A stretch of 64,000 nucleotides of DNA from Watersipora subatra. Its lineage: Eukaryota > Bryozoa > Gymnolaemata > Cheilostomatida > Watersiporidae. A program made the translations under genes and the position numbers. Positions 1 to 64,000 of this stretch are shown piece by piece (position 1 is the first letter of the stretch; the number at the start of each line of letters is the position of its first letter). The notes beneath the pieces were generated by a model that saw nothing but the letters and a program-made list of their open reading frames with translations, made no database searches and had not been told where the DNA came from. The stretch spans positions 19,299,243 through 19,363,242 of the forward strand of contig NC_088709.1 of assembly GCF_963576615.1 (NCBI RefSeq), given 5' to 3'.

Positions 1-530
1 TCCCAAGTAGACGTGGAGCCTTGGCAGCATTTAAAAAGATGTTTATCAGTTTCGGTTATCTGCTGACCAGATATTAATGATGAACCTACACAAAATTTTA
101 GTAGATCCTATCAGGAAGTATCAGAATTTTTCTATCATTTGCTATTATTTTTTATGTTTGTAGGTGATCTGACAGACAGAATGTTTCAAGGTTATAATCG
201 ACAAAACTTGATCAGAGTTAAAAAGCTCAGATCAAGCGAAAGTCCGATTATGATGTCTATAGTTGCAAAGAGACCAACAGAATAGAGACACGAAACGCAG
301 CAGCGTGAACGCAATAGCCGATATCGATTATCGCAACGATAACAACTAGTGACATCATTTAGCTCATTTTTTTCTGAATGTTTTAGCGGCGATCAAGTTT
401 TGTAAATTTTAATCTTGAAACATCCTGGCGATCAGATCACCTCAAACATCAAAAACAATTGTAAAGGATATAAAAATACCGATACTTTCTGATAAAATCA
501 GAAAAATGTTGTGAAAGTTCATCTTTAAGC
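1..530 (+). mobile_element. Palindromic MITE/foldback element, copy 1
   Basis: The sequence from about 61 to 200 reappears as an inverted copy at about 405-530: GTTTCAAGGTTATAATCGAC near 183 is matched by the reverse complement near 400-413, and GATGAACCTACACAAAA near 78 by the complement around 510-525. The core (about 200-400) has no coding potential. The first 437 bases also match 6553-6990 in reverse orientation, so this is a dispersed family. Base 1 coincides with the end of the other copy, so the left terminus is at or just before the window edge. It is a non-autonomous DNA transposon or foldback element; I cannot assign a superfamily. Confidence 0.7.
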
Positions 531-599
531 GGTGAATATTTCATCATCTTGAGTTGGCAAGATGAAAACTTTCATACGGTGAAATATAATTAATTAGAC

Positions 600-651
600 A
601 CAAAGATTTCATCACCTAAATGCATGAGCATTTAGGTGATGAAATCTTTGT
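600..651. repeat. Perfect 24-bp inverted repeat (hairpin)
   Basis: The left arm 600-623 and right arm 628-651 are perfect reverse complements, separated by the 4-base loop ATGA. The arms contain GATTTCATCACC and GGTGATGAAATC. The hairpin lies about 70 bases after the MITE copy, in what should be intron 5 of gene A. It could form a cruciform or be a tiny transposon remnant; no function is visible. Confidence 0.85.
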
Positions 652-2249
652 CATAACAAGCCACGTGGCTAATTTTATGTCATCATGGAGGCTAAACAAT
701 CCCAGCAAACCTTTCATCATGTTGCAGTGAGCGTGACATGCTTAAGCAATAGGCTTAGCTATGCGGACTCGGGGAGCTTGAGTAAATAGGGCAATGTTCA
801 GTGAATGGGATAGCTAACCAACATTAGTAAAATTCTCTCACGCTTTGTGTTTGTGTAACCGCTAACCAGTCATGTCAAACAGCCTGGATAATTCAGATTA
901 ATCTATATGAGTCTGGTCGGTGAATGGGACAGGCAAGAGTGCTACTATTGATTATAATTACTTTTTGAAATATTTGAAAGCCGCTCGTTAGACCTATGGG
1001 CAAATAGGTAATTTATATGCATGAGAAAAACCCAAGGAAATCAAACCGTATATTCTCATTAGTGCATGGCTGAATGTATCTGTTCAATCTGAACGAACCA
1101 CACTAGAAAAACTTTAACTAAATATTCAAGCATTTCAGAATGAAATAAATTTAATGTATTAAAGAAATTTTAAAATAAAGATAAATCTTTAGCAGTGCAA
1201 AAGAAAATTGACAAACTGAACATTAACACAGGGAGGCCTCGGGTTATGACGGTCTCCACTTTTCTGTTTCTACACTTCATCTTGACTCGCTGTTTCAAGG
1301 TCACAAACGACCCCCAAGAAAATATCTAAAGTAATATTTCATGTAGTTCTAGCCTAAAGTCATGTTTGATGTAAGCGATGGAAGCAATTGTGCACTAGTA
1401 TCCAGCACACAAGAGATGAATATGCTTTGTTGTACTCGTGGGGGCAAGACAGCATTAGGGCATCTCTCGGTGCTAATGGTATGCCATTTAGGTTGTTCTT
1501 GCCGGTTCTTGCTCCTTCTTTTGGTTGATTTTAAATATTTTTTTTCCTTTTTTAGTGCTCCAAAGCGCAAGGCAGATTTTTTTAATTGTAATGCATCCAG
1601 ATTGTAATGCATCCAGATTGTAATGCGTCAAAGAAAAGAATTCCATCACCATGTAAGACTGTAAGTGAAGCCAGATATTAATAAAAGTACAGAGTAGTCT
1701 AATCAGGATATTCCAACTTACACTGTTATTCAGGTTATATTGACTTTTAAGAGCCGATCAACTAAGTCAAGGACCCCTGTAGTTGAACACGTGAGCCAAC
1801 GTATCAGCAGAAGAGAAAAACATAGTGTTGAAGCACGAAGACTTGTCATTGGTTGCCAGAAGTTTCCAAAAAGCCTGTATTTACACCTGCAAGCTGCAAG
1901 CCAGCGGTAGATTCATTGCTATTGTCCCTTTTTATAGGGACTTTGTAATCTTTCTCACTTTTATCTTGCTTCCTAATAAAACACCTTACTATTACTCTTA
2001 CATACGGTGAACCAGCTCGGACTAGCTGATACCATAATGCAATAACACAGAGATGTCTAGACTACTAAGTGCATCAACGCTGTCGATTTGGAAGTGAAGT
2101 ATGTTACTAACAGACTTATTGGTGTCTGTTTATGCTGCATCTGTCAATCATCAGATAACTTTTATTATGTTCTTTAATTCTGATAAATATCGATCTTATG
2201 CAGTCATCCATCGATATGAACAGATGAATTTGGTAACTGGGATCCACTG
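652..2249. other. Non-coding stretch, presumed intron 5 of gene A
   Basis: I see no sulfotransferase exon on either strand here. Exons 6-8 of gene A, which should lie to the left of exon 5, are not found and must be outside the window. A short direct repeat (ATCCAGATTGTAATGC) occurs near 1591-1626. The open frames of 60-90 codons have no recognisable domain. Confidence 0.5.
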
Positions 2250-2735
2250 ATACCTAGTAGTATACAGTACCTTTGTCAGACCTACTAATAACTAGTAAGT
2301 ATGCAGTACCTTTGTCAGACCTACTAATAACTAGTAAGTATACAGTACCTTTGTCAGACCTACTAATAACTAGTAAGCATACAGTACCTTTGTCAGACCT
2401 ACTAATAACTAGTAAGCATGCAGTACCTTTGTCAGACTTACTAATATCTAGTAAGTATACAGTACCTTTGTCAGACCTACTAATAACTAGTAAGCATACA
2501 GTACCTTTGTCAGATCTGCTAATATCTAGTAAGTATGCAGTACCTTTGTCAGACCTACTAATATCTAGTAAGTATACAGTACCCTTGTCAGACCTGCTAA
2601 TATCTAGTAAGTATACAGTACCTTTGTCAGACCTACTAATAACTAGTAAGCATACAGTACCTTTGTCAGATCTGCTAATATCTAGTAAGTATGCAGTACC
2701 TTTGTCAGACTTACTAACACCTAGTAAATATGCAA
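2250..2735 (-). repeat. 39-bp minisatellite that continues from a splice donor
   Basis: About twelve units of 39 bp have cores reading GTACCTTTGTCAGA on the plus strand, at an exact 39-base spacing from about 2270 to 2700. On the gene A strand each unit reads GACAAAG followed by GTACTG, which closely resembles the real exon 5 donor (GGCAAAG then GTATTG, junction at 2739/2738). The genuine junction is in phase with the array: 2739 minus 2700 is 39. Because 39 is 13 codons, both strands stay open through the array, giving repetitive spurious frames. Confidence 0.92.
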
Positions 2736-2738
2736 TAC

Positions 2739-5700
2739 CTTTGCCGTCGACAAACCACTGGATGAAGTCAGCAAATTTGGTATCGGGAAAAAGTAACCTC
2801 AGCTTCATGAGAAAGGGAAATGCGCTGCAGACGGTATCTTTGGGATTTCTGTAGACTAGCACTATCTAAAGAAGAAGAACCCTGTACATTATCTTGCCTT
2901 GAATAACAAGCAGCTTCAAAATTGACTACAACACATGGACATGAGTGGCCATTTTGTAATGGAAGAAAAAGACTAGCGCATTTTGAGTAATCGTGTAAGT
3001 GCTTTTTTTAAATTAACAGAGAAATTGAGTCATTGCCACTAGAGTCAATGAATAAATCAACCTATCACCAAATGGTATCAGCAATAACAAGCATACCACA
3101 TTCCTATAATGCATACACTATAACATGCAAGTTTCCATAGTAACACGTAGCATAACATTTTAATAAATATTAGTCTCTACACCAAAATTAATTTCCAAAA
3201 CACACAAAATTGGTAGCTTTGTGAATCTCTGCAAGTGAAAGTGATAAAGATAGTGAAAAGTAAAAAACATAAACCAGTTAAAACTAATAAAAATACATAA
3301 GCTATGGTAGTTTAAACTTCGACTAGTATCTATCTTTAGACCTAACCATCACCTCTACCTTCAGACCTACCCATCACCTCTACCTTCAGACCTAACCATC
3401 ACCTCTACCTTCAGACCTACCCATCATCTATCCTAAAACCTACCCATAGCCGCTACCATTAGACCTACCCATCACCTCTACCTTTAGACCTACCCATCAC
3501 CTCTACCTTCAGACCTACCCATCACCGCTACCTTCAGACCTACCCATCACCTCTACCTTTAGACCTACCCATCACCTCTACCTTCAGACCTACCCATCAC
3601 CTCTACCTTCAGACCTACCCATCACCCCTACCTTCAGACCTACCCATCACCCCTATTTTCAGATCTACCCATGATCTATCCTAAAACTTATCCATAGCCG
3701 CTACCATTAGACCTACCCATCACCTCTACCTTCAGACCTACCCATCACCGCTACCATTAGACCTACCCATCACCTCTACCTTCAGACCTACCCATCACCG
3801 CTACCTTCAGACCTACCCATCACCTCTACCTTTAGACCTACCCATCACCTCTACCTTCAGACCTACCCATCACTGCTACCATCAGACCTACCCATCACCT
3901 CTACCTTTAGACCTACCCATCACCTCTCCCTTCAAACCTAGCTCCACCTCTACCTTCTACTTATCCATTACCAAACCAACATTTCTTTTCGTGTGTCTAA
4001 GGGGCACTAACAATAAAAATCTCTTTTTGTAAAATTCTCACTATATTAAATTACTTATTAGATGTAATTTAATTTTAACAGTTTTATTTAGTGCACTTGT
4101 TTTAACACATTGTGTACTTTTTGGTAGTCCCTATTAAGGAGTTGCCTTTGTTTTCCGAGTTGTAAAGCAAATTAAATGAATTACAGAGCATGTTTGCAGA
4201 AGTACAGTATATGAAGTAGACCTTGAAGCAGATTTACTTTGTATGTAAAAGTTTGACTAAATGCTTTTTCCAGATTTATATCTAAATGATCACATGGAGA
4301 TGTGAAGACTTTATCAATAGATTTGTTAGATATCTCGTTGGTAGGTGCTAATAACAGATTTGTCTAATAACAAGCTTTTCTCAACTAATAACAAGTTTCG
4401 GTAGGTAGCTTGGGCTGTTTTAAAATCTCGACTTTCAATGAGTGTTTTATCTGCCCTGCATGAATATTTAAAAAAACAGCATCACGGAAACTGAAAAGGT
4501 GATTTTTTCAATGGTTTCAGTAACTAAAGAAGCATTTTAGTTTTGCGTTATGACTTTTGCTAAAAACTAGTCACAAATAAAAATTGTTCGGACTTGAAAG
4601 CTGTTTTAGATTTGTATCTGATTTGCATAAAAAAGTGACTGATATTTTTAGTAAACTAATTTTAGAAAGCATCCTTTCAAGGGATGGATAAGAACTAAAG
4701 AAATTACTTTGAAGTGGCATATGACAGAAGAGACATCTCAGGGCAACATATTGAGACAATGCATATTAATGATGGCAATTAATACTAGTAAATATAGAAA
4801 GAATTTGATAATTCAAGGTCACCACACTTCCACCAATCACATAACAAAATCTTTAAACAAATGCCTTATACCAAACTTACTCATTTCTGCAATAGGTCTC
4901 AAAATCCTGCATAAACTACTATGCCCAAAATATTAGTATTTATCCTGCCACACAAATGACAAACAATGTTTTTCATTCTGCGACTCCAACATACTACATC
5001 CACGATTGTATGTTTCAGTTTATATGAACTTTCTGTTACTACAACCCTCAATTCACTATTACAACTCCACAATGCTGTTAGATTACCAACTTATATAACA
5101 CTTTTGCTTAACTCAATAACTCCTGATTTCTGTCTTCTCATTCCTGTTTTGGCATGTAAAGAAAAACATTATTTTGTTGATGATAACTCATGGCAATAAA
5201 AAACTCTACATGTACATTTGTAATTATAAAATACATTTGAGTTTATGTAGAAGCAAAACTTAGTTTTATAGCAATAAAGATAAGGTTAAGGTGGCTGAAT
5301 ATCAACTCTTTTACACTACTTGTCTTCTGCTATGTTACACCACAAGATTTCTGATATGCCACATACTGTAGTAACTTGTTGCTGTACTGCACAATAGCTC
5401 TGTTAAGGTTCTATTGAAAACTAGAAAGAAGGTTCTGGAAAATCCATGCTTTTCATCTGCTACTGATTACCTTTACTTTTCCCTTTTTAACTTTAGGAGG
5501 TAGTAAACTCCAAGGCAAGTGTGTGGCTATCATTCTTGGACTCAAATAGCTCTCAAAATCTTCTCCATTTTCTAAAACCCATAGTTCGTGTCAACATCAA
5601 AACTATACGAGTATCTACATGAGACTCCGGGAGTAAATGTTTGAGTATATCAACAGCAACATCTCCATAAAAGCATTTCTTGTCTATATAGACATGTGGA

Positions 5701-8700
5701 AAAATTTAGCACAGCATGAAAAGTTGCTGCACGAGAAAAAAAAGTATTCATTTGTAATTTTCAGCCGGTTCTAAAATTATATTGGTTATATTCGAGCTTG
5801 AACAAACTCTGCAAAATACTAAATAGCATTTAAACACATTTAATACAAATAGTTGGCAGATTAATACCAAGACATTCAGTGGAATTCTATACTTTCAGCT
5901 ACCAGAATAAACATTAAACATTGAAGACTAAAGTCTAACATTTGGGGGTTGTTCATATTGAAAGAGTTTTGCTTTTAATGTGCAGAATGATGAGTTGTCT
6001 ATCTGAAGACCATTCTAAAACATCTTTGTTAGTAAGCAACACATAACCAACATTCAAATTATTATTATAGCGTACTATTATAACTTATTATTATAACTTA
6101 CTACTATAACTTACTATTATAACTTCCTATTATAGCTTACTATTATAACTTACAATTATAACTTACTATTATAACTTACTATTATAGCTTACTATTATAA
6201 CTTATTATTATAACTTACTAATATAACTTATTATTATAACTTACTACTATAACTTACTATTATAACTTACTATTATAACTTACTATTATAACTTACTATA
6301 ATAGCTTACTATTATTACTTGCTTTTATAACTTACTATTATAATTTATTATTGTAACTTACTATTGTAACTTACTATGATAACTTACTATAATAACTTAC
6401 TATTATTACTTGTTTTATAACTTACTATTATAACTTACCATTATAACTTACTATTATAACATACTATTATAGCTTACTATTATAACTTACTACTATAACT
6501 TACCATTATAACTTACTATTATAACTTACTATTACAGCTTACTACTATAACTGACAGCCAGGATGTTTTAAGAGTAAGAGCGACAAAATTCACTCTCGAT
6601 TAAAAAGCTCAGAAGTAAATACATGTCGAAATGACATCACTAGAATCACGGCTGTCGGTCTCCCTTGTTATTGCTATAGGCTATTGTGCTAAAGTTGCAA
6701 TGTTCCGCGTCTTTATTCTGTCGATCTCTTTGACTAAGTGTAACTATAGATGTCATAATCGCACTTTTGCTTGATCTGAGTGTTTCAATGGCGATCAAGT
6801 TTTATCGCTTTTAATCTTGAAACATTCTATCTGTCAGATAGAAGCCAATAGCAAATGATAATAAAATATCGATACTTTCTGATAGAATCTACTAAAGTTT
6901 TGTGTAGGTTCATCGTAAATATCTGATCAGCAGATAACCAAAACTGATAAAAATCTTTTTAAATACTGCTGAGCCTCCACGTCTACTTGGGACGATGAAA
7001 ATGATAATTCATTTTAATGTTTTTATTGCGGACACCAGCTCTAGAATACTTGATGATCACTTTGGTAAAACTTTGGGGTGTATATGTGTGCCAGTTGAAC
7101 TTAGACTCATCTACTCTGACCAATGTTGTACATACAAAAACGTTTATGAAGATTTTAAATAAATATATTGTTATCCAGCAGTAAATCGTGACTTGAAAAA
7201 CAAGACAAGCTCAAAAACAAATCAGGTCAAGCAGGTCAATGATACACACAAAGTCTTGTTGTTATAGCTATGTAGCCTATTGTTGTTATAGCTATGTAGC
7301 CTACTATCTACTCAACTAACTAAAAAATTGAGAGTTCTAAGGGATGCTTTATTATCGCCTCGTTTTGCGTTGCTCGAAGCTTCTGAAAAACCTGGTTTAA
7401 AATAGCTCAATATTCCGCACAATAACAATATTATCACTAATATAATTATGGATGTATAGCCATCTCATCTCATTCTTCAGATACACATAGCCATGGAATC
7501 TAGGTCTATTATATGCTGCTGTCATCAACAGAAACACAGTTATATTGCCATTATCAAAAGTCAGCAAAGTTCAATTCTAGTTTAGTTGTTGTGTTGTTTA
7601 TTTATATTTATATATTTTATATACAGTGGTGTTTAAAAATAATGAACTGTTAAATTTTGCTGAGAAGCCCAATGTTTTAGGAGATTCAACCAGTTAGCTT
7701 TGAGTCAAACCTAGCAAAGGTAAATATCTTTAAAAAGTTTAAATAGTGTAGAATATATAGCTAGTTTAAAACTACTTAGATGTATGTTAATTCACACTCA
7801 TGCTAAAAATTATTAACAAAAATCATAACAAACCAGCAATAGCCCAATTTTCCAGTTTCAACTGCTCTAAAAATGTTAAAACAGCCCCATTTTCCTGTTT
7901 CACCGTATATGCCTGTATGAAATATCGCATACTCAGCAATTAAAATACGTAAATGGCAGCATGTCAACATCACATCACACAAAGGGTAAACAAGGAAAGC
8001 AAATCTATAACTTGTTTTAGCATACATCTAAGCATGAGTCTAAATTTGTTAAAATAATCCGGTCATATTTCCTTATAGCCATAGCAAGTAGTCCAATTTG
8101 AAAAATTTATTGTTATCTCTAATATTTTGATAAAGTTTCAATCTACAAGATCTGCATGAACACGCGCACGCTTATACTCCAAATGTTTCACCTGGAAATA
8201 AAATGGGATGCCTCTATGAAAATGTGATGCCTCTATGAAAATGTGATGCCCCTATGGCCAAAGAGTCTCTGGCATCTTTGATTCCCTTTTATTCTGAGCT
8301 GAATAGCAGTGTTGTTGATAATCAATACAAATATATTTGTTAACTATTTCTGATAAATTACACTCACGTTTCACGCTCTGGAAACCTGGTGGTGGTTTGA
8401 TCTCAAAAGATGATACTACCTTTGCTGTAGGTGTGTCATGCGGTAACAATCCTTTCTCTTTATATATAGACATTATGGTCTCCTTCACAAAGTGCGTGCC
8501 TAGAAGAACAGTTTAGCAGTTTTATGCATCAATCCATGATACCAAATGGCCACATATGCAGATATTTTTCCAATATATTTTTTGACATTCTATACTTGTA
8601 TCAAGAGCAGCCTGTTGCTGTAGTTTCATGCTTTTTTACGAGCTTTAAAAAAGGCTTTCTATTGTTTATTTTAGCCAATAGCACATTGTAATTGTTGCAT

Positions 8701-11616
8701 CATCATTGATCATCAACTTCCATCCATTTAATCAATCACTGTTCAAACGTATGACAAGTTTCAGACGATAGTTGTAGCTGGGGTCAAAAACTAGGAGAAA
8801 TTTCAGCTAGGCACTGTGAGGGCTTATCTTTTAGGTGATGGCTAGTATCAGCAGGTGTTTCGAATATTAACTCTCCCCACACTCCAATCCATCCGTGATG
8901 TTGAACCCTGTGTTTTGCAACTACAGAAGTTTATTATTTCCTACCAGAAATCAATTTGGAACCATAAATGATTTAGTCAGGACGTGGTTATTTTCCAAAA
9001 GGGTGTAAAACATACCTTGATATGCTACCAAGTGTAATGGTCTGAATGGTTTGATGTGTATTCTAAGGCTTTGTGTTAACTATTAAGCACTAGTATGCCT
9101 GCCAGTCCATGCAGTGTGAGAGATCTAGATGAGTATTCGGTATATGGAGAATGATCATATGAATTGGAAAGGCTCGCTAGTGGTGTAATGGTAGCCCGCT
9201 TGCCTTGAAATGCGATGTCCTGGGTTCGCTACCCATGCGAGGCAATCTTTTTTCCTAACGCTCTTAGCGTGGGTTCAGACAGACAAACAGACAGACAGGC
9301 TCTTATTATAGTAAAGTTTATGAAATATCTCTCAATTACAAACTGAATCAGTAAGTACATTCAACATACGATTAGGGAATATAACTGAGCTAAAGACAAA
9401 CTATTACTAACCCCTGTCTTAACATTAGTGTTAACTATATAGTGGGCTCTCACCATATGATTTTAATTTATTCTAGTGTTGGCATCATAAAGTGAAAATT
9501 TCATACTGAGGGGTATAGAAACCCATCGTGAATATCTAATGCAAACACCCCCTGGTGAACATGACAAAATTTTATAGATGTACCTTACATATTAAAAGTT
9601 AGTAACAACAAAATAATACGTTAACCTTAGTAACTATAGTTACGTAGAGTAACTTTTGTATACTCGGTGTATTTAGTAGTTATGATCTACAATAAAATGT
9701 AATGTTACAATGTACTATGTGCAGTACATACCGTAGGTAGTTCTCACCTTCAACATACATGTAAATTTAATATCTTACCTATAACATGAATGTTGAATTT
9801 AACATAAATGAATTTAGCTTGCTAAACAATTGCTTGAGGCTAAATTTTTTTTAGTATGTATTTTAAATATTTTACTGAACTTCAACTTTAACTGGTTATT
9901 CTTCAGAAAACCAGATATGATAATAATCGAATAGGTTGCTGAATGCAAGATTGAGAGAGTTTTAATCAACCATACTTTTCTGTCACTGTTGGCAATAAAC
10001 CTCAGACAGCACTTTCCTTTTTCAAGTGCATTACCTGTCTTAGGATAAGCAAGAATCATCAAATCATCTGGTCGAAAGTTGTCATACCTCTCACACGCCT
10101 TTAACCTCTCAAGATTATGTGCGAGCCCAGAGAACCGGTAGCCTTTGTAGTAAAACTTATCACACCCTCCATAAACATTTTTGGCCAACCCTACAAACAA
10201 TTAAACACTAGATTAAAAAACATGCAGCTCCTAGTAAACCAGAGCAGCTGGACTAACTCACTAATCATAGGACAATTTCAGGGAAACAGTCCCAACATCG
10301 ACAAGTCCGAACCTAGACAAGTCCCAATATCGACAGAGGTTGGTCCGAATCTAGACAAAGGTTGGTCCGAACATCGACAAAGGCTGATGCAGTTTTACAA
10401 TAATTTAATCTTCAACAAATAATAAATGTCTTTTTGCAGTTCTATTCTCACTTCAAAAAATAAAAATCAAAGCTACTCACTGAAATTTAGATTTCAAATA
10501 AAACATACTGCTAGCATAACAGCCAACCATATTTATGATTGTTACTTGTTTTAGCATTCGTTCTATATTTAGGTTGGGCAAAATATTGTTAGGCCTACAT
10601 AAGCTGGAGAGCGCTGCATCAAATGAATCACAAGATATTTTTGCGCAAATAAATCTTTTAAATATAAATCGCTCATTTACCATGAAAATAGTAGATGGTA
10701 AAATAGTAAAACTGCTGTCGAGATTGGACCAACCATTGTCGATATACAAACTCGTCGAGTTTCAAACCAGTTGAGGTTCGGACTATAAACCCAATTTCAT
10801 CACTGGCCTCGCTTCCAGAGTGTTGGTCTACTGTAATTTCCTATAATACCCTGTGAGAAGGTCAGCTGGGGCTCTGTTGAGGTGGTCTACAGACTTTAAA
10901 CTGATGTAGCGACAGGAGCAACTGTGGTTGGATACCATTACATACATTTCTAAAGCCACCAATGGTCATTGTGGGACTCATACCACTGATCTACTAATCT
11001 TAAGTCAGCACCCTACGCATTGAACGACAGCTGCTTCGTAGACCTACAGACCCATAGACCTCAGGATTGTACCAATAAATGCAGCATCATGAAAGTTTAA
11101 GGTGGTAGATTGTTTTTAGGCCTTCGTGTCAGTCGTTCTTGAGATTTTCTACTACTATCTGACTCTCTTGCAGATTCATCTCTAGGCTGACCTGCTATTT
11201 AAGCCTTTTATTAACTATATGGTGCTTACAAAGCTGATGGCACATAATATCCTATTTTCATCAAGCAAGTTTTACGGTGAAGAGATGAAACTTGTTTACA
11301 CCTTTAGCCCGCATTGACAACCTTTCACACGGTTAAATGTATGTGACTAAGTAACCCATTGCTGGAACCAAGAGATTAGTTTAACGTTTAAATTATTTGA
11401 TGCATCTGGTCACTAGTTAATCACAGAAATGAATGGAAAGTGACTTGGTATATGCATTCTCAGCAGAAGCGTGAACATATATAAATAAACGTGTGAGCAG
11501 TTCAGTAATTTGGAGGGTGTTCCTGGCTTACCAAAGTAAAGTTTGATGCGATCAACTAGTTGTCTGCTGTATAGTAGCAGATACATTATAAATATTCTCA
11601 TCTCAGTCCAAAACAT
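2739..11616 (-). CDS. Sulfotransferase gene A (5' five exons; 3' end off window)
   Basis: This gene encodes a cytosolic-type sulfotransferase, which moves a sulfuryl group from PAPS to a small acceptor. The minus-strand exons, in coding order, are 11532-11616, 10035-10190, 8368-8499, 5471-5571 and 2739-2865. All have AG acceptors and GT donors, with phases 1,1,1,0,1. The proposed start gives MFWTEMRIFIMYLLLYS, a hydrophobic stretch followed by RQLVDRIKLYFG; a second Met lies five codons later. Exon 2 ends in AYPKTG and exon 3 continues THFVKETIMSIYK, which is the 5'-phosphosulfate loop. Exon 4 holds the catalytic His in MIATHLPWSLLPP. Exon 5 holds VYRNPKDTVCSAF, the 3'-phosphate site with Arg and Ser. 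Exons 6-8, with the GxxGxWK motif, are not in the window. The acceptor substrate cannot be told from sequence. Exon 1 is the least certain part. Confidence 0.87.
3337..3950. repeat. 25-bp minisatellite in gene A intron 4
   Basis: About 25 imperfect units of ACCTACCCATCACCTCTACC plus TTCAG run head to tail. Variants include TTTAG for TTCAG and CACCGCTACCATTAG. Two divergent units near 3424-3460 and 3665-3700 (CATCTATCCTAAAACC type) mark an internal duplication about 240 bp apart. It is strongly strand-asymmetric, with almost no G on the plus strand. Confidence 0.9.
3951..5470. other. Rest of gene A intron 4, nothing recognised
   Basis: AT-rich sequence between the 25-bp array and exon 4. Both strands were read for sulfotransferase motifs, transposon ends and tandem repeats, and nothing convincing was found. 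Confidence 0.5.
6060..6552. repeat. 13-bp AT-rich minisatellite in gene A intron 3
   Basis: About 37 units of TTACTATTATAAC (13 bp) with scattered substitutions (TATTATAGC, TACTATAAC, TATTGTAAC). The array abuts the truncated side of the second MITE copy, which begins at about 6553. Confidence 0.9.
6553..6990 (-). mobile_element. Palindromic MITE, copy 2 (inverted relative to copy 1)
   Basis: The reverse complement of this segment aligns along its whole length with bases 1-437: both start TCCCAAGTAGACGTGGAG and both reach ACATCCTGGC...TCAG. The second arm seen in copy 1 (about 437-530) is missing here, so this copy is truncated where the 13-bp array begins. The copies lie in opposite orientation and flank exons 4 and 5 of gene A. 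Confidence 0.8.
6991..8199. other. Gene A intron 3 remainder
   Basis: No exon or transposon was recognised. A 27-bp segment containing TTGTTATAGCTATGTAGCCT is present twice in tandem at about 7257-7305. Confidence 0.5.
8200..8257. repeat. Short 19-bp tandem repeat, three copies
   Basis: Three head-to-tail units of AAAATGTGATGCCTCTATG (the first with GGGATG) lie in gene A intron 3, about 110 bases downstream of the exon 3 donor. Confidence 0.8.
9171..9315 (+). mobile_element. tRNA-derived SINE (copy 1)
   Basis: The head resembles a tRNA. GGCTCGC at 9171-9177 pairs 6 of 7 with GCGAGGC at 9237-9243, a box A-like TAGTGGTGTAATGG begins at 9179, and a T-arm/box B GGGTTCGCTACCC lies at 9222-9234. 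The anticodon arm is degenerate, so this is not a working tRNA. The body continues with a CAATCTTTTTTCC motif, a CAGACAGACA run and the tail GGCTCTTATTATAGTAAAG. The same post-tRNA motif and tail recur in the minus-strand copy near 49086-49215. It sits in gene A intron 2. Confidence 0.72.
9316..10034. other. Gene A intron 2 remainder
   Basis: No gene or mobile element recognised. This AT-rich stretch runs up to the donor of gene A exon 2. Confidence 0.45.
10288..10386. repeat. Short tandem repeat around GACAAAGGTTGGTCCGAA
   Basis: Four to five imperfect units of about 20-25 bp contain CGACAA/TAGACAA followed by GGTTGGTCCGAA or AGTCCGAA. They lie in gene A intron 1, about 100 bases upstream of exon 2 on the gene strand. 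Confidence 0.6.
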
Positions 11617-12950
11617 GGCTTCTTGAATTTGGAAAACTTGGCGCGGCTTAGTAGAGCTAATTTAACTACTAACAACTACTGAAGGTCTACTCGCAACATG
11701 AGCAAACAACCAAGAGGGCAGTGGCTTTCTCCGGTAAGCGATAAGGTACTACAGAAAGAAACAATGATCTGACATCAAATAATGAAAACGGTTTTGTTGT
11801 GTACTTATGAAATGCTTCTTTCATAATTACAAATTTGGATCATTCCAAGTCCTTGTAACCAACCGCCAAGCCTAATTAAGCTGCCTTAGGTAGTTCTAGT
11901 GTGGTATTTTATTGAACATCGTTAAACTTAGAAATTGGTACATGGCTAGCGCATGCTAAGTAAGTTTATTTATTGCTAACTGACCAAGACGGAGGACATC
12001 TGGAATGGACGGCGGAGAGTTAAGTAGTTTGAATAGAATAACCGAGTTCTGCTCTGGCTGGTCTGGTAAATGGAACACAGATATTAATAGTGTGATAAGG
12101 GGGCTTCATTGAACAAGCATGTAGAACACAGAGGGACATCGGTCTCTATTTACCAGTTATACATTAGACCTAGCTTTAGTGATATACATATTTCTTGTTT
12201 TTTAGATCAAAGCCGATTTTAAATTTGTTATCGATTAAAATTTTTTCTACTAATTCTGGCTGACTCTCTAACATGTTACAAACTTACAGACGGCATTATA
12301 GCCTACTAGAAGCTTTTTGTCTGAATCCCTTAAGAGTAAGGAACTTGTTTATAAATTTCAATAAATAGTACTACTGCCCATTCACACTTGACTTATTACA
12401 GTAAGCAACTACTAGTTGGTTAATAGAAGTTTACTTACTTCAGCTAGATGTTCATCATTTGATAAGAAAATGGAATAATTTCTTAATTATAACTTTAATG
12501 GCGCATAAATTTGAAAATTAGTGAGTTTATTGATAAATTATTGTTTATAGGTGTTAAAGTGTCATGTATCAAATTGTTTTTAGAAAATTATTTCTCAATT
12601 TTTTATTCATAGAACTGTCTCCCAGGGAAGTCCATTTACGTACTTTTTAGATTCAATTTTAACTCAACTCACAGTCTTCAACTGCAGCTTTGCAACTCAT
12701 TTCAACTCAATATATAATAGCTTTTACCAATTTTGATTCTAAAATCAATTCATTTCAGCTCAAAATTAAAAAAAAGGATTCCTAAATTATTAGAAGTTAA
12801 ATTGTACACAGCTGATAACATGGTGTTGGTTAAATGCATGCTTTAAATTATATTTTCTTTCAATAGGTCGATCATATTTACCCAATGATAGTTAATCGTG
12901 CCTCGATACGGCATACGGCCATCAAAGTTAGTACGTGTTGACAAGACCGG
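11617..12950. promoter_or_regulatory. Shared head-to-head upstream region of genes A and B
   Basis: The region separates the proposed gene A start (minus, 11616) from the gene B TATA box (plus, 12951). The 12480-12950 part is homologous to about 34200-34620 upstream of the broken copy B', for example CAACTGCAGCTTTGCAACTC in both. The shared block is therefore the ancestral upstream sequence of the B-type gene. I see no obvious TATA box for gene A. A bidirectional promoter is inference only. Confidence 0.45.
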
Positions 12951-12957
12951 TATAAAA
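12951..12957 (+). promoter_or_regulatory. TATA box of gene B
   Basis: TATAAAA lies 84 bases upstream of the gene B ATG (13041), leaving room for a start site near 12980 and a short leader with no upstream ATG. The duplicate B' has TGTAAAA at the same place (34621-34627), a damaged version. Confidence 0.6.
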
Positions 12958-13040
12958 GTGTGGACCCAACACACGGAGGCGTTACTGTAGAACTTTCACC
13001 ATTGGTAGCAGTTAATACCTGCTATACAGCTGTAGCAGAT

Positions 13041-16000
13041 ATGGGTTTACTAGTCGAGTTGAAGATGTACGTGTTACTGAAGTTTTTGTCTTTCTTACAA
13101 GTTTTTCGGCGCTTCAAGATCCGATTAGGTAAGTTTAAAATGTTCTCTACTGGAATTTGGGTAGTGTAATAGTTGAAACGGCTTACTGCAGCACTATATA
13201 AGCAGTGGGTGAAAGAGACTTGATGTGTATATCCTAAGTAAGCTGAGCTCAATTACCTCACAGATAATGGCAAACGAATAAGGGTGTTGTGTGTCAACAT
13301 GACAGCTGTCATCATGAAAGCTGCTGTCATCTGAAGGTCTGAAAAATAGCTGTCATCACGAGGGTCAAAATTCTAAACCTAGACAAAAAACTATTAGAAC
13401 ATGTCATCTATGATGATGATTTTTAGGAAGTAATCAAATCAACTAAACTCAAGTTTTCCAACTGCTCATATCTGAACTGAGTTTGGTAAGAAGTGGACTT
13501 ACAAGCAGGCCTGCCAACCCAAGAGTGGGGCAATGCTTGAGATTTGGTTTTGGGGCAATTGATGTATCAATGATAGTATATATAAAATTGTGGAAATTGG
13601 GGCAAAAATCTCACGCCTTTCTCACGCATTCTCATTTTTTCTTTGGGGTGATTGCGTGAGTCTCACGTCCAATGCGTGAGAGTTGGCAGGTATGCTCACA
13701 AGTCGGAGACAAACTCAGGAAGTTACCATAGTTCTAGAACTTTCTGTTCTTATGACAGCGCAATTACATTTGTTATAGTTTGAATTACAGCTAAATCTAC
13801 CAGGCTTAAAAAATTAATTCTACTCAATTTCCTTCTCTCCAATATCTAGATGTGCTTCAAATTGAAATTGGAAATTGTGATCATATTATATTTGTTCATA
13901 ACTGCTTCAAATCTTCTCTTTCGATTGCTTACAGCTAATTTAATAGTTATCCTCCTTTTACAATGAGTCTGATAATATCTTATTTAGGATTTGGTCATGA
14001 GAAGTATGGACTGCTCAACCCCTTTCAGTACAAAGGATACTGGTTCACCTCCTTCATGCACAATATGGCAAAGATTAAGGAATGCGAAAGTTATGAAAAT
14101 TTCAGACCTGATGATGTCATAATAGTGACCTACCCTAAAACAGGTATGAAGTAGGATCTTTGTTTGTTTTACTACTTTCACTCTTATGTAGCACGATTAA
14201 TAGGCTTTCATGAAGCAAAATGTGGTTGAATTTGCATGTTGTCCGGGAACAAGGACACATTCTAAGCTATTGCATTGCGTAGACGATGGTTTATTGATAC
14301 GCTTGTATGACGGCTGGCCGTAAGGTTGTTGCACTTGAGCTAAATTCGTAGACTTCCCTGGATTTGTTAAGAGCAGCACTCCGAGGCAGTTCAATTAGAG
14401 GTTTTACGGTACATTGTATATCACTATATCACTAACGCTTTTTGAATGGATACTTATATATATGAGCAATCTTTATTGTGGTAATCAATAGTCATATTTT
14501 ACAATATGTTTTCCACAAGGTGCCACAACAAGTAAACTAACTAAAAAGCAGTGTATTGAATGTACTTATTGAATGTATTCTGTGTTTAGGTCAAACGATT
14601 AATAGTTTCTCTGCGTGACACAATAGTGCTTTAGCTAAGACAACGTATACGTTTAATTGCAACAATTTTTAAGATGTTTTAAACATTTAACGCATTTTAA
14701 GACAACAACTATTCCGTGGTGAGTGATATACAATGTACTGTAAAATCTCTAATTGAGCTGCCCCGGAGTGCTGCTCTTAACGAACCCCAGACTTCCCGCA
14801 CTAACTTCATTTTGCAGAAACTCAAAAATATCATTCTAAGTGGTTTATCTCTGCTTGTAAGCTCAGTTGTTCACAATGTTGCGTAAGTTACACGACGTTG
14901 TTACATGTGAGTATTTAATGGGGCAAGTCCTGGCCTTTATACTGCACTGTTGCTATGGTGATGTATATACAATTAAACAACTGTTTTCAAGTCTACGGCG
15001 TTTTCGTGATGGCTGCGATTAACTGTTCGTTTTTGAACTTTTAATAGTTTGTAATCACATTTCCACATATTTTGCTCCTACAACACAGCAGAGTAAGACA
15101 TGGGGAATCTTTTGATACCAAATAACTGTAATGTGAATTTTGTTGCAAATCAACCTTTAAGGAACTCTGAGGTTGCACAACTGTTTTTTATTATTATTTG
15201 TCCCCGAGTCTCACCTACATTTAACCTACTTACTTTTGCTATACTAGCGCTGTTCCTAGAGAACACTCTGTAGTCAGCATCTGGTTCCTCATCACCAGAT
15301 GTCACCAGTTGGACCTAAAATACCATAAATATATCTGTAGCTAAGTGTTTCTGGTGGCTGTCTAAGTGACTCCTATGTGCCTGTCTTGTGAGAAGTAAAA
15401 CACAACAATGTATCAGAGAATTGCATAAGAATATTGGTAAAAATAAACAATAGAAATATCCAGTCCAAGATTACAGTCCATAGAGCAGACCTACTTTCAT
15501 TTGTGTTTTACCTGATTTTAGGCACCAACTTTACCTTTGAGATTGTCGTATCTATTTACAAGGAACTAGGTTTGATTCCAAGAAATCTTGCGTCGATGAA
15601 GGCAGTGATTCCATTTGAAATGGTAGGAGTAAAAGGCTTCACAGGTTAGTTGCTTTATATCTAGTAATGTTGTAAGTCTTCTGTATTCCCTAATGAAACG
15701 TATCATGACTTCACTTCAACGTTCAAACTCTGTTTCCAGTTTATCAATCATATCTAAAGCTTCACATTTTGTAAAAATCACCAGACATTTTGATATTGTA
15801 AATAGATGGTTCGCGGTTTTATAATTATGTAAAAACTTGTAAAACCTTTGTTAATATTTTTGTATATTACAACTTAAAAAAAACTGTTATGTGTTCATGG
15901 CAAATAGAATCATTTACTTCATGAATGCTCTTGTGCATGGAAGGCCTTGGAATGAGCCTATTTTAAAGACTAGAAGGTCAGCGCGTTTTAGATGCAGTAT

Positions 16001-19000
16001 CCCTCACTCTGAAATTTGTCAGGTGTGAGATATAATTGCCATTACGTGATTATATCATTAACACGATTCTCTATTTCTCCATAAATGGTGATGATTTTCA
16101 AATCGTCCACTTTAGAAATTGTCATCAAACAATTAAATCGCCATTTCATGAAGCTCTTATCATATCATCTCGACTTTTTGTTCACAGGTAATTCAGGCTT
16201 TGAACGGCCGAGCCCAAGGATTTTTGTATCTCACTTGCCGTTGGATTTGTTCTCTCCTATGGTGAGAGAGGGGAAGGTCAAGGTATGTCCTTCTTTTAAA
16301 ATAAATTATCTATGATGGTTCACCCACTCTGTGTTTTCATGCTTTGAAGACAGTTCCTTGGTAACCAACCATAACCTTTATTTGAACGCCATGACGCTCT
16401 ATTTTTCAATCCTTTCCTTCGCTCTATTAGAGGTGACGTTCAAATAAAGGGTGAAATTGTATTCAAGTACCTTGTTAGAATGTTGAGAAGATAAATTTAA
16501 TCCATTTACGGGTGAATCGAATGTAGCCCATATTTTCCACTCTTTTTTGGGTGGTGCGACATTAACCCTCTTAGTTGTAAGAAATTTGCTAACTTATCTC
16601 CAATTTGTCGTACTATAACGCTCTAAATAAATATGCATGAGGAAGCTGATACATGTCTCTACAAGTTGATATCTATTGCTTCCAATTAACCTACAATGAT
16701 TTTATAGCCTGCGTTGCAATTTGTTGGAGCTTGAAAGTCATTTCATTTCAAATTTGAAGGCATATTTTCCTTTCATAGCTATATTTAATAAGGTTGAATA
16801 AAAACATTGCACTCATCAATTTGTTTGCTGCAGTTTGCGGCCAAAGCCGGCTTTTTGTGTGCAATAGAACCAGAGTTATGAGTGCCGATCCATTGTAAGC
16901 TGCTAAATAATAATGTGCTATAATAAATAAATATAAATAATATGCTATAAATATGCAAATTTATGTTTTATAATAATCATCTGTCAAATGCTACAAATAT
17001 ATATATTCAAGAACAAGTGACATAAGCCATAATTATAATGCATGCAGAAATATTTGCGTATGGTAATATTTGCATCATTTGCTTCGCAGGTTGCATTCTG
17101 ATAGTTGCTTTTATATGGAACCATTTCACCGTCTAATAGCTGTCCAATACCTTTCACAGTGACTGCTGACCTGCACTGCAGTACCAGTTGTCATCAGCAT
17201 CCAAACAACTTTTCTAGCAGGCCAAAACTTGCGAATTTCTATTTGAAAAACTTTTCGCGAAAATAAAATTAAACTTTCAGCCGGATGTACACCTATCACA
17301 AGTCGTCCAGAGCATCGTAATAGCTAACACATTTTTACATGCGTCGAAGTATCAAGACCATATTAAAAACAAGGAACTACTATTAGCCTGATACACTTAC
17401 TAATTATTTCTATGGCGTTGCAATCAAAGTTTTTTTATGAAAAAACCTAAAGATTAAGAGTTAGAAAACGGGCTTTGGCACGAACAGAAACAATGAATTA
17501 ATTAATTATTATCGATGTAGTCGAGTCATTATTAGCACAAGTTGTGGACATTTTTCTATTGATCACTTGCTATTATGGGTTCGTGAAGATTAAGAATGTC
17601 TTATACTGTAGTGGTGGTCAAATAAAAGTGCCATTCAATAAAAGTATGACGCTCTATTTTTCAACCCCTCTCCCATAGTGGCACTTAAATAGAGGTGGCA
17701 GTCAAATAGAAGTTTTACAGTATTTTCATGCATGAAAACATGTAAACTACAAATACTTTACTCTTTGAACAAAGCTTTTCTTTTAAAAAACAATTAATCT
17801 TCATATAACAGTTAGTATAGAAGACACTCGAACAGAACTAGTACAGCAAATTTCAGCTGCAGCTATGTAGTAGCAACTGAATTGCACTAATACTTTATTT
17901 TTTAAATGCTATCACATCCTCTCACAATAATTGGATATATTCAAATTTAATAGAATTTTAGTTTTATATAGGAAAGTAAACTTCAAGTACCTGATCATTA
18001 CTAAACTTTCAAATTTTTGAAACTTCAAAAAGAAACCCTTCACTATTTTAGTCATACGACCTTAGTCTGTGAAACTACTCCGGTTGCTTTATTATTATCC
18101 AACATAATTTTTGAAATTGGGTTACATACAGTCTTTTATCTGTCGCATTCAATGTTTTCTTTAAAAGAAGTAATGACTCATATCAATACTGGTATTACAT
18201 AGCCCATTAAAGACTTGTATACACTGTATTATTGTGTGTTTGTATTGTCTTCTCGGCGATTATTTCTCAGCTACGCGTGCCATAAACCAATGACATGGCC
18301 GAGGCAATGCAGATATGTCAGGAAATATTGAAGCTGTCAAACTTTCCTGATATTTCGCCAAACATCGACGAATGTCTGTGTAATTTGTAACTCTTCAACG
18401 ATGGTTATTGTTAGTATTTAATAATTTCAGCGACCGCATTGTATAATGAGAAGACTATGTCACCGACCATTTGCCAATGTGAACGCGGATGGGTTTATGA
18501 TAGTGTAAACAATGTTATCACAAACGATCACCATATCAATAAACGATATCAACCATTATCAACAAACGATATCAACCATTATCAATAAACGATATCAACC
18601 ATTATCAACAAACGATATCAACCATTATCAACAAACGATATCAACTATTATCAACAAACGATATCAACCATTATCAACAAACGATATCAACCATTATCAA
18701 CAAACGATATCAACCATTATCAACAAACGATATCAACCATTATCAACAAACGATATCAACTATTATCAACAAACGATATCAACTATTATCAACAAACGAT
18801 ATCAACCATTATCAACAAACGATATCAACCATTATCAACAAACGATATCAACCATTATCAACAAACGATATCAACCATTATCAACAAACGATATCAACTA
18901 TTATCAACAAACGATATCAACCATTATCAACAAACGATATCAACCATTATCAACAAATGATATCAACCATTATCAACAAACGATATCAACCATTATCAAC

Positions 19001-22000
19001 AAACGATATCAACCATTATCAACAAACGATATCAACCATTATCAACAAACGATATCAACCATTATCAACAAACGATATCAACCATTATCAACAAACGATA
19101 TCAACCATTATCAACAAACGATATTGTAAGATTAACACTAACGTACTGAACAGGACATAAAGTGAGAGTTCTTTCTGGGATGCTCTTGAAGCCTCACAAT
19201 ACATAAAACAACTGGATGGCTGTCATTTTACAGGATAAAAAAATACATGTAAACCACTGGTTTTTAGCCTGTACGACAATGTTTTATTACTGCCTGCGCG
19301 GTTTCATTCCTAATCACAATTGAAAGATCTACCCTCAGGTAACCGAAATATTAAAAAAAACTTATGAATGTGATGTTTTTTTGTGACAGAAAACAGATAT
19401 ACCTGCAATGTAGACCCTTGTACCAATATGAATATTTAAGTAGTTCATGATGACATAAAAGTTGAAAGTTGGCTGTACAATGAAAGGTTTTCATAACTAA
19501 AGGTACATCTAAGGATATGCTAGTTGATTCTCCTTTCATGATACAGCTATAAAGATGTCTTCTACACAGGTGAACACAGCAACTCCGAAACAATGGCTCC
19601 TTTGCAGTGTGTTCGCAGCTCATGTAACTGAGCAAAGATGATTGAGAAGGCAATCTTCATGCAATATGTGTCGGTTTAATTTGTAGGTGATACATTGCTA
19701 TAGAAATCCTAAAGATGTTGTATGCAGCATGTTTCCGTTTTTGAAAAAAATGGGAGCTATTGCTCCAAATGTCAGCTGGAATGAATTCTTCTATTGGTTC
19801 ATGGAGGGAAATGGTAAGGATACTGCTTAGAATGGTGATAGCTCAATAGTGGTCAGTTGAAAGTGATTGTATGGTACTTGGTATCATCTGTTGAAAGTGA
19901 TTGTATGTTACTTGGTATCGTGTGTTGAAAGTGATTGTATGGTACTTGTTATCGTGTGTTGAAAGTGATTGTGTGGTACTTGGGATCGTCTGTTGAAAGT
20001 GATTGTATGGTACTTGGGATCGTCTGTTGAAAGTGATTGTATGGCACTTGGTATCGTGTGTTGAAAGTGGTTGTATGGTACTTGGGTAAGAGTATTGTCG
20101 GGATATATAGAAAGTATGACCTTAGGTTTTACAAATCTGCAGGTATCTGTTGGCTTGTTTTTAAAAGCTGCTCATAGATTGCACAATGAAATGTTTGTAG
20201 AAAGGCATCACTGTTCTATTTCCAGACAGTATACTAAAATATGTTTATTTAGTGTTACAAGTCTTAATCTAACAATAAGTTATTACTTTTTGTGATGTTA
20301 GTGTGCAATAACAGATAATTTCATTCTTTTTGTTATTAATGGCAATCATTCTTATAGGAAATAAATCAATTTGAGATCATTTTCAATTCTTTAAATAATT
20401 ATAAGGAAAAATGTAGTTTTAACTGCAAACTTTTTGTTATAGTTATTCCTGGAAGCTACTTCAAGTTCCTTAAAGAGTGGTACCCATACAGAAACAACCC
20501 CAACATGCTGACCCTACAGTTTGAGGATATGAAAAAGGTAATCATATGGGAGCAACCTCAGAAAGTAGCAGATTAGTAAAATCACTTACTGTATGATATA
20601 CCATGTCATTTCTAAACTTACTACTAATCATGTACTGTATATATCATGTCATCTATAAATTACTACTAATCATGTACTGTATATATCATGTCATCTATAA
20701 ATTACTACTAATCATGTACTGTATATATCATGTCATCTATAAATTACTACTAATCATGTACTGTATATATCATGTCATCTATAAATTACTACTAATCATG
20801 TACTGTATATATCATGTCATCTATAAATTACTAATAATCATGTACTGTATATATCATGTCATTTCTAAACTTACTACTAATCATGTACTGTATATATCAT
20901 GTCATCTATAAACTTACTACTAATCATGTACTGTATATATCATGTCATCTATAAATTACTACTAATCATGTACTGTATATATCATGTCATCTATAAATTA
21001 CTACTAATCATGTACTGTATATATCATGTCATCTATAAACTTACTACTAATCATGTACTGTATATATCATGTCATCTCTAAACTTACTACTAATCATGTA
21101 CTGTATATATCATGTTATCTATAAACTTACTACTAATCATGTACTGTATATATCATGTCATCTCTAAACTTACTACTAATCATGTACTGTATATACCATG
21201 TTATCTATAAACTTACTACTAATCATGTACTGTATATATCATGTCATCTCTAAACTTACTACTAATCATGTACTGTATATACCATGTCATCTCTAAACTT
21301 ACTACTAATCATGTACTGTATATATCATGTTATCTATAAACTTACTACTAATCATGTACTGTATATATCATGTTATCTATAAACTTACTACTAATCATGT
21401 ACTGTATATATCATGTCATCTATAAACTTACTACTAATCATGTACTGTATATACCATGTTATCTATAAACTTACTACTAATCATGTACTGTATATATCAT
21501 GTCATCTCTAAACTTACTACTAATCATGTACTGTATATATCATGTTATCTATAAACTTACTAATAATCATGTACTGTATATACCATGTCATCTATAAACT
21601 TACTACTAATCATGTACTGTATATATCATGTCATCTATAAATTACTACTAATCATGTACTGTATATATCATGTCATCTATAAATTACTACTAATCATGTA
21701 CTGTATATATCATGTCATCTCTAAACTTACTACTAATCATGTACTGTATATATCATGTCATCTATAAACTTACTAATAATCATGTACTGTATATACCATG
21801 TCATCTATAAACTTACTACTAATCATGTACTGTATATATCATGTCATCTCTAAATTACTACTAATCATGTACTGTATATATCATGTTATCTATAAACTTA
21901 CTACTAATCATGTACTGTATATATCATGTTATCTATAAACTTACTACTAATCATGTACTGTATATATCATGTTATCTATAAACTTACTACTAATCATGTA

Positions 22001-25000
22001 CTGTATATATCATGTCATCTCTAAACTTACTACTAATCATGTACTGTATATACCATGTCATCTCTAAACTTACTACTAATCATGTACTGTATATATCATG
22101 TTATCTATAAACTTACTACTAATCATGTACTGTATATATCATGCTATCTATAAACTTACTACTAATCATGTACTGTATATATCATGTTATCTATAAATTA
22201 CTACTAATCATGTACTGTATATACCATGTCATCTCTAAACTTACTACTAATCATGTACTGTATATATCATGTTATCTATAAACTTACTACTAATCATGTA
22301 CTGTATATATCATGTCATCTATAAATTACTACTAATCATGTACTGTATATATCATGTCATCTCTAAACTTACTACTAATCATGTACTGTATATACCATGT
22401 CATCTCTAAACTTACTACTAATCATGTACTGTATATATCATGTTATCTATAAACTTACTACTAATCATGTACTGTATATATCATGCTATCTATAAACTTA
22501 CTACTAATCATGTACTGTATATATCATGTTATCTATAAATTACTACTAATCATGTACTGTATATACCATGTCATCTCTAAACTTACTACTAATCATGTAC
22601 TGTATATATCATGTTATCTATAAACTTACTACTAATCATGTACTGTATATATCATGTCATCTATAAATTACTACTAATCATGTACTGTATATATCATGTC
22701 ATCTATAAACTTACTACTAATCATGTACTGTATATATCATGTCATCTCTAAACTTACTACTAATCATGTACTGTATATATCATGTTATCTATAAACTTAC
22801 TACTAATCATGTACTGTATATATCATGTCATCTCTAAACTTACTACTAATCATGTACTGTATATACCATGTCATCTCTAAACTTACTACTAATCATGTAC
22901 TGTATATATCATGTCATCTCTAAACTTACTACTAATCATGTACTGTATATACCATGTCATCTCTAAACTTACTACTAATCATGTACTGTATATATCATGT
23001 TATCTATAAACTTACTACTAATCATGTACTGTATATACCATGTCATCTCTAAACTTACTACTAATCATGTACTGTATATACCATGTCATCTCTAAACTTA
23101 CTACTAATCATGTACTGTATATATCATGTCATCTCTAAACTTACTACTAATCATGTACTGTATATACCATGTCATCTCTAAACTTACTACTAATCATGTA
23201 CTGTATATACCATGTCATCTATAAACTTACTACTAATCATGTACTGTATATATCATGTCATCTCTAAACTTACTACTAATCATGTACTGTATATACCATG
23301 TCATCTCTAAACTTACTACTAATCATGTACTGTATATATCATGTTATCTATAAACTTACTACTAATCATGTACTGTATATATCATGCTATCTATAAACTT
23401 ACTACTAATCATGTACTGTATATATCATGTTATCTATAAATTACTACTAATCATGTACTGTATATACCATGTCATCTCTAAACTTACTACTAATCATGTA
23501 CTGTATATATCATGTTATCTATAAACTTACTACTAATCATGTACTGTATATATCATGTCATCTATAAATTACTACTAATCATGTACTGTATATATCATGT
23601 CATCTATAAACTTACTACTAATCATGTACTGTATATATCATGTCATCTCTAAACTTACTACTAATCATGTACTGTATATATCATGTTATCTATAAACTTA
23701 CTACTAATCATGTACTGTATATATCATGTCATCTCTAAACTTACTACTAATCATGTACTGTATATACCATGTCATCTCTAAACTTACTACTAATCATGTA
23801 CTGTATATATCATGTCATCTCTAAACTTACTACTAATCATGTACTGTATATACCATGTCATCTCTAAACTTACTACTAATCATGTACTGTATATATCATG
23901 TTATCTATAAACTTACTACTAATCATGTACTGTATATACCATGTCATCTCTAAACTTACTACTAATCATGTACTGTATATACCATGTCATCTCTAAACTT
24001 ACTACTAATCATGTACTGTATATATCATGTCATCTCTAAACTTACTACTAATCATGTACTGTATATACCATGTCATCTCTAAACTTACTACTAATCATGT
24101 ACTGTATATACCATGTCATCTATAAACTTACTACTAATCATGTACTGTATATATCATGTCATCTCTAAACTTACTACTAATCATGTACTGTATATACCAT
24201 GTCATCTCTAAACTTACTACTAATCATGTACTGTATATATCATGTTATCTATAAACTTACTACTAATCATGTACTGTATATATCATGTCATCTCTAAACT
24301 TACTACTAATCATGTACTGTATATACCATGTTATCTATAAACTTACTACTAATCATGTACTGTATATATCATGTCATCTCTAAACTTACTACTAATCATG
24401 TACTGTATATACCATGTCATCTCTAAACTTACTACTAATCATGTACTGTATATACCATGTTATCTATAAACTTACTACTAATCATGTACTGTATATACCA
24501 TGTCATCTCTAAACTTACTACTAATCATGTACTGTATATATCATGTTATCTATAAACTTACTACTAATCATGTACTGTATATACCATGTCATCTCTAAAC
24601 TTACTACTAATCATGTACTGTATATACCATGTCATCTCTAAACTTACTACTAATCATGTACTGTATATATCATGTCATCTCTAAACTTACTACTAATCAT
24701 GTACTGTATATACCATGTCATCTCTAAACTTACTACTAATCATGTACTGTATATATCATGTCATCTCTAAACTTACTACTAATCATGTACTGTATATACC
24801 ATGTCATCTCTAAACTTACTACTAATCATGTACTGTATATATCATGTCATCTTTAAACTTACTACTAATCATGTACTGTATATACCATGTTATCTATAAA
24901 CTTACTACTAATCATGTACTGTATATATCATGTCATCTCTAAACTTACTACTAATCATGTACTGTATATACCATGTCATCTCTAAACTTACTACTAATCA

Positions 25001-26205
25001 TGTACTGTATATACCATGTCATCTATAAACTTACTACTAATCATGTACTGTATATATCATGTCATCTCTAAACTTACTACTAATCATGTACTGTATATAC
25101 CATGTCATCTCTAAACTTACTACTAATCATGTACTGTATATATCATGTTATCTATAAACTTACTACTAATCATGTACTGTATATATCATGTCATCTCTAA
25201 ACTTACTACTAATCATGTACTGTATATACCATGTTATCTATAAACTTACTACTAATCATGTACTGTATATATCATGTTATCTATAAACTTACTACTAATC
25301 ATGTACTGTATATACCATGTTATCTATAAACTTACTACTAATCATGTACTGTATATACCATGTCATCTCTAAACTTACTACTAATCATGTACTGTATATA
25401 TCATGTTATCTATAAACTTACTACTAATCATGTACTGTATATACCATGTTATCTATAAACTTACTACTAATCATGTACTGTATATATCATGTTATCTATA
25501 AACTTACTACTAATCATGTACTGTATATATCATGTCATCTCTAAACTTGCTACTGTGTATTTTGTATTTTCTTTTTTGTATTATAGAAGTTGTATTGTTT
25601 TAATACTTGAAGAAATATATTTGTCTATGTATTTTTTTCAGTTTGCAAGCATGTCTATACTATGGCACAGTCGATATACTAGCAATAGTACAAGTAGTTT
25701 CTTCTGACAATCATGTTGGTTTAGCTTTTGGAAAGGTTTGCGTTTTAGGAGTTGTGTTATCTTAACAAAGTTATTCATTTATTACAGGATCTAAAATCAA
25801 ATGTTGAAAGAATAGCCGAGCTCCTTGATGTAAAGTTGTCTCCTCAACAATTGGAAACTATTGTAACTGGCAACACCTTTGAAAATAAAAAGAAGGAATT
25901 AGGAAGTAACCATCCAGTCTATAGAAAAGGTAAAAAGCAATCTAGTAAAACTTGAATGTTAATTTTCTTGAGATTGGGTTTTAAAATTTGATTTTACTAT
26001 AGTCCATGGTTGGACAGTAAAGGTGATGGCATAAGTGGAATTCATATTCTATCTTCTATTGTCAAGGTTACACTAACAAACCTTATCTGTAGGCAAAACT
26101 GGTGGATGGAAATCAGACCTCACTGTAGAGCAGAATGAGATGCTGGATGAGTGGATCCAGCGAGAGATGGAGGGGTTGGAGGAGCTGCCGATGCACTACG
26201 AGTAA
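13041..26205 (+). CDS. Sulfotransferase gene B, complete, 8 exons, 312 aa
   Basis: A PAPS-dependent cytosolic-type sulfotransferase. Exons are 13041-13128, 13988-14143, 15522-15644, 16188-16282, 19687-19813, 20443-20537, 25788-25929 and 26093-26205. They total 939 nt with GT/AG boundaries and consistent phases, ending ELPMHYE-stop. The N-terminus (MGLLVELKMYVLLKFLSFLQ then VFRRFKIRLG) is hydrophobic then basic. The 5'-phosphosulfate loop TYPKTGTNF is at residues 77-85, where family members usually have TTW. The catalytic His is about H138 in FVSHLPLDLF. The 3'-phosphate motif YRNPKDVVCS gives R160 and S168. GKTGGWK (276-282) fits GxxGxWK, and KSDLTVEQNE (282-291) fits the KxxxTVxxxE dimer motif. 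Length is near the usual 290-310 plus the extra N-terminus. The acceptor substrate is unknown. The start is chosen because the first exon has the same 88-nt length and phase as in gene C. Confidence 0.93.
13510..13690. mobile_element. Small MITE with CCTGCCAAC ends
   Basis: A 181-bp segment is bounded by the perfect 9-bp inverted repeat CCTGCCAAC (13510-13518) and GTTGGCAGG (13682-13690). The interior holds several CTCACGC/GCGTGAG motifs and no coding frame. It lies in gene B intron 1. No target duplication is clear, so the superfamily is not assigned. Confidence 0.6.
14371..14776. mobile_element. TTAA-flanked MITE with 55-bp inverted ends
   Basis: TTAA at 14367-14370 and 14777-14780 flank a 406-bp element. 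Its ends, GAGCAGCACTCCGRGGCAG onward, match as inverted repeats over about 55 bp (14371-14425 and 14722-14776) with a few mismatches. TTAA target duplication is the hallmark of the piggyBac superfamily, so this is probably a non-autonomous relative. It lies in gene B intron 2. The homologous intron of B' (37256-37690) lacks it, so it inserted after the B/B' duplication. Confidence 0.75.
14994..15160 (+). mobile_element. Half copy of the TTAA element nested in the hAT transposon
   Basis: This stretch, ending ATTTTGTTGCAAATCAACCT then TTAA, aligns closely with 52421-52586, the right arm of the inverted-repeat element nested in the hAT transposon. Both contain TAACTGTTCGTTTTTGA and GTAAGACATGG. 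No left arm is found upstream, so it is truncated or a solo end. It lies in gene B intron 2. Confidence 0.65.
16375..16450. mobile_element. Tiny hairpin MITE (76 bp)
   Basis: The ends CCTTTATTTGAACGCC (16375-16390) and GACGTTCAAATAAAGG (16435-16450) are inverted repeats matching 15 of 16. The interior starts with ATGACGCTCTATTTTTCAA, which is also found at 17646-17664 inside the related element at 17603-17723. It lies in gene B intron 4. Confidence 0.6.
16451..17602. other. Gene B intron 4, nothing recognised
   Basis: AT-rich sequence between two small MITEs. No exon or tandem array was found on either strand. Confidence 0.45.
17603..17723. mobile_element. Related hairpin MITE with ATACTGTA ends (121 bp)
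   Basis: The terminal inverted repeat ATACTGTA (17603-17610) and TACAGTAT (17716-17723) continues imperfectly inward (GGTCAAATAAAAGTGCC against GGCAGTCAAATAGAAG). It shares the inner ATGACGCTCTATTTTTCAA with the 16375 element. The TA at the ends would suit a Tc1/mariner-type MITE, but this is not proven. Confidence 0.55.
18533..19125. repeat. 23-bp minisatellite in gene B intron 4
   Basis: About 25 very uniform units of AAACGATATCAACCATTATC plus AAC (23 bp). The only frequent variant is CTATT for CCATT, plus one CAAATGATATC. High identity suggests recent expansion. The 205-codon open frame through it is low complexity and arises because three units equal 23 codons without a stop. Confidence 0.93.
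19856..20090. repeat. 34-bp minisatellite at the start of gene B intron 5
   Basis: Seven units of GTTGAAAGTGATTGTATGGT plus ACTTGGTATCGTGT begin about 42 bases after the exon 5 donor (19813/19814). The same intron in gene A (intron 5) also starts with a tandem array, although of a different unit. Confidence 0.88.
20584..25555. repeat. Large 43-bp satellite array filling gene B intron 6
   Basis: About 115 units of 42-43 bp span nearly 5 kb. The core is TACTACTAATCATGTACTGT followed by ATATAYCATGTYATCTMTAAACT. Four main variant positions (ATC/ACC, GTC/GTT, TCTC/TCTA, AAACTT/AAATT) mix along the array. A rare CATGCTATC unit occurs at 22141, 22483 and 23384. About 900 bp following 22483 repeats unit for unit after 23384, which is a higher-order duplication. 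The array begins about 47 bases after the exon 6 donor and ends about 230 bases before the exon 7 acceptor. Confidence 0.95.
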
Positions 26206-26746
26206 CTATTAGCTACAACACTAGATAGATCTACACATTTGAAGTATTAGGAAGGGCACCCATGTTAACTTTCTGTTAGACCATATCCTCAGGCTATAGG
26301 ACACACTGTCCGTGAAAGAGTTCCTACCAACACTCTATAAATAAGGTCTCTATGTAAAGACCTTAAATTTCTCTAAGTGTCTGTGTCTCTATATTTAAGA
26401 TTGTTATTAACTGTAAAAGTTGCTCCACCCCTGCTAGATTATTAGTGTCTGACAATGGGAATCTGTGGACTCGTGTTTTCATTAGCTCTTTATTCATGCA
26501 CAAATTGTTTTGTACAATAATTTTGTATCTGTGATCACATCAGGCATGAAAAGCAAAAAGTTCTTTCGAAACCAAGGTTATACAACTTTTTAGTAGCAGT
26601 GGTTAGAAATATGGATTTTTCCAAATTAACAAGAACATTTAGATAAAAGCTCTTGGACTCAGTTAGCTGCATTGTAAGACTTACTTATAATATGATTATC
26701 TGATTTAATATTATAAATATTTTTTCATATTTATATATTTCATACA

Positions 26747-26752
26747 AATAAA
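26747..26752 (+). terminator. Candidate polyadenylation signal of gene B
   Basis: AATAAA lies 542 bases after the gene B stop codon. It is the first perfect hexamer I see downstream on this strand, in an AT-rich context. An earlier weak variant is near 26340. The actual 3' end is not verified. Confidence 0.4.
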
Positions 26753-27005
26753 AGTGTTAGGTTCAATTTAACAACGTGCAGCCAAAGTATTGCTCAGAAT
26801 GTACGGAATTTAGAACAAAAAGGAAATGAGGTGTCTCTAATGCCATCCGCTATGCCAAATTTAGCACTGCTCAACCTATATGCATTTTTGTAGAATATTT
26901 ATAATTAAATGTTCCGGATATAATGGTATGCTTTCATTTGTGATCTTTCCCAAATCGTTTTCCCAAATCCTAAATCTATTGAGTTTTTTCTATTGTAAAT
27001 AGACA

Positions 27006-27305
27006 GCCCAAATGTTAATAGGTAGCTCTATTGTTAATAGGTAGCTCTATTGTTAATAGGTAGCTCTATTGTTAATAGGTAGCTCTATTATTAGTAGGTA
27101 GCTCTATTGTTGAAAGCTAGCTCTATTGTTAATAGACAGATCTAATGTTAATAAACAGCTCTAATGTTAATAGGTAGCTCGATTTTGAATATACAGCTTC
27201 ATGGTTAATACTGTTAATCGAGAGCTCTATTGTTAATAGATAGCTTTATTGGTAATAAGTAGCTCTATCATTAATAAGTAGCTTTATTGTTAATAGGTAA
27301 CTGTA
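27006..27305. repeat. 19-bp degenerate minisatellite downstream of gene B
   Basis: About 15 units of TAGGTAGCTCTATTGTTAA with substitutions and small gaps. The first four or five units are nearly identical and the rest are degraded. Confidence 0.85.
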
Positions 27306-28810
27306 TTCTTAGAAATCAACCTACTTGACTATCGATTATTTCAAAACTCTACCTTTGATGCTAGATTTTATACCGTAGTATATTTTGTTTGTGATAGCCA
27401 TGTCATGCTCACTATAGTATATAACTCTATTGAAGTCCACAAACATCATTGGGTTAAGATTTTAACAAATTATCAGATTCTTAACTTATTCAGTACATGT
27501 ATTTGAGTCAAAACACGTCATTTTCACTAAACTAGACTTTTCAGCTAAATGGTAACTATAATATTATATGCTGCTGTTGCAGCAAATCTCAAGTCCTTAG
27601 TATGTTAGAGACATAGCCTTCATTATCGTAAGATAGTACAGGTTCTTTAAAAGTCATTATTAGAGGCAGTGTGTAAGACAACAATCAGCCTGGTTTCAAA
27701 TAACCAAGGCTAGCACCAAATGAATGAAGTAGTGTCTGTTGTGCGAAAACTAATATTTGCTGTGAGTTGTCTGCTCAGCGTAACGGCAACTCCTATATAA
27801 GTGGAGTGGCTACTGATGCTTCAGTCTTCTACTTAGTACAACAATTAGATATAGATATGTCTGAGATAAGTAAGTCACTAAGTAAGTCTTACTGCACCCA
27901 ATACTTTGTATGGTAGATTTAGTGTTCTCATAGTCCAGCATCTGAAATCTCTTCCCTTTGGTTGTTGGTTTCTTTCCCTTATCTTTCTTTTAGCAAGCCG
28001 CATCGCAATCACATAAAACTGTCATTGATGATTTGATTGAAAACTGCTATTGATTTTCGTTAATAATTACCACAATATCAGCCTGTTTTATTGGAAACCT
28101 TCTACTTGGCATTTAAAGTTTTTTTACAACGTAAAAAAACAAGTATAAAAATAAATAAATATAAAACATAAAATAATTTTATAATATAATTTATAATACA
28201 ATTTTTTAATAAATTTAAATATAAAACATATAAAATATATAAAACATATAAATATCTACGACCTTGTCTAAAGGTTCCGTGAAAAACAGACAATCAGTGA
28301 AAGCTGAATTTGATATCTTAATATTACAAATCAGCACCGCCACCAACTAATCATCACAATACTTGTATACAAAACATACATATGATTATGCCCATGCATT
28401 AACTACATATCAACATATGTAAGATATTTGTGCAAATTGCCATATAATATACTAAAAATATATTTGCTAACTACTACAAAATTGGTGCACAAAGTAAATC
28501 AGGGATCATAAAAGAGAAGCTAAATAAAGGAGCGTATCAATAACATCTTTACGAACTCTCCCCACATCCAAGTCATAAACTCATCAATATTAGGTATACA
28601 CATGGCTAACAATCATACATGAAAAGTTCAACAACATCTTCCAGATAATGCAATCAATAATCTTCCTCCTCAGCAAACAGTACAAGTGAATTACCATGTC
28701 TTTCAATTCAGTATATCAATATAATGCTTTTAGTTTTTTAAAGTAATTCGTAATTTACGTAATAATATATCCTTATCAACTAGCTGACCAAACTAAGAAG
28801 AAGTCTTCAA
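27306..28810. other. Intergenic, nothing recognised
   Basis: AT-rich spacer with no exon, transposon end or RNA gene that I can support on either strand. Confidence 0.45.
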
Positions 28811-28907
28811 TATGTATATATATTACATACATATATATTACATACATATATATTACATACATATATATTACATACATATATATTACATACATATATATTA
28901 CATATAC
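28811..28907. repeat. 15-bp tandem repeat ATATATATTACATAC
   Basis: Six units of ATATATATTACATAC lie just upstream of the exon 5 fragment. A pure TA run follows at about 29031-29066, immediately before the non-LTR element. Confidence 0.88.
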
Positions 28908-28965
28908 ATGTATATATCTATTATTATATATAATAATAGCAATAGCAATAATAATAGCAATAGCT

Positions 28966-29012
28966 CCGTTTTTGAAGAAAATGGGAGCTATTGCTCCAAA
29001 TGTCAGCTGGAA
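28966..29012 (+). pseudogene. 47-bp fragment of sulfotransferase exon 5, with snap-back inverted copy
   Basis: These 47 bases match 19735-19781, the middle of gene B exon 5, with a single A/G difference; they encode FLKKMGAIAPNVSW. There is no splice site or neighbouring exon. Its 3' part (28987-29003) is followed after an 8-base loop by a perfect 17-bp inverted copy (29012-29028), so the fragment folds on itself. It sits between AAT/AGC-rich simple sequence and the TA run that abuts the non-LTR retrotransposon. Confidence 0.85.
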
Positions 29013-29027
29013 CATTTGGAGCAATAG

Positions 29028-29066
<39 letters not shown>

Positions 29067-29069
<3 letters not shown>

Positions 29070-32000
29070 CAGGACAAGGCAGTGAAAAATGGGCTACTGG
29101 TTCAAAACGGATGAAATGGACTCGGACTGATAACACGGACCTAATGCAGTGCTACTTTATGAGTGAACCTCAAAAGTGGGGCTACATGGGAAGGATGCGT
29201 CAACTGTGGATAAACATGCGCCCTGAATTGCCACTAACCGCTAAGCAACTTGTAGCTCAGAGGAGTAACATAATCAAACGGCACCTCATATCGGAACTTG
29301 AGGTAGATGAAATTAGGGGACAGTTCACCCAAGTAACCTCAACCAACGAGGAGTGCATATCAACACACACTGTCACGCATACACGATCATGTGTTGACTC
29401 ACGGGTTGAAGAAGACATGCACTTGGACCTTGACCCAAGGGTGAGAGAGCTTGCGGAAAATATCATCAACAAGATGTCAGCTGCTAATGATTATGGAAGC
29501 AGGGTACCACTACGAAGAGTTAGCAAGGCCATACCTAAGAAGCTGTTAGAAGACATTAACTTGGCACTGGAGTCGATCTCAACTGGATCGATCAGTGAGA
29601 CTAATGCCTTAATCTACAGTACAGCAACCGTCATCTTGGAGGAGATGAATATTAAGCCACTGCCAACAAGGCTTCAAGCCATTCCATCCTGGCAGCTGAG
29701 GCTACAAAATAAGATCAAGGACTTGCGTAAGAAAGTTAGTAGGCTCAGTGAGAGATCTAACCACAGTTTGGAGCATCCAAAAAGGGAAGCCACAATAGAA
29801 GCTCTAGAATCTGCCAAACAGCAGCTAGTAGCACTCTCGGCACGACTGAAGCGGTACACCAAAGAGCGGGATAACAAGAGAATGAACAAACTGTTCATCA
29901 ATAATCCATCTAAAGTGTATTCCCAGTTCAAAGGTGAACTGCATAGGCCAATGTATGAGCCTCCCCGATCTAGCACTTCAAAGTTCTGGAAGGACATCTG
30001 GGAGAAAGAGACTATTCATAACACCACTGCAAGTTGGCTGAAGAGGCTTAAAAGAGCCATCAACACACTGTGGCTCAGCAAGGACTCACCATCAGCAAAG
30101 AGGACATCAAGTGCAGAGTGCAGCGTATGAAGAACTGGGCAGCGCCTGGCCATGACATGATTCAAGCCTTCTGGTTAAAGAAATTGACATCACTTCACAC
30201 TAGAATGGCTAAGCAGATGGAATGCCTAACAAAACAAGGTGACCATCCAGAATGGCTGACCAAAGGACGAACTGTACTTCTGATAAAAGATCCAAAGCAG
30301 GGGCCGATTCCCAAAAACTATCGACCAATAACGTGCTTGCCCACCACTTGGAAACTGCTTCCAGGAATAGTTGCGGACAAACTGGAAGAGCACATGAGTC
30401 ACTATATGACCAGTGCTCAGAAAGGAATTGGGCGCAACACCCGAGGAGCCAAACATCAGTTACTGGTGGATCGGACGGTATGTCAAGACAGCAGGAGAAG
30501 GCAAACCAACCTTGCTATGGCTTGGATTGACTACAAAAAGGCCTATGACTCAATTCCCCATAGTTGGATACTTGAGTGCCTCAGTATGTACAATGTTCAC
30601 CCTGCTCTTGTGGCATTCATCAAGATGTCAATGACCAAATGGAAGACGGAACTGGAGGCTAATGGCAAAAAGCTGGCGAGTGTAAAAATTAAGCGAGGCA
30701 TCTATCAAGGTGACTCCTTATCACCGCTGCTCTTTTGCATATGCCTAAACCCTCTAAGCAATATGCTGGAGGAGACTCAATATGGGTACCAGTTTAAGAT
30801 TGGCACCAAGATAAACCACCTCTTCTACATGGATGACATCAAGCTGTACGCTAACAAAGAAAGGGACATTGATTCGCTTATACGCCTCACTCAGGTATAC
30901 AGCAAGGACATCGGAATGACCTTCGGTATTGAGAAATGTGGAAGGCTAATTCTTAAGAAAGGCCATTCTATGCTCACAGATGGGCTAAGAATGCCAAATG
31001 GTACCATCAAAGATATAGAAGAAGGGTTGAGGATTATGCAAAGCAACATCAACCACGAAGCCGAGGTACATCACAAAGCCATTACCGAATACAAGAAATG
31101 CCTTCGGCAGGTCTTGCGGAGCCAGCTCAATGCCAAGAACCAAGTCATGGCAATAAATACCTACGCAGTGCCAGTAATAAGATATCCATCAGGCATAATA
31201 AAGTAGACTGAGGAAGCCATCAAGGAAACAGATATAGCAACTCGTAAACTGCTGACCATGCATGGAGCACTCCACCCAAAATCTGATACTACTAGATTGT
31301 ATCTTGATAGGAAAGATGGCGGTAGGGGACTCAAAAGTGTACAACAGACAGTGAAAGAGGAGGAGCAAAGCATCAAAGCATATGCAGCCTCCATGGCCAT
31401 TTCAGATAAGTTGCTAGCTGAATTTCAATCGGCTGCTCTTACAACGGACCTACGCCCTGATGATGAGGAAATTGACTGGCACACGAAACCTCTTCATGGT
31501 GCTTACCACTAACAAATATCTAAAGTTGGCGTTCTTCACCAGACATATATGTGGCTGAACAAAGGAAACCTAACGACCAATACAGAGTCGCTAATCATGG
31601 CAGCCCAGGAGCAAGTGCTCCCAACAAGGCAACTCCAAACGAAAATCTATCACACTAGAGACAATCCTAGATGCAGACTGTGCAAAGATGCACCTGAGAC
31701 CATCCAACACATTATCAGTAGATGCAAGCAGCTAGCAGGAAACGCATACACTGAGCGGCATAATCATGTCGCAGGCGTTGTGTATAGAAGTCTATGTGAT
31801 GAGTATGGCCTTAATAAACCACAACACTGGTGGGAAGCTCCTGGTAAGGTCAATGAAAATGACCGCGCTAAGATCCTTTGGGGCTTCTACATCCGAACTG
31901 ACAAGCATGTCCTAGCAAACCAACCAGATATAGTGGTGGTGGACAAGGAGAACAAGAGGGCTACTATAATAGATATAGCAGTACCCAATGACTACAATAT

Positions 32001-32208
32001 AGCCAGCAAAGAAAAAGAAAAGGTAGAGAAATATCTCCCTCTTGGAGAAGAGATTGAAAAATGCTGGAATGTAAGAACAACTGTAATCCCATTAGTCATT
32101 GGGGCACTGGGCGCAATAACACCGGCGCATAAAATGTGGCTTGCCCAAATACCAACAACAATCAACTCAGGTGAGTTGCAGAAAAGTGCGCTATTGGGAA
32201 CAGCTTGA
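29067..32208 (+). pseudogene. Polyprotein of the R2-like element (Myb, RT, CCHC, RLE), broken
   Basis: The reading frame begins open from the TA run. A Myb/HTH-like region (KWTRTDNTDLMQCYF, about 29110-29290) is followed by a linker. A frameshift near 30060-30070 moves to the next frame, where the reverse transcriptase shows AWIDYKKAYDSIPH, RGIYQGDSLSPLLF and the catalytic FYMDDIKLYA (about 30510-30860). An in-frame TAG at 31204-31206 sits where a Trp would be expected, and a TAA lies at 31510-31512. The C-terminus has a CxxC-H-C knuckle (CRLCKDAPETIQHIISRC, about 31674) and a restriction-like endonuclease with PDIVVVD and ATIIDIAVP (about 31925-31990). The end at GTA-stop reflects a small deletion relative to the 55.6 kb copy. 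Three disabling changes make it inactive. Confidence 0.88.
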
Positions 32209-32300
32209 GGCGAGTGCTCAAACTCCCAGGTCTCTGGTAGAAGACCCGAGTTAGAGCAGAATTTACCACCCATACGGGGTATTCGGGGTGAGGAAACAAT
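29067..32300 (+). mobile_element. Non-LTR retrotransposon with restriction-like endonuclease (R2-like), decayed
   Basis: The element lies between a TA run (29031-29066) and another TATATATATATA run (about 32301-32314). It encodes a single Myb-RT-CCHC-endonuclease polyprotein, the layout of site-specific R2/NeSL/R4-type elements rather than AP-endonuclease LINEs. Its 3' end region recurs as a truncated copy at 55600-55790. The 5' end may be incomplete because no N-terminal zinc fingers are seen. It lies between gene B and the broken copy B'. Confidence 0.85.
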
Positions 32301-32314
32301 TTATATATATATAT

Positions 32315-32967
32315 GGTTCTGTATACCATATCAAAGTAAATTAAATCCGCACGCCACATTTTCAGCGTGGGTATCGCAAGATAGCTCAGATCTTCCATCT
32401 CTCCCGCATGACTTGCTTGCCAAGAGATCAAGTGACCTAAACCAAACCACGCCGCAGTTGTATAACTACAAGTGAAACATACCTTAACGCGGGTAAATAA
32501 CTTCAGTTTCCCTAGAACACATACAATACTCAGTATTAACAATCATATTTGTTATAACTATAACTTACTACTGAAGTTGTGAAACAAATACTGTTCTTTG
32601 TGAACACATCAAAAATAGTGTTATAGGCATTTAATCACTAGTATACTCCAAGTTTCTACAATATGTAACAGCATAAACTCAATTTGAACTTCAGTATAAA
32701 TAACTCTTTTAACTGACTTTTTAATAACTTACTTCCACATACCTAAATATTTTGGTTGTTGTTATGGTGATAAGCTAAGAAAAGTTAACGTGCTAAATGA
32801 GCACATTTGATACAAAATTAAAAGTATTATATTCACTTTTTAGTTTTTTTAATTGTATTTTTGCATTTGCAAAATAATGTGACTTACATTGGTGGGCAAG
32901 AACAGTAAACAAAAACCTTTAGAAGCACGCTGAGCACAAGCACTTGCATATTCTAGTCAATCTCAGT
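32315..32967. other. Intergenic, nothing recognised
   Basis: AT-rich sequence after the non-LTR element. No coding or repeat signal is supported. Confidence 0.45.
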
Positions 32968-33945
32968 AGACCCACCAGATCTTTTCAGTATTGACAGAGC
33001 ACCTGTATATTCTACTCAATTTTAACAGAGCACCTGTATATGTATTCTATTCAGTATTAACGGAGCTCCTGTATATTCATTTCAAAGTTAACAGAGCACC
33101 TGCCAATTCAATTCAAAGTTAGCAGAGCACCTGTGTATTGTACTCAATATTAACAGAGCACCTGCATACTTCATTTAATTTTAACAGAGCACCTGCATAC
33201 TCCATTTAATTTTAACAGAGCACTCGTATATTTTATTCAATATGAACGAAGCACCTGTATAATCTATTCAAAGTTAACAGATCACCTGTACGTATATTCT
33301 ATTCAAAATTGACGGAGTACCTGTGTATTGTATTCAATACTAACGAAGCACCTGTATATTCTATTCAAAATTAACGGAGTACCTGTATAATCTATTCAAA
33401 GTTAACAGATCACCTGTATATTCTATTTTAACAGAGCACCTGTATATTCTATTTAATATTAACCGAGCCCCTATATAATTGATTCAAAGTTAACAGATCA
33501 CTTGTATATTCTATTCAAAATTGACGGAGTACCTGTGTATTGTATTCAATACTAACGAAGCACCTGTATATTCTATTCAAAATTAACGGATCACCTGTAT
33601 ATTCTATTTTAACAGAGCACCTGTATATTCTATTTAATATTAACCGAGCCCCTATATAATTGATTCAAAGTTAACAGATCACTTGTATATTCTATTCAAA
33701 ATTGACGGAGTACCTGTGTATTGTATTCAATACTAACGAAGCACCTGTATATTCTATTCAAAATTAACTGAGTACCTGTATAATCTATTCAAAGTTAACA
33801 GATCACCTGTATATTCTATTTTAACAGAGCACCTGTATATTCTATTTAATATTAACCGAGCCCCTGTATAATTGATTCAAAGTTAACAGAGCACCTGTAT
33901 ATTCTATTCAAATCTAACAGAACACCTGTATATTCTGTTCAATGT
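32968..33945. repeat. 31-bp minisatellite with higher-order structure
   Basis: About 30 diverged units centred on ACAGAGCACCTGTATATTCT plus ATTCAAAGTTA. A block starting TTGACGGAGTACCTGTGTAT recurs at about 33309, 33521 and 33702, showing duplication of 180-210 bp groups of units. It lies upstream of B'. Confidence 0.9.
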
Positions 33946-35130
33946 CTAACTTTGAATACTTAGCTAGTACTGTATTTAATTAGCACAAACAAAGGTTTAT
34001 AAGAGCACTGGATATGGTAAACAAAGCAGTTGTTAGTATTTACTACTAACAATTAACAACTAGTAACAATTACTTGTTACTACCTATTAACACTTTACTT
34101 ATTAAAGTCTGCAAATTCTAGTTGATTAAGAAGAGTTTGTTGACTTCAGTGGAATGTCCATTATTCCATAAAAAAGAAAATAAAAAAATACAAAAAATAT
34201 GTTCTGGATGATAAAATTAATGGCTGAGAACTTTGAAAATTAGTGTGTTTGTCAATAAACCATTGAATTAAAGCACTTGTTTCGAAAGCTATTTTGTTCA
34301 TTGAATTGACTTCCTGTCAATCCATTTATGCACTCTTTAGATTCAATCTTAACTTACAATCTTCAACTGCAGCTTTGCAACTCATTTCAACTCAATATAT
34401 AATCTTTTTTACCAACTCTAATTCTAAAATCAATTCATCTCTGTTCAAAGTTAAATAAGTGAAACCAAACTGATTTCTAAATGAAAGTTGACATTTTCCA
34501 CCACTGATAAAATATCGATACATTTATCAAACTTTCGTTCAGTAGATTGTGCATGTTTACCCAATGATACGACGCCTTGGTAAAACAGCTACCAAAGTTA
34601 GTATGTGTTGGCAACACCGGTGTAAAAGTGTGGTTCAAATACGGGGAGCTGTTACAGTGGAACTTTCATCATGGGTAGCAGTTGAGACCTGTTGTATAAC
34701 TGTAGCAGATATGGGTTTATTAGTCGAGTTGAAGATGTATGTGACGCTGAAACTTTTGTCGTTCTTACAAGTTTTTTGACGTTGTAAGATTTGATTAGGT
34801 AAGTGTCAAATTTTCTGTATTGTGTACTGACAGTTCTACCCACTCACAGACCAGCCAGCTGTAACGAGGCACTTCATTAATTTATATGTTAGCATGTTGC
34901 AATTTAGCTTAAATCATCAGCTCTTGTCAGCAACTACATGTATTGTCTTTTGGGTTTTTAAGAAAACAATATTGTCGCTGAAATGGTAAACATATGGTAT
35001 TCATGACCAAATTTCCATAGTATTATACGTATTGAAAGAATATTTACTTTCATAATATCGAATGTTAGGAAAGTTAAGAAGGGAGTCTGGTATATTTGTT
35101 CACCAAATAGAAAGATATTGGTAGAAGCAA

Positions 35131-35235
35131 TCTTTACTATAAGTTGTATCAAACAGGATTTGATCTCAAGACATTCAACATACTAGGCCAATACTCTAAC
35201 AACTGCTCCGTTTCACTGCTCACTGGTATTGCTGA
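35131..35235 (-). mobile_element. Short SINE-like element (minus)
   Basis: On the minus strand a tRNA-like head (GAGCAGTTGTTAGAGTATTG, then GAGATCAAATCCTG as a box B-like site) is followed closely by CTTATAGTAAAG. That tail matches the one on the SINEs at 9171 and 49086. The central CAGACAGACA stretch is missing. It is probably a divergent or short family member within B' intron 1. Confidence 0.5.
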
Positions 35236-37183
35236 ATAATTGCACACTAGATTGCCAGGGTACTATTTTGTACAGCAATATCAATAGATTCGAGTTTGAG
35301 AAATAAGCTACAGACATCAACGCTATTAAAATTTTAGTTACTAAAGCCTTATTGATTGGTTAATTCAATTGTATTTACACCATCGACATAATTTTATATA
35401 CAAATGGTACCACTTTTTCTCAATCAAATTTTGTTGTAGAAAAATTGGCACAAAGGTGCAAAGGCTATCGTTACACATCAAATCATAGACAGATCAAACC
35501 AAAATACGTAAAGCTGTGCATGTATGAGTAACCTTTCATTGATTATCATCAACAAAATGATGGTTTTTGTAACGTACCAAAATAGAAAAAACGAACAGAC
35601 AGAGATCAGGAATTATTGAGCAAGTTGAACAGATGTGTTTTAAAAGTTGGTAATCTAATAGTATTGCGAAGGAGTAGAAATAGTGAATTGAAGGTTGTAG
35701 TAACAAAGTTTATAAACTGAAACACATGATAGTGGATGTAGTATGTTGGTGTCATAGAATAGAGAATGATGTTTGTCAGATGCATGGCAGGAGAAATATA
35801 TATGGTAAAACCTCAAATGTGGCAGGATAAATACAAATATTCTGGTCATAGTTTACCCAGAATTTGGAAACGTGTAAGATAAATGCAGAATTGAGCAAGG
35901 AAACGTATTCATGTCATAATATAAACCTAATATTTACTATTTCTACTATGAATAATTTATATACAGCAAATATAAATATGAAGTTTCTATGTCTGTTAGT
36001 GGATATAAAAAGAGTTTGGTCGCTTGAGACTCCAGCAGATGTTATAATGAGTGTAACCGGCTGTTAATCCTAAAGCTTGTGACAGATTTGCAGCCACAAT
36101 TGTTTCCCATTTATTGGACTTCTCTTAGCCAAATAAAAAAAATACATTGATATGTGTGTAGCTCAGAGAAAAGGAGGTATCATACCTTTTATGATATGAT
36201 ACCTTTTACTCATAAAAGATGATCTATGATGATCTATGATCTTCAATATTCGTCTGGCAGTCATATCAGATGAATTTTGAAGGTTTGTCTCTATGGGTGA
36301 CTTCATGAACTTAGCTAGTTGTATAACTTATACCAAGGACAGGACTTGCTCACATTATTCAAGGAAAAAAACAAGCAATCCACTAAAAGCAATAGACCAT
36401 CAATTCCTCTTTCGTGAACCTGTTTAAACACACTAGGTTGTTTTCTAACTATACAATTGTTTCCAAGTAAAACTCATAAACGCTTATGCAGCTGACCCCA
36501 CTGTTTTGGACTTCACCTCCCCGAACTTTCAATTGTTCGAAAACATCCATGGTCTGTACAAGTGTCCAATGCAGTCCAAATTTGTCCGAAGAATGACAAC
36601 ATTGCCTGATAAGTGGCTGTCTTGATAGACGACGCAAGCTATGCCTGCGCATGGATTTTCCACAAGAGCATTATTACTGCGATTAATATTATACTGTACC
36701 CTTTTGCAGATATAATCATATTTTAATCTCTCATTTAATGTTGTATATGAATATTAATACTATATTTTAGGCTAGAAGTATGTGTATGAGACAACAGGCT
36801 GTTTAATGTACAGTAGCCACTTTTCAATTTTTGGACATTTTCAATCCCCAAAAAATGGTCTAGTCTGTATTAGTCTGAACAAATGAGAGTTGTTTGTAAG
36901 ATTACTAGGCACTTTATGAGTGACTAGCCAGTAGTCGAGTGTCCATTCCTGCACTGCTACAGATAATCTACTTCCCTAGCATTATGCACCTGCATGTAGC
37001 TGTAATGTAATACACGTATACATTGTGTGTCACTCACAGCATCTCTATGTCTGAGCTCCCTTGGTTTGACAACTTCGCTGCTTAATGAGCTGGTATATTT
37101 ATTTTTAATCTAAATCTCAACTTCAGGGACTACTGGTCATCCACATAACTAATAGTTCATTGTTAACACCGTTACTCTGTCAA
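35236..37183. other. Sequence inserted in or unique to the B' locus
   Basis: This stretch has no counterpart in gene B between exons 1 and 2. I see a short dyad-rich patch near 36175-36240 (TATCATACCTTTTATGATA) and no gene. Confidence 0.4.
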
Positions 37184-37690
37184 GGGTTAAGGCATGTGAG
37201 AGTTATGAAAGGTTCAGACCTGATGATGTCATAATAGTGACCTTCACTAAAACAGGTATGAAGTAGGATCTTTGTTTGTTCTACTACTGTTATTGTTTGG
37301 CAACACGATTAACGGTCTTTGATGAACGGTCTTTGATGAATGCATTGTGTTCAAATTTTCGTGCACTACTGCATGTCATTCATTAGACTCATATTCTAAA
37401 CCATTGCACTGTCTAGACAATGCCTAATTGTTTAGAGTGTTTGACCTTCAATGAGGTTGTTACACTTGAGATGAACTCACACTTTTTGCTAAAAAAAAAA
37501 CTTTTTATGTACAGAAGCTCAGAAAAGTCTGTGTACGTCGTCTATCTCCGTTTGTACGCTGAGTAATTCTCTGTATGTCTACAGATAAAATAAAAACTGT
37601 CATCTGTTTATGCAAAAGTCTGTAGTGGGGCAAGATCATGACCTTTATGCTGTACTGTTGCTATAGTGATGTATTGTAAAGAGGCCTTTA

Positions 37691-39364
37691 TTTCGGCCAG
37701 TCTAGGACTCGGCCAGGTTAAAAGTTTAGCCTTTTTTTATGTCGCCAACTTTGCAAGTGCTTGCGATAAGAAGTCGTAGCAATAACATGTTGTTATGTGT
37801 ATCCATAGATGAATGTATGTATCATTCTATTGTTGTTGTCTTACTCTTGTTTAGAATCATTAGGTTATTATCATTTGTGCTTGAGATTAGCTGTAAGTGT
37901 GTTATGTAGGTCTTTGTGGTTTCAGTGTATTGTAATTACTTTTTTGTCTAGTTAGATACTTTGAGTAATTGGGATGTAATACCTCTGTGTTCTTTTTCTG
38001 TGATTGCATAACCTTCTTTTCCTTTCTCTTATATATTTGTACTGTGCCAGATCAGTGATGGGATTCTAATACAGGTGCTCAGTTGTACAAGTCGTGTTGC
38101 TCACTTACTGGAAATCTTAACCTCAAGCTATGTCAGCGATTAAAACTTGTAGGAGTTACAGATATAACGACAATAAAACTATCAGATTTAATCAAACCTA
38201 ATCTTATACCAAGTCTGGTATAGGTATATTAGATTGGGGCAGCCTCCATGCTAAGAAGACAACTTCCCATTAAATGATGACATGCTAAATATTGGTGTCT
38301 ATGAACACTAGTCACTACAATGTTTGCTAGATGCTAGACTTAGTGCCATACATTCTGATTGCTGCCATACATTACAGAGTTGTTGTTACGCACTCAGCAA
38401 CTAATATCAGGTTTGCTAAAGAACCAGCATCATCTTGGAAGAATATATATAATGTTTCAGCTGATCCATTTCAACATGTCACTTTGTACATTTGCTCTCA
38501 TTTCATCAAGGGCATATAGAAATCCCACTTCTTTGTAACATTGTAGAAGTCACAGCCAAACAATTCTTGTAGCTATCAAGATATGATTAGTGTGTTACCT
38601 CATTTGACAGTACACTATAGTGTAGTGTTAACACAAAATTATTGTACTCAGAAGGAAGAATGTGGACAGGTTAAATAATCAAGTACAAGTCAGAGTACAC
38701 GTGCCTGCTCAACAAGTGATCTGTTTCTAAACTAGCATTAAGAGCACAACTCCAACATTGCTTCCTTGTCAGCTCATAACAGTACAGTTTAGGTTTTGAA
38801 TCTCCCATCACATAAATGACCTAATTTTGAGCTCTAAAATTAGTTATCACTTTCAGGTAGAGTTAGAGTTGTGTTATCTTATGCTCAGATGAATAAGGTG
38901 TATTTTGTTGATAATGAAAGCTATATTTAACAACAGATACGAAGGACAGCTTTTAACTCTTTCGCTATGCAAAGCCTTTATAACGACTCTTATATAGCAT
39001 TTATTTTGCCGGAAAGTCTTTATTACGGCTCATCTTATTACTGATACGACAACATTGGTCACAGATCACAGAGTTAGCAAATTCGCCCATAAACTTACAA
39101 CAATACATTTATGATATTGGGTTATCATTTTGCCAAAAAAATGAACCAGTTAGTTTTCTTCTTTTTTTGAATAATATTGAGAAGTTTCCCAAGTTTTACT
39201 TTCAGTTTTCAAAATTGGGCAACATAATTCTGATAACTGTACTTTTATGTCAGAGAATGAGGGTCTGTGTTTCAGTTAAGCTGCAAAAATGATGGCTTTT
39301 CCTTTTAGAGCCAGTTTAGCTGAATTAAAAAAATATTAAACATGGCTTTTATTTGTCAAATGCA
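37691..39364. other. Spacer between B' and gene C, nothing recognised
   Basis: Converging-gene spacer. No exon, transposon terminus or tandem array is supported on either strand. Confidence 0.45.
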
Positions 39365-39370
39365 TTTATT
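39365..39370 (-). terminator. Candidate polyadenylation signal of gene C
   Basis: TTTATT on the plus strand reads AATAAA on the minus strand, about 305 bases past the gene C stop (39676). It is a plausible signal but not verified. Confidence 0.35.
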
Positions 39371-39675
39371 CTTGTGCAGGATTCTTTGCTGATTTCAAAA
39401 AACTTAAAATCATAAGATCAAAAGTCTATGAAAGAAACTTTAGGTTTTACAGTAAAACTACCAAGTGTACGTCAGCAAAATCTTTTCAGTGAAAATTAAA
39501 TCCATTCAAACAAGCAAAAGATTTTATAGTGAAAGAGTTAATCATTCATAGCGTTTGCTGTTTTTTGGCCACAGGCTTGGCTAATAACATGAAATTAAGT
39601 AAATTCAAACTAATATAAACTGGCATCTATAAATGCGTAAGAAAAGCAAGAGCTTTTTAGTTGGCATATTCTCAT

Positions 39676-42600
39676 CTATTCATAGCACATCGGTAGATCC
39701 TCCAATCCTTCCATCTCTCGCTGGATCCATTCATCCATCATCTCATTCTGTTCTACAGTCAACTCTGATTTCCATGAACCAACTTTACCTGAATGACAAA
39801 GATTTGAGTTTGGCTACATTGTTTTTAACAAGACTAGCTATCCGTGAGACAATAATTACAACTTTGAAATGATCAGTTTACCCCAAACTACTCATAGCTA
39901 TACCATGTATCAGCAATGAGACATGTTAAAGTCACAAATTATAAACAGTATTTCAGCGCTATTCACAGGATAAAATGGTTTCAGAAAGTATCCGTAATCT
40001 CTCTAACGTCTGTTCATTCCACTCAATCAATAACAAATCAATCAATTCAATCAACAACAGAGCTTGCAGAAACCATTAAGTCTGTTATGTTGGACAACCG
40101 ATGAATTTAAACCATGCCTTATTGAGAGCTCTGTTTGCGCTACCGTGGATTTTTAAATAGTACATTTGCTTTTCAAGTGAGAAGCCAGAATTTTGTACAC
40201 TGATGAATTTTATTATAAGAGTATTTCATTTATTTCTTAACATGTGTATATGTTGACAGCATTTGAGACATCTGGTGGTAAACAATGGTTCTAAGCTGGG
40301 CAAATATGAAGAACAAGAAAACTAATTGCCTTTTACAAGAGTAAAGTTAGCCAGAGACCTCAAGGACATTTATATAACACCTTGACCTTCACACCTAAAT
40401 TTCTGACAGTATTTATTCGATTGTCACCAATGAAATGGTCGATAGCATATAGGTTAATGTATGGTAAGATCGCTGTCTGACCTAGACTCACCGAAATAAT
40501 TAGGCAACAAGTGTGCAAACTATATGATATATATCATGCCATACATATTATATATGATACGATATAGAGACAGTCATGTAATGATGAATTTTTAGCTTAA
40601 AGAAAAGATGCGATAATAAAATAGCATAACTCATCATGAAATATACTTTAACAAGTGATAATACCAGGGAGTATGTAGGAATTTGTGTACATGGAGAGAT
40701 AATTCGAAACATCTCTAAACAAGTCATCACTTTTTGTTACAAATAAGTTAGTTATTAAACACTTGCATACATCCTATAATGAAAATAAAATGTCCACTTA
40801 GCAGACTAACCAGCAAACAACAGATTGGGGTTTAATTTCCAAACTGGGTCACAAGCAGTGAAAAAAATGACATCCAATTGCCTTTAGCAACTGGGTATGT
40901 CTCCAGCTGTTGAGGCTCTCTTGTCACTAGACTTAGACATGTCTAGCCAAAGTCACAAAACCATTGTTGGTGCAGGAATGCTCCTAAAACACCCACAGCC
41001 TTTGCTTGCATTACGCTCAGCAGACAGCGCAGTCAGCCTTTTCAGGATTCCTCACACATCATAACTAGCATTAAGGTCTATACTAGTAAGTTGGTAATAC
41101 ATCTTAGGGATAAAAAGAACGCAACTAGGTCATCAATTGCTAAGCCAGACATTCACTAACCTTTCCTGTATACAGGATGATTCTTTCCTCTCTCTTGTTT
41201 CTTGTTCTCAAAAGTGCTGGCAGCTACGACAGCGTCCAGTTGTCGTGGTGTTATTTTAATATTAAGGAATTCAGCTATTCTCCTTACATTTTCTTTCAAG
41301 TTCTGTAAAAATAGACACTCAGCTATACATCAAATTAAACTAAGCAGAGCCTTGTCTAACATTCATCTCACGCATGAATGTAATACAGAGTAAATGGAGG
41401 TTACAGAATATCTAAGGAGACAAAACACAGACATACTGTGGACGTAGTCTTAGTAAACTATGTGTTGGAATCACCTGCTTTGAGCTTCCAATGGATTATG
41501 TTTGAAAATTTTCACTGAAATGATTACGTAAGTATTAAGCTACATGTAAATAGGTGGCCAAGTTATACAAGCTTCAAGGTTATACATGTATAAGCTGGAT
41601 ATTTGAAGTTATCTGCTCTTTTCTTCAAGGATAATTTTAGCCTGGTTCCAGTCTTTAGCAGCAGGTTCACTTTAATCATGGTTATCTCAGTTCTTAAAAA
41701 AGTTTTTTTTAAATATTTTACATTTTAGGGCTGTCCTTCATAAGATCATGAATATTATCGCTACGCAAGTCGTAATCAAAGTTGCAACCAAAAGTAAGCT
41801 GAAACTCAATATTTTTAGAGACAGATAACCAAATAACTCAGCTATCACATACAATACATTATCACACATGATGCTACAGTATATAGGACAGGTAGCGCCT
41901 TTTCCTTATCTGATACTACAGCATTAAAAAGACGACTCCGAAACTGTAAGCTAACCATTATATTCTAACCAACAAAACTCCATTAATGACCAACACACTG
42001 AGGTTGAAAACCAAAGAGGCATGAAACAGATACTTTGGGCTATTTCTGGGTGCAAACCAGATGTCTTTGTAGCAACATGCTACCACTGAATCCTTATGTT
42101 TTTCTAGACTGATAAACATGCATCATTCCAAATTTCATGTAAAGGAGGTGAGAGGTAAAGCAAGAGTTCTCGAAAAAGAATTATATTGTGTGACTTACAG
42201 ATCTCTTCTGTAAGAGTCTAATTACAGGTGCGTCAATATATTTTGTTAAACTAGCATAAAGCTACATGAATATGCCCTTTATTCTATTCTATGCTATGCT
42301 CTGCTATGCTTAGCTGAATGCTAAGCTGTATGACTTATGAAATCAATATGAGGCTACAATTGGTCAATAGCTATACTAACCTATCAAACAACAGAAGCTC
42401 ATGAGATAATTTTCCGTGGTTAAAGAGGGCTATGTAGAAGTAGTATTGCTGTTTCACATCTTCTACACAAGAATAACTTTGGGAGAGGAGATAATGTAGC
42501 AGTAGTATTGCTGTTTCACACCAGCTACACAAGAATAACTTTAGGAGAGAAGACAATGTAGAAGTAGCATTGCTGTTTCACATCTTCTACACAAGAATAA

Positions 42601-45600
42601 CTTTGGGAGAGGAGATAATGTAGCAGTAGTATTGCTGTTTCACACCAGCTACACAAGAATAACTTTAGGAGAGAAGATAATGTAGAAGTAGTATTGCTGT
42701 TTCACACCAGCTACACAAGAATAACTTTGGGAGAGAAGCTAATTGGTAAACTAACCATCTCAGTTTAACATACAACTGCAGAGCTGATTTCTATACAAAA
42801 TACATGTAGGCCTACTTAGGGACAAAATAAACCGCTCATATATTCAACACCAATTAGCTTTATCTACTGTAGAAAGCTGTTTAAGAAATCCCTGCTGCCT
42901 AATATTTGTCTTACTGTTTCAATGAGTCATTTCAACTCTTTCTCTATGGGAACTGACAAATTTAATATAATTTTTAAAAATAAGCAAATGTTTTTAGTAA
43001 AGAGATCGTCGGAAAATTTTTAGTCAAAATATGTATCTACATCTACTTAGGTGGTGTCAGGAAGCCTTTTACAAATATATATGAACTAAAGATGCTTTGT
43101 TTTTTAAAATATATATGTTAGCTGAATACCTGGTATTGCAGAAGTAATAAAAAAGTTGTTGCACAGAAAATTTATTTTTATTCAGCATACAACATTTACC
43201 ATTCTAACTTTTGAATGAAGGTGTTTGTTTATTTCTGTGTGTGTCCTGCCAATGCGTAAATGGAATATTCAAACGCTCAAGGCATAGCTAAAACAAATAG
43301 TTGGAAAAAAAATTTTACATCTCATGCTACACAAGTCAAATCCCTCCAAGTCACCCCTTAATATAAAGAGTCACAACCTGCATACTGTTTTGTGCCACCA
43401 TAAAGGAAAAATCAACCGTTCACTTCGCTTTTCTACTTACAATCTGATTGGTTTACAATATTGTGAGGTCACTTGATATGACTAACGTGCTGAATATGTA
43501 CTAGTTTTTGACTTTGACTACCATCATTATCTTGTATTTATATATAGCTGTTGTCATACTCTTTGTTCATATTGACTTACTCACCTGTTATGTAATTGTT
43601 ATGTAATATTCCTTTTACTCTCTTGTCTCACTTATGTAGTAAGTCAGTTGCTGTTTAGCTTTCAAATATACAAGACTAACAGGTTATGGGCCCAGGCAGG
43701 CGAACAAAGAAGCTGTACATGAGTTTGATACCAGAAAAAGGGTGATCGGCTATTATACTGACTGACCAACGACTGGTGAACCAGGAGTTTAACAATTGAT
43801 ACCATGAACAGTGAAACAAGCACTACTGAACCAGAACATAGATTCTACCTCTCATTCTACAATGGATAGTGATAAATGGACAATAGATAAGTTGGACAGT
43901 CAGAACTATCAGACATGGAAGTTCCAGATGAAACACATTTTGCTGCTAAAGGATCTATACGATATCGTGGATGGTACTGAGAAAGCACCAGAAGGTTCAG
44001 CTGATCAAGCGCTGAAAACTGCTTTTAAATCCAGGTATCGTAAGGCTTTCTCAATAATTGCTCTATCTGTTAGTACTGAACTTTTCTACTTAATAACAGA
44101 TACAGAAGCACCTGATGTAGCATGGAAGCGGCTGCAAAACCATTTTGAACGTAAAAATGACAATGGCTGTGTAGGCAATGAATTTACATTTATCACTCAT
44201 CATAGCAATACATCTTCATTGCACTGTAGCTCATCCTGGCTAATTGACTCGGGAGCATCGTGTCATATGACACCTAACAGGGAAAGTTTTAATAGCTACA
44301 AGAAGCTAGAACAAATAGCAATGGTCAGCCTAGGTGATGGTCGAACAGTTGAAGCTGTGGGAGTTGGTGTTGTGAAAGTGATGCTAAAGCTCAATCGTAG
44401 AGTTCAATGTGCATCTGCATTTTACAATGTGCTTCATGTCCCTCAGCTAACAAGCAGTTTATTTTCAGTTCGAGCTGCCACTCAGAAAGGCTACATTGTT
44501 CAGTTCGGCCATACTCGATGTTGGATTAAGGATGCTAGTGGTCGAGTTAGGGCCATGGGATCACTAGCTAATAAGCTGTTCAGTCTAGACTGTGTACAAA
44601 CTGAAACTCAATATGCAAACACTGCTAGCGCAGAGATTTGGCATCAACGTCTAGTACATGTGAATAGCACTACTCTGAGAAAACTGAGTAAAGGAAATAT
44701 AGTCTGTGCTACAAGCTTACCTGCAATAGATATTTCTTTTTGTGAAGGCTGTGCTGAAGGAAAGATGACTCGTAAACCCTTCAAACCTGTGGGAGATATC
44801 AAGGCTACCCAGAAGCTGGAACTAGTGCATTCTGACGTTTGTACAATGGAAACAGAATCAATTGGAGGTAGCAAATACTTTGTTACCTTTATAGACGATT
44901 TTTCTAGATGCTGTGCTGTGTATTTTCTTAAAAACAAATCTGAGGTACCTGAGAAGTTCAAAGTGTTTGAAGCACATACAATCAACCAATCTGGAAAAAC
45001 CATTAAAACACTGAGATCAGATAGAGGTGGTGAATACTTGTCTCAAGAATTTACCGACTACTTGAAATCTAAAGGTATTCATCATGAACTCACATCAGCT
45101 TACTCACCGGAACAAAATGGTGTTGCTGAGCGAATGAATAGAACTCTGTGTGAAGCAGCACGTTCAATGTTGTGCCATGCTAAATTGTCAAAGCAATACT
45201 GGGCTGAGGCCATTTCTACTGCTGCCTACGTTAGAAATCGGCTTCCTACTTCCTCACACAAGAATGATCTCACACCGTATGAGAAGTGGTATGAACGCAA
45301 ACCCAACATAGACAATCTAAGGGTGTTTGAATGTATTGCTTATGCTCATGTTCCAGATCAACTGCGACAGAAACTTGACAAGAAGTGCCAGAAGCTAAGG
45401 TTTATAGGATACAGCAAACAGTCAAAGGCATACCGCCTGCTTGATGAATCGACTGGTAAAGTCACTACTAGGCGAGACGTGGTATTTGATGAAACAAACT
45501 TTACAAATACCGTTAAACCATCATGTGACCAATATACAAAGCAGAAATCTATTCTTGTTGAACATTCAGTAAATGAACAAACAACTCCAAACCTATCTGG

Positions 45601-48600
45601 ACAATGCACTGGTGAAGGGCAACAGCGACGCATATCTGCTCGCGAACGTAGACCTCCGGTTCGCTATGGAATTGATGAGTATGTAAGCCAGGCTCAACAC
45701 GTCGCTCATCAAGCTGGTCACATAATTGAACCAGAGACATTCTCAGAGGCAAAACAAAGCTCTCAACATAAGGAATGGATAGAAGCTGCTAGGTGTGAGT
45801 ATCAGTCACTGATAGATAATAATACCTGGAATCTTACAGAGTTACCTCAAGGACGTAGTGCTGTTGGATGCATCGAGGTGACGGAACTGTAGAGCGATTC
45901 AAAGGTCGTCTAGTGGCTAAGGGTTATTCACAGCAGCATGGAATAGACTATCATGAGACATTCTCACCTGTTGTTGGTTTTGCAACAATTCGTACGCTAC
46001 TGGCATATGGTCTTAGTCGCAACATGTACATTCATCAAATGGACGTTGTAACTGCTTTTTTGAATGGCAGACTTGATGAAGAAGTCTACATGTCTCAACC
46101 AGAAGGTTTTATTAAACCTGGATCTGAACATCTTGTGTGTAAACTCAACAAGTCTATTTATGGACTGAAGCAATCCCCTAGATGCTGGAATCTTGCTCTA
46201 GATAGTTTTCTGAAGTCTATAGATTTTTGTCAGTCCACTACTGACCCATGTGTATATGTTAGGGATAGCAATTCAGGCATCAAAACTATAATGGCTGTAT
46301 ACGTTGACGATCTCATTATAATGAGTGATGATGATGCATCATTAATGCAAGTGAAGCATGCTCTCTCAAATCAGTTTAAAATGAAAGACTTAGGACCACT
46401 GCACTATTGCTTGGGAGTTAATATTGATCAACACGAATCTTCAATATCTCTAGATCAACAGTACTATCTCCAGCAAGTCATCAATCGCTTTGGTATGCAA
46501 GACTCAAACCCGGTATCCACACCTGCAGACATAAATGTTAAACTCATAAAAAATGATGGAATCAGTAAGCCTGTAGATTCAAAAAAGTATCAAGCAATGG
46601 TTGGTTCACTTTTATATGCTTCAGTTGCAACACGTCCAGATATAGCACAAGCAGTAAGTAAAGTGTCAAAGTACAACTCATGTCCAACAGAAGCTCATCT
46701 TACTGCTGTAAAGCGAATCATACGCTATATCAAAGGAACACTGACAACTAAACTTTGCTACAACAAGTCAGATGAAGCTAAAGTCATCGGTTATTCCGAT
46801 GCAAACTGGGCTGGAGACTTAGATAATCAATCTTCTACTTCAGGTAATGTGTTTCTAATGTCAGGTGGAGCTGTAAGCTGGCAAAGCAAACGTCAAAATA
46901 CTGTAGCCGTCTCAACGGCAGAAGCTGAATACGTCTCGTTATTTCATGCAACACAAGAAGCAATGTGGTTACATAAGTTACTCAATGACATTGATGGCAA
47001 GGATGCTCATATGCCTACAACATGCATGGTTGACAATCAAGCAGCAATCGCTATAGCTAAGAACACCGCAACAAAATCCCGAACAAAACATATTGACATC
47101 AAATATCACTTTCTGAGAGAAGCTGTTGCAAATGGACACATTCTTATTAAATACTGTCCATCCGCTGATATGACTGCCGATATCTTAACTAAACCCCTAT
47201 GCAGAGACCGCTTTTTAGTACATCGGCAGAACATGGGGCTAACAGATTAATAAGTGTGCATGACAAAACTATGTGGGAGTGCTGAATATGTACTAGTTTT
47301 TGACTTTGACTACCGTCATTATCTTGTATTTATATATAGCTGTTGTCATACTCTTTGTTCATATTGACTTACTCACCTGTTATGTAATTGTTATGTAATA
47401 TTCCTTTTACTCTCTTGTCTCACTTATGTAGTAAGTCAGTTGCTGTTTAGCTTTCAAATATACAAGACTAACATAACGTACACTCAAAGCGCAAGAGGAA
47501 ATGCTTGAGTAAAGGAGTAAATGCCACCTTACCTTTGTCATGTCTTCATATTGTAAACTGAGTAAATATGGTTGGTTTCTGTTTGGATACAACTCTCTGA
47601 GGTGCCTCATATAGCTGCCGTGAATCACTGTAATTGTACAAATACAGTTGGCACTTTCAATAAATAAAAATATTTCGAGTATAGTTACCAATTTAGGTTT
47701 CTCAGTTGGGAAGAGCTCTTTATTAAGACCTACTTAAAAACGCAAAAGGTATGCATTAACATCAATTTGTGAATTTTATAACCAGAGCTCTAAGTATATT
47801 GTCAGCCTTGGCTTCAAATGTTAATTTTACAGTCTGGTATTATAGTGCCCCACTATTTATATCATATATTGATGTATTTAACACTCTTTTTTTTGGCAAT
47901 TTCTTATAACTACTGTTTCCGATTTTAGTTAGTCAGCTTTAGTGTTTTCATTAGGCATCCTTTTTGTTAATTAATGTTTAGTGAGTAATTGTGAAGTCCT
48001 TTAATATCTGCCGAATCAGCCGTATCAGCCGAATTAATCGTATCAGCTGTATCGGCCGCCCTCTGACAATATCGACTAGCATCTGCTAACTTTATCACAC
48101 ACTAGCGGAATGGCAGAGGTTGAATTGGTATTAAAAATTAGCTTATAAGCAGTGATAGCAATGCCACATTCATAAATAGAAGAATGTAGCGTATTTTCAC
48201 CCGCATAGCAACATATATCGGCCAATGATTTCATTAAGGTCGTGTGTGGCTTAATCTGTAAGGGAATTGACTGGTAAACGAGAGGTTCTGAGATTAAATA
48301 CTTTGCGATAAGAATTATTCTTTCCGAGATTTAAATAGCTACAGCCGGATATACTGAATGATAGACAAAATTGGAGATTTATATATATGTAAATAAGGAA
48401 CCCCCAACTTTAAAGCAAGACAGGTTCAGTACTAAGAATGGCCAGAGATAACGATCTGACATATTAAATCTGTTTCTAATATATATATTCACTCTTGCAA
48501 GTACACAGTTGAGTAGAAGAAGTCAAGCAGTTCTGTCTTCAATAAAGATATAAACAAGTATCAGTATCCTTCCACTATAATTGTATATTCTAAGATTTTG

Positions 48601-51600
48601 TGCAAAGCTTGAGTGTATAAAGCGCTTTTTGCCAATTCGAACGTCATCCTGGGCTGAATGCGAGACACATTTGAACATGCTCGCATGATAAAATCACCAT
48701 AAAATTACTATTTAAAATACTAAAAAATATTGGTCTATTCGCTACTGTATGGTATACAAGTATTTATTATCTGTTATGGTTATTGAAATTGAGAGCGTGT
48801 CTGATACTCATCGACATACTAGTTCTATTATTCGATCTCGACCCTCAATCTTTACAAACTTAGCAAAGTTCTTTTGATGTGTTTCAGCAAGGTTGTAGTA
48901 ACTATATTGAAACTCAGCCAAATTTCTTCATACGTGATATTAAAATGGATAAAAGCTTAGAGATCATGCATCAACGGCTGCCCTGCATTAAAAAGTAACA
49001 CAAAATATCGTGGGTGATCTGTCTCAGATAACATTAAAGTTGGCCAAAAGACTCATAATTGTGCCAAGTAACACTGCCACAGATCTTTACTATGATAAGA
49101 GCCATGTCTGTCCGTCTGTCCGGCTGTCATGGAGGTTGGAAAAAAGATTGCATCACGTGGGATGCCGACTCTCAACCTTCAGCGTGGTAGACGTACACTC
49201 TAACAATTGTGCCAATTAATCCCTTTTGGCATTCCAGAATAATTTTACATATACAATCATGTAGCTGTTACATCTGACCATCTCTCATGCCACACCATAC
49301 TGCCAGGGTACTAGTTCATATACGTGCATCATAAGCAGACTGTCAGGGTACTAGTTCATATAAGTGCATCATAAGCAGACTGTCAGGGTACTAGTTCATA
49401 TAAGTGCATCATAAGCAGACTGTCAGGGTACTAGTTCATATAAGTGCATCATAAGCAGACTGTCAGGGTACTAGTTCATATAAGTGCATCATAAGCAGAC
49501 TGTCAGGGTACTAGTTCATATAAGTGCATCATAAGCAGACTGTCAGGGTAATAGTTCATACACGTGCATCATAAGCAGACCGTCAGGGTACTAGTTCATA
49601 TAAGTGCATCATAAGCAGACTGTCAGGGTACTAGTTCATATAAGTGCATCATAAGCAGACTGTCAGGGTAATAGTTCATACACGTGCATCATAAGCAGAC
49701 CGTCAGGGTACTAGTTCATATATGTGCATCATAAGCAGACTGCCAGGGTACTAGTTCATATACGTGCATCATAAGCAGACTGACAGGGTACTAGTTCATA
49801 TACATGCATCATAAGCAGACTGTCAGGGTACTAGTTCATATACGTGCATCATGAGCAGACTGTCAGGGTACTAGTTCATATACGTGCATCATAAGCAGAC
49901 TGTCAGGGTACTAGTTCATATACGTGCATCATAAGCAGACTGCCAGGGTACTAGTTCATATACGTGCATCATGAGCAGACTGTCAGGGTACTAGTTCATA
50001 TATGTGCATCATGAGCAGACTGTCAGGGTACTAGTTCATATACGTGCATCATAAGCAGACTGCCAGGGTACTAGTTCGTACACGTGCATCATAAGCAGAC
50101 TGACAGGGTACTAGTTCATATATGTGCATCATAAGCAGACTGACAGGGTACTAGTTCATATATGTGCATAATAAGCAGACTGTCAGGGTACTAGTTCATA
50201 TACGTGCATCATAAGCAGACTGACAGGGTACTAGTTCATATACGTGCATCATAAGCAGACTGACAGGGTACTAGTTCATATACGTGCATCATAAGCAGAC
50301 TGACAGGGTAATAGTTCATACACGTGCATCATGAGCAGACTGTCAGGGTACTAGTTCATATACGTGCATCATAAGCAGACTGTCAGGGTACTAGTTCATA
50401 TACGTGCATCATAAGCAGACTGCCAGGGTACTAGTTCATATACGTGCATCATAAGCAGACTGACAGGGTACTAGTTCATATACATGCATCATAAGCAGAC
50501 TGTCAGGGTACTAGTTCATATATGTGCATCATGAGCAGACTGTCAGGGTACTAGTTCATATACGTGCATCATAAGCAGACTGTCAGGGTACTAGTTCATA
50601 TACGTGCATCATAAGCAGACTGCCAGGGTACTAGTTCATATATGTGCATCATGAGCAGCAAAAAGTTAAAACTATTTTTGAAACAAGGATAGCATCACAT
50701 GTAGAGAATATCAAAATGTTAAATATGTGACCAGGGCTGCTATATTTTATTATGGTAATTTAATGAGAGGAAATTCATTTGGTTGCTATGAGTATATTGC
50801 TCTAGAGCAGGGGTTACCAACCTTTTTTGGCTTATGTACCCCTTGGGAGTCATATGGCAAAAAATGTACCCCTTTGGAAAACACAGTTCATTCAAGGGTA
50901 TTATTGGTTTAACTTCATTAATATGACATGTGTGCATTATTAAAATGTGTCACTTAAACAGGTAATGAACTATGGTATGGTATGGTATGAAATTGCTATT
51001 TATTAAAATAATGATAACTATGCAGTACAACTTTTATACTTCGCAGTGTTTGTTACTTTCCCGCTTTACTTTGGCCAGTCTAATGGGAAGGCTGTGCCTG
51101 CTTTGCATCAGTGAGCTGTTTGATTTTCGGTTCAGTAACGGATGATGAAACTCTGAGGTCGTCATCTACATTTAGTCGTGAGCGTTCTTTGCTTTTCTTG
51201 TACAAAAGTGAGGAAAACCCTTTCTCACAGTTATAACTACTAGAAAATATGAGCAACACTTCTAAATATACCTCTGAAAGCTTTGGATAGGATGTTATCA
51301 ATGAGGACCAGAACTTGGTAAGAACGCAATCTTCAAATCTATTATGTGCATCAAAGTCATTGAGAAGATCAATCAACTCTTCTTGCATGTTACTATCAAT
51401 ATCAGCTACAGTTAACTTAAATAGGTTTCTAGCCAACTTCAAATCTGTATCATCTAAGTCAGGAAAATATTGTCCAAACTCTCAAGCCAGCCGAGAAAGG
51501 TGTTCTGCAACCAGATCTTTCATGAATGAAATTGAATCATGTGAAGGCATTACTTCTGACAAACTATCAAACATATCAAATAAGCCAGCATTGACTTTCT

Positions 51601-54600
51601 CTCTCCACATCTCTAGCTTTTTGATAAATGCTCTAAGCTTGTCTGGAAAATCAATTATAAGTGGTAGAGTTCCCTTGAAGTGATGTGCTGACAGTGTTTA
51701 ATCTTAATGGTTGACTTGCAACAAAATTCACATTAGTTATTTGGTATCAAAAAATTTACCATGTTTTACTCTGTTGTGTTGTAGGTGCAAAATATGTGGG
51801 AATGTGATTACAAGCTCTTAAAAGCTCAAAACGAAAAGCGGCCGTAGATTGGAATCTCTTTATTTCTCTGATGTAGTCATGAAATTTGGTTATCGTCTTG
51901 TCACGCGATGTTCTCCCGTGAATTGAAAGGGCAATAAAAAGCTCAATATAAAACTTATCGTAGTACTAGTTCATGACAAACACTTCGGGTTTTACCGAAT
52001 ACCCCATATCAAATATAGATGCTCACCACTTTACAGTTTTGTTTCGGTTTGGTCTAATCGGCAAGTCGTAATCTGATCATGTGACTCAATACTTGGCAAA
52101 TAATTTCTGCAGCACTTTCCGATTATCACAAATGACCAACAGGCTCGTCATTATTATCAGACAATGATATGTACTACTTCAAGCTAAGGCTAAAACATTA
52201 AACGAATTTTTATGGTAAGTTATAAGATATTACAGCTAAAAGTGACAGCATTAAAATTATGATGAAACAGACACGTAAGAACAATAAACATGGTTTTATT
52301 GAATGCGTGAAGCAAATTTGTGAAATATTTCGACGAATAAGGTTGCATGAAGGTGTAAACAGAAACCATCTAACACAGCTACGTCACATTTTTGAGCCGT
52401 TTTGGAAAGAGAATCCAAACTACGGCGGTCTTGTGTGGCTGCGAGTAACTGTTCGTTTTTGAGCTTTTACGAGCTTGTAATCACATTCCCACATAATTTG
52501 CACCTATAACACAACAAAGTAAGACATGGTGAATCTTTTCGTATCAAATAATTGTAATGTGAATTTTGTTGCAAGTCAACCTTTAAGAAGATATCTCTCA
52601 GATATGCAGCTTTTCATTTCTATTTTAGAGTCCTTGACTTCTCACTGAATCTTGCAGCTTTCTTAGAAGTCTGTGTAGCATGGAAATAAAGCTGCAATCT
52701 CATCAATCAGTCCCACAAATCGATTCAGGACATTGCCTTTAGAAAGCCATCTTACTTCTGTGTAGTTTTCAGAAAGAAGGTTTTCATGGTCTGCATCGCA
52801 ATCTTGACATAATTGACGAAACAACCTTGTGTTTAGGGCTGATGCTTTTATATAATTTACCAGTAATACTACATTTGAGAGCGCAGAAATCAAATTTGAA
52901 TGAAGCGTCTTTGCTGCCAATGCATACCTGTGGATTATACAATGGAGGTCTTTTGTTGAGCCATTGGCTTGCAATACTTTTGCATGGAACACAGACCTGC
53001 AACCCATCATTGCTGATGCTCCATCTGTAGTACAAGCACATAGATTTTCCCAGGAAAGCCCTGCATACTGAAGAAAAAGGGACACAGCTTTGACGACATT
53101 CTCTTCTCTTGTTCTCCGCTGTAGCGAGTGATTTATTAGGAACTCATCTTTAAAGTTTTCACCATGAACAGATCTTGCAAATACCAGGAGCTATGAACAG
53201 CTTGACACATCAGTAGATTCATCAAACTGAATAGCAAACTGTCCATATGGCGTAGCCTTTACCTGTGCCAGAACCGCTTTTTTTGTATTGTCAGCTGATT
53301 CTCAAGTGAGCAGTGTTGTTTGATAGTGACAATGTATTTAGTTTGGCTTCAGCACTATCTCCAATAATACAAAGAACTATATCCTTACAACAGGGTAATA
53401 TTAATCTCTCCTCAATTGTATGTGGCTTCTTTTCTTTTGCTACCCTGAGCGCCACCAGATAGGAAGTATGTCCCGCTGTCTTGTGTTCCTGAGCGAAGTG
53501 GCCTGACTCATCCAAGCGGGCCTGTTAAGCGCTTTGTTCGTGTCTCTGTAATTACCTATGCAATGTCCTTTTTGGCCTTGTCAGTGTGTCTTGCTTTAGG
53601 TGGCATTCAAGAAAACTTGGCTTCATATTAAATTCAGAAAGGACCTTCAGACTCAAAATGCACTGTGGCAATTGCTTGTCTTTCAATCACTGTGAAACCA
53701 TATTTAATGTATTCGATGTGATACGAGCAATTATTTGCTGGCATTGTGTTGTATAGTCAAATCTAAAAATTGAAAATGAATCTAAGAATTTATTTACTAA
53801 TCTTCAATTTTAATACAAAAACAAAAACTGTGGGTAAATATTGTGGATTGGGTTCAATAGAATGTAACAACATTACCACTAGTGAAAGGCCAGAGCTGTT
53901 AGTAAAGTCACCGATCACCAGGAGGTAAACTGTCAGCCTACCACTTGTGGGGTGTAATTTGATAGCAGCTGGACGGTATGTCATGACACAAAGCTCTACC
54001 AACTGAACGTTATGTCATGACACAAAGCTCTACCAGCTAGCCATTATGTCACCAGCTAGCCGTTATGTCACAACACAAAGCTCTACCAGCTGGATGTTAT
54101 GCCATGACACAAAGCTCTACCCGCAGAGCCAGCTTTGTTTACTTACAATCATAAGCATTACATCATTCATGCCTAAGTTTGTCTGAATGGCAAAACTAAT
54201 TGACTTTAAAATGATACCAAGAATAGCTCTATAGCAGTGGTTTCAGCAAAGTTATTAATAATCAAAGCCAAACAAACCAAATATTTATTAAGCTTATAAC
54301 ATGTATTGTACCATCTAAATTTCTAAAATGTACCCCCAGGGGTACTTGTACCTCAGGTTGGGAACCCCTGCTCTAGAGTTATATAGGCCAGGTCCATCTT
54401 TATTTAAATGTGCCACAGTTCAAAAATCGACCTTGCCGTGAAGTCAGCATACTACATGGTACTGGCTTTTGCCAAACTACAGCAACTGTTTAGTGTTTAA
54501 ATAGGGCTTTTTGGCTCACCTTTTCCTTCCATGAACCAGTAGATGTAGTCTTTCATCTGCACCGTGTCAAAGACTATGTACATTTTTTTGAAGAAAGCAA

Positions 54601-57600
54601 GCATACTGCACATGACATCCTTTGGGTTCCTGTAAGTGTTTATTACCTAAAAAGGTAACAAAGGGAATCAAGGTTGTAATGATTTATTGATCAAAGTATA
54701 TAAAGCTTTAGTGTATAGCAGTTTATAACCCATTCATTATAATCTAGCTCTAAGATATGTCACTCATGATTTATTTTTGTAGCAAAAGAACATTTCGACT
54801 AATCTACATCCTGTTCCAGCATATCTTATTCCAATGAATGATTTCTCCAAATCTTTGTGTCTTCTTACTCTAATCATGCTAAGTGTTTATTTTTTGTCAC
54901 TTAAAAGATTCAACACCTTTTCATGGTTTGTGTCCTTGTTGTTTAGTTGACAATTACAGGTTTTCAGCTCATTTCAGCTTAGGTGATATGAACAAGTTGC
55001 ATACAACATCTACCAATTATTTTGAAAATATCATTTCTAGCTGCCTTAACAATCTTTCACCTAGTAATTGTTCTCTTAGCAGAGAGAGGTCTTTTAAGGT
55101 CTGTGAAACTATTTATTCGATTTTAGTAGCTAACTGTTGACCTTTGTTCTTTTTTTTTGTTTTATGGTTTTTGTAGGACATAATTTAGAAAACAATTCTG
55201 TTTGAAATGAAATTATTGCCAATAAAGTAATATATATATATGCATATGTACATATAGCAGTATTTTCAGTTGAACATCTCATAGCAATAATTGTTTTGTA
55301 AACAGGGAACAGGTGGTTTGGAGGCTGGGCGAAGGAGCAGAACTCAACACTGTTAGCCATCAGCAAACGACTTGTGAGCTTCTCTAAATTTAAAGTTCTA
55401 TCAGCTAGGATCAAAGGTTGATTTGATTTCTATTTCTCAAAAAGAAAATAGAGAATTCTATAGCAAAGGATTTGCAACCATGTTTATTCATATTTTATAA
55501 GCAGAGTATAATGCTAAAACACCTGTTTAGTGGAATGTAGGCACTTCTGCTAAACGTAAGTAGGTAATACAAAAATATTTTTACGTGTGTCTTTGTGCTG
55601 GTATTTTAATTCTAGTAGTCACTAGAGCATTGGGTGTAATAACACTTACACATCAAATGTACTTTGCCAAAATTCTGTCGAGAATCAACACAAACAAGTT
55701 GGAAAAAAGTGCGCTATTGGGAACAGCTAAGACCTAGAGACGAGTACTTAAGCTCTCAAGTCTCTAGTAGAAGACTCGAGTTTGAGTTAACATTAACACC
55801 TGTTTGAGTTAACCAAGCTTGACAAGCAATTTTTCTTGTATTTTACATAGATATTTAGCATGTAGATACTGGTATACGTATGTATATGCATGTATATGAT
55901 ACTTGCATGTGCAGATGAGTATATGTACATGTATTTGGAGACTAATGATTATACATATTAGACACAAGCTTAAGTTGTTCCAGATTTTCGCTCAGCTGTC
56001 TTTTTAAACATGAGTTTGTAAGGCACAGTGCTCTACTCAAATCTACTTGAGACACACACAGTAAGCTTAAAAATAAACTCTTTCTGATTGTCAACTCACT
56101 GTACTGTACATTCTGATTGTCAACTCACTGTACTGTACATTCTGATTGTCAACCCACTGTACTGTACATTCTGATGTGCTCAAATTCTATTTTGGTGATG
56201 GTAGTAAGGAGGTACAGCAGATAATAAATTGAGAGAAAAATCAGGTTTGACTAGCTTTTCAGGTAAAATAATCAAAGATTTGACAGCATATCAGTCATTA
56301 CTAAATATGTTTAATATCACCTCACAATAGAGATGAACTCTGTTACAGTATTAATCAGCACTTAAGTTGGAGCAGCTTTCAGATAAGTTATAACCAGTTA
56401 TAACTTATAAATTATAAAGTTTTGTAAGCATATTCAGCAGCTGTGTGACATGAGGGGACAACTGATATTTAACCATTACTAGATGGATGCCTGGTGCAGG
56501 TCTAATAAAAAAGGTTTGGTACAGAAAATTTACTTTTAATCACCGTATTCAACATCAACATTTATCATTCTAACTTTTAAATCAAGGTTTTTGTTTATTT
56601 CTGTCTACTGTGCTATTTCTGTGTACTGTGTTTATTTCTGTATAATTCATACTGTATCGGTTGCAGTGCCTAGTACAGATTTATACTAATTGCAATAGTC
56701 TTGTTGGCTATATGAGTTTATCTAAACTCCAACATATCGTGTTGGCAATATGAGTTTATCTAAACTCATATTGCCAACACTTATCTTCACTTATGGGCAT
56801 GCATTTTTCTTCTGGTATACATAGCTTCACAGATTTTTTTCGATGTGGCTTTACGCGTAACGTAACGCTAGCTGCAGTGTTTAATGTGAAGCCATTAAAG
56901 ATTGGCATGTATTCCAAGTATGTGCCAAATTAATTCCTTGGTATAGCCAGTTGAACAGTGTAATGTATTGAATAAATAGATATCCGAAGAACTGGAGATT
57001 GTGAGTTCAAATCCAGTTCGCAGCGGATTTCTCATTTTTAAATCTCTATTGCTAGAGCTGGACAAATGGGAGTACGGACAGATGAACAAACATTAAGGTT
57101 TATTTATATAAAAATGTAATATTTTACATGTTATACCTTTACTTCTCCTCTTTGAATTTTTGGAGGAAGAAGACTCCATGGTAAGTGAGTTACCACCAGT
57201 CTGGGGCTTGAGAACTGCTCAAAACGATGGAACAGATCATTAGAATCACCTGAAAGTATATATCCGTAGTTCAGGTTAAAGGTCAAAGGTCTTTGAGTGT
57301 GAGGGTTTTATTATTCAACTAGGACTAACTGAGGAATATACTAATGGTTAAAATTGGCTTTGAATTTACTAATGGTATAGCAAAGTATATATCACCTGTA
57401 AAACAATAGTTACAATTCAGCATATGGACATATGAAATAACACTTTCACTTATTTGTTTAGGCTTGCCTCCCTTTGCCAACACATGCTACTTTAGTTGCC
57501 TGTTCTTAGAATGTACCGGAGCGTGTATAGGCTCAAACCTACCATAATATAACAGATTATTCTGAAATACACCATAAGATATTATAAGGTATTTTGTGCA

Positions 57601-60600
57601 TATGGACTGCAGTCTTCATATGATGTCACAATGAGGTATTAACCCGCATAGAGTGGAGAGGACCTACTTTGTTGTAGCGCAATGTACTGTTACTCACTTT
57701 ATATGAGCTATACTGCTTTAGAATAGACTACAAAGCATCCTGATGTGGGATGTATGATGTACAATATGCGATGCGCGATGTATGATGTATAATGGACTAC
57801 ATCTGAATACACTACAAAGCATCGCAATACCTTATGGCGCACATCAATGCTGAAATACACAATGATATTTTTATGTCCCAGAATGAGTTGTAATATGCGG
57901 AACTGGGCTGTTTTGAATGATAATACATTTACAATGTAAAGCCGGAGAATTAAGTGTAAGTGTTTATAATATACTTTAATATATAAGCATGATTATACTG
58001 TAGAACTGGTATACCTTGCCCCATGAGTCATAAAATGAGTAACCGTATTGAAATGTAATACAATTCATATAGCAACCCTTGTCATATTGAGTGGTGATGA
58101 GCTATGATATAGTACCTAGTGTCATATAGGCCACATTCCATGGTCATATGCACTAAATAATGTTCTGTAAGGCATCCTTATCTGTAACTGTTATCTCAAA
58201 AATTATACTCATAATCAGTCAGGGTGCAATAGTAGGGCAAACAACACTATAGACTCGTAGTTATTCAGAGTTATACAATACTTGTCTCACCCTTGGGCAC
58301 TTTTAGAGAAAGTTCCGGAAAAATAAATTCAAATGCTCCGATCACTTGAGTTGCATGGCGATTCTGCGGCACCAGACCAGTCTCTTTATATAAAGATAGG
58401 ATTACATCTGCTGTAAAGTGATTTCCTGAAGTAAAGAATAACAAATAAATACTATTTTGAAGGTTTTGACTGAGAAGGCAAACAGACATAGCTGCTCAAC
58501 TTTTTCTTATTCTAAGGATATTTATGTGAACAACACATTAAGACATTTGTTGTTGTTGTATAGATGTTTGCCAGAAAAATCTTCATAGCAGAAAATCTCC
58601 TGAACTGTTGTTCAGCTGTTCAAATCACACAAAAACCATCGGTGGTGTTAGGAAAAGCCTCTAACCAAGATTGCTCATGTACTGCGTCAGTCAAAAGTTC
58701 AAACACCATGCTCAAAAAACATGAAAGTTGACTTTCTCACAGGAAATCAAGCTTTAAACAATCATTAAGTTTTTTTGTTAGCAACCACCAGACATCTGGT
58801 TCACACCAGAAAGGATTAACAGTAAGTGACTCACTAGCCCACAAAAAGAAAGGATACACATATTTAGTCTGTAAGCCATAAGAAGCATTATCACCAGGCT
58901 TCTGCTATTCTCTGTGTATATTCATGCCTGCCATAACAACAAGGTTAGCAGTGCCTAATGTTACAGTCAATTGTCATACACAAGGTTTTCTTGAATTGTA
59001 AGTTCGGTTAGAACCGTGTTAGAGATCTAACAGTGATTCAGTTATAAATCTGCTAGTTGATATACCTCCCAGAATTGCACATCCCAATGGAATTCACCTA
59101 TCTGAGGACGACTCACAAGGAAACCCAAATCTAACTTACCGGTATCAAGGATGTTTTATAGATTGTCTTTAGCAGGAAGCGCGCATGACAGAACTTATAA
59201 GGCCTTATTTTAGGACTGTAGGATCTTAGTCTCTAATGACCCACTGACTGATAGTCTTGGTAACGAAAACTCAGAAATAGACAGTTTGGAATTTTCTCAT
59301 CAGCAAGAGCTTCATACTTAGACTAGCTAGTTATTTTCTATTCATAACAAATATATACCAACTATCAGTTTGAGTGTACTGCAATCATGTTCCTACATTT
59401 ACCTCTGAAATATCACTTTTTTGAGAGTGTGAAATAAGAACTATTCTTTTGATTTGGTTTGTGTTTTTTACTGCTTTTTACAAGCTTACAGCTCCAAAAC
59501 ATTGTTCATTTAGAAATGAATTGTGATAATTCTAAGTACTTGTACAGCCGATGGAAGGTCGTTGCTACTGTTTAGGATCAGAGGTGCTGCTTGTACAAGT
59601 ATATACAAGTTTAGGCTCTGAAGTTTTAACGCTAGAAAGAATCCGTTATTACTAGCTTGTTCTCTTTTGCTTTAGCATATAGTGAAACTTTGTTTACAAT
59701 GAGCGGATGCTCATCATATAAACAAATACTACTACAATATTTTATAGCAACATTGCTATTTTAGAAATTCATCGTCTAAGAATCTAAGACTAATTCTGCA
59801 ATTCATCAATATTAGCAAAACTATATTATTATGTTATTATATTATTATCGCAATAACTCAAATACAATGATAATAAATTACTACATAAACTGTTGATTTG
59901 TTTTAGCTACTTTGTTAGAAAATTACAAAAACAGCATAAACAAAATCTATACTTTTAATTGCTCTAAAATATCAAAATACTAATTTTTTACTTTCAGTCA
60001 ATTATTCCTATATGAAGTCTGATGCAGGCAGCAGTAAAAATGCTTAGTCAACAGCATTTGAACACACCGGCAATCAAGTAAGAGAACAAGGGGAGGCAAA
60101 CTCAAAATTTGTTTCAACATAAAATATGAAAAGACTTTGTTGAGTAAAGTTTGCAAAATGCTGGCACAAGACGCGGTCAGATAAAGTTACTAAGGTAAGA
60201 GTTACTCACAGAATAAGTCAACAAGCTCCGATTATCTATTATAGCCAGTCACTACATTTATTTTACAATCAAACACAGATTTGTGTGAAAAAATATTAGC
60301 ATTTAATTAAACAGAAATTAAGGTAAAAACATCAATGCTTATCTTTTATTTTTGAGGTCGTGACCTCTACTGATACAGTAGACCTGATTAAAAATGATAA
60401 TGCTTATATAGTCAATATGATAAAATTAGCTGGGGCTCATGAGAAGTCTCCAGTTAACAATGTGTGTAGCACCAGTCTCACCTGATTTAGGATAGTTGGC
60501 TATGACAACATCATCATGTCGAAATCGGTCATAAAGGCTTGCAGCTTTTATTCGTCTGATGTCATGAGTTCTCGAAGGAACAAGAACTCCTTCGTACTCC

Positions 60601-61068
60601 AGCGGACTAGACATGCCATATTCACTCGTTGTCAAGCCTGAAAAGTGATTAGCGATCAGTTATAACTCATATTTATAGCTATAACTCATATATACCTTTC
60701 TGAATGTCAATTTTAAAATATACAGTTTAACCGACCTGATACTATGAAATCTTATTCATAGCTATGAGGATCCAGGCACTGGATCCTTTCGGCGACTGGA
60801 TGCTTCGTCATCCAGTCGCCGAAGCATTTATTGAATGTCATACTAACATATATACATATAATTCTACTTTTTAATTTGTTTTCATATTAACACTAAACAT
60901 TAAGTAGTATTTTTAAGCATTTAAACACCAAAAATACCAAAAAAAATAAAGAGACATATAAGAGATCTAGGTTTACTTACCTATTAATATCTTTATCCTT
61001 TGTAGCAGCTGTTTGAAATATAAAACTGTTAATAATATCCAGTTGAAGAACTCAGAGATTTGTCTCAT
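39676..61068 (-). CDS. Sulfotransferase gene C, complete, 8 exons, 322 aa
   Basis: A PAPS-dependent sulfotransferase on the minus strand. Exons in coding order are 60981-61068, 60482-60637, 58291-58425, 57137-57249, 54520-54646, 47533-47627, 41161-41302 and 39676-39788. They total 969 nt. All junctions are GT/AG, and exons 1, 2, 5, 6, 7 and 8 equal gene B in length. The N-terminus MRQISEFFNWILLTVLYF is strongly hydrophobic and is followed by KQLLQRIKILIG. The PAPS loop reads NYPKSGNHF, with Asn-His where Thr-Thr is typical. The catalytic His lies in VVTHLPWSLLPP. The 3'-phosphate motif is TYRNPKDVMCSM. The C-terminus has GKVGSWK and KSELTVEQNE, and ends LPMCYE. The coding sequence looks intact although introns 5 and 6 hold a hAT transposon and a Copia element, both near splice donors. 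The substrate is unknown. Confidence 0.92.
39789..41160. other. Gene C intron 7
   Basis: No mobile element or array is recognised. A dyad-rich TATATGATATATATCATG patch lies near 40520-40565. Confidence 0.45.
42433..42742. repeat. 62-bp repeat with alternating hairpin units (gene C intron 6)
   Basis: Five units of about 62 bp share TAGTATTGCTGTTTCACA and ACACAAGAATAACTTT. Units alternate: TGTAGAAG...CTTCTACA (for example 42433-42440 with 42460-42467), then TGTAGCAG...GCTACA (42495-42500 with 42524-42529). Both arms change together, so the stem is kept in the first four units. The fifth unit mixes the types. Confidence 0.85.
43488..43681 (+). repeat. 5' LTR of the Copia element
   Basis: A 194-bp LTR starting TG and ending CA. 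It contains TATTTATATATAGC, a possible TATA region. It is followed directly by the primer binding site. Confidence 0.95.
43682..43695 (+). other. Primer binding site (initiator Met tRNA, internal)
   Basis: GGTTATGGGCCCAG, immediately after the 5' LTR, is complementary to CTGGGCCCATAACC. That is the anticodon arm of animal initiator tRNA-Met with its CAT anticodon. Copia elements are known to prime from an internal tRNA-iMet fragment rather than from the 3' end, so this fits the family. Confidence 0.85.
43862..47250 (+). pseudogene. Copia gag-pol polyprotein with two deletions
   Basis: Start taken at MDSDKWTIDKL (43862); an ATG at 43804 opens a short different frame. The gag N-terminal part (to about 44160) joins directly to the protease LIDSGASCHMTP, with no CCHC zinc knuckle, so an in-frame deletion removed the gag C-terminus. 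The integrase has an HHCC zinc site (WHQRLVHV...CEGCAEGK) and D325, D387, E423 with exactly 35 residues between the last two. After ...GRSAVGC (about 45870) the frame changes to ...RGDGTVERFKGRLVAKGYS. The RT segment expected there (KWVFK-type) is missing, so a small deletion causes a frameshift. RT with YVDDL (about 46300), RNase H (SDANWAGD) and the end (TADILTKPL) follow to 47250. The element cannot make full gag or pol. Confidence 0.93.
47280..47473 (+). repeat. 3' LTR of the Copia element
   Basis: 194 bp, identical to the 5' LTR except for one A/G difference near position 37 of the LTR. It is preceded by a purine tract and followed by the TAACG target duplication. Confidence 0.95.
47628..49085. 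other. Gene C intron 5, 3' part
   Basis: Nothing recognised except a short run of ATCAGCCG/TATCAGC motifs near 48010-48060. Confidence 0.45.
49086..49215 (-). mobile_element. tRNA-derived SINE (copy 2, minus strand)
   Basis: Read on the minus strand, a tRNA-like head (AATTGTTAGAGTGTACGTCT as box A region, a degraded box B around GAGAGTCGGCATCCC) is followed by GCAATCTTTTTTCC, a GGACAGACGGACAGACA run and the tail GGCTCTTATCATAGTAAAG. The post-tRNA motif and tail match the SINE at 9171-9315, but the heads differ clearly. It lies in gene C intron 5, in the same sense as the gene. Confidence 0.7.
49300..50659. repeat. 40-bp minisatellite in gene C intron 5
   Basis: Exactly 34 units of 40 bp (1360 bp), CTGTCAGGGTACTAGTTCAT plus ATACGTGCATCATAAGCAGA, with no length change at all. 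Variants are confined to a few sites (GTC/GCC/GAC, TAAG/TACG/TATG, ATAAG/ATGAG). A block of six TAAGTG units near 49360-49550 is homogeneous. Confidence 0.96.
51080..53660 (-). pseudogene. hAT transposase (ZBED5/SCAND3-like), decayed and interrupted
   Basis: Minus-strand pieces in order. A region with LSLSNNTAHLRI (about 53300) precedes the catalytic-domain piece FAIQFDESTDVSS (about 53220). Then comes LSWENLCACTTDGASAMMG and HCIIHRYALAAK (52663-53085). After the nested element (51708-52582), the C-terminal hAT dimerisation part reads VLLIFSSSYNCEKGFSSL and SRLNVDDDLRV (51080-51442). Several stops break it, for example after EHLSRLA near 51484 and near 53190 and 53520. The protein resembles the transposases behind the domesticated ZBED5/SCAND3/FAM200 genes. 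It is inactive as it stands. Confidence 0.85.
51708..52582. mobile_element. TTAA-flanked inverted-repeat element nested in the hAT
   Basis: TTAA at 51704-51707 and 52583-52586 flank an 875-bp element with long inverted arms (51708 to about 51870, and about 52405-52582). The ends read TGGTTGACTTGCAACAAAAT on the left, with AGGTTGACTTGCAACAAAAT inverted on the right. No transposase is visible. It interrupts the hAT transposase and so is younger than the hAT insertion. A half copy lies at 14994-15160. Confidence 0.8.
53971..54124. repeat. Short 36-bp tandem repeat in the hAT 5' region
   Basis: Four imperfect units of GTTATGTCATGACACAAAGC plus TCTACCAGCTGGAC lie within the non-coding part of the hAT element, upstream of the transposase. 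Confidence 0.75.
55600..55790 (+). mobile_element. 5'-truncated copy of the R2-like element (3' tail only)
   Basis: The segment aligns with 32080-32270 of the full element: AAAAAGTGCGCTATTGGGAA against AAAAGTGCGCTATTGGGAAC, and GTCTCTAGTAGAAGAC against GTCTCTGGTAGAAGAC. It retains only the last codons (CAIGNS in a shifted frame) and the 3' untranslated part. 5' truncation is typical of target-primed reverse transcription. It lies in gene C intron 4, antisense. Confidence 0.8.
56087..56174. repeat. 29-bp repeat, three copies
   Basis: Three tandem units of CTGATTGTCAACTCACTGTA plus CTGTACATT, nearly identical, in gene C intron 4. Confidence 0.85.
56739..56780. repeat. Perfect 20-bp palindrome with 2-base loop
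   Basis: Arms 56739-56758 and 56761-56780 (GTGTTGGCAATATGAGTTTA and its complement) are separated by TC. A third, partial direct copy (TTGGCTATATGAGTTTATC) precedes it at 56704. Such a near-perfect palindrome can extrude as a cruciform. It lies in gene C intron 4. Confidence 0.88.
56940..57022 (+). other. tRNA-like head, possible degraded SINE
   Basis: GTATAGCCAGTTGAACAGTG resembles a box A region and GAGTTCAAATCCAGTTCG a box B/T arm, at about tRNA spacing. A GGACAGATGAACAAAC stretch follows at about 57076. There is no convincing cloverleaf and the tail differs from the other SINEs, so this is tentative. Confidence 0.35.
58426..60481. other. Gene C intron 2, nothing recognised
   Basis: About 2 kb of AT-rich sequence without a tandem array, transposon terminus or additional exon that I can support. 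Confidence 0.45.
60768..60823. repeat. Two adjacent perfect hairpins in gene C intron 1
   Basis: GGATCCAG (60768-60775) pairs with CTGGATCC (60779-60786) across GCA. TTCGGCGACTGGATG (60788-60802) pairs with CATCCAGTCGCCGAA (60809-60823) across CTTCGT. The second is locally GC-rich in an AT-rich intron. The two stems share the CTGGAT word. Confidence 0.88.
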
Positions 61069-62221
61069 TTTTCCTTTTTTGAAATTATGCCACGTTTTAC
61101 AGCATTACCATCTGGCCCGTCGCCCTCCCGCTTGATGGTCGCAAAGCATTCCATAGAATGGCTACTAGAAGAAACTTTCCAATAAAGAATCCTTTGAAAA
61201 GGTGGTAGATTATTCTAACTTGAGCAGGTTTTATATGAGAGATTGTTGTAATCAAATAATAAAAATAATTAGAAGTGTTTTAGTTTCATTATTTTAAAAC
61301 TTACTTTTTAAATAAAGCAGCAAAATTAATAAAGATCTCTTGATGTGTTGTAACAATTCCTTGAATCATATGTGAACTTTTCTCTAGTTGGTAGTTCACG
61401 AACTCTCTCATATCCCGAATGGATAGTGTCAAAACTCAATTTATCATTTTTCCTCCCGGATCCGTTTATTCAGTCAAATGGTATGTAATCTAAATTTGGA
61501 AAAGGAATGCCGATCTAAAAGCAAACATCTCAATGTCCAAGCATGTTGGCCTCCACTTTTTTAGGTTAAAAGCTCTACTCGCAACTTCCGCCCCAATATC
61601 AAACATGCACCGTTATCAACTCCATTCCATTCCGAGTCTTTCTTATCTATTGGGCCGTGTCATAAATTTCTAGAGGTCAATGAACCGACATGTCACCTAA
61701 AGCGACCCATAGCAAACTGGTGGATTCCGCCGTGCTGCGCAAATGAAGGTTTTAAGGCCCATGGCTTAAAGCCTTGGTCTTAAAATTAGGGCTTAAAAAT
61801 TTTTAGTAGAGGGTCTATGAGCATCTTTGAAAAAGTGTTGCTTTTGTGTTTTTCATTTTATAAGCAAAAGAACTTAGGCCTTTCTAGTGGTTTATATAAT
61901 TATATTCGATAAAGCCATGATACTCCTTTAGTAACTACTCAGACAAATTTAAGAGTTAAATATTCACAGCTCTTCTTACTCACTCCTCGTGCTCTCGCCT
62001 ATCAACCTACATGATAGCACAGGAGTGAGTGGACACCTCACTGAACAACATAGACATGTTTACTCTTGTTTGTATTACGTATATAGTATAGTTATGATAA
62101 GCTACACAACCATGTCTATTGAGCAAGTTTAAATTACACAAATACAAATTTACTTGTAACTTTTAGATACAAAAAATTACGCTTGATATTGTAGAAGGAA
62201 ATTAAAAGCAAATTGTACTGA
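61069..62221. promoter_or_regulatory. Upstream region of gene C
   Basis: Minus-strand sequence upstream of the gene C ATG. I do not see a clear TATA box; the 5' leader and start site cannot be fixed. The sequence around 61430-61800 is less AT-rich and contains a repetitive GGCCCATGGCTTAAAGCC patch near 61757. Confidence 0.35.
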
Positions 62222-62735
62222 AGGTTGATATATGACTAACCTGTTGATATGTGACTTACCTGTTGATATATGATTTACTTGCTGATATATGATTTACCTG
62301 TTGATATATGACTAACATGTTGATATATGACCAACCTGTTGATGTGTGACTTATCTGTTGATATATGACTTGCCTGTTGATATATGACTTACTTGCTGAT
62401 ATATGATTTACTTGTTGATAAATGACTAACATGTTGATATATGACTTACCTGTTTTACCTGTTGATCCGTGACTTACCTGTTGATATATGACTAAAATGT
62501 AGATATAATTATGACTTACCTGTTGATATACGACTTGCCTGTTGCTATATTACTTATCTGTTGATACACGACTTACCTGTTGATATATGACTTACTTGCT
62601 GATATACGACTTACTTGTTGATATATGACTTACCTGTCGATATACGACTTACATGTCGATATACGACTTACATGTCGATATATGACTTGCCTGTTTATAT
62701 ATGACTTATCTGTTGATGCATGACTTACCAGTTTG
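62222..62735 (-). repeat. 19-bp minisatellite carrying splice-donor consensus on the gene C strand
   Basis: About 26 degenerate units of TTGATATATGACTTACCTG. On the minus strand each reads CAGGTAAGT followed by CATATATCAA. CAG-GTAAGT is the consensus 5' splice site, and six units keep it exactly. The array lies 1.15 kb upstream of gene C exon 1 on that strand. Confidence 0.88.
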
Positions 62736-63925
62736 CTCAACCGATTTGTAATGCATGGCCATTGTTCTTATGGTATTACAAAATAGAATAGAATAGAATT
62801 TCAAATAAAACAGCTCTTGTCATTAAAAAAAATTCACACTCAATGTATCTACTGGAGTTTAAGCATTGTAATGAGATGAAATTCTTACGATAAGAAATAG
62901 TTGCTAGTAACAAAGCAACTCGACTTTTAGTTCATCATTTTTGTATGACTCAGCAAGATAGTATATATGAGAAGAGCAGGTGTTGCTTTTCGCCTCTCAT
63001 CAACAGATTCAACTACTGCAAATGGTTGGGGCGCACATCAATTTATAGTTACTAGGCAGCATTTAACATCTTCTACAGCATCATCGTGACAACACCATTA
63101 TTCAAATATTATAAACAAACTACTTTAGTTGCTATTATCAGCTAGTCATCTTGACTAGTGCTACATTTATTTACTTCAAGGTCACCATAGCCTATTAGAT
63201 TTGATCTTGAAAATCTACGCACAATTTCAGCAACTAATACTAACGACTTCACATTTTACGGAGTAATGCTGTTTTAGCATTTTTTAGAGTTTCAAGCATC
63301 TAAGCTTTTTTTTTAGCTCAAATGGCTTAGTTTAACTGCTTTTGTAAAATCAAAAAGTAGTGCATTGCCTTTCTAGTTTGCTTCTTGGTAAGTGTCGTTG
63401 CCAATTTAGCTGCCTATATTACTTGACTCTTCTATCAACATCTAAATTAGATCTTTGAAATCATCAGAGGCTCTCATCAATCAGCTCTCATTGGAAATCA
63501 TTAGAGGCACAAAAAATTGGGCAGTACTGGTAACAATTTGTCAATTTCATAATCGAGGAAATGGAAAGTGAACTTAAAAACAAATACGAAATTGTCTGCT
63601 CAATATGAGCTTGCGCGAGCAGGCAAGTCTGAATGACAAAAGAGTTTTGTTGTACACGCCTGGCTGCTATTTAGCCCAAGTTTCTGGATTGAGGTTTTTC
63701 GAAAACAAACTACTTTCGAAGGTCGCCATAAAAGCCCAAAATCTTAAAATGATCGTCATTGCTCTCGTCGAGTATCAAACTAACCATGCTATTGGTTAGA
63801 TAGTATTGTAAATGGGATCAAACCGGAAAAGACATTCGGTACAACGTATAATGAAAAATATTGGTCTACGAACTATGTTCATATAATTAATCATACACCG
63901 TCTGAACCAACAGAAGTTTATAAAC
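62736..63925. other. Intergenic, nothing recognised
   Basis: A 64-codon open frame at 63605-63799 shows no known motif and no homology that I can recognise. The segment presumably includes the promoter of the gene starting at 63926. Confidence 0.4.
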
Positions 63926-64000
63926 ATGGCAGGAACAGGCCCTGGTGCAGCAGGTTTTCAAAATTCTAGTGGTTTTTCTGGAGGAGATTCTAACGATATT
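63926..64000 (+). CDS. Start of an unidentified gene at the right edge
   Basis: ATG at 63926 opens 25 codons to the window end: MAGTGPGAAGFQNSSGFSGG, then DSNDI. It is Gly/Ser/Ala-rich and likely a disordered N-terminus. The ATG context (AAACATGGC, purine at -3 and G at +4) is a good initiation context, and codon use is GC-richer than the surroundings. The family cannot be named from 25 residues. Confidence 0.5.
   Translation, partial: MAGTGPGAAGFQNSSGFSGGDSNDI

Follow-up and report, generated by a model that had tools for sequence, protein, structure and literature searches.

The minisatellites of amphioxus known as mirages have been described in Adh3, the globins, TnC and PGBD5, with splice signals recurring on many of the copies and with units of 10–72 bp in Adh3 (PMC3087553, PMC3902484). 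According to these papers, units at the edge of an array escape homogenisation, either the 5′ or the 3′ border can be duplicated, and regular splicing proceeds undisturbed, although copies could, as one of the two notes, be cryptic sites. Mirages under that name were found only from amphioxus in the mainly open-access literature searched, which is no proof of their absence elsewhere. In a human survey, minisatellites with units of ~30 bp are reported at exon–intron boundaries in segmental duplications, and 66% of the intron changes from such boundary repeats also had transcripts keeping the repeat in the exon (PMC2812944). Also described are intron gain through tandem duplication of AGGT segments (PMC4974935) and intronic VNTRs affecting splicing, i.e., TERT VNTR6-1 (PMC11830802) and the VNTR of ABCA7 (PMC5954066).

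The window considered here, i.e., the whole stretch of 64,000 nucleotides that was analysed (C2:19299243-19363242 of a 784-Mb genome), contains most of a cytosolic sulfotransferase (SULT) gene on its minus strand (gene A, exons 2–5), the exon 5 donor of which lies within a 39-bp array. This array is quite probably a mirage-type minisatellite that was born from the junction and is mostly silent in splicing. Like the amphioxus mirages as described, it has a unit that spans the junction, copies that keep the splice signals, and inner homogenisation from which the edge unit is excluded; unlike them, its unit is a multiple of three with an open frame. It shares with the human boundary repeats the form of a minisatellite at an exon–intron border, but the altered introns of that survey are backed by RNAs (PMC2812944), whereas the gene A array was analysed as DNA. 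It likewise resembles the TERT VNTR6-1 and ABCA7 VNTRs in being a minisatellite inside an intron (a variable one in those genes), although these, by their partial description, are not presented as donor copies (PMC11830802, PMC5954066). Unlike in AGGT-based intron gain, the duplicated junctions of gene A are located inside an existing conserved intron, and no new intron is seen. In that model, the duplicated AG/GT segment reportedly provides the extra splice signals.

What is new is that a single animal genome contains several junction-built arrays, of which that of gene A is in frame. Separate border-built minisatellites are present at two SULT donors, at one myosin donor, and on the intronic side of a SULT acceptor.

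Gene A and the array at its exon 5 donor

Exons 2–8 of gene A were placed by homology, exons 6–8 being located to the left of the window. The features of the gene and its array are as follows (a slash marks the splice junction).

10035..10190, minus strand: exon 2, containing the YPKTG loop; donor CAG/GTAATG; probable start, from the acceptor
8368..8499, minus strand: exon 3; probable donor AAAC/GTGAGTG, from phase
5471..5571, minus strand: exon 4; donor AAG/GTAATC; probable start, by eye from acceptor and phase
2739..2865, minus strand: exon 5, 127 nt, coding IVLVYRNPKDTV...FVDGK; AAAG end at 2739, phase 1
2733..2741, minus strand: native exon 5 donor AAG/GTATTG; last exon base 2739 (next base 2738)
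2246..2743, minus strand: 39-bp minisatellite; TRF period 39, 12.8 copies, 91% matches
2265..2702, minus strand: twelve donor copies, with last bases at 2700, 2661, 2622, 2583, 2544, 2505, 2466, 2427, 2388, 2349, 2310 and 2271
2254..2256, minus strand: first in-frame stop after the native donor (at +482), located in broken unit 13
L002:6536-6630, left of the window, minus strand: exon 6, by homology; matching phase-1 acceptor
L002:4350-4491, left of the window, minus strand: exon 7, by homology
L002:3560-3657, left of the window, minus strand: exon 8, by homology; TAG at a conserved Trp

That gene A is a SULT is supported, in that exon 5 alone reaches 23.2 bits against Pfam Sulfotransfer_1, for which the cut-off is 22. 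This score falls to 19.8 bits for the whole 203-aa frame including the array, and in a genome-wide PF00685 search the exon 5 stretch of gene A scored 19.7, i.e., below the cut-off. For comparison, ten SULT genes were modelled by homology only (A, B, C and E in or beside the window, and F–K elsewhere in the genome); most of the 160 PF00685 matches of the genome lie outside this set, and a weak exon 5 match with a stop (L026) was left out of it. Within the set, exon 3 of genes G and H, exon 2 of gene I, and exons 3, 7 and 8 of gene K are unplaced. The conserved exon 5/6/7 structure of the group is present in gene A: exons 5 and 6 measure 127 and 95 nt in all nine genes with exons 5–8 placed, exon 7 measures 142 nt in eight genes and 145 nt in one, and intron 5 is in phase 1 in the nine joined genes. 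Because these exons were placed by homology, the lengths of 127, 95 and 142 nt follow from the placing itself, and the independent part is the presence of canonical signals, with GT at the homologous exon 5 end in 10/10 modelled genes and AG at 45/45 acceptors checked. The exon 5 end of gene A was likewise set by homology. In a protein tree of nine SULT genes, the sole supported grouping was G with H, which says little on A and F.

The array consists of 12 full units and a broken 13th, the first unit opening with CAAAG, i.e., the last five bases of the exon, followed by the native donor. It was therefore rightly annotated at the outset that the exon 5 donor is one register of the repeat, as both TRF and the unit table place the 2739/2738 site in unit 1. 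The twelve further AAG/GTACTG copies proposed at the same time stand as to position, with GT retained in register in 12/12 copies at exact 39-base steps, but not entirely as to sequence, since AAG/GTACTG is found in 11/12 and the copy at 2583 reads AGG/GTACTG. The gene A frame does run open from 2865 to the stop at 2254, and any of the copies would keep the phase, all twelve being in phase with exon 5 and ahead of that stop. Searched across the genome with up to three mismatches, the 39-bp pattern yielded 11 matches, every one inside the gene A array. Unit 2 is identical to unit 6, and units 3, 7 and 10 are identical to one another, while unit 1 is the most diverged, with 5–8 differences to the others vs. 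0–5 among those others. Identity of inner units together with a diverged unit 1 is typical of arrays with internal turnover.

The repeat unit spans the exon–intron boundary, comprising 5 exon and 34 intron bases. When aligned to the exon 5 junction, the TRF unit, a consensus to which unit 1 contributes, matches at 24/29 bases, 5 of them exonic, and none of 1000 shuffles and none of 54 other SULT donors matched as well. Moreover, GGN-AAN-G exon ends are present in paralogs that lack the gene A array, which indicates that the exon was the source of the unit. A limit on such a junction origin is that just 5 exonic bases are common to unit and exon. This short overlap would also suit a common intronic minisatellite that merely happens to lie next to the exon and did not arise from the junction, as would the abundance of arrays in the window (43 TRF rows) and the several other arrays that begin 39–59 nt past SULT donors without copying them. 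Nevertheless, we regard an accidental abutment as very unlikely, because the in-register junction match was not equalled by any shuffle or other donor, and because gene F presents a longer version of the same arrangement.

Under a junction origin, a 39-bp segment in which the terminal 5 bases of exon 5 are followed by the initial 34 bases of intron 5 would have been duplicated head to tail and then expanded, whereby every unit would come to carry the AAAG/GTAYTG junction that is read in the units (AAGG in one of them). The original exon-side junction would remain the working donor and the remainder would be intron, with the donor copies presumably being silent or seldom-used decoys. The phase kept by each copy would then be a by-product of a unit length that is divisible by three. 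The host gene itself appears to be losing function in this assembly, where the stop and the RNG sequence are read directly and a loss of activity would probably follow.

Folding of the array was no better than that of shuffles (z -0.85; 19/100 shuffles as good), and the predicted chance that the nine bases of the donor are unpaired was 0.001–0.034 over the 13 units of gene A, with a median of 0.016 in 54 other donors. No Rfam match was obtained at gathering scores. A SUKH/SMI1_KNR4 identity for the array peptide (Pfam E-values of 1.3e-7 and 2.3e-7) was rejected as an artefact of repetition, because permuted-unit control arrays also matched Pfam families (4/4 of those used, out of nine permutations made), with a smaller best E-value in three of them, down to 1.4e-18. 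On the plus strand of the window, between 2294 and 2684, seven units carry a donor-like CTA/GTAAGT and four a donor-like CTA/GTAAGC, and these sites score above the sense-strand sites with a human-type matrix.

Junction-built arrays elsewhere in the genome

SULT gene F, located at ~C2:12.0 Mb (L028, C2:12006279-12006416 and downstream), has a 22-bp array of ~35 copies of its own exon 5 donor junction, in which 27 copies of the 16-base junction are found at up to four mismatches. Its exon 5 is 49% identical to that of gene A. A 30-bp array of nine copies was found at a myosin-head exon on the minus strand (L064, C1:74420518-74421347), with CTACCAG/GTGRTAGACAT as the repeated junction. This exon shows eight junction self-copies, vs. 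none or one for the 19 other myosin-head exons fetched (20 were fetched from 75 myosin-head matches; in 15 of these 20, a GT with a donor score above 0 lies close to where the match ends). As an acceptor-side counterpart, exon 5 of SULT gene K (L043) is preceded by a 33-bp array of 6.7 copies that stops 4 nt short of the acceptor and contains four copies of the intronic side of that acceptor. The units of these sister arrays differ in length and sequence, and the arrays therefore look like separate births.

Among the 55 SULT donors, at least two self-copies were found at two only (F5 and A5), in each of three search windows, while the others had at most one. At the 45 acceptors (exon 4 acceptors left out), one exon-inclusive search window gave two chance-level matches for H8, a second exon-inclusive one gave no acceptor with two or more self-copies, and the intron-only one gave the four copies of K5. 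For the arrays near donors B5, B6, F7, I4, J5 and J6, the alignment to the respective junction did not exceed that of shuffles. A 43-bp array of 116 copies (window 20596-25554) takes up the greater part of intron 6 in SULT gene B; it begins 59 nt past the donor, and its unit is no copy of that donor.

Arrays of at least 60 bp that start within 60 nt of a donor were present in 6/51 introns vs. 2.03 expected (P 0.0057), with P values of 0.34, 0.69, 0.015 and 0.0045 when the cut was set at 10, 30, 100 and 150 nt, respectively. On the acceptor side, three arrays vs. 2.01 expected were counted at 60 nt (P 0.31) and two vs. 0.38 at 10 nt (P 0.05), the remaining cuts of 30, 100 and 150 nt giving P values of 0.29, 0.16 and 0.46. 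A donor-directed birth of arrays was not retained as an explanation, these counts being post hoc and such a process not being established.

With regard to other sequences of this genome, searches for the GFP family and for mollusc-type haemocyanin gave no match, but neither did control genomes, so that absence is not shown; a search for COX1 gave no match either. The missing GFP-family match is thus at most a weak hint against a lancelet. One muscle-myosin exon scored best against scallop chains and a second gave a near tie between squid, scallop and Myosin-6, both of which are weak hints.

Possible use of the donor copies and the state of gene A

Donor strength was scored with a matrix built from 53 of the 55 modelled SULT donors of this genome, leaving out A5 and F5. 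The copies proved to be donor-like, as initially annotated: AAG/GTACTG scores 3.20 vs. 3.65 for the native donor, with 17/55 modelled donors scoring below the native A5 site and 11/55 below the copies, and ~2% of 15,328 GT sites scoring as high as a gene A copy. From –130 to +700, the sole other site near the copy score is CAG/GTCTGA (2.80), which itself lies within unit 4. With a human-type matrix, native donor (-0.27) and copies (0.39) are both weak, ten other donors ranging from -1.20 to 7.68. Since the copies nearly equal the native donor and have one near competitor, some use of them is plausible; the alteration of splicing by human boundary repeats and the remark on cryptic sites in amphioxus likewise make it possible that copies in gene A are used.

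Copies stronger than the native donor occur in the sister arrays, where two of the 29 copies in gene F (ATG/GTAAGT) score 5.59 vs. 3.20 for the native site but break the frame, and three of the six GT copies at the myosin exon (CAG/GTGATA) score 4.37 vs. 1.19 for the native CAG/GTGGTA but lie after a stop. An in-frame, stop-free extension is possible from 0/29 and 0/6 of these copies, respectively. Because the stronger copies would break both genes if they were readily used, it is simpler to assume that splicing as a rule passes the copies over, and the stronger-than-native copies in gene F and the myosin gene thus suggest that this is the normal situation, an argument which assumes from their open exons alone that both genes are functional. 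As a counterpoint, the other 27 of the 29 copies in gene F are weaker than its native donor.

The initial annotation had further proposed that the array tunes protein isoforms, i.e., that several repeat donors are used to yield SULT forms with n x 13 extra residues (GTVYLLVISRSDK each) after exon 5, the range of which is set by array length. Such an isoform ladder would fit the phase of all twelve copies and their position ahead of the first stop, in which the gene A array differs from its sisters, as well as copy scores within the range of modelled donors, the presence of an exon 6 with a matching phase-1 acceptor, and the finding of the human survey that boundary repeats can stay in exons (PMC2812944). 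However, the proposal is unsupported by the unit itself, as a unit of the 39-bp type would be a multiple of three and stop-free in one frame by luck with a chance of ~0.12 (1/3 x 0.348), and no codon constraint is seen among the units (4 synonymous and 7 replacing variants in the gene frame, with ~28% synonymous expected, although so few variants make this a weak test). Nor could the sister arrays work in this way, and exon 5 would reach 595 nt (127 + 12 x 39) with the farthest copy as donor. The proposal is further disfavoured by the amphioxus mirages, reported as not interfering with regular splicing (PMC3087553, PMC3902484), and by gene A having lost the lysine of RKG and having a stop at the Trp of its last exon. 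We therefore consider the use of several repeat donors in this manner quite unlikely, and hold it to be very unlikely that the array functions as a ladder of in-frame donors of near-equal strength, with inserts of 13n residues and a length that varies between individuals. If such a ladder were true, a minisatellite would directly set an isoform range.

With respect to the gene itself, gene A reads YRNGKAGG-stop, while 8/8 other joined genes keep R-K/R-G and the W. An intact R-K-G-x-x-G-x-W segment, which we take to be the SULT motif with a PAPS role, is absent from gene A (RKG to RNG, and TAG for Trp). Judged from these lesions, gene A may be decaying, which makes a role of the array in the protein less likely but does not imply that the gene is silent. 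That gene A is a pseudogene, either unexpressed or dying, with the array as a by-product of relaxed constraint, is a reading we take seriously, even if it falls a little short of being probable. It would account for the TAG and for YRNG, but exons 2–7 are open with normal splice sites, and gene F, which is intact at these sites, has the same type of array. Moreover, exon 8 of gene A is 95% identical in DNA to that of gene C, also beyond the stop (vs. 54–64% for exons 5–7), which makes the stop appear recent, though it could also be an allelic variant or an error of the assembly. In the other five gene pairs, too, no exon is better conserved than exon 8 (76–86%).

Coming back to a junction-born and mostly silent array, near-equal donor arrays constitute natural experiments on how the spliceosome chooses one donor, with three contrasts at hand: copies that are near-equal and in frame in gene A, a few that are stronger and frame-breaking in gene F, and stronger, stop-interrupted ones in the myosin gene. 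Should even the stronger copies prove to be passed over, the position of a donor and its exon context would outrank its sequence.

Some further observations concern the neighbourhood of gene A. Exon 8 of gene C is located at window positions 39706-39789, and gene conversion between the exons 8 of A and C is possible, though exon 8 is the best kept in all six pairs. A lone SULT exon 2 copy on the plus strand (window 37177-37266) reads FTKTG for YPKTG and is likely a relic; the start of the intron that follows it resembles that of gene B. Finally, a palindrome noted by eye at window 601-650, CAAAGATTTCATCACCTAAATG-6 bases-CATTTAGGTGATGAAATCTTTG, may belong to a small mobile element.
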